This document shows, piece after piece, positions 1-33,675 of a stretch of DNA of 33,675 nt; within the stretch, counting starts at the first letter, position 1; each line of letters begins with the position of its first letter. The translations under genes and the position numbers were made by a program. The notes under the pieces were generated by a model. That model did no database searches. It was not told the origin of the DNA and was given only the letters and a program-made list of their open reading frames with translations. The stretch is from positions 1-33,675 of the forward strand of contig MWDG01000028.1 in assembly GCA_002070455.1 (NCBI GenBank). Direction: 5' to 3'. Origin of the DNA: Deltaproteobacteria bacterium ADurb.Bin151 (lineage in GTDB: Bacteria > Desulfobacterota > Syntrophia > Syntrophales > Smithellaceae).

Positions 1-83
1 GACTCGGGGCCGGGGCCTACATTAAAAAACCCTATGCGATGGAAACCATCGGCATGGCCATCCGCGATGAACTCAACCGCTAA
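1..83 (+). CDS. C-terminal end of a receiver-domain protein (partial)
   Basis: Only the last 26 residues are present, read in the frame starting at position 3 and ending at the TAA at 81-83. They read as the end of a CheY-like receiver domain: a short Gly/Ala stretch, then an Ile-Lys-Lys-Pro-Tyr segment with the conserved Lys-Pro after beta-5, then the final helix (METIGMAIRDELNR). The same kind of ending closes the hybrid kinase at 27052-29100. The protein is probably the C-terminal receiver of a hybrid histidine kinase or a response regulator, but the rest lies outside the window. It is co-directional with the PAS kinase at 293, separated by about 210 nt. Confidence 0.7.
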   Translation, partial: LGAGAYIKKPYAMETIGMAIRDELNR

Positions 84-110
84 AAAGAAGCCCTATCGTC
101 ACACCCATTC

Positions 111-135
111 GAATCAACATGAAACATTTTGATTC
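111..135. repeat. Short inverted repeat after the receiver gene
   Basis: GAATCAA (111-117) and TTGATTC (129-135) form a perfect 7-bp inverted repeat with an 11-nt loop. A run of six T follows a few bases later, near 143-148. It could be a weak terminator of the upstream gene, but the stem is AT-rich and the T-run is not adjacent. Confidence 0.3.
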
Positions 136-292
136 AACTCGGTTTTTTCCAATCTTGCAATTTCAGCTCAACCTTGCTATTGAAACAGCGGCTGAAAGGT
201 TGTTACAGCAAACATGAAGTTTTCCGTTTTGATTGAACGATATGACCTCGTCGGGACATCTCAGTCTGAAAACCTGAAGCACGGAGCCTGTA

Positions 293-1537
293 ATGCAATT
301 TGAGTTCCTTCTGTTTATAATTTTTCTGGCGTTGACCACCATCGTCAGTTTTATTTATGCAATATGGCGGGGACGAAATGATGAACAGATCCTGCGAAGC
401 ATTCTCCAGGGTTCTCCGATTCCAACTTTCGTCATCTCAACAGATCATACCATCCTTCACTGGAACAAAGCATTGGAAGGGCTCAACGGCATCAAGGCCA
501 GTCAGGTCATCGGCACCAACCAGCAATGGCGGGCATTCTATTCGGCGCCCCGCTCCTGCATGGCTGATTTGATTTTGAGTGACAAAATCAGTCACTCCAT
601 GAGCCTTTACCAGGGAAAGGTTATAAAATCAAAACTGGTCAGAGACGCCTACGAAGTAACGGAATTTTTCCCCGAACTGGGCGAAAAAGGAAAATGGTTC
701 CGTATAACCGCAGCAAAACTTCGCGATTCAAGCGGCCGCATATTCGGCGCCATGGAAACCCTGGAAGACATCACAGAACAGAAAAACGCCGAAGAAGAAC
801 TGCTCAAAAGGACAAAAAATGAATCGCTGGGAACATTTGCTGACGGTGTAGCCAAGGATTTTGACAGCCTGCTCACGGCCATTCTGCGCAACGTTTTTCT
901 GGCCAAAATATCCGCAAGCGAAGAAGACAAGATTCTGGAAAACGGGCTTGCCATAGCCGAACGGGCAGGTCTTCAGGCCAAGGAACTTGCACACCGCCTG
1001 ATTACATTTGCCCAGGGTGGATATCCGGTTAAAAAGAATGAAAGGCTGGATACGATCATCAAAGAGGCTGTCCAAAAAGTTCTTGAAGATTCCAACGTGA
1101 CGTGCCAGCCGGTGATCGCGCCGGACCTCTGGCCGACAGAGATTGACGCGATGCAGATTAAACAGGTGATCGAAAACATGATTACCAATGCGAAAGAAGC
1201 CATGCCGGATGGCGGGGTGATCGATGTGATCGCGGAAAACACGACAACCGGAACGAACATCCGGACCATGGGCAAGGGCAATTACGTCCGGATCATCATC
1301 AAGGACCGCGGCATCGGTATTCCCCGTGAAAACCTCTCAAAAATATTTGATCCTTATTTCACGACCAAAGAGAATAAGGACCGGGGTGGCATCGGACTCG
1401 GGCTGGCCATCTGTGACTCCATCATTAAATACCATAACGGGCTGATCACGGTGGAATCACTTGTGGGTGTCGGCACAACTTTCATGGTTTACCTGTCTGC
1501 AACCCCGAACGACGCAAGAAATGGCAAGTCGTCATAA
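293..1537 (+). CDS. PAS-domain sensor histidine kinase with His-to-Lys substitution in the H-box
   Basis: This 414-residue protein starts with one membrane segment (about residues 4-24). A PAS domain follows (about 34-165), then a HisKA-like region (about 178-240) and an HATPase domain (about 270-408). The ATP-binding boxes look intact: N-box with NMITNAKEAM, G1 with DRGIGIP, G2 with GIGLGLAI. The H-box reads GVAKDFDSLL where the family has GxAHDFNNLL, so the phospho-acceptor His is Lys188 (codon AAG at 854-856). The PAS is very similar to that of the kinase at 16131-18353. GGAG stands 6 nt before the ATG. It probably binds ATP but cannot autophosphorylate at the usual site. It may be a pseudokinase, a regulator of a partner kinase, or decaying. 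The reading frame is otherwise undamaged. Its 3' end overlaps the convergent small ORF by a few bases. Confidence 0.85.
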   Translation: MQFEFLLFIIFLALTTIVSFIYAIWRGRNDEQILRSILQGSPIPTFVISTDHTILHWNKALEGLNGIKASQVIGTNQQWRAFYSAPRSCMADLILSDKISHSMSLYQGKVIKSKLVRDAYEVTEFFPELGEKGKWFRITAAKLRDSSGRIFGAMETLEDITEQKNAEEELLKRTKNESLGTFADGVAKDFDSLLTAILRNVFLAKISASEEDKILENGLAIAERAGLQAKELAHRLITFAQGGYPVKKNERLDTIIKEAVQKVLEDSNVTCQPVIAPDLWPTEIDAMQIKQVIENMITNAKEAMPDGGVIDVIAENTTTGTNIRTMGKGNYVRIIIKDRGIGIPRENLSKIFDPYFTTKENKDRGGIGLGLAICDSIIKYHNGLITVESLVGVGTTFMVYLSATPNDARNGKSS

Positions 1538-1729
1538 GGGAGGGAAGGAGTTGCGGTTTTTAACGCAATCCAGCAACCCCTCTATATTTCGCAGACGCTC
1601 CTGAAATGTAGCAATCCCGACGGCTGACTCCCTTGGATGCAGATTTTCAATCTCGGCCAACCGGGTACGCAGGTGCAGAATGACCTCTTCCGCCAGTCCC
1701 ATCAGCAGAGCCCGTTCATATTGATTCAT
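1532..1729 (-). CDS. Small hypothetical protein, 65 aa
   Basis: I do not recognise this 65-residue protein. It is mostly charged and probably helical: MNQYERALLMGLAEEVILHL, then alternating Glu/Arg and Leu, and a short C-terminal tail. It lacks a signal peptide or membrane segment. GAGGG precedes the ATG at a workable distance. It starts 35 nt after the end of the cytidylate-kinase-like gene and so could be the last gene of the ATPase transcript. Its end overlaps the end of the kinase gene on the other strand by 6 nt. I accept it because of spacing, ribosome site and composition, but family evidence is lacking. Confidence 0.55.
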   Translation of the reverse strand: MNQYERALLMGLAEEVILHLRTRLAEIENLHPRESAVGIATFQERLRNIEGLLDCVKNRNSFPPL

Positions 1730-1764
1730 CGCGGATCACCCTCACCGGTTCATAAACAAAATCA

Positions 1765-2568
1765 TCATTGATGAGTCTCAAACACCGCCTTCCAGGATAA
1801 AAACGCCTTCTTAACCGATTCAGCCGCGGTCTCAATATCCACATTCTGCGTGTTGACCATGATGTCGTAATGCTTGGGATCGTTGATATCCTCATTAAAA
1901 TATTTTCTAATGAAGCCGATCTGATCAACATCGTACTTGTTGACATACTCATGCGCTTCCTCCTGAGACAGCTTCCGGTCGCGCATCACTTTTTCCACGC
2001 GAGTTTCCAGTGGCGCAACAATGCGCACTCGAAACGCTTTGTCTTTCAGGATGAAACTGCCTCCCCGTCCGATAATGATAACATTGCCGTGCTGTGCACT
2101 CGCGTGCATGACCAAGGACAAGTGGCGCAGGTATTCATTGGGCCAGATATGGCGTGCTTCAAAGAATGAACTGATCAGGCTGTCAAAAAACGATATGCTT
2201 TTCTCATCCAGAGATTTGATGACTTTTTCACTCATGTGTGCACTCTCGGCAACTTTGTGAATCAGTTCACTGCCGACGATATTCATCTGCAGTTCAGTGG
2301 CCAGAATCCGTGCTATCCAACCTCCGCCCGCTCCGGCTTCACTGGAAAGTGTGATAACATGACCGGGTTTTTCTTTTTTCTCTCTCTGCCAGCGGATAAC
2401 CTGATCTTCGACCAGCTTATCGACATCTTTGTCTTTCAGTTTAATATCCCTTGTATAGTCGGGACAATTGACATCAAACAAGGCATTTGTCTTGACCCGA
2501 TACCGTTTTGAGCAGTTCTCGCGCCATGCGCAGATAACACATATTCTCTTGTCCGAACCCGTTGACAT
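1765..2568 (-). CDS. Cytidylate-kinase-like family protein with N-terminal Cys cluster
   Basis: The 267-residue protein matches the Cytidylate_kin2 type of P-loop nucleotide kinase. It has a beta strand VITLSSEAGAGGG in the P-loop position (about residues 52-64), a GRGGSFIL strand-loop near the middle, and an Arg-rich lid region (RVEKVMRDRKLS). True CMP kinases are about 220 residues. The extra N-terminus carries four cysteines (C10, C13, C19, C35; CxxC followed by two more) that could hold a metal. AAAGGAGG lies before the ATG. It follows atpG by 27 nt and is probably cotranscribed with the ATPase. The P-loop lacks the usual GKS/T, as is common in this family, so the substrate is unknown. 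Family assignment is fairly sure; function is not. Confidence 0.8.
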   Translation of the reverse strand: MSTGSDKRICVICAWRENCSKRYRVKTNALFDVNCPDYTRDIKLKDKDVDKLVEDQVIRWQREKKEKPGHVITLSSEAGAGGGWIARILATELQMNIVGSELIHKVAESAHMSEKVIKSLDEKSISFFDSLISSFFEARHIWPNEYLRHLSLVMHASAQHGNVIIIGRGGSFILKDKAFRVRIVAPLETRVEKVMRDRKLSQEEAHEYVNKYDVDQIGFIRKYFNEDINDPKHYDIMVNTQNVDIETAAESVKKAFLSWKAVFETHQ

Positions 2569-2595
2569 AAGCCAGTCCTCCTTTCTGAATAATCC

Positions 2596-3486
2596 TTATG
2601 ATGCCTCTTCCTGCATCGCCTCGAAACCGGCAACGATATCGAGAAGCTCTTCGGTAATCGTCATCTGACGCGTACGGTGAAACTGCACGTGCAGATCCTG
2701 CAGCTGCTCTTCAATGTTTTTCTCGGCGTTTTGCATGGAAGCCAGCCGGCTTGCATTTTCACTGGCCAGCGATTCGGCAAACGCCCGGTAAAGCGATACA
2801 AACAGGTACTCCCGAATCAAGGAAGAAAATATCCGGTCCCCATCCATCCGGAAAATGGGCAGGGACTTGGAATCCCATTTCTTCCTGGCTATTTCTTTCA
2901 GCCATTCACGGTTGACCGGCAGCAGCTGAACCATATGAGGATGATAAATCGCTCCGCTGACATATTTATTATAAAACAGGAAAAAATGATCGATGCTGTG
3001 GCGGAAATGCCATTCATCAATGATCATGATAATCTCCTGCACCAGAGGTGTTATGCCTGCCGTAGAACCGGGAGTGGGCAATAACTCGTCAACAGTCTGC
3101 CCGGCATCTTCCACATAGTCGGCCACGCGGGCACCGATCGCCAGTACTTTCCGGTTGTCCTTTTTCACACCGGCATTTTGAGCGTGATCCAGCGTGAAGA
3201 CGGAAATCTGTTCATTGAGCTGTCCGCAAAGACCCTGATCGGAACCGAAAATGATCACTCCCATACGTTTTATCGTGGTTGTCTTTCTCTGAAGCATTGC
3301 CCCCATTCTTTCCTTGAGGACAATCTGCAGTCCCATCTCGACGGCGTGGTTATAATCCGTAAGGGATTCAACAGCCTTCTGGTATTGACGAATGCTGACC
3401 GCCGCCAGGGCTTTCATCGTTTTCACGACCGACAAAAGATCCCCCGCACTTTTCATTCTTCTTTTAAGAGACTCAGTTGTTTGCAT
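2596..3486 (-). CDS. atpG: N-type ATPase gamma subunit
   Basis: This 296-residue protein is the central-stalk gamma subunit of F1. Its N-terminal helix begins [20 protein letters not shown], then [20 protein letters not shown], and its C-terminal helix contains [20 protein letters not shown], followed by [19 protein letters not shown]. These are the coiled-coil ends that turn inside the alpha/beta hexamer. I chose the start at 3486 rather than the in-frame start at 3516. GAGGA stands 5 nt before it, and homology begins there. The gene overlaps the end of atpA by 14 nt, so translation is probably coupled. It is the last subunit gene of the operon, as in other N-ATPases. Confidence 0.93.
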
Positions 3487-5041
3487 TGACTTCCTCAACC
3501 TCTTCAAAAGGCGCAATAACGGGTTTGATTTTATTCATGACGCTGTCTCGGTCCGCCAGCTCCAGTTTTTTACCTTCCTCGATACGGCTGCACAATTCCG
3601 GCAATTGTTCATTGACAGCGGCAAGCAGATGCCCCTCCACCTCACGGACTTTTTCCGTAGGCACAAGATCCAGAGCGCCGCCGGTTACGGAAAGCAGGGA
3701 GGCAATCTGTTCGGAGGCTTTGAGCGGTTTGTACTGTCCCTGTTTCAGAATTTCACGAACGCGCCAGCCCCGCTCCAGTGTACGCCTGGTACTGTCATCC
3801 AGACGCGTGCCAAAACGGGAGAAGGACTCCAGTTCTTCAAACTGCGAGTAGGAGAGCCGGAGGTCACCCGCCACGGAACGATAAGCGGGAAGTTGCGTTT
3901 TACCTCCCACGCGGGATACGGATTTACCAACATCGACCGCCGGCAGAATACCCTTGCTGAATAGAACCGGCGAGAGATAAATCTGCCCATCCGTAATGGA
4001 AATCAGATTGGTCGGAATGTAAGATGACATATCTTGCGCTTCCGTTTCGGTAATTGGCAGAGACGTCAACGACCCGCCGCCCAGTTCCGGCTTCATATGC
4101 GTGGAACGCTCCAGCAGCCGGGAGTGAATGTAAAAGATGTCGCCGGGAAAAGCTTCTCGTCCGGGCGGCCGCCGCAAAAGCAGCGACACTTCCCGGTAGG
4201 CCCTTGCGTGTGATGTCAGATCGTCGTAAACAATCAAAACGTCCCTGCCCTGCTCTACAAAATATTCCCCCATGCTCGTAGCGGCGTAAGGCGCGATAAA
4301 CTGCAGGCCCGGTGTGTCTTCGCCGGTGGCCACCACCACAATGCAGGAGCCCATCACGCCATGATCCCGTAAATCGGCAATCACCTTGGCCACATCAGCG
4401 CTTTTCTTGCCGGTGGCGCAATAAATAGAAATAATACCGGTTTCCTTCTGGTTGATAATCGTATCCACGGCAATGGCCGTTTTACCGGTCATTCTGTCGC
4501 CCAGGATTAATTCGCGCTGGCCGCGCCCAACGGGAATGAGCGCATCAATCACCTTGATGCCTGTCTGCAACGGCACAACAACCGGCGCGCGGTCCATAAC
4601 CGCCGGCGCTGGTCTTTCCACCGGCAGACGCATGACCGTATTGACTTCTCCCAGACCGTCCAGCGGACGACCGAGAGGATCGACCACCCGTCCCAAAAGT
4701 CCGTCTCCAACCGGCACATCCAGGACGCGCTTGGTGCGCTGAACTTCCGATCCGACCTGCAGATTTTCACTGGGATCCAGAAGAACAACCCCGATCTCCT
4801 TGGGGTCAATATTGAATACCAGCCCCATATAATTTCCGGTAAACCGCACCAGTTCCTCTGCCCGGATGTGCGGCAGGCCGCTCACCCTGGCAATGTCCCG
4901 TCCGACAAATTCTACCTGGCCTACCTCATATTGCCTCAGTTCAGGATTCTGTTCGTCCAGAACCTTGTCCATGGTGTCAAATGTATCGTCCAGAAACGTC
5001 TTTAATTCCTGGCTTTCCAATTTACTAACCTCTGAATTCAT
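3473..5041 (-). CDS. atpA: N-type ATPase alpha subunit
   Basis: The 522-residue protein is the non-catalytic alpha subunit. It has an N-terminal beta-barrel region (about 40-110), the nucleotide-binding domain with P-loop GDRMTGKT (about 180-187; most F-type alpha subunits have GDRQTGKT), the segment [20 protein letters not shown] with [12 protein letters not shown] after it, and a helical C-terminal domain. The ATG is preceded by GAGGAGG. It lies downstream of atpF across a 109-nt gap that contains a repeat cluster, the widest gap in the operon. The protein assembles with beta in the alpha3-beta3 head in the cytoplasm. Confidence 0.96.
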
Positions 5042-5055
5042 TCCACGCCTCCTCT

Positions 5056-5149
5056 AATAGGCTGTAGACTGTTAGACTGTAGACTGTTAGGCTTTAAGCT
5101 CTTAACCTTTAGAATGTTTGGCTATTAGTCTACAGCCTAACAGCCTATT
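5056..5149. repeat. Direct/inverted repeat cluster between atpF and atpA
   Basis: The gap holds two direct copies of CTGTAGACTGTTAG (within 5062-5090) and a matching inverted arm. GGCTGTAGACT (5060-5070) is the exact reverse complement of AGTCTACAGCC (5127-5137), and AATAGGCTGT (5056-5065) matches ACAGCCTATT (5140-5149) in reverse. RNA from either strand could fold into a long stem. It sits inside an operon, so it may affect RNA stability or partial termination rather than end transcription. It may also be a copy of a dispersed intergenic repeat. Confidence 0.75.
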
Positions 5150-5150
5150 C

Positions 5151-5921
5151 TCATGCCGCATGCGCCTCTCTCTGAAGAGTTTCCGTCAGACTTTCCACAA
5201 GCGTCTCAAGATATTCATTCAAACTCCAGGCAATTTTGTTTCCGTTCACCCGCAGTTCAATGCCCGAAACAATATCCGGCTCACGCAGATAACGGATCGT
5301 AAAACCATTGGTGATCTGCTTTTTCAGCGCTTCTTCGATTTGTGCCTGTTTTGGTTCGGCAATACCGAAGGCGCTCTGGATGACGACCTTGTTGCCACCG
5401 CCGCTGATCGCCTTTCGAATCTGAACACTTTTTTCTTCATCAAGTTCTTTGACGCGACGGATAAATTCATCCACGATCCGATCTTCCAGTTCCACATCCG
5501 CCAGATCAGCCAGAGCCTTGCGCGCCGTGGCATATAGTTGCTTCGCGGCCCTCTGGCGCAAATCATAGAAAAAGGCGTCCTGTTCGCGAACCAGCATGTC
5601 CTGCCATCTTGCCTTTACGGCATCAACATCCCTGCGCACCTGATCCATCAGTTCCTTGCGTTTGGCATCGGCGGCCATGGTTGCTTCATTGAGCATGATT
5701 TCTTTTTTCTCATGAAGCATCCGGTTGCGCTTTTCGTAAAGCTCAGCTTCCTCGTTAGCCTTGACTTTCAGATCCTCGGCTTCAGCAAAACGCGCTGTGA
5801 TTTTCGCTTCACGGTCATCCATGGCCTTGATGATACGCCCGTAAAGAAAGCGTTTCAGCAAGTACATGAGCAGGAGGAAATTAAAGATTTGCGCTAAGAA
5901 AACAAACCAGTCGATATGCAT
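5151..5921 (-). CDS. atpF: N-type ATPase b subunit with delta-like C-terminal part
   Basis: The 256-residue protein starts with one membrane anchor (about residues 5-24, after MHIDW) followed by a long charged helix (about 35-160), the usual peripheral-stalk b subunit. It is about 90 residues longer than an ordinary b subunit. The C-terminal third (about 165-250) contains REPDIVSGIELRVNGNKIAW, which resembles the GG-[IV]-x-[IV]-x-[IV] end of the delta subunit. No separate delta gene exists in the operon, so I infer that this protein also does delta's job of joining the stalk to the head. This is a known feature of N-ATPases. Its ATG is 12 nt after the end of atpE. Confidence 0.92.
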   Translation of the reverse strand: MHIDWFVFLAQIFNFLLLMYLLKRFLYGRIIKAMDDREAKITARFAEAEDLKVKANEEAELYEKRNRMLHEKKEIMLNEATMAADAKRKELMDQVRRDVDAVKARWQDMLVREQDAFFYDLRQRAAKQLYATARKALADLADVELEDRIVDEFIRRVKELDEEKSVQIRKAISGGGNKVVIQSAFGIAEPKQAQIEEALKKQITNGFTIRYLREPDIVSGIELRVNGNKIAWSLNEYLETLVESLTETLQREAHAA

Positions 5922-5933
5922 GGATCATCCCCC

Positions 5934-6200
5934 TCACTTTATAATGTGCCCCCAGAAAGGATTTGCGAAAATCAGAATCATGGAAATAACAAAACAATAG
6001 ATGGCGATAGATTCAATCATGGCCAATCCGACAAAAAGCGTTCTGGTTAAAGAATTTCTCTCATCCGGCTGCTGTGCGATTGCGGCAAGCGCCTGAGAAA
6101 TTGCCTGTCCCATCCCCAGACCGGGTCCGATTGAACCAATTGCCATTGCCAATCCCGCTCCGAATATCGAGGCCATTGCGACGAGACTTACACTATCCAT
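5934..6200 (-). CDS. atpE: N-type ATPase c subunit (rotor ring)
   Basis: An 88-residue two-helix hairpin. Helix 1 carries GAGLAMAIGSIGPGLGMGQA, the polar loop is AQQPDERNS, and helix 2 carries LAMIESIAIYCF with the ion-carrying Glu63. Compared with Na+-binding rings, Ser64 and Tyr68 are kept. However, the helix-1 partner position that is Gln in Ilyobacter (GxGQG) or Glu in several N-ATPases is Met30 here, and the Thr after Ser is Ile65. This weakens a Na+ site and leans towards protons. AAAGGAGG precedes the ATG. It lies between atpB and atpF. Confidence 0.96.
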   Translation of the reverse strand: MDSVSLVAMASIFGAGLAMAIGSIGPGLGMGQAISQALAAIAQQPDERNSLTRTLFVGLAMIESIAIYCFVISMILIFANPFWGHIIK

Positions 6201-6226
6201 AAAACTTCCTCCTTTAATAAAATGAT

Positions 6227-6958
6227 TTAAGCGCTAACGCCTTCTTTATTTATATCAACATTATGATGAACTTCGTCTTCAGCGGACAGCGCTGAAGCGA
6301 TATAAACCATGGAAAGGATCGCAAAAATGTATGCCTGGATCACCCCGATCAAAAGCCCCAGGATCTGCATGACGACCGGAAACAGAAAGGGAGTGACTGC
6401 CAGCAGAATGCCGATCACCTTTTCATGGCTCATAATGTTGCCGAAAAGACGAACAGTAAGGGCCAGTGTCCTGGATAATTCTCCCATGACATGGAACGGG
6501 AAAAAGATAAAATTGGGCTGAAAATATTCCTTTACATAATGAAACACTCCGTTTCGGGAAATGCCGTAATACGGAACAGCGATAAAAACGCAGGTGGCCA
6601 GCGCAGCCGTAGTCGTCATGGATGAAGTCGGTGCGACATATCCCGGCACGACCGCAAGCACATTGGACGTGCAGATGAACAGAAAGAGCGTGCCGATCAG
6701 CGGGATATAATGGTCTGCCCCTTTCCTGGTCATCTCGCCGATTTCGCCACGGACAACAGAAATAATCACTTCCAGAAAATGCTGCCAGCGTGAAGCATTT
6801 ATCTCAGAAGAAAGATTGCGCGTGACCAGAATAGACCCGCCAACCAGAATGGCCATCACCAGCCATGTATAGAGGATGGTCGCGTTGATCGTAACAAAGC
6901 CCCAGCTCCAGAGGATCACTTGATCGGGACTGATCTGACCGAGAGGTACAATCTCCAT
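6227..6958 (-). CDS. atpB: N-type ATPase a subunit
   Basis: A 243-residue integral membrane protein of about six segments that forms the ion half-channels beside the c ring. The essential Arg lies in LALTVRLFGNIMSHE, as in all F-type a subunits, and the C-terminal helix ends in LSMVYIASALSAEDE. The reading frame is open far upstream to 7276. I chose the ATG at 6958 because AAGGAG stands 5 nt before it and homology (MEIVPLGQISPDQVILW) begins there. The upstream extension would overlap the AtpR gene in another frame. It is followed 26 nt later by atpE. Confidence 0.95.
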   Translation of the reverse strand: MEIVPLGQISPDQVILWSWGFVTINATILYTWLVMAILVGGSILVTRNLSSEINASRWQHFLEVIISVVRGEIGEMTRKGADHYIPLIGTLFLFICTSNVLAVVPGYVAPTSSMTTTAALATCVFIAVPYYGISRNGVFHYVKEYFQPNFIFFPFHVMGELSRTLALTVRLFGNIMSHEKVIGILLAVTPFLFPVVMQILGLLIGVIQAYIFAILSMVYIASALSAEDEVHHNVDINKEGVSA

Positions 6959-7002
6959 ATCGACTCCTTGGCCGGTCCGATGAGAGAACGACCGGTTATT
7001 TT

Positions 7003-7299
7003 TTAATGAGCCGCATGAGCCGCCTTTTGAGGGCCCAGACGATAAGTGAGTATTTTCCTCATCACAATAAAACCCAACAGGGCGGCGGCAAGCCGCTCCC
7101 AATGGGCACCCATGACAAAGTAAAATCCAGCCGCCAGCACAGCCATGCGCAGAACAAGACTGCCCAGCATCAGGCGCACGGGATTTTCCGCGGATGGAAG
7201 GCGCCGCACCGTCTGCCAGAGCGCGGTGAAGTAGAAAGCGCCAAGAACCATCCCCACGAAAAAACAACCTGCCCAAATCATCATCAGGGAAACACTCAT
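7003..7299 (-). CDS. atpR: N-ATPase accessory membrane protein AtpR
   Basis: A 98-residue protein with three predicted membrane segments (about 3-25, 40-62 and 63-85), separated by an Arg-containing stretch (TVRRLPSAENPVRLMLGSLV). Size, topology and position between AtpQ and the a subunit match AtpR, found only in N-ATPase operons. Its proposed role is in assembling or loading the c ring, known from comparative work rather than shown here. The ATG is one base after the AtpQ stop, and the ribosome site (GAGGAAG) lies within the AtpQ gene, so the two are coupled. Confidence 0.85.
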   Translation of the reverse strand: MSVSLMMIWAGCFFVGMVLGAFYFTALWQTVRRLPSAENPVRLMLGSLVLRMAVLAAGFYFVMGAHWERLAAALLGFIVMRKILTYRLGPQKAAHAAH

Positions 7300-7300
7300 G

Positions 7301-7633
7301 TTATTCTTCCTCGATAATTCTGCTGCGTACTTTTCTCACCCAGTATGCGGCATTGATGCATCCTACAATCACACCCGCAATCAGAAGCATCAGCGCCCAA
7401 GAATACTGGGTGGGCCAGGTGCGGTCAATCCAGAGGCCGAGGGCAACGCCGACCAGGGTGGGAATGGCAACCGCCCAGCCGACAATCCCGAACATCCCCA
7501 GTCCGAACCAGACGGTTTCATCCTTATGACGGAGTCCTTTCAACCGCAGTGCTTCTTTTTTGGCGACCTGCTCGGTGAAGTGATCAGCCATCTTCCGCCT
7601 TCTTCCATTGGATGTTCGTCGTATCTCAACCAT
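7301..7633 (-). CDS. atpQ: N-ATPase accessory protein AtpQ (AtpI-like)
   Basis: A 110-residue protein with a basic, polar N-terminus (about 1-45) and two hydrophobic segments (about 46-72 and 80-97). The segments contain GLGMFGIVGWAVAIPTLVGV and, after the Trp-Ile-Asp-Arg turn, ALMLLIAGVIVGCINAAYW. This is the Gly-rich hairpin of the AtpI/AtpQ family, described as possibly helping c-ring assembly or divalent cation uptake. GAGG precedes the ATG by about 8 nt. It comes after a 96-nt gap from atpC that contains a palindromic repeat, and is coupled to AtpR downstream. Confidence 0.85.
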   Translation of the reverse strand: MVEIRRTSNGRRRKMADHFTEQVAKKEALRLKGLRHKDETVWFGLGMFGIVGWAVAIPTLVGVALGLWIDRTWPTQYSWALMLLIAGVIVGCINAAYWVRKVRSRIIEEE

Positions 7634-7708
7634 GTTTAATCCTCATTATTACCGGTTTTATCGCCAGTTTGGCTATTGTCGAAAACACATCTTCATCATA
7701 ATTAATGC

Positions 7709-7729
7709 GGCGTGATCAGGGATCACGCC
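7709..7729. repeat. Palindromic REP-like hairpin after atpC
   Basis: GGCGTGATC (7709-7717) and GATCACGCC (7721-7729) form a perfect 9-bp stem with a 3-nt loop, directly against the atpC stop codon. No U-run follows on the minus strand, so it does not look like an intrinsic terminator. It resembles the compact GC-rich palindromes (REP elements) scattered between genes in many proteobacteria. Confidence 0.7.
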
Positions 7730-9950
<2,221 letters not shown>

Positions 9951-12881
9951 TTAGTAAGCTGCTCCTGAAGCAGTTCCGGAAACAGAACCGGATACAGCGG
10001 TTGCACCCGTTCCCGCAGCAACCCCCTGAAATTGAGTCGCACCGTTTAAGCCGGGAGAAATTGTTCCGCTGCCTATCGCCGCACCCCAACGTCCGGTCCC
10101 TGTATTCCAGTTCTGAATCGTAAAATTTGCCTGAAATAAATGACCTGCGGCAGATCCCGTAAGGACTGTGGGAGTGCCGACAGGGGGAGGTGAACTGTAA
10201 TTTCCGTTTACGTTATTTGATGCCCAGATTTGCGGTTTGCCGCCACTGGTACTTGCATAGAACCCCGTGTTATTAACATTTAAGCTGGTCCAACCGTTAC
10301 CGCTTCCGGATAAATTAACCAAACCGACAATCACAGAGGGGATATTTAAAGCGGCCAGTTTTGCTCTGCCTGTTTCTGTGGATGCCATTTCAACAAAAGA
10401 TGATGTCTCTATTCTGGTTCCCAGACCAGTGGCTTGCCAGCTATTTACCGGATCAAAAATTCCCTTGATGGTTCCACCAATAACAGAGGTATTCGCCGAC
10501 ATCCAGTCAGCGGAAGCGGCGGCAATATTGCCCCGGAAATATCCGCCCTCAACGGAATTCCAGGCCGTTGCGTCCGGATGTTCCAGATGAGTGAATATTT
10601 CCGAACCTGAAGAACCGCCCAGCAAATAGCTGAATACCGCATTTCCTCTCGGATCGCCGCTGTATGTACCTGACATATCAATTTTCCCGATGCCCCATCT
10701 TTTACCGTTGATTTCAAGACCCTGTAATATTGATCCAGTCAACGTCATCGACGATCCACCAGCAAGCAAATTCGAAGAAGAACCTCCTGTATTCGTATGT
10801 AGCGTGGTTGCGGACGAAACAAAAGTTGCTGCTGATATGCCCGCACCTGTCTCCATTTCGATTCGATTCAAAACGCCTTCAGATTTGAAACCATTACTCA
10901 TTGGAGAAACAACACCGGGAATATAGCCCCGTATAATGCCAATATTACCTGAGGAATCTGCATAAAGAGCCTGCGCATCCGTATTCAGGACATTGGCAGA
11001 AGACAGCAGAAGGTGCGAATTTAAGAATCCTTTGTAAGCGCCTCCTCCATCATTCGTTGTCGAACCTGAACTAGAGAGATAATTCACGCTCTGCCAGCCA
11101 CCGGAGACAACATGATAATTGCCGGGCATGGAATATTTGCCAATCATTGATACCGTTGGAGAATAAGCGCTGGTCCAAAGGCTTTCTGTAGATCCCATTA
11201 TGCCGGAAATGCCGGATAATGACAAAGACAATTCATTGGCAAAAGCCATGGGAACCATCTGGATCGTACCTGCGCTGACTGAAGAATAAATATTTGAGGA
11301 ATCATAATACCCCAAATGCTTCATAAGCAACTTGGCTGTATACATGGGACTCATATACAGGAAATTGCCGCTCATGTTTACCTCGTGTGAGTCAGTATCT
11401 ACCGCTCCTGACAGGTTATCGCTGTAGAGCGATGCTTTTTCGGTTGTATCATAATGGGCATACTGTCTGTCCGTAAAGCCTGTAAGTCCTCCGTGATTAA
11501 AATAAGTGCCGTTTTGACTATAAGCTCCCCAAACACCAATTTTGCCGCTTTTCGTTTGGCCGGTACTTGCGTCCTGAAAGGTTGCATCAATGACCCTGAC
11601 CTCACTTTCACAGTTGTTGCTGCAATCGAGGGAAATATGATCAGCGTAAATAGAAAGATTGCCTGTTTTGGGCACTCCAATGCCTGCCAGAATGCCTGGA
11701 GCGAAAGTTGAAGGATTGTAGGATGATGAGGCAATCGGCGCATATTTCTCAGCTGTTCCTGTTCCGGAAAGTGTGGTGCCGGAAAATGAAATGTTCAGTA
11801 ATCCCTTCAGAAACCCGACCTGTCCGTCATTATTAACGTAGATTGATGATATAAGCGCTTTTGCTCCACTGCCGGATAGAAACGGCAGCCCCATCATATA
11901 GCCGGACACACCGGAAGTTACAATTCCCCCCGTGCTCAGTAAGCCTTTAATCAAACCTCCGGCAGGGTCGTATGCTGAAGTAATCCCCGCTCCGGATGCA
12001 GTCAAAGCAAAAGTTGATCCATAATCCAGTGATGTTCCTTTTATGATTACATTGTCTATCGTCCGGGAAAAGGACACGTCGCCTGCAACCGCGCTTAATT
12101 CCAGATCCGAGGAAAGAGCAGTCTGAATCAGTGGCGGTATGACAATCGGGGGAGTATACGCAGGCACAAGGGGCGACGGAAGAGGCAGGGGTAAAATCGG
12201 AACCTCGTCCCCACTTGCCAGATCACCCAGGATACCCGAAGCATCCGCAGAATCATCTGATGATTCTAATACGTCCGTTGCTTTTTTCATTTCATCCAGT
12301 TGATGGTCAGGAACGATTCTCACTTTCGCACCTGATTTTGCATCAGGAACAAACATCCCCTGGCCGGAGTTTATTTTTTTAACATCGGCAGGATCTTTCT
12401 TACTGTAACCATAGCCGGAACCTTCCTCGAATATCGATCCGGACGCACCAGACAGAAAATAATTAAAAAAACGGGTACCCCTCACGCCACAGACAGAAAC
12501 GGGCGTGTGCACTTCATATCGTCCATCGGCACCGACAGATTTAATAATATTATGAATTTTCCCGCGGAAAAGGTTTATGATGCTTGAGTTTTGTTTTTCA
12601 CCGGACATGTACCGGGTAATCCCCACCCGGGAATTCTCCCCCAACCGCAGCACATTGCCTTCATTGAAAGTAATTTCCACTTTGGATTTACTCTTGGAGC
12701 GGATAAAATCACCGACATTCACGCCATCTCCCAATCTTGCAATTCTTGCCGTTTTCCCCGCGCTGGTAATATCCACATTGCCGTGCAGATTTGTAATCTT
12801 ACCCACTGGCACAGCCAGAGCCATCCAAGGAAGCAACAGTAAAATCACGAATATGATTCCGACACAATCTTTTGCTTTCAT
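9951..12881 (-). CDS. Large secreted FecR-domain protein
   Basis: The 976-residue protein has a signal peptide (MKAKDCV, a hydrophobic core, cleavage after PWMALA). A FecR domain follows (about residues 20-150: VGKITNLHGNVDI, then LRLGENSRVGI, ending in TPVSVCGVRGTRFF). Then come an Asp/Ser-rich linker, a Pro-rich hinge (about 220-260), and roughly 700 residues of Gly/Ser/Thr/Asn-rich sequence. This last part repeats a loose pattern of KG or RG turns and Tyr-x-(N/D)-x-x-G-x-(I/V)-G-(F/I) segments, suggesting a beta-solenoid or adhesin-like body. It has no lipobox and no C-terminal barrel signature. The start at 12881 is preferred over 12914 because GGGGAGG precedes it. It follows the TPR-barrel gene by 74 nt. 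Its role is unknown; surface exposure is an inference. Confidence 0.82.
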   Translation of the reverse strand: MKAKDCVGIIFVILLLLPWMALAVPVGKITNLHGNVDITSAGKTARIARLGDGVNVGDFIRSKSKSKVEITFNEGNVLRLGENSRVGITRYMSGEKQNSSIINLFRGKIHNIIKSVGADGRYEVHTPVSVCGVRGTRFFNYFLSGASGSIFEEGSGYGYSKKDPADVKKINSGQGMFVPDAKSGAKVRIVPDHQLDEMKKATDVLESSDDSADASGILGDLASGDEVPILPLPLPSPLVPAYTPPIVIPPLIQTALSSDLELSAVAGDVSFSRTIDNVIIKGTSLDYGSTFALTASGAGITSAYDPAGGLIKGLLSTGGIVTSGVSGYMMGLPFLSGSGAKALISSIYVNNDGQVGFLKGLLNISFSGTTLSGTGTAEKYAPIASSSYNPSTFAPGILAGIGVPKTGNLSIYADHISLDCSNNCESEVRVIDATFQDASTGQTKSGKIGVWGAYSQNGTYFNHGGLTGFTDRQYAHYDTTEKASLYSDNLSGAVDTDSHEVNMSGNFLYMSPMYTAKLLMKHLGYYDSSNIYSSVSAGTIQMVPMAFANELSLSLSGISGIMGSTESLWTSAYSPTVSMIGKYSMPGNYHVVSGGWQSVNYLSSSGSTTNDGGGAYKGFLNSHLLLSSANVLNTDAQALYADSSGNIGIIRGYIPGVVSPMSNGFKSEGVLNRIEMETGAGISAATFVSSATTLHTNTGGSSSNLLAGGSSMTLTGSILQGLEINGKRWGIGKIDMSGTYSGDPRGNAVFSYLLGGSSGSEIFTHLEHPDATAWNSVEGGYFRGNIAAASADWMSANTSVIGGTIKGIFDPVNSWQATGLGTRIETSSFVEMASTETGRAKLAALNIPSVIVGLVNLSGSGNGWTSLNVNNTGFYASTSGGKPQIWASNNVNGNYSSPPPVGTPTVLTGSAAGHLFQANFTIQNWNTGTGRWGAAIGSGTISPGLNGATQFQGVAAGTGATAVSGSVSGTASGAAY

Positions 12882-12955
12882 TGGTGGCTGCCTCCCCGGT
12901 ATTGTTCTCTCCATTAACGTTGAAGCTTTTCTACAATACTCTTCCCCTGGAATAT

Positions 12956-14542
12956 CTAAAACTTAAACTCAAGACCCATTGTGTACAAATTACGTGTATA
13001 TTCATAAACGGGAATATTGGAATCTGATTTTATGTGTGAATATTGCACAACACAGCTCCAGTTTTTCGTGATATCCCAGTTTAATCCGACGGAGCCGTTG
13101 TAGATTTCATCTTTTCTGCGGCCTGTTTTTGCATATCCGGCGGCATCAGAGTATGGCTGAGGATGTGAATAATCCTGAAAGGTGAAACCGCCTGCCATTT
13201 GTAAATACAGGGAACCTATTTTCCGGGTCAGATTTTCGGGCAAAATTGGCAAGACAAGACCTGCTGACAAACGGTTTGACAGATTATCCCAGTAAATTCC
13301 GTCTGCGGCCTCTTTGCATATCTCGTAGCGAAGGTTGACAAAACCATTGCGCCAGAAAAACCAGACCCAACTCAGATACCCTCTGAACCCTTCGGCATCG
13401 CGCCGGCTGCTGCCTGACGGGATGACCTGATTATAATAATTTTTTTTATCATAGCCGGTAAACAACTCGAGAATCTGATTTTCCGTTACCAATAATTTCA
13501 AAACCGACCCACCAGTAAAATAATCTTCATAATGCTTGTATCCGGCATTTCCATCAGGAACAATATCCGAATCCGTTCTAAGCAGGTAGTTCGTGTAACT
13601 GCCCAGTATGCTGATGGAAAAACGGCCGAAATTATAACCGGGCAAGAATGAAACCGTATTCGCTATTAAATCGCGGGAGTGAACAAAACGATCGTGGAGG
13701 TTTGCAGAAGAGGAATACATGGCATTGAAAAGCCAGGCACGATTCAGACGGGGCACATATTCAATTCTCACGGAAGGCGAAAGGACTCCACTGCCGGAGC
13801 TGCCAATTGAACCTGACAGGCTTTCCTGACGGGGACTGGAAACCACGTTGGAATCATATCCGCCATAAATTCCCATGGTGACACGGATCGGCCTGGTATA
13901 GAAAATACTTTTTTCAACCGCATCGAAATACTGACGGGCAGAAGCGGCAAGATCGGATTGAGGATCATAGGAAGCTGTCGCCTTAAAACGTTCCCCCGCA
14001 TTTTTAAATTTCTGCTCCTTGAGGTAACACAAACCGATCTGGTAATCGGCCATCTGCACCAGATTCCTGTCCAGCGATTTTGCTTTTTCAAATGATTCAA
14101 CAGCAGATCCATAATTCTTTTCCTGCGCCAGAATCATTCCCTCTAAAAAATAAATACTGGCAGGCTCCACATTCTGTTCCCGGGCAACGTTAATCCATTT
14201 TTTTGCTTCTTCTAATTTATTTAAATGAAAAAGAATGTTGATATAGTCCGCCAGAGCCTCTTTTACCGCCGGCTTCAGCTTTAAAGCATCTTCCAAATTG
14301 ACGGCGGCTTTGTCATAATCAATAGTTTGCTTGTACGCCATCCCCAGAAAAAAGGCCGCCAGGGAAGACTCCGGTTCCCGGGATCTCACTTTCTCCAGTA
14401 TTTCGATGGCTTCTTCATAATTTTCATTCTGATATTGTTTGATCCCTTCTTCCAGAAGGGCACTGCCGGTTTGACATAATGCCGGTGAGACCAGAATCAT
14501 TACATACAGGAAAACCATGAGTGTTAAAATTTCTTTTCTCAT
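12956..14542 (-). CDS. TPR protein with C-terminal outer-membrane beta-barrel
   Basis: The 528-residue protein has a signal peptide ending near SPALCQ and about five TPR units (about residues 28-200, for example EEGIKQYQNENYEEAIEILE). From about 215 to the end it carries alternating polar/hydrophobic strands rich in Tyr, Gly and Asn (MGIYGGYDSNV onward). It ends in LYTMGLEFKF, the terminal-Phe signature of outer-membrane barrels. The layout (periplasmic TPR plus barrel) resembles Slam/DUF560-type surface-export proteins, though I cannot confirm the family. Its partner is probably the FecR protein encoded just downstream. I used the ATG at 14542; a GTG at 14554 is possible, and neither has a strong ribosome site. 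A possible promoter stands at 14643-14672. Confidence 0.82.
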   Translation of the reverse strand: MRKEILTLMVFLYVMILVSPALCQTGSALLEEGIKQYQNENYEEAIEILEKVRSREPESSLAAFFLGMAYKQTIDYDKAAVNLEDALKLKPAVKEALADYINILFHLNKLEEAKKWINVAREQNVEPASIYFLEGMILAQEKNYGSAVESFEKAKSLDRNLVQMADYQIGLCYLKEQKFKNAGERFKATASYDPQSDLAASARQYFDAVEKSIFYTRPIRVTMGIYGGYDSNVVSSPRQESLSGSIGSSGSGVLSPSVRIEYVPRLNRAWLFNAMYSSSANLHDRFVHSRDLIANTVSFLPGYNFGRFSISILGSYTNYLLRTDSDIVPDGNAGYKHYEDYFTGGSVLKLLVTENQILELFTGYDKKNYYNQVIPSGSSRRDAEGFRGYLSWVWFFWRNGFVNLRYEICKEAADGIYWDNLSNRLSAGLVLPILPENLTRKIGSLYLQMAGGFTFQDYSHPQPYSDAAGYAKTGRRKDEIYNGSVGLNWDITKNWSCVVQYSHIKSDSNIPVYEYTRNLYTMGLEFKF

Positions 14543-14642
14543 CGCTGAAGGCACCGGAAATCATCAACAGTCAAAAAAGTCGTCTTTCCTCTTCGTAATG
14601 GTACGCAGTGCAGCTGGACAAAAAATCCCATTAACTTTTGTA

Positions 14643-14672
14643 TTTATCACTCAAAATGACAATGGATGTCAA
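14643..14672 (-). promoter_or_regulatory. Possible sigma-70 promoter of the TPR-barrel/FecR pair
   Basis: On the minus strand TTGACA (14672-14667) is followed after 18 nt by GATAAA (14648-14643). The -35 is perfect and the -10 matches four of six. An inverted repeat TGACA/TGTCA (14657-14671) overlaps the -35 and could be an operator. Despite the NtrC-type regulator encoded just upstream, I see no GG-N10-GC sigma-54 pair here. Confidence 0.4.
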
Positions 14673-14784
14673 TCTCAATATTTTTACAAGAAATACCACT
14701 TTTCACGGGCATCGGAATCGATTGGATTCATACAGATATCGAACGGCCGGAGAAATATCAAAAGCCAAGAAGAGTTTCTGCTTT

Positions 14785-16134
14785 TCAGGAATCACCTTTT
14801 GTGCCGGCCAGCTTTCGCTGCAGTTGCCTGAGCGTGATTCCCAGAATGCGGGCGGCTTCACGTCGGTTGCCGCCGGTGGAATGCAAAACATACATCACAT
14901 GGGCTGCATCATTTTCCTTGAGTGTACAAAGGCTGCGACTTGACAGGGACGGTTGAAATTCCATCGCCGGACTGTCTCCCAGGTTCACGGGTAGGATGAC
15001 CGGGCCTTCGGCAAGCAAAACGGCATTTTCCACGATCTGAGAAAGTTCACGGATATTCCCGGTGTAATCTCTACGGGCAAGCACTGTCATGGATTCGGGA
15101 CTGAACCCGGAAATGTTTTTATTGTGGCGCGCACAGGCATTTTGTAAAAAATGTGCCGCAAGCAGAGGGATGTCATTTCTTCTTTCCCTAAGCGCCGGCA
15201 GGCAAATGGTTGCAGATTTCAAACGATACAGCAGATCGATTCGGAAATGGCCCTCCTGGCAGGCGCGGTCCAATTCTCTATTTGTTGCCGAAATCAACCG
15301 GACATCCACACGCACGGGATGACCGGCCCCCAGCGGCGTGAACGTTTTATCTTCCAATACACGCAGGAGTTTTGATTGAAGGCCGATCGGCAACTCGCCA
15401 ATTTCATCGAGAAATAAAGTACCCCCGTCCGCCTGCTGAAAGAAACCCTGGTGAGAACCATCTGCACCGGTAAACGCGCCTTTGACGTGTCCGAAAAACT
15501 GGCTTTCAAACATGGTGGCCGGTATAGCCGAAACGTTCACCGCCACAAAAGGTCCGTCAGGAGCCGGACCGGCACGGTGAATGCCTCGCGCCATCAGTTC
15601 CTTGCCGGTACCCGACTCACCTGTAATCAAAACCGGATTGCCGCTGCGTGCCATGACCTGAGCATAGGAAATCAATGCTTTCATCTGGGTGTTTTGCGTA
15701 AGGGTATCGGAAAATGCCGGAGGTATTTCTGCCGCCTGGCAACTGGCAGTGACGGACAAACCTGCCAGCAGCCCTTTTCTTTCATAAGCCCTTTCAATGG
15801 ATAAGATAAGCAGTTCATTATCCACCGGTTTGACCAGATAATCGTAAGCGCCCTGCCGCATCGCCTTTACAGTGGTTGAAATATCATCAACGGCTGTCAG
15901 GATAATAAATTCCGTGCCCGGGCAATAGGGTTTTGTCGATTCCAGTACCTGCATGCCGTCCACCTCGGGCATGAGTAAATCCAGAAGAACAACATCAAAA
16001 TTCTCCTGACGGATTTTCCGGATCGCCTCACTTCCGCTGTCACAGATTTCTATGTTCTTGAGTCCATGCCATTTGAGAATTCTCTTGACTGAGGTAAGGG
16101 ACACTTCCTCGTCATCGACGATCAATATTTTCAT
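14785..16134 (-). CDS. Sigma-54-dependent response regulator (NtrC family)
   Basis: The 449-residue protein has a receiver domain (about 1-120: ILIVDDEE, phospho-acceptor Asp in VVLLDLLMPEVDG, Lys in YLVKPVD). A central AAA+ sigma-54 activator domain follows (about 145-380: P-loop GESGTGKE, GAFTGA loop, Walker B GGTLFLDEIGEL, and the RLKSATICLPALRERRNDIP region). The C-terminus is a Fis-type helix-turn-helix (about 405-445: GGNRREAARILGITLRQLQR). All key residues are intact, so it should activate sigma-54 promoters when phosphorylated. Its ATG overlaps the stop of the PAS kinase gene as ATGA, so the two form a coupled two-component pair. Targets are unknown. Confidence 0.95.
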   Translation of the reverse strand: MKILIVDDEEVSLTSVKRILKWHGLKNIEICDSGSEAIRKIRQENFDVVLLDLLMPEVDGMQVLESTKPYCPGTEFIILTAVDDISTTVKAMRQGAYDYLVKPVDNELLILSIERAYERKGLLAGLSVTASCQAAEIPPAFSDTLTQNTQMKALISYAQVMARSGNPVLITGESGTGKELMARGIHRAGPAPDGPFVAVNVSAIPATMFESQFFGHVKGAFTGADGSHQGFFQQADGGTLFLDEIGELPIGLQSKLLRVLEDKTFTPLGAGHPVRVDVRLISATNRELDRACQEGHFRIDLLYRLKSATICLPALRERRNDIPLLAAHFLQNACARHNKNISGFSPESMTVLARRDYTGNIRELSQIVENAVLLAEGPVILPVNLGDSPAMEFQPSLSSRSLCTLKENDAAHVMYVLHSTGGNRREAARILGITLRQLQRKLAGTKGDS

Positions 16135-18353
16135 AGCTGTTGTCTCCCCGCTTCATGGATGACTTTCTGAAGTTTTTCGATGGTAAAAGGCTTTTGCAGT
16201 GTGCAATCCGGTTGTGTTATGTTTCGGGATGGCGCCTTGAGCGCCATGGGATCGGCCGAGTAGAGAATGAACGGCAACAGGGGATATTTTGTTTTAATTT
16301 TATCCATAAGGTCCCACGCACTGAATCCTTTTAAACGGGCTTCGGAAACAATCATATCGACTTCCGGATTCTCCTCTAAAAAAGCTAGAATGTCCCCCAC
16401 TTTGTCTTTCGATTCCGAACGCCAGATTACCGCGTCCAAAAAATTGGCTTTGAGCTCTTTGAGATATTTCACATTGTAGTCAATGCACAAAATAGACGGA
16501 TACAGATTGAGATTGACGTTGCCTTCCACGGGCAGGTAAATCGAAAACCGGCTTCCTTTTCCGGGACGGGAGAGCACTCCGATGGTGCCTTGGTGTTCCT
16601 TGATCAGTCCATATGAAATGGAAAGTCCCAGGCCCGTGCCATCAAGCTCCCTTCGCGTGGTAAAAAAGGGATCAAAAATGTGCTCCATCGTCTTGCGATC
16701 AATGCCCTTTCCATTGTCTTCGATATCCACGACCACGGATTTTAAGCGGTCAATGTAACGGCAGCGGATGCTGATGACGCCTTTTTGACCTTCGGGTATT
16801 GCCTGATGCGCGTTAATCAACAGATTGGCCATCACCTGCTCGATTTTCTGAAAATGTCCGTAAATCGGAGGAATTTTTTTGGCAATCTCTTGATCGATTC
16901 TGGACACGTTTCTTCTGATCTGTGCTCCCACAATCACCAACGCTCCTGCAATTACATCCGGAACGGAGACCATTTTTTTCTGTGTGGCTTCATCGGAACG
17001 GGAAAATTCCTTCAAACTCGTGATGACCCGGCTGATACGGTTGGCACCGATTTTAAACGCCTGGATAATCTCCCGCATATTACTGCTCACTTCCTCATAG
17101 GACAAACCTCTTTTCTCCCAGTCGGAATGGTGCGACCCGCTACGTACCAGAATATCCTCCACCGTGTTCCAGATTTGTTCCAGAATGGGAACATTGTACG
17201 CGATAAAGCTGACAGGATTGTTGATCTCATGGGCAACACCCGCAACTACCTCACCCAGCGCAGTCAGTTTGTGTGTCTGAATCATCTGTTGGAGTCTTAA
17301 TTCCCCTTCCTGACGGATTTTTTTGTCCTCGGTGACATCCTGCCAGGCACCGACAATATAGCTGGTTGATCCGGCCGGAAGGTGAACGATCCGCCAGTAA
17401 TCGGAAAACCAGCGGTAGGTGTCGTCTATCACCCGGAACCGATAGCTGTACCGGTGTGTCCCTTTCTCGCGCTCCGTTTGCAGACCTTCCATGACGCGCG
17501 CCCGGTCATCCACGTGAACATGGTCTATCCAGAAATTTTCATCGTCTATAAAGCATTGCGGCGAATATCCTGTGATCTCTTCAATGGTACTGCTTACAAA
17601 AGTGATTGCGAAATTACCGTCCACCTTTCGCGTATAGGAAATAATCGGCAGGGATTCCAGAAGCAGGGACAGATGATCGGTGGTCTGTTTGAGTGCCTTC
17701 TGCGTCCGGTGACGTTCCATCAGTTCATTCAGCAGGGCCTCATTGGCCCGGGCGAGTTCCGCGGTTCTGATTTTGACGCGCTCTTCCAGGTCCTGATGCA
17801 CTTTCAGCAGCAGCATTTTTGCTTTTTTCCGGCGGCTGATATCTTCCAGAGTTTCGATTGCTCCTATCAGATCACCGGTTGAATTGCGGATAATGGCCGC
17901 TGTAAATCGCAGCCATTTACCCTGATGTCCAAGTTCGGGGAAAAAATCGATGGCTTCGTAGGCCTCGTCGAGCAATTTGGACTTCACGTACTTCCCGGCA
18001 TACCATTTGGAGATCTTTTCCTGGCCACGGTTGACCAGAAGATCTGCCATGCAGGGACGCTTGCTACTGTAAAATGCCCGCCATTGCTGTGACGTACCTA
18101 TAACGTCTTCGGCTTTTATTTTGGTAAGTTCTTCCAGGGCTTTGTTCCAGTAGAGAATCCGGTGATTTTTATCGATCACAAAAGCGGGAATCGGCAGGCC
18201 ACCGATGACACTGTGCAGCCTCTGCTCGTTTTCCTTGAGCTCATTTTCCGCACGTTTCCTTTTAATTTCCGATTGACGGATCTCTTTGAGCTTCTGGCGC
18301 AGCTTTTTGATTTCAGAAACCAGATCATCATTCGATTGCTGCCTCTTTTTCAT
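16131..18353 (-). CDS. PAS-PAS sensor histidine kinase with degenerate C-terminal receiver
   Basis: The 740-residue cytoplasmic protein has an N-terminal coiled coil (about 1-48), PAS1 (about 49-175), a second coiled coil, PAS2 (about 225-345), HisKA with intact GVAHEINNPVSF, and HATPase with N-box (NLLINAHQAI), G1 (DNGKGID) and G2 (GTGLGLS) intact. A receiver-like domain follows (about 625-738). Its phospho-acceptor position is Glu671 (MIVSEARLKG; codon GAA at 16343-16341) and its acidic pocket reads CIDYN. Ser (LYSAD) and Lys (LQKPF) remain. The kinase should pass phosphate to the coupled NtrC-type regulator. The receiver cannot accept phosphate at Asp and may mimic the active state. Start 18353 has GGGGTGG upstream and is preferred over a GTG at 18371. 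Confidence 0.92.
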   Translation of the reverse strand: MKKRQQSNDDLVSEIKKLRQKLKEIRQSEIKRKRAENELKENEQRLHSVIGGLPIPAFVIDKNHRILYWNKALEELTKIKAEDVIGTSQQWRAFYSSKRPCMADLLVNRGQEKISKWYAGKYVKSKLLDEAYEAIDFFPELGHQGKWLRFTAAIIRNSTGDLIGAIETLEDISRRKKAKMLLLKVHQDLEERVKIRTAELARANEALLNELMERHRTQKALKQTTDHLSLLLESLPIISYTRKVDGNFAITFVSSTIEEITGYSPQCFIDDENFWIDHVHVDDRARVMEGLQTEREKGTHRYSYRFRVIDDTYRWFSDYWRIVHLPAGSTSYIVGAWQDVTEDKKIRQEGELRLQQMIQTHKLTALGEVVAGVAHEINNPVSFIAYNVPILEQIWNTVEDILVRSGSHHSDWEKRGLSYEEVSSNMREIIQAFKIGANRISRVITSLKEFSRSDEATQKKMVSVPDVIAGALVIVGAQIRRNVSRIDQEIAKKIPPIYGHFQKIEQVMANLLINAHQAIPEGQKGVISIRCRYIDRLKSVVVDIEDNGKGIDRKTMEHIFDPFFTTRRELDGTGLGLSISYGLIKEHQGTIGVLSRPGKGSRFSIYLPVEGNVNLNLYPSILCIDYNVKYLKELKANFLDAVIWRSESKDKVGDILAFLEENPEVDMIVSEARLKGFSAWDLMDKIKTKYPLLPFILYSADPMALKAPSRNITQPDCTLQKPFTIEKLQKVIHEAGRQQL

Positions 18354-18455
18354 GATTCCACCCCATACCACGCATTGAATAATGACATGATTGACTGGCT
18401 TTCCACAACTGGACCGGCTGCAATGTTAGATTCTGTTTGAATGCAATGCAATTCA

Positions 18456-18483
18456 ATTATATTGGCTTTAACAAAGAAGTCAA
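18456..18483 (-). promoter_or_regulatory. Sigma-70-like promoter of the PAS kinase/NtrC pair
   Basis: On the minus strand TTGACT (18483-18478) is followed after 16 nt by a perfect TATAAT (18461-18456). The predicted start lies near 18449, about 95 nt before the kinase ATG. The divergent acyl-CoA synthetase promoter begins only about 55 nt away. Confidence 0.6.
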
Positions 18484-18539
18484 ACACTTCTTTTAAAATG
18501 GTCCATCTCCTCCGACCGGCGACTTTATGTAATTTGCTC

Positions 18540-18569
18540 TTGACACGGTCCGCCCGCCTATTCTATAAA
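18540..18569 (+). promoter_or_regulatory. Sigma-70 promoter of the acyl-CoA synthetase
   Basis: TTGACA (18540-18545) and TATAAA (18564-18569) are 18 nt apart, a near-consensus pair. The expected start is near 18576, which leaves a 5' leader of about 75 nt before the ATG at 18652. It is the best promoter in the window and suggests strong or constitutive expression. Confidence 0.65.
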
Positions 18570-18651
18570 GCCACGGGTCCGGCCATACAGAAAGATATGA
18601 CGCTCTGCGGCTTTGTTCTTTTGACCGCCGGGCTAAAGGAGCGATCGGATC

Positions 18652-20754
18652 ATGGAAAAGTTTTTCAGCCCCCGCAGTATTGTAGTTTTCGGCGCATCCG
18701 CCACCAAAATGAATCTGGGACAAATCGTTTTACTTAATAATAAACAAATCGGCTATGAAGGGAATCTATACGGCGTCGGCTCTCAGGAGGGCGACGTGAA
18801 TGGCATTCATATCTACACGAGCGTTGCCAGTCTTCCCGAAACACCCGACGTTGCCATTTTTCTAACGCCTGCTAAAACGGTACCCGGCCTGATGAGGGAA
18901 TGCGGAGAAAAAGGCATTACGCACGTCGTTATCGAATCCGGAGGTTTCAGCGAATACTCACACGGCGATCACACGCTGGAATATGACGTTCTGGCCGTTG
19001 CAAAAAAATACAACATGAAGGTCATCGGTCCCAACTGTGTGGGAACGGTAAACTTTGACATGAAAATGATGATGCCGTTTGCCTTTTTCAAAAATATCCC
19101 GACAGGCGGCAGGCTGGGGCTCATTTCGCAAAGCGGCGGTGTGGGCGGCTCTTATCTGCGCGCAGTGGCCGGTTACGGCATCAAACCCGGCAAGTTCGCG
19201 GCCACCGGGAACAAGCTTCAGCTGGATGAGGCCCACTTTCTTGACTATTTCATCAAAGATCCAAAAACGGACATCATCGCGATGTATCTTGAAGGTTTCA
19301 AGAGAGGACGGGAATTTTTCGATCTGGCGCGAGGGTGTGATAAACCCATCGTTATACAGAAATCAAACCGTTCACCTATCAGCGCGAAAATCGCCCAGTC
19401 CCACACAACGGCACTTTCCAGCGATGACAGCGTCGTGGACGGCGCCTTCAGACAGGCGGCCATTATTCGTGTGGATGATGAACTGGAATTTGTTAATGCC
19501 ATCAAAGTCGTCCGCATGCCCTTGATGAAAGAACGTCGCGTGGCGGTGCTTTCACGCTCGGGCGGCCACGCGGTGCTGACCGCCGACGCCTGCGCGAAAT
19601 ATGGTTTTGAAATGGTCCCTTTCCCGCCATCCTTTATTGAAAAACTCAAAACCATCTACAAGACGCGCGTCATCGCTCATCAGAATCCGCTGGATCTGGG
19701 CGAGATTTTTGACTACACCATTTTCACGGATATTCTGGAAGAAGCCCTCAAACTGGAAAATTACGACGGCGTCTTATTCAATCATCTGTACTCTTCAGAT
19801 TTTGAAGGAGAGATGTCCCGCACTTTCCTGGCCGGTGTGGAAAAGCTGGTTGAAAAATATGCCAAACCGGTTTGTCTGACCATGATTTCCGACCGTGAAG
19901 AACTTCTGAAAATACAGCAGAGTCAACCCTTTCCCATTTTCACATCCCCACTGGAAGCGGCCACGGCGCTCCATGTATCACGAACCTATCACGAACTGAA
20001 AACCCTTCGTGACGGCCGAGGCAAACTGCCGGACTATAGTCTGGATCTGGATATGGTGAAAACGATCCGGTCCCGCTGTGTTCATGAACAGCGCATCGCA
20101 CTAACGGATGAAGCCCTGACAATCTGCGCCTCGGCCGGTCTGCAACCGGTGAAAGACATGCTGATTAAGAACGAAATCCTGCCGGAGAAGATTCCCCTGC
20201 ACTATCCGCTGGCCGTAAAACTTGTCTCGCGCGACGCATCGCATAAATCAGACGTGGGGGGCGTGGCGGTAAACATCCGCAATAAAAAGCAGCTGTCCGA
20301 AACCCTCGTTTCAATGAAAGATAAAATTCAAAAGATTGCCAATCCACCGGCTATCGACGGATACCTGCTCCAGGAGATGGCACCTGAAGGGATTGAATGC
20401 TTCGTCGGGGGACGCCGTGATCCGGCCTTCGGACCCGTTATTGTGGCAGGTCTGGGGGGAATCTTTATTGAAATATTCAAAGATACTTCCATCCGTCTGG
20501 CACCGGTTACACCTAATGAAGCGGCCAATATGATGAAAGAACTGAAAGCCTATCCGCTGCTTCAGGGCGCCAGGGGGAAAAAACCCGCGGATTGTCAGGC
20601 GCTGGTTGATATCATTTGCAGGACATCCGCCCTGCTTGCCGCCTGTCCCGACATTACCGAAATTGACCTGAATCCAGTCATTGTGCACCCGGAAGGTCAG
20701 GGCGCGAGTATCGTTGATGCACGAATTTTTTTTGAGGAGCCGACCGTTACCTGA
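18652..20754 (+). CDS. Acetate/acyl-CoA ligase (ADP-forming), fused alpha-beta
   Basis: The 700-residue protein joins the alpha and beta parts of NDP-forming acyl-CoA synthetase. It has a CoA-binding Rossmann domain (about 1-125: SIVVFGASATK and IGPNCVGTVN) and a CoA-ligase domain (about 140-300: LISQSGGVGGS; the phosphohistidine is His251 in AQSHTTAL). A second ligase/linker domain follows, then an ATP-grasp domain (about 480-695: AVKLVSRDASHKSDVGGVAV, then GGRRDPAFGPVIVAGLGGIF). It converts acyl-CoA, ADP and phosphate to acid, CoA and ATP, usually for energy conservation in fermenters and syntrophs. Substrate specificity cannot be read from sequence. AAAGGAG lies 10 nt before the ATG. It is monocistronic, with a hairpin after its stop. 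Confidence 0.94.
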   Translation: MEKFFSPRSIVVFGASATKMNLGQIVLLNNKQIGYEGNLYGVGSQEGDVNGIHIYTSVASLPETPDVAIFLTPAKTVPGLMRECGEKGITHVVIESGGFSEYSHGDHTLEYDVLAVAKKYNMKVIGPNCVGTVNFDMKMMMPFAFFKNIPTGGRLGLISQSGGVGGSYLRAVAGYGIKPGKFAATGNKLQLDEAHFLDYFIKDPKTDIIAMYLEGFKRGREFFDLARGCDKPIVIQKSNRSPISAKIAQSHTTALSSDDSVVDGAFRQAAIIRVDDELEFVNAIKVVRMPLMKERRVAVLSRSGGHAVLTADACAKYGFEMVPFPPSFIEKLKTIYKTRVIAHQNPLDLGEIFDYTIFTDILEEALKLENYDGVLFNHLYSSDFEGEMSRTFLAGVEKLVEKYAKPVCLTMISDREELLKIQQSQPFPIFTSPLEAATALHVSRTYHELKTLRDGRGKLPDYSLDLDMVKTIRSRCVHEQRIALTDEALTICASAGLQPVKDMLIKNEILPEKIPLHYPLAVKLVSRDASHKSDVGGVAVNIRNKKQLSETLVSMKDKIQKIANPPAIDGYLLQEMAPEGIECFVGGRRDPAFGPVIVAGLGGIFIEIFKDTSIRLAPVTPNEAANMMKELKAYPLLQGARGKKPADCQALVDIICRTSALLAACPDITEIDLNPVIVHPEGQGASIVDARIFFEEPTVT

Positions 20755-20788
20755 AATTATTCCCCATGCAGGATAACCATATGGCTCA

Positions 20789-20848
20789 GGGAGCATAAAA
20801 CCGTCTTGCCATACCGGAATCAATGGCTGCAACCGGCTTTATGCTCCC
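20789..20848. terminator. Long hairpin between convergent genes, likely bidirectional terminator
   Basis: GGGAGCATAAAACCG (20789-20803) pairs with CGGCTTTATGCTCCC (20834-20848), 15 bp with one G-U/A-C position. The 30-nt loop contains an inner GCCAT/ATGGC pair. It lies between the stop of the acyl-CoA synthetase gene and the stop of the convergent PAS protein gene, the right place to end both transcripts. No T-run follows on either side, so a classic intrinsic terminator is not proven. Confidence 0.55.
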
Positions 20849-20894
20849 CGTGCTCACCCCCCACCTGGTGATACCATACGAATTCCCGCAAAGA

Positions 20895-22199
20895 TCAATT
20901 CACCAAATCCGGCCTGACAGCATTGCCCCTGTGTGGAATGCCCTCACAATCTTCACGCGAAACCGGCAGATACAGCACAAAAGACAAACCGCATCCGATC
21001 TTACTGTATGCATTAATAAATCCATTATGATCCCTGATCACTTCACGGACAATGGACAACTCGAGCCCTGTAGCACTTTTTTTCATGAATTTTTTTGCAT
21101 AAAAAGGCTCAAACAGATGACAAACCTCTTCATCCTCAAGTCCGCCGCCCGTGCTGCTGATTGATAAGACCACGTATTCACCTTCACACAAGTTATCCTC
21201 ATACCGAACCGGACAGCCAAGATAGACCGTTCTTGTGGCAATTGAAATCACGCCGTCGGGTTCAGTCTGCTTAAACGACAGGGACAAAAGATCCAGAATG
21301 GACTTGTCCAGTTGAGACAACGAAGCATTCACATTCCGCAGGGAAGGTTCAAAATCCATCTTTATTGTTACATCAGGATACCGCTGTGATAATTTTTGAA
21401 ATTCATTTTTTTTCAGACACGCCTGGATTCTTTCATTGATATAGATGATCTGGCGATTCTCTTCGTCCTTACGGGATACCGCCAGAAGATCCTGGATAAA
21501 GGTCACTGCCCGTTCCCCTGAATCAATGATATTGCCGACATGGTCATGAAATGCATTGCTGCCCGGACCATCGCATGAACTCAGAATCTCTCCGTGAGCG
21601 ATAATGCCGCCCATGAGACGATTGAGCTCACGGGCAACACCGTTGGTAATATTCACCAAACAGGACATTTTTTCCGCTTTATTAAATGCTTCTTCGTATC
21701 TTTTCCGGCTGGTTTCCTGTTTTTTGAAACCGCTGATGTCCCGCAGGATGCCCTGATATCCAATCACCTTTCCGCTCCTGTCGCGTATCGGACTGGAACT
21801 GATGCCGACCCAACAATATGTACCGTCTTTCCTTTTCATCTGAAGTTCATAGAATGCAAGCGCTGTCTGAACCCCCCTCGCTTCATCATTCATCCGCGAA
21901 CTGTTGCCTTTATACAGTTTCTCTATGCTTTCCGGAGACAAAAAATCCATAAGAGATCGTCCGATAAAATCTTCACTTTTGAATCCGCCGGTGACCGTGC
22001 CGCATGCCGCATTGGTAAAAGTAATCTTGAAATTTGTATCTACCTGCCAGAAGGCTTCAAAAGCGTGATCAACAATATACTGGATATCTTTTGATTCTTT
22101 CCCGTCGTTTGTTCCCGCACAGTCCTTTTCAGGAGGCGCATCGGTGGCAAAAGTGGTTTGTTTGACATCATTGAATTGATTTTCAGTTTCATTAACCAT
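20895..22199 (-). CDS. PAS protein with a degenerate histidine-kinase core (pseudokinase)
   Basis: The 434-residue protein has a variable N-terminus (1-35), one PAS domain (about 40-165: VDTNFKITFTNAACGTVTGG, then DGTYCWVGISSSPIRDRSGK) and a kinase-shaped C-terminal half. In the H-box position it reads GVARELNRLM, with Arg190 in place of His. The N-box reads LDLLSLSFKQTEPDG without the Asn. G1 reads SSTGGGL without the Asp, and G2 reads ATGLELS. It therefore lacks every residue needed for ATP binding and autophosphorylation, yet has kept full length and an open frame. I used the ATG at 22199; a GTG at 22217 is possible. A perfect -35 (TTGACA) lies upstream at 22497. It is probably a PAS-based scaffold or sensor acting through dimerisation. 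Confidence 0.85.
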   Translation of the reverse strand: MVNETENQFNDVKQTTFATDAPPEKDCAGTNDGKESKDIQYIVDHAFEAFWQVDTNFKITFTNAACGTVTGGFKSEDFIGRSLMDFLSPESIEKLYKGNSSRMNDEARGVQTALAFYELQMKRKDGTYCWVGISSSPIRDRSGKVIGYQGILRDISGFKKQETSRKRYEEAFNKAEKMSCLVNITNGVARELNRLMGGIIAHGEILSSCDGPGSNAFHDHVGNIIDSGERAVTFIQDLLAVSRKDEENRQIIYINERIQACLKKNEFQKLSQRYPDVTIKMDFEPSLRNVNASLSQLDKSILDLLSLSFKQTEPDGVISIATRTVYLGCPVRYEDNLCEGEYVVLSISSTGGGLEDEEVCHLFEPFYAKKFMKKSATGLELSIVREVIRDHNGFINAYSKIGCGLSFVLYLPVSREDCEGIPHRGNAVRPDLVN

Positions 22200-22468
22200 T
22201 CTGATTTTTAACCTCACAAAATTTAATCATCATCCGGGAATAATGCTTTCTTCATTCGACCCATTGAGCCACCATGGAAGATCGCTTAAAAAATCCTTAC
22301 AGGCTTACAGCATAAAAAAACGATTTTTGATTGATTCTCCGTCCAAAATGAATTATTCATTGAAACATCTGCAGAATGCTGGTCCCGGAAAGTCGATGGG
22401 TTGCGTGCATCGCTGATCCATCAACCGGAAATTATGGCATTCTTCATAAATACATTTATTGGGCTGCA

Positions 22469-22497
22469 TTTGTATTCGACAAATGAAAGACTGTCAA
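22469..22497 (-). promoter_or_regulatory. Candidate promoter of the PAS pseudokinase
   Basis: On the minus strand TTGACA (22497-22492) is followed after 17 nt by TACAAA (22474-22469). The -35 is perfect and the -10 matches four of six. The predicted start leaves an unusually long leader of about 260 nt. Confidence 0.4.
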
Positions 22498-22511
22498 TAT
22501 GCAGAGGCACA

Positions 22512-22557
22512 ATGAAATAAAATAGCATTTCATGGTGAAATGGTTATTTTATTTCAT
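22512..22557. promoter_or_regulatory. Nested AT-rich palindrome I (ATGAAAT/ATTTCAT)
   Basis: ATGAAATAAAATA (22512-22524) is the exact reverse complement of TATTTTATTTCAT (22545-22557). Inside it CATTTCA (22526-22532) and TGAAATG (22536-22542) form a second stem with a 3-nt loop. The whole can fold into a hairpin of about 20 bp. It lies between the divergent PAS pseudokinase and DUF748 genes, just upstream of the candidate pseudokinase promoter. It ends in ATTTCATCTA, as does palindrome II. Confidence 0.7.
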
Positions 22558-22652
22558 CTATATTCTTTTTATGAAAATGTGAAATAAGGGAGCAAATACT
22601 CAATTTTACGGATTTATCAATTATTCGACGCATTTTCTGCGATATCGAGGAA

Positions 22653-22679
22653 AGATGAAATGAAAATATCATTTCATCT
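22653..22679. promoter_or_regulatory. AT-rich palindrome II (AGATGAAATGA/TCATTTCATCT)
   Basis: AGATGAAATGA (22653-22663) and TCATTTCATCT (22669-22679) form a perfect 11-bp inverted repeat around a 5-nt centre. It shares the ATGAAAT/ATTTCAT core and the trailing ATTTCATCTA with palindrome I, 120 nt upstream. A possible -10 (CATAAT, 22702-22707) follows, so the palindrome sits where an activator or repressor of the DUF748 gene would bind. Confidence 0.65.
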
Positions 22680-22814
22680 AAATTGGATCACATCAAACAT
22701 TCATAATAAAACGGTTTTTATGGCCGATGAACGTCATGCCGCATTTTCGTCCATACCGAAAAACTTTTGCGCCGCATAGGCCATGAATTTTTTATAAAAA
22801 AGGAACCTGTGAAC

Positions 22815-25760
22815 ATGAAGATTGCAAAAAAAATTCTCACCGTCGTCATCATTTTTGCGGTAATCATCGGCATTATTGGATTCCTTATCCTTCCATATGT
22901 GATCAAGCCGATTGCAACCGAAAAGATTTCCAAGGCTCTGCATCGGGAAACGTCCATTGATCAGATAAAAATCAATCCCTATTCTCTTTCCGTAACCATC
23001 AGGGGTTTCAAACTGGCTGACCCCGGTCAGGAAAAACCGTTTGTCGCATTTGATGAACTTTACGTTAATGCCGGGGCCTTTGTCTCGATCTTCAGGCGCG
23101 CTCTGATCCTGGAAGAAATCAGACTCAATAAGCCTTATGTCGGGATCACCCGCAACACGGACGGAACGTATAATTTTTCCGATTTGATTCCCAAAGAGGA
23201 AGCCAAAAAAGAAGAGCCTTCAAAACCTTTTCTTTTTTCACTCAACAATATTCAGATCACGGGCGGCAATATTGATTTTCGTGATTTGCCGAATAAAACC
23301 AGCCACACCGTGCGTGATCTTCAACTGGCAATCCCCTTCGTTTCCAATATTGAATATTACATGAAAAATTACGTTCAACCAAGATTTTCGGCCTTCGTGA
23401 ACGGTCATGGTGTGGCAATCGGAGGGAAAACAAAACCTTTTCTGACATCACGGGAAACCTCTTTAATCATCGACATGAAAAATATTGATGTTCCCTATTA
23501 CCTGCAATATGTGCCCGTGAAAATGAACTTTAAACTGACCGAGGCACGGCTGGACACGAATATCCATGTCAATTTCATCATGCCCGAGGGGAAATCGCCA
23601 GAGCTGAAACTGACTGGACATGCTGTTTTAAGAAGCCTGAATATAGTCGACCCGCAGGGAAACAAAATCCTTCGTCTTCCCGCACTGAAAGTGAATCTTG
23701 CTTCCATTGAACCCTTTAAGCCCTCGGTCCATCTGTCTCAGATCGCCCTCGATGCCCCCGAGCTTGTGATCAAGCGTGACAAGTCCGGCAAAATCAATCT
23801 ATCAAAGCTTATCGACCCGGGAAAGAAGCCTCAGGGGACAAAGCCTCCGGCCTCTGCTGCAAAAAAGGAAGTCAGCAACGAAAAGAAAAAAGAACTTACC
23901 CTGCTTGTTGACAATCTTCTGATTGACAAAGCCGACATCACCTTCACCGACGAACAGCCGCGCAAGCCGGTAAAAATTCAGATCAATCCCCTGCGCCTGA
24001 ATGTTTCCAAAATATCGCTTAGCAAGGGCGATTTGGCCAATGTTGACCTCTCCCTGATCATGGATCAAAACACAAATATTACCGTTAAAGGCCCGGTCAG
24101 TTTCCAGCCGCTTTCCGCCGATCTGGCGCTGAATGTGAAGGATCTTGCCATCCGGCCGTTCCAGCCCTATTTTAGCGATGCCGTGCAACTGGACATCACG
24201 CGAGGTTCAATATCAACGGACGGAAAATTTTCCATGAAGATGGACGCAAAAAACAAACCCGTCATCAAATATCTGGGGGGACTTTCTATCGCACAATTTG
24301 CCTCCATCGATCAGATTCACACGCATGATTTCTTGAAATTCAAGCAGCTTGATTTCAACTCTCTGGACGTCGGATACAATCCACTTTCTGTGTCAATCAA
24401 GGAAATTGCGATTCGTGATTTCTTTTCCAAAATCGTCATCAATAAAGGCGGCACCACGAACATCCAGGATATCATGAGCCCGCCGAAAAAATATGCAGGA
24501 CAGAAAACCCCGCCCGGTCCCGAACCTCCCAAACCGGCTGAACATGCAAAATCCTCTCAGAAACCGCCGGACATTAAAATCAGCAAGGTCAGCTTTTTGG
24601 GTGGCACAGTAGATTTTGCTGATTACAACATCAGGCCGAACTATGCCGTGAAGATGCTCAACCTCAAAGGAAGCGTAACGGGGCTTTCATCGCAGGAGAT
24701 CTCACGGGCAAAAGTGAAACTGAAGGGCAATATCGGCTATGGGTCGCCCCTGTATATCGCCGGGACCATCAATCCTCTGAAAAAGGACCTTTTCGCTGAT
24801 ATTAAAATCAACTTTAAAAATCTTGAAATGAGCCAGATGACGCCCTATGCGATTAAATTTCTGGGCTATCCTATCATTAAAGGAAAACTCAATTTTGATG
24901 TGTCCTATCTGGTCGATAAGAGGAAACTCACCGCCGAGAACAAGATTTTCTTTGACCAGCTCACTTTCGGGGATAAAGTGGACAGCCCCGACGCCATCAA
25001 AGCACCCGTGACACTGGCAGTATCCCTGTTAACCGACCGCAATGGGCAGATCAAACTGGATATTCCGTTGTCCGGAAGCCTGGACGATCCCAAGTTTAGA
25101 GTGTGGCCGCTAGTGTGGCAGATCCTCGTTAATCTTATTACCAAGGCGGTCACGGCACCTTTCTCTCTTCTGTCTTCTGTAACCGGTGGCGGAGACGAAA
25201 TGAGCTTTGTCGAATTTGACTACGGCAGCTCGGTTCTTGCGGAAGATGGCAGGAAAAAAATTGAAGCCCTGGCCAAGGTACTTTACGACCGTCCCAGCCT
25301 GAAACTGGATATTGAAGGCTACGTTGACCCGGCAAAGGATAAAGAAGGTCTCAAGCAGGCGGAACTTCATCGTCTGATGAAAACCCAGAAGCTCAAAGAA
25401 ATGGCTGACAAGGATCAGCAGACCATGCCGCTCAAGGATATTACGATTACTCCTTCTGAATATGAAAAATACCTTACACTGGCGTACAAAGCAGCCAGGT
25501 TTTCCAAACCGAGGACGGCACTGGTCATCCCTAAAAAATTGCCGCGGGCCGAAATGGAAAAACTGTTTCATGACAACATCCCCGTCACAGACAACGACTT
25601 AACAGAGCTTGCAGCCAAACGCGCAGAGGCCGTCCGCGAACAGCTTCTGCAGGACAGTAAAGTCGAACCGGCACGGATTTTTATTGTTAAAGCTCCATCG
25701 CTGGCGCCGGAGAAAAAAGAAAAAGCGAAAAACAGCCGGGTGGGTTTTAAATTGAAATAG
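22815..25760 (+). CDS. DUF748 (AsmA-like) envelope protein with OmpA-like C-terminal segments
   Basis: The 981-residue protein has an N-terminal membrane anchor (about residues 5-32) followed by a long beta-rich periplasmic body typical of DUF748/AsmA-like proteins (for example FVAFDELYVNAGAFVSIFRR, then LILEEIRLNKPYVGI). Low-complexity Lys/Pro linkers fall near residues 110-125, 335-360 and 560-590. Near 805-850 an OmpA-like start appears (FVEFDYGSSVLAEDGRKKIE, DIEGYVDPAKD). Its expected second half (AAKRAEAVREQLL, then RIFIVKAP) appears only near the C-terminus, after an insertion of about 80-100 residues. The ATG at 22815 with AAGGA upstream is preferred over a TTG at 22767. AsmA-like proteins are linked to lipid transport and envelope integrity; the role here is inferred. 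Confidence 0.88.
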   Translation: MKIAKKILTVVIIFAVIIGIIGFLILPYVIKPIATEKISKALHRETSIDQIKINPYSLSVTIRGFKLADPGQEKPFVAFDELYVNAGAFVSIFRRALILEEIRLNKPYVGITRNTDGTYNFSDLIPKEEAKKEEPSKPFLFSLNNIQITGGNIDFRDLPNKTSHTVRDLQLAIPFVSNIEYYMKNYVQPRFSAFVNGHGVAIGGKTKPFLTSRETSLIIDMKNIDVPYYLQYVPVKMNFKLTEARLDTNIHVNFIMPEGKSPELKLTGHAVLRSLNIVDPQGNKILRLPALKVNLASIEPFKPSVHLSQIALDAPELVIKRDKSGKINLSKLIDPGKKPQGTKPPASAAKKEVSNEKKKELTLLVDNLLIDKADITFTDEQPRKPVKIQINPLRLNVSKISLSKGDLANVDLSLIMDQNTNITVKGPVSFQPLSADLALNVKDLAIRPFQPYFSDAVQLDITRGSISTDGKFSMKMDAKNKPVIKYLGGLSIAQFASIDQIHTHDFLKFKQLDFNSLDVGYNPLSVSIKEIAIRDFFSKIVINKGGTTNIQDIMSPPKKYAGQKTPPGPEPPKPAEHAKSSQKPPDIKISKVSFLGGTVDFADYNIRPNYAVKMLNLKGSVTGLSSQEISRAKVKLKGNIGYGSPLYIAGTINPLKKDLFADIKINFKNLEMSQMTPYAIKFLGYPIIKGKLNFDVSYLVDKRKLTAENKIFFDQLTFGDKVDSPDAIKAPVTLAVSLLTDRNGQIKLDIPLSGSLDDPKFRVWPLVWQILVNLITKAVTAPFSLLSSVTGGGDEMSFVEFDYGSSVLAEDGRKKIEALAKVLYDRPSLKLDIEGYVDPAKDKEGLKQAELHRLMKTQKLKEMADKDQQTMPLKDITITPSEYEKYLTLAYKAARFSKPRTALVIPKKLPRAEMEKLFHDNIPVTDNDLTELAAKRAEAVREQLLQDSKVEPARIFIVKAPSLAPEKKEKAKNSRVGFKLK

Positions 25761-25852
25761 CACGGATGGCCGTAACGCGCTTGGGTGGCCTGGTCGAAAG
25801 TAACTTAAACAGACTATTTTACAAAATAATCGGAGATCCGGAGCAGGAATCC

Positions 25853-27034
25853 ATGAGTAGTTTTACCGTCCATGGAAGATTCAACAAACACACCACAGGG
25901 GTGATCCTGCTCCTGATTTGCATTTTACTGACCTCCTGCCAGGCAATCCGGCCGTCATCATGCCCTTTCCAGTATCCACAGGCCAGATGTTTACCCAGTT
26001 TTCCCGATCGGGACGGCTGGTACGGGGCGGATGGAGCTTACTCCATCAAATTGGACGAACAGCGCACCCTCTGGCTGTTCGGCGACACGTTTGTATCGGA
26101 AGAACCCAAAAGAAAAGATCGTATCGGGATGGACGTTCTTTTGGGAACCACGATGGCCATTTCCACCTGCTCTGAAAACACCGGGTTTAACATTCAATAT
26201 TACCTGAAAAAGAAAAACGGCAAATTTGTATCCTCGTTTGGCAACAATGAATTTCTCTGGCCTCAGGACCCGTTCATTGCGAAGGACACTTTGTACATTC
26301 CCCTCCTGATCATCATCGCCCTTCCTGAAAATCCGTCGCCGTTCAATTTCAAAGTCGGTGGTCACAAGATAGCCCGGATCAGAGATTTCCAGAATGACAA
26401 TCCTAATTTATGGCCTGTTGACTACCTGGACTGGACCAACGCTCTGGCGCAAGGCATTGAAGCCCTGGCAACAACATCTGTCGTTTATGATCCATATGTT
26501 TATTTTTATCCCCTCTATCGGTATAACGCCGGCAACATCCACATCTGGGGCAACATTCTGGCGCGGATTCCCATTAACCGGTTGGAAGACCCCGCCGGCC
26601 ATTTTGAATATCTGATGAAGGAAAATATCTGGAAAAAAAATCTGCAACCTGAAGAAGCGAAAATTGTTTTTTCGGCGGGCGTTTCCGAACTCAGCGTTCG
26701 CTATCACCCGGAGAATCAGGAATGGATGGCCGTTTACCTCTCGCCTGAAAATAAGGGGCGTCAGCTTTTATACTCAACGTCCCCGAAACTGGAGGGTCCG
26801 TGGAGTACACCTGCGCCTCTTATTGAATCCGTTGCCGAAGTGGACCCCGCAAGCCCTCTTTATGATCAACATACTTTTTGTTACGCGGGCAAGGAACACC
26901 GTCAATTCGCGTGTGGCAGAGACATCGTCGTCACTTATGTCTGCAATTCAGTCGAGGACATCGACAAACAGGAAAGCTTTATCCGCAAAAACCCTTTTCT
27001 CTATCGGCCGTCGGTTGTCACGATCCGGCGCTGA
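25853..27034 (+). CDS. DUF4185-type lipoprotein
   Basis: The 393-residue protein has a lipoprotein signal (GVILLLICILLTSC, lipobox LTSC, Cys29 from the chosen start). A globular domain follows with repeated beta-propeller-like blades: DGWYGADGAYSIKLDEQRTL, then WLFGDTFV, later SELSVRYHPENQEWMAVYLS, and PWSTPAPLIE. This is the pattern of DUF4185, a family related in fold to glycoside hydrolases and sialidase-like propellers; enzyme activity is not shown. The start at 25853 has AGGA six bases upstream and gives a proper signal peptide. The frame is open back to 25766 but without a ribosome site. It follows the DUF748 gene by 92 nt and may share its transcript. Confidence 0.82.
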   Translation: MSSFTVHGRFNKHTTGVILLLICILLTSCQAIRPSSCPFQYPQARCLPSFPDRDGWYGADGAYSIKLDEQRTLWLFGDTFVSEEPKRKDRIGMDVLLGTTMAISTCSENTGFNIQYYLKKKNGKFVSSFGNNEFLWPQDPFIAKDTLYIPLLIIIALPENPSPFNFKVGGHKIARIRDFQNDNPNLWPVDYLDWTNALAQGIEALATTSVVYDPYVYFYPLYRYNAGNIHIWGNILARIPINRLEDPAGHFEYLMKENIWKKNLQPEEAKIVFSAGVSELSVRYHPENQEWMAVYLSPENKGRQLLYSTSPKLEGPWSTPAPLIESVAEVDPASPLYDQHTFCYAGKEHRQFACGRDIVVTYVCNSVEDIDKQESFIRKNPFLYRPSVVTIRR

Positions 27035-27051
27035 TCATGTGATCATTGCTT

Positions 27052-29100
27052 TTAATTTTTTCCGGGACCCAGAAGTTCCTGTATTTTTTTCAAAATATCC
27101 AGAGGCAGAACCGGTTTTTGCAAAAAATGAATTTCTCTTTCCATAAGATGATCAAAGTCAAGCATATTTTCCAAATACCCGCTCATGAAAATCACCTTCA
27201 CATCCGGCTTCATCGCTCTGATTTCACGGTAGGCTTCCCTGCCGTTTTTCTTCGGCATGATACCGTCAAGCATTACCAGCGATACTTTTTCTCTGTTTTC
27301 GCTGAACTGCTTCACTGCTTCCACGCCATCGGCAACGCCGATCACCTCATAACCCCGTTCGGTCAGTATTGTCGTGATCAGATCACGGATTCCCGAATCA
27401 TCCTCTGCAACCAGAATAGTTCTTGCCCCTCCCTGCTCGATGTATTCCTCTGTTTTGCTTCCATTCACATCTTCAGCGGCCTGAACAATCGGCAATAAAA
27501 TCCGTACTCGGGTACCTTTGCCGGGTTCGCTCTCCACGGTAATAAAACCATTGTGCCTGCTTACAATATTGTAAACAATCGTCATCCCCAGGCCGGTCCC
27601 CTTGCCGGGTTCCTTGGTTGTAAAAAAAGGTTCAAAGATCTTATCAAGGGTTTGCCGATTCATGCCCCTTCCCATGTCTGCCATCGTTATCTGGGCATAA
27701 GAACCGGTTCTGCCGTATCCATTGGATTTGATGAATTCCTGATCAATCTCTGTCATGTTTGTGGCAATGATAATTAATCCTCCGTCGGGCATGGCATCAC
27801 GAGCGTTGGTTGCCAGATTCATGATGACCTGTTCCAATTGGACCTGATCCACCAAAACAGAAAGTTTCTGGGATGTAAACTGGGTTTGTATTTCTATATT
27901 TTCCGGCATCAGTCGAAGCAGAAGTTTCTGAAAATCGGAGATTAAATCATTAACGTTGAAACAGGACAAATTTGTTGTCTGTTTCCGGCTGAAAGCAAGC
28001 AGGCTTTTGGTTATGGTCGCGGCTTTTTCCGAATAGTCCAGAATGTGCTTGATGTGCCCCCTGTTTGTATCATCATTCTGCATATTCAGATAAACCAGCT
28101 GGGCGTAACCGATGATTGCGGTCAGAATATTGTTGAAGTCATGCGCCACGCCTCCCGCCAGCTGGCCGATACCCTCGAGCTTTTGCGACTGGATCAGCTG
28201 TGCCTCAAGCTGCCTTTTCTCCGACGTGTCTTCCATGATCATCATCATGCTGTTGACGCGACCTTCGGGATTTTTCAGCGGCAACAGGGTCAGGTACGCC
28301 CAAAAACATTCACCGTCTTGCTTCTTGATTTGCATTTCACCACGCCAAATGTTATCCGCTCCGACACTTTCCCACGCCTCCTGAAAATCATCGGTCTGTG
28401 ATCCCGTTGGTTGAAGACTCTTGACATTTAATCCAATCATATTCCGAGGGGCATATCCGCTGATCCTGAAAAATTGCGGGTTGACATATTCTAAATTTCC
28501 GTTGACATCCATTAAGACGAACGCCACCGGACTTTCTTCTATGGACTGACTGAGTTTAAACAATTTTTCTTCAGTTTGCTTGTGCTTCTCAATCTCCTGG
28601 TTCAGGCGCCGGTTAAGCAGCTCCAGATCCAACACTTTTTTCTCCAGTTTACGAAACAGAATCTCATTATACTGTCTGAAAAATTCCATCTCCGATCCCA
28701 GCGGCTGATATTGTGCAGATTGAACAACATGATCCTTCTCAATGATTTCTTTGATCGTTTCAATAATAACATTCGGTTCCTGCGGCTTGATTATAAACAG
28801 ATCAGCACCGAGGTTTTTTGCAAACGTCTCATCTTTGGGATCGGTATAAGTCGCCGTGTAAAATATGAAGGGGATATTTTTGAGGTGATCATCAGATTTC
28901 CAGATTTTGCATAACGTGTATCCATCCATGACCGGCATAAGAATGTCGCTGATAATCAGATCCGGCGGATTTGCGTAAGCCTTGTCGAGGGCCGCCTGAC
29001 CGTTTTGGGCGGACATCACCTCCATTTGATGACCCCCGAGCACCTTTTCCAGAATATAGCGATTTTCCGCCACATCATCGACAATCAGCACTTTTTTCAT
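27052..29100 (-). CDS. Hybrid histidine kinase: receiver-PAS-HisKA-HATPase-receiver
   Basis: The 682-residue protein has an N-terminal receiver (about 1-125: [11 protein letters not shown], Asp in [13 protein letters not shown], Lys in FIIKPQEP), a helical linker, a PAS domain (about 178-300) and HisKA with intact [14 protein letters not shown]. The HATPase domain has [21 protein letters not shown] and GKGTGLGM, and a second receiver follows (about 560-678: Asp in [12 protein letters not shown], Lys in FLQKPV). G1 reads ADMGRGM with the Asp kept. No membrane segment is present. Both receivers are complete, so it can act as a multi-step phosphorelay. It lies last in a four-gene cluster, 15 nt after the lone receiver gene. 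Its end is 17 nt from the convergent DUF4185 gene. Confidence 0.95.
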
Positions 29101-29115
29101 ACCCGTCCGCCTCGA

Positions 29116-29487
29116 TTATTTTTTAATCAAATGAAGTTCGACTTCCGACATGAACGTTTCAGGATTAATCGGTTTCTCGATGTACCCATTGCATCCCGAT
29201 GACAGGGCTTTATCACGGTCGCCAACCATGGCATGAGAAGTTACGGCAACGATAGGAATTTTTGCCGTTGATGGATTGGCACGGAGGTTTTGGGCAACCG
29301 CATAGCCGTCCATGACCGGCAGCTGAATGTCCAGCAGGATCAGGTCCGGCTTCAGCTGATTTGCCGCTTCAATTCCTGCCTGACCGTCGGTGGCGACATG
29401 AACCTGGTATCCGTTTTTTTCCAGGATAAACTTGACCAGGTAGAGGTTTTGCTCATTGTCTTCGATAACCAGAATATTCTCTTTCAT
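29116..29487 (-). CDS. Single-domain response regulator (DivK/CheY-like)
   Basis: The 123-residue protein is one receiver domain and nothing else: ILVIEDNEQNLYLVKFIL, phospho-acceptor Asp in LILLDIQLPVMDGY, Thr in VAVTSHAM, Lys in YIEKPINPETF. The ED-N-x-x-N start and the PINP ending are typical of DivK-like shuttle receivers. All catalytic residues are present. It lies 3 nt after the EvgS-like kinase gene and 15 nt before the hybrid kinase gene, with AAGGAAGGG before its ATG. It probably carries phosphate between the two kinases or controls one of them. Confidence 0.95.
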   Translation of the reverse strand: MKENILVIEDNEQNLYLVKFILEKNGYQVHVATDGQAGIEAANQLKPDLILLDIQLPVMDGYAVAQNLRANPSTAKIPIVAVTSHAMVGDRDKALSSGCNGYIEKPINPETFMSEVELHLIKK

Positions 29488-29490
29488 AGT

Positions 29491-31182
29491 TTACCCTTCC
29501 TTTTTTAAAATCAGGCTAAAGGTACTTCCTTTGCCCCATTCGCTTTCAACACGGATTTCGCCTCCCAAAAGGTGCGACAGCTTCTTGCAAATGGAAAGTC
29601 CCAGACCCGTACCGTCATACTTCCTCGTAATCCCGGATTCAATCTGCTGAAAAGCAGTAAACAACAAACCCATATCTTCCTGCCTGATACCGATCCCCGT
29701 ATCCTTCACGTCAATGACAATATCATCCCCCCGCACCTCACCCTGCAGACGCACATATCCCTGCTCTGTAAACTTGATGGCATTGCTGATCAAATTCAGC
29801 AAAATCTGCTCCACCCGGCGCCGATCACCCGTAATGGCACCGATTTCAGGGGCTACCGTCGATGAAAACTCTATCCCCTTCTTATCCGCCAGAGGCTGCG
29901 AACTCTTCATGACTCTCTCGATCGATTCCCGTAAGTCAAACGGTTCACTGATTACATTGAGCTGTCCGGCTTCGATCTTTGAAATATCCAGAACATCATT
30001 GATGAGATCCAGCAAGTGCCGCGCGCTGTTGTATACCATCCCCAGCTGCTTGGCCTGCTCCTCATTCAACGGACCGCCCAGCTTCTGCAAAAGAATGCCC
30101 GTAAAACCAATGATCGAATTCAACGGCGTCCGCAGCTCGTGCGACATCGTCGCCAAAAAGGCCGACTTCAACCGGTCCGCAGACTCGGCCTTCATCCTGG
30201 CTTCCTCCAACTGCGCCGTCCGCTCGATAATCCGCTGCTCCATTTCCTGATTGATTTGCCAAAGCTCGCGGGTTCGCGCATTTACCTGACGCTTCAGAAT
30301 GAAGCTTCCCGCAAGGCTCGTTAGCAAGGCAACGCCTGCAATCAGAGCCAGGATCTGCAACCATAAGGGAACCTTAAAGCGAACCTTTTCGGATGTCCAT
30401 CGACGCAGAGAATTATAATAGGGCGATTGCATGTCTTTTTTCAGAACGGATAAATGGCGGTCAATGGCTTCCAACAGTTGCGTTTTATCATTCTTTTGTG
30501 CCGCAAAAAAGAGGGCGGAGGGTTCAAATACAACTGCCGTGTCCACAAGGCCGTATCGTCTGGCATGCATGGCGCCGTAAAACTGATTCGTTACAGCTGC
30601 ATCCACTTCTCCCCGGGCGGCCATCTCAAACATTGTTTTGTAATGCTGAACGGGAACAAGTTTAATACGCAGCCCAAAGCCCTGGCTGAAGCGTGTAAAA
30701 GCCTCCTGTTGAACCGATCCTTCCAGTATGGCAATGCGCTTTCCATTCAGGTCCAGTATCGACCGAATCCCGCTGTCTTTGCCGGCATAGGCCTGAAACC
30801 AAGAGGAGAGCACCTGGATTTTATGGAAAGAGAATTTCTTGTCCCGTTCAGCCGTAAAGGCCACATCCGGCATCAGATCTATTTCTCCCCGGTCAAGGCG
30901 ATCCAGTCTCTCAATCCACGTTCCCGTCACATATTCAAGGTCCCAGTCTTCCTGCTTGGCGATATACTCGATAATATCAATAAAGATCCCCGATGGCTTG
31001 CCGGATTCGGACGTAAACACCTTGGGCGCATTTTCGTAGACACCGACCCTTACAACGCGGTTCTCCGCCCAGGCAAACGCAGCCATCAGCAGAATCAGCA
31101 GCAAAATGAATAACCCTTGTAAAAGCTGACCGGCAATGGCTTTTTTGTATGGTTTGTCTATCAGTGTCATTTTCGTTGACAT
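29491..31182 (-). CDS. EvgS-like sensor kinase with periplasmic solute-binding domain
   Basis: The 563-residue protein has an N-terminal signal/anchor (about 18-40) and a periplasmic SBP_bac_3 domain (about 42-275: VVRVGVYENAPKVF, then SGIFIDIIEYIAKQ, and later IDLMPDVAFTAERDKKFSFH). A transmembrane helix (about 283-305) and a coiled coil follow. HisKA has intact ATMSHELRTPLNSII, and HATPase has NLISNAIKFTEQG, DTGIGI and GTGLGLS. It lacks a receiver of its own; the lone receiver gene follows 3 nt later. The ligand is likely a small polar solute such as an amino acid, inferred from the fold only. I chose the ATG at 31182, 11 nt after the DUF2490 gene stop, with AGGA 9 nt upstream. Upstream in-frame starts overlap that gene. 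Confidence 0.93.
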   Translation of the reverse strand: MSTKMTLIDKPYKKAIAGQLLQGLFILLLILLMAAFAWAENRVVRVGVYENAPKVFTSESGKPSGIFIDIIEYIAKQEDWDLEYVTGTWIERLDRLDRGEIDLMPDVAFTAERDKKFSFHKIQVLSSWFQAYAGKDSGIRSILDLNGKRIAILEGSVQQEAFTRFSQGFGLRIKLVPVQHYKTMFEMAARGEVDAAVTNQFYGAMHARRYGLVDTAVVFEPSALFFAAQKNDKTQLLEAIDRHLSVLKKDMQSPYYNSLRRWTSEKVRFKVPLWLQILALIAGVALLTSLAGSFILKRQVNARTRELWQINQEMEQRIIERTAQLEEARMKAESADRLKSAFLATMSHELRTPLNSIIGFTGILLQKLGGPLNEEQAKQLGMVYNSARHLLDLINDVLDISKIEAGQLNVISEPFDLRESIERVMKSSQPLADKKGIEFSSTVAPEIGAITGDRRRVEQILLNLISNAIKFTEQGYVRLQGEVRGDDIVIDVKDTGIGIRQEDMGLLFTAFQQIESGITRKYDGTGLGLSICKKLSHLLGGEIRVESEWGKGSTFSLILKKEG

Positions 31183-31193
31183 GGCCTTCATTC

Positions 31194-31871
31194 CTAATAA
31201 TTGATGGTTACATGAAATCCGATGAGCTGACGTGTCCATTGCCACCCACTGTTGATGTTGGATAGATCAATACGATAATAAGGGCCAATGGAAACATGGC
31301 TTCCAATCTTCCTGGAGATACCCAGTTTTATTCTGTTCAGCATAAGCGCCTTGTCATGATTCTCATAGAACGCTTCCCATCCGATATAGGGCTGCAGCTG
31401 AAAAATCAGATCCGGCCGGGAAATAACCAACGTGTTTTTAATTCGATAATCATTCCATTGGGGTGTTATCCTGTATTCAAAACGGATCTGGTTTGATATT
31501 TTGAAACCGTAAAGAGCAACCTGTGTGTTCATGTTGATGCTTGGTTTTTGTTCAAGTTCCCAGTGACGTTCATCATCCTTTGAATATCCCTGTTGATAAT
31601 AGATCAGAAATGAAAGCCATGAAAGCGGCGTCTGATACTGCAGTCCGATCCCCCATTCACCATAATTATAATTTGAAATATTTTCATTGGCCTGGATAAA
31701 TACATAAGATACGGCCTGAAATTGTTCATTGAACGTGTAGGAGAAATTAAGATCCGTCCGCAAAGATGTGTCATGATCTGCGTAAAGGCGCGGCACATGA
31801 AAACACATCAGCAGCAGCAATCCCGGAACAATTTTTATGCCGCACACAAAGGGGCTCTCTCTTCGCTCCAT
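31194..31871 (-). CDS. DUF2490 outer-membrane beta-barrel protein
   Basis: The 225-residue protein has a signal peptide (hydrophobic core VPGLLLLMCFHV, cleavage probably near LYA) followed by alternating strands rich in Tyr, Trp and Arg: LRTDLNFSYTFNEQFQAVSY, GEWGIGLQYQTPLSWLSFLI, ISNQIRFEYRITPQW, QPYIGWEAFYE and RIKLGISRKIG. It ends in FHVTINY. These fit the DUF2490 family of small outer-membrane barrels. GAGGG precedes the ATG. It is the first gene of a cluster with a sensor kinase that carries a periplasmic solute-binding domain, so it may supply or sense the same solute; that link is inferred from position only. Confidence 0.8.
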   Translation of the reverse strand: MERRESPFVCGIKIVPGLLLLMCFHVPRLYADHDTSLRTDLNFSYTFNEQFQAVSYVFIQANENISNYNYGEWGIGLQYQTPLSWLSFLIYYQQGYSKDDERHWELEQKPSINMNTQVALYGFKISNQIRFEYRITPQWNDYRIKNTLVISRPDLIFQLQPYIGWEAFYENHDKALMLNRIKLGISRKIGSHVSIGPYYRIDLSNINSGWQWTRQLIGFHVTINY

Positions 31872-32266
31872 CGATCCCTCTTACGCAACGATTCAGCAAG
31901 CTTATTGCAGAATAAAAGATTGTTTACCTGTACCCAACTGTTTTTGGCTCATTGTGCTTTGTTCCCCGGCTTACAAGGCTTTTGATTTGCCTTCCAATTC
32001 AACCCCTGGTTCAATCCGACAGGATCGCATACCGGAGCATGCTTTTATAATAAAATGGAGAGTTTGTTCATTATACATGCCGATTTCATATCGCCTTTGT
32101 GTGAACCGGCAATTTATGGGTTGCGGTTAATCGATGACGGAGAAAATATCCCCTGCCCTTTTAACGGTATCATGCCATATTTGTTAAATAATTGCACGAA
32201 TATTAATTTATTTGCCCGGATCAGATTTTCATTTTTACGAACAGAAAATCTGATAAATAAGAATGA
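31872..32266. other. Gene-free gap upstream of the DUF2490 cluster
   Basis: No gene is convincing here. A perfect TATAAT on the minus strand (32075-32070) could be a -10 for the DUF2490 cluster. No -35 stands at the right distance, and the leader would be about 190 nt. The only clear structure is the inverted repeat at 32220-32254. Confidence 0.4.
32220..32254 (-). terminator. Inverted repeat after the iron-sulfur flavoprotein gene
   Basis: ATCAGATTTTC (32220-32230) and GAAAATCTGAT (32244-32254) form a perfect 11-bp stem with a 13-nt loop, starting about 12 nt after the flavoprotein stop. Its position suggests a transcription end. The stem is AT-rich and lacks a following U-run, so the call is tentative. 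Confidence 0.45.
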
Positions 32267-32836
32267 TTATTTTGCTGCCAGCATTTTTCCGAGATTGTAT
32301 GCATCCTGCATTAATTTTTCATTCAATCGAATTTCGCCGGCGTCCATGGCACTCCCGTAGACCATTCCAACAAGAGAAGACCGTGTAAATCTATACGCAT
32401 CCTGAAATGTTCGCAAAGCGTTGATGCAGCCGGATCTGACAGCATCTTCATCACCGTATGACATGGCAACGGCAATCCGCTTGCCCCGAAAGGGATCATG
32501 GTGGTAGGCAGGTAGCGCAAAACAACGATCCATGAATATCTTGGTCTGTGCGGACATGGTAAACCAGTAGACGGGGCTGGCAATGACCCAGGCGTCTGCC
32601 TTGATCAGTTTTGCATAAATTTCCTGCATGTCGTCATCGATAGAACAGCCCTTGCTTCCTTTCTTCTGACAGGTCATACAGGCCTTGCAGGGAGCAATGT
32701 TCTTACCGTGCAGATAAATGGTTTCAACTTCAGCTTTTTCTGATATTGCCCCCTGGCTGATCTGCTGGGCCAAAATGGCACTGTTTCCTTTTTTTCTCGG
32801 ACTGCCCAGAATGACTAAAACATGGTTTGTTTTCAT
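32267..32836 (-). CDS. Iron-sulfur flavoprotein (NADPH-dependent FMN reductase fold)
   Basis: The 189-residue protein has the flavodoxin-like FMN-binding start HVLVILGSPRKKGNSAIL (about 5-22). A compact Cys motif CxxCxxCx7C follows (C50, C53, C56, C64), the pattern of the archaeal/anaerobe iron-sulfur flavoprotein Isf, which holds a [4Fe-4S] cluster. The later FMN-site segment IASPVYWFTMSAQTKIFMDR is also typical. Family members move electrons between ferredoxin-type donors and small acceptors such as oxygen or peroxide; the partner here is unknown. The start at 32836 has the strongest ribosome site in the window (GAGGAGGT) and overlaps the upstream gene stop as ATGA. The upstream in-frame start at 32884 is unlikely. 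Confidence 0.92.
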   Translation of the reverse strand: MKTNHVLVILGSPRKKGNSAILAQQISQGAISEKAEVETIYLHGKNIAPCKACMTCQKKGSKGCSIDDDMQEIYAKLIKADAWVIASPVYWFTMSAQTKIFMDRCFALPAYHHDPFRGKRIAVAMSYGDEDAVRSGCINALRTFQDAYRFTRSSLVGMVYGSAMDAGEIRLNEKLMQDAYNLGKMLAAK

Positions 32837-33201
32837 TTTACCTCCTCTATGGGGATGAAATTCGCGTGGGCCAGCCATCGCCATCTGCCCCTGGATTTTA
32901 CAAAGACGGACAATCTCTGCGACGGTTTTGTCAGGGTGTGTTTCCCATCAATGAGTTCCTGCGCCCTCACGGTATACGTTACAACCATCAGAGACTGCTC
33001 CTGTGTCATCTTGAAGTCGCTTAGATAATATTCCCCCATGTGCAGACCTTTGAGGGTTGTGATCTCCTCTTCTTTATTTCTGCTTCCATCCTGGTGAACA
33101 GACTGAAACGCAGGATGAATAAATTTATCAATATCGTCCCATTGCTGTTTCTTGATTTTTTCAAACAGTTCAATGATCAGTTTTTCTCCTTCCGTCATCA
33201 T
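32833..33201 (-). CDS. NTF2/SnoaL-like (DUF4440-type) small protein
   Basis: The 122-residue protein has the helix-then-sheet layout of NTF2-like proteins: KLIIELFEKIKKQQWDDIDK, FIHPAFQSVHQDGSRNKEEE, then strands YYLSDFKMTQEQSLMVVTYT and RLSVFVKSRGRWRWLAHANF. This is the DUF4440/SnoaL type, a cone-shaped fold used by ligand-binding proteins and small enzymes; no active-site set is clear. AAAGGAG precedes the ATG pair at its start. Its stop overlaps the flavoprotein start by 4 nt (ATGA), so the two are translationally coupled and probably act together. Confidence 0.8.
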   Translation of the reverse strand: MMTEGEKLIIELFEKIKKQQWDDIDKFIHPAFQSVHQDGSRNKEEEITTLKGLHMGEYYLSDFKMTQEQSLMVVTYTVRAQELIDGKHTLTKPSQRLSVFVKSRGRWRWLAHANFIPIEEVK

Positions 33202-33429
33202 CCGTCTCCTTTACTGCAAAAAACTACAAGTTTTAATAAGTACGGCATCATCATACACAACTCTTTTACCGGTCACCACCAATTTTCATATATCGTTAAA
33301 CCTGATTGAACATTTAATTAAAAAAAGAGGTAAAAAGTGCATTCTCCAGTAATCCCTGCAATAATAGCTTAATCATAATACTCCATAATATCAATATACT
33401 ACAATATATTTTCATTGTTTTTCAAATTC

Positions 33430-33445
33430 TGGCACGCAAATTTCA
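33430..33445 (+). promoter_or_regulatory. Near-consensus sigma-54 promoter element
   Basis: TGGCACG (33430-33436) is followed after four bases by TTTCA (33441-33445). The consensus is TGGCACG-N4-TTGCA, so the -24 part is perfect and the -12 part differs by one base (the G of GC is T). The start would be near 33456, about 38 nt before the ATG at 33494. The missing -12 G lowers confidence. A TATAAA at 33450-33455 offers an alternative sigma-70 reading without a clear -35. Confidence 0.4.
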
Positions 33446-33493
33446 TTAGTATAAAGGCAAATAAAACAAAAACCCTCAAGGAGGTAACAGATC

Positions 33494-33675
33494 ATGAAAA
33501 AGACATTCGGAACCATCGCAGCGGCGGCAGCAGTAGTTCTTTTAACGGCAACCTTTGGATTCGCAGAATATGCGGCAGCGGGAGCGGCGAATTTCCCGTA
33601 TTTCCAGCTGGGCTGCCTGATTGTAGGCGGGTTGATTCTGGTCAGCCTGAAGAGGAAGTATGACAAGATGTATAC
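33494..33675 (+). CDS. Small signal-peptide/membrane protein (partial at window end)
   Basis: The first 60 residues are visible and the frame is still open at the window edge. A signal peptide (MKKTFGTIAAAAAVVLLTAT, cleavage near GFA) is followed by a short Ala/Gly stretch. Then comes one strongly hydrophobic segment (about 36-52: FPYFQLGCLIVGGLILVSL) and a basic end KRKYDKMY. This is a small exported protein with a single membrane helix. I do not recognise the family. AAGGAGG stands 9 nt before the ATG, an excellent ribosome site, and a near-consensus sigma-54 element lies about 50 nt upstream. It may be the first gene of an operon beyond the window. Confidence 0.75.
   Translation, partial: MKKTFGTIAAAAAVVLLTATFGFAEYAAAGAANFPYFQLGCLIVGGLILVSLKRKYDKMY

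Follow-up and report, generated by a model that had tools for sequence, protein, structure and literature searches.

Background

Pseudo-histidine kinases are already known as a kind, from a few systems (DivL, RetS and NifL). RetS of Pseudomonas aeruginosa has the architecture of a kinase, with a degenerate HATPase that lacks G-boxes and with C-terminal receiver domains; its target is a partner kinase, GacS, whose autophosphorylation it inhibits, and it also acts as a phosphatase (PMC5992135). DivL of Caulobacter (PDB 4q20) retains DHp and CA domains, carries Tyr in place of the phospho-acceptor His and is without kinase and phosphatase activity; it senses DivK~P, still binds ATP weakly and gains a DivK~P-dependent autokinase activity when the Tyr is changed to His (PMC4211667). 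NifL of Azotobacter joins redox-sensing PAS domains to a kinase-like DHp/GHKL module and inhibits NifA by binding it without phosphotransfer (PMC12998174). In Corynebacterium glutamicum, a laboratory-evolved frameshift mutant of the sensor kinase ChrS with a dead CA domain (ChrS_CA-fs) heterodimerises with the paralogous kinase HrrS (PMC9491836).

Here we describe psK, a gene for a PAS-DHp-CA pseudo-histidine kinase in a Smithellaceae (Syntrophales) genome assembly. The window is the whole stretch of DNA that was analysed, 33,675 nucleotides in length, and psK occupies positions 20895..22217 of its minus strand. The nearest public relatives of psK were found in MAGs labelled Smithellaceae and HGW-Deltaproteobacteria-1. 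In the open-licence literature, no description of the psK orthogroup and no pseudo-histidine kinase in Deltaproteobacteria were found.

Methods

Residues of psK were numbered from the GTG start (subtracting 6 gives the numbering of an earlier note on this DNA), and canonical residues were taken from an alignment with 26 canonical Syntrophales paralogues. The psK of the present genome is denoted G000 and is included in the count of six orthologues. Pairwise dN/dS was estimated for three close species (G000, G017 and G016) by using a maximum-likelihood codon model (own script, F3x4). Uniqueness of the orthogroup was searched with a back-translated F-box/G2 pattern, for which reversed-pattern controls gave no matches.

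Domain layout and loss of catalytic residues

The psK frame may start at a GTG at 22217 (440 codons) or at the first ATG at 22199 (434 codons). As the earlier note had reported from the ATG, inspection of the ORF revealed no frameshift or stop, and this holds across all 440 codons. The product is soluble and without a receiver domain (Response_reg had no Pfam match in psK, and the ORF stops after the CA domain). The PAS-kinase order that had been read from the letters was recovered by Pfam, with matches to PAS_9 (1.3e-16) and HATPase_c (2.7e-11, 44.3 bits) and a HisKA match below threshold (21.6 bits vs a cut-off of 26.9). On the minus strand, the PAS domain spans residues 55-162 (21732..22055), the DHp/HisKA region residues 190-252 (21462..21650) and the CA/HATPase_c domain residues 308-420 (20958..21296). 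Neither a LOV-type Cys motif nor a conserved F-alpha His was seen by eye in the PAS domain, and no ligand is proposed. A promoter/terminator scan returned sites no commoner than in shuffled sequence.

The alignment agreed with the earlier note on each degenerate box (all on the minus strand). The canonical H-box GVAHDLNN reads GVARELNR in psK, and the phospho-acceptor His is Arg196 (CGT at 21630..21632; Arg190 in the earlier numbering); a further loss, beyond those in the earlier note, affects the transmitter-phosphatase motif, where Arg200 stands in place of the +4 Asn. At the N-box (LDLLSLSFK, 21270..21296), canonical NLLSNAxE has become DLLSLSFK, with Leu313 in place of the catalytic Asn found in 26 of 26 canonical paralogues. 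The G1 box SSTGGGL (21138..21158; canonical SDTGxGI) has Ser355 at the position of an Asp that is likewise present in 26/26. In the G2/ATP-lid SATGLELSIVR (21045..21077), canonical GTGLGL is altered to ATGLEL by replacement of Gly382 with Ala and Gly386 with Glu (Gly in 26/26); this segment contains the signature residues Glu386 and Arg391, where Gly and Trp are canonical. The F-box FEPFY is retained. Since independent assemblies show identical losses, these are not chance, and assembly error as their source was ruled out.

Judged by these residues, psK should not bind ATP normally, nor autophosphorylate, and the psK of this genome should not act as a transmitter phosphatase or as a phospho-acceptor. 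That it is still an active kinase with unusual residues is barely credible: the F-box, the last G2 residues and the fold are retained, but the His, the G1 Asp, both N-box Asn and two glycines of G2 have all been replaced together, and no other conserved His fills the position on the DHp helix. Automatic annotation of psK as a sensor histidine kinase would thus mislead.

The PAS-DHp-CA fold is predicted to be intact. An AlphaFold2 model (mean pLDDT 80, pTM 0.55, from an alignment of 35 sequences) contains the PAS domain, a pair of DHp helices and the whole CA domain, with low-confidence ends at residues 1-36 and 424-440 (pLDDT <50). The solved structures nearest to its DHp-CA part included ZraS, DivL, CckA and WalK/YycG, with Z near 20. 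DivL (4q20) matched over 220 residues with Z 20.9 and an rmsd of 5.5, level with many active kinases, so the structural match speaks for the fold of psK and not for its function.

Comparison with described pseudo-histidine kinases

The likeness to RetS lies in the kinase architecture and the degenerate HATPase. RetS has receiver domains and phosphatase activity, whereas psK has one PAS domain and no receiver, and the psK of this genome, unlike RetS, is without the His or a +4 Asn/Thr; the state of RetS is comparable to that of the psK ancestor (dead CA, His kept). With DivL, psK shares DHp and CA domains, a similar predicted fold and a replaced phospho-acceptor, which is Arg196 here and H, R or Q among the orthologues, in contrast to the Tyr of DivL; DivL keeps weak ATP binding, whereas psK has lost the residues of the ATP site themselves. 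The combination of a PAS sensor with a kinase-like module recalls NifL, but psK scored 49.2 bits against the NifL model TIGR02938 (NCBIfam), for which the cut-off is 242.45, and its neighbours are an acyl-CoA synthetase gene and a DUF748 gene instead of nifA. ChrS_CA-fs resembles psK as a CA-dead sensor kinase, one that pairs with a paralogue, but it arose in the laboratory whereas psK is an old selected gene.

Orthologues and chromosomal slot

A genus-wide search recovered five more psK orthologues, with identities of 86% (G017), 83% (G016), 52% (G008), 46% (G011) and 34% (G006). All six share one chromosomal slot within contig reach, convergent with a gene for an ADP-forming acyl-CoA synthetase-like protein (left neighbour, 18652..20754, plus strand) and divergent from one for a DUF748/AsmA-like protein (right neighbour, 22767..25760, plus strand); the G016 contig stops before DUF748, and G011 and G006 carry extra ORFs in the interval. 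In a tree with paralogues, the six proteins formed one clade with 100/100 support and a long stem.

In G013, G014 and G019, psK is missing from the slot and the synthetase gene lies directly beside the DUF748 gene without an intervening kinase, so psK is dispensable in these species. The empty-slot species G013 is the sister of G008 in the DUF748 tree, which implies at least one clean loss of psK, or transfer. At the loci without psK (L078, L081 and L082), the two flanking genes lie on the same strand, possibly as a single operon, which in other species would be interrupted by psK. The acyl-CoA synthetase gene of G017 (L053, 357-2268) is split, with a product of 382 aa, a second frame from 1504 and ~64 residues missing, which could be an assembly error or a real break.

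Across 155 genomes of the order, the FEPFY...GLEL pattern had seven matches, six of which were the psK orthologues, and none lay beyond the genus; the GLGL version gave about 230 matches in 68 genomes (summed per-genome counts). Among the genomes searched, the psK orthogroup is therefore seen in this genus alone. The seventh match, L110 (G011:C9, ~177451-177506), is a kinase with an intact His and a degenerate ATP site (N-box LNLIAGAC, G2 GTGLEF). It shares GLE in G2 and the lost N-box Asn with psK, yet it branches outside the psK clade on a long branch whose placement is unsure; it was rejected as an orthologue, and it probably lost its ATP site independently.

Order of loss

The N-box Asn is missing in all six orthologues, and all six have GLEL in G2. 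G334, E386 and R391 are likewise fixed in 6/6, at positions where D, G and W are fixed or nearly fixed in canonical kinases. The G1 Asp is retained in G011 and G006. The phospho-acceptor His is kept in three orthologues, G017 (codon CAT), G008 and G006; G000 and G016 have Arg there instead, and G011 has Gln. The residue at +4 is Arg in G000, His in G017 and G016, Asn in G008 and G006, and Asp in G011. Because the N-box loss and the new residues are common to all six proteins, the ATP-binding site, judged by sequence, died first, in their common ancestor; loss of the His came afterwards, in no fewer than two events, one giving Arg and another Gln. The DUF748 tree places G000 with G016 (99/97) and apart from G017, so that a single CAT-to-CGT change accounts for both Arg proteins, although the psK tree leaves the G000/G016/G017 node open.

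The earlier note would have taken a shared Arg together with a low dN/dS among orthologues as support for a functional pseudokinase. The dN/dS was low (see below), but only G016, one of the two closest relatives, shares the Arg. It had also held that close relatives with intact H, N and G1 boxes, together with relaxed selection, would mark psK as decaying; no orthologue was found with an intact N-box or G2. On this pattern of residues, the change that defines the orthogroup is an apparently dead ATP-binding domain, not the Arg.

The orthologues that keep the His invite another explanation, in which G008 and G006 (with His and +4 Asn kept) are still phosphotransfer or phosphatase elements, phosphorylated in trans by an ATP-competent kinase, and a complete loss of catalysis is confined to the G000/G016 and G011 lineages. 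The retained residues (His alone in G017), the transmitter phosphatase activity that RetS keeps with its degenerate HATPase (PMC5992135) and the presence in the same genomes of another kinase, which has no His but whose ATP site is intact, are in keeping with it. It is inapplicable, however, to the psK of the window, from which both residues are gone, and all orthologues are syntenic, with the His replaced in two lineages and the Arg lineage otherwise still constrained; we consider it unlikely.

Selection on psK

Whole-gene dN/dS of psK was 0.128 (G000-G017), 0.217 (G000-G016) and 0.214 (G017-G016), at dS of 0.35-0.56 among the three species and with no gaps or stops. Omega = 1 was rejected in each pair (LRT 154, 84 and 76, respectively), and psK is under strong purifying selection; genes adjoining it had dN/dS of 0.05-0.18. 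The PAS domain was the most constrained part, with 0.037 (G000-G017), 0.058 (G000-G016) and 0.038 (G017-G016), followed by the DHp region (0.12-0.20) and the CA domain (0.175-0.290, with 0.27-0.29 in pairs with G016). Active kinases of the same genomes (3 kinases, five pairs) had dN/dS of 0.13-0.45 in PAS, 0.04-0.17 in DHp and 0.09-0.21 in CA. Constraint on the psK PAS is thus two to ten times that of these active kinases, and the psK CA is modestly relaxed against theirs, with overlapping bootstrap intervals. Given its faster evolution, the CA surface may count less than the fold.

These values bear on whether psK is a decaying former kinase that has not yet acquired stops. The somewhat raised CA values in the G016 pairs and the lack of psK in the sister species G013 would fit decay, but neutrality was rejected, the PAS is held tightly, the frame is open in three species at this divergence and the degenerate residues themselves are kept across six species. 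Of 500 copies simulated under neutral mutation, none stayed open at any divergence tried. Pseudogene decay was rejected on the dN/dS values, the conserved degenerate residues and this simulation, and we regard it as highly improbable. Judged by its lost catalytic residues and the purifying selection on it, psK is a pseudo-histidine kinase. The earlier note had suggested selection for a non-catalytic role, and the whole-gene dN/dS (0.13-0.22, omega = 1 rejected), the syntenic orthogroup and the conserved degenerate signatures support that suggestion: psK probably has a selected, non-catalytic sensor role driven by its PAS domain.

Proposed role and candidate partners

By analogy with RetS, NifL and DivL, the best reading of psK is a soluble PAS sensor that would act through protein-protein contact. 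Its PAS domain would bind a cytoplasmic ligand or redox cue, and the ligand-dependent PAS state would alter the pose of the DHp/CA module. This module would then contact a two-component partner, be it a paralogous kinase (as RetS does with GacS), a response regulator (DivL with DivK) or a sigma-54 activator (NifL with NifA), and would modulate it without chemistry. That psK acts on a partner kinase in particular, by inhibiting it or allosterically, is a tentative version of this reading, for which the chances appear somewhat short of even. The roles named in the earlier note, PAS sensing through dimerisation and inhibition of a partner kinase, are plausible candidates.

Kinases of the window were considered as obligate neighbour partners and rejected, as neither a hybrid kinase (27052-29100) nor a kinase/NtrC pair (14785-18371) tracks the presence of psK. 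The hybrid kinase occurs in G013, a genome without psK, and no copy of it was found in the psK-bearing G011 and G006; the pair (14785-16134 and 16131-18371) is a feature of the genus at large, and in G008 the kinase of the pair is located elsewhere. The absence of a linked partner fits an orphan adaptor. The kinase of the pair (16131-18371, minus strand) has a C-terminal receiver-like domain that scored just 17 bits with Response_reg and may be a pseudo-receiver.

In another explanation, psK binds not a kinase but a response regulator or a sigma-54 activator, with its DHp reading or sequestering a (phosphorylated) receiver or AAA+ domain; this is possible but somewhat doubtful. The DHp dN/dS, inside the range of the active kinases or just above it, the place of DivL among the nearest structures, the precedents of DivL with DivK~P and NifL with NifA (PMC4211667, PMC12998174) and the sigma-54 response regulators of the genome (14785-16134) point in this direction, against which no linked response regulator accompanies psK and the DHp +4 position is not conserved.

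A second His-less kinase in the window

A second kinase without the phospho-acceptor His is encoded at 293-1537 (plus strand; 414 aa), with a PAS domain and an N-terminal hydrophobic segment that is probably a membrane segment. Lys replaces the His (GVAKDFDSLL), and the N-box (NMITNAKE), G1 and G2 (GIGLGL) are intact. The Lys was invariant in all of the 30 genomes that were checked, 18 of them in the genus and the other 12 in the family and in one more family, and in these the homologues were 66-95% identical to the window copy. Of the 155 genomes of the order, 57 carried homologues. On these counts, this candidate pseudo-histidine kinase is better conserved and more widespread than psK. Elsewhere in the window, subunits of an 'alternate' F1F0 ATPase (alpha and F0 B) are encoded at 3473-5921 (minus strand), above NCBIfam cut-offs.

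Conclusions

The psK orthologues might represent successive steps in the disarming of a kinase, in which the ATP site went first, the protein was kept as an acceptor phosphorylated in trans (maybe by the His-to-Lys kinase), and the phosphatase Asn and the His were then lost to leave a pure sensor-adaptor. This would be a long shot; if true, one kinase activity would have been naturally split over two half-dead proteins. Inside one genus, the orthogroup shows the ATP site going before the phosphatase Asn and the His, in a conserved slot, with empty-slot sister species as controls and with constraint shifted from the catalytic domain (CA dN/dS 0.18-0.29) to the PAS (0.04-0.06). Together, this order of loss, the empty-slot controls and the shift in constraint offer natural intermediates on which the path from kinase to adaptor can be tested.
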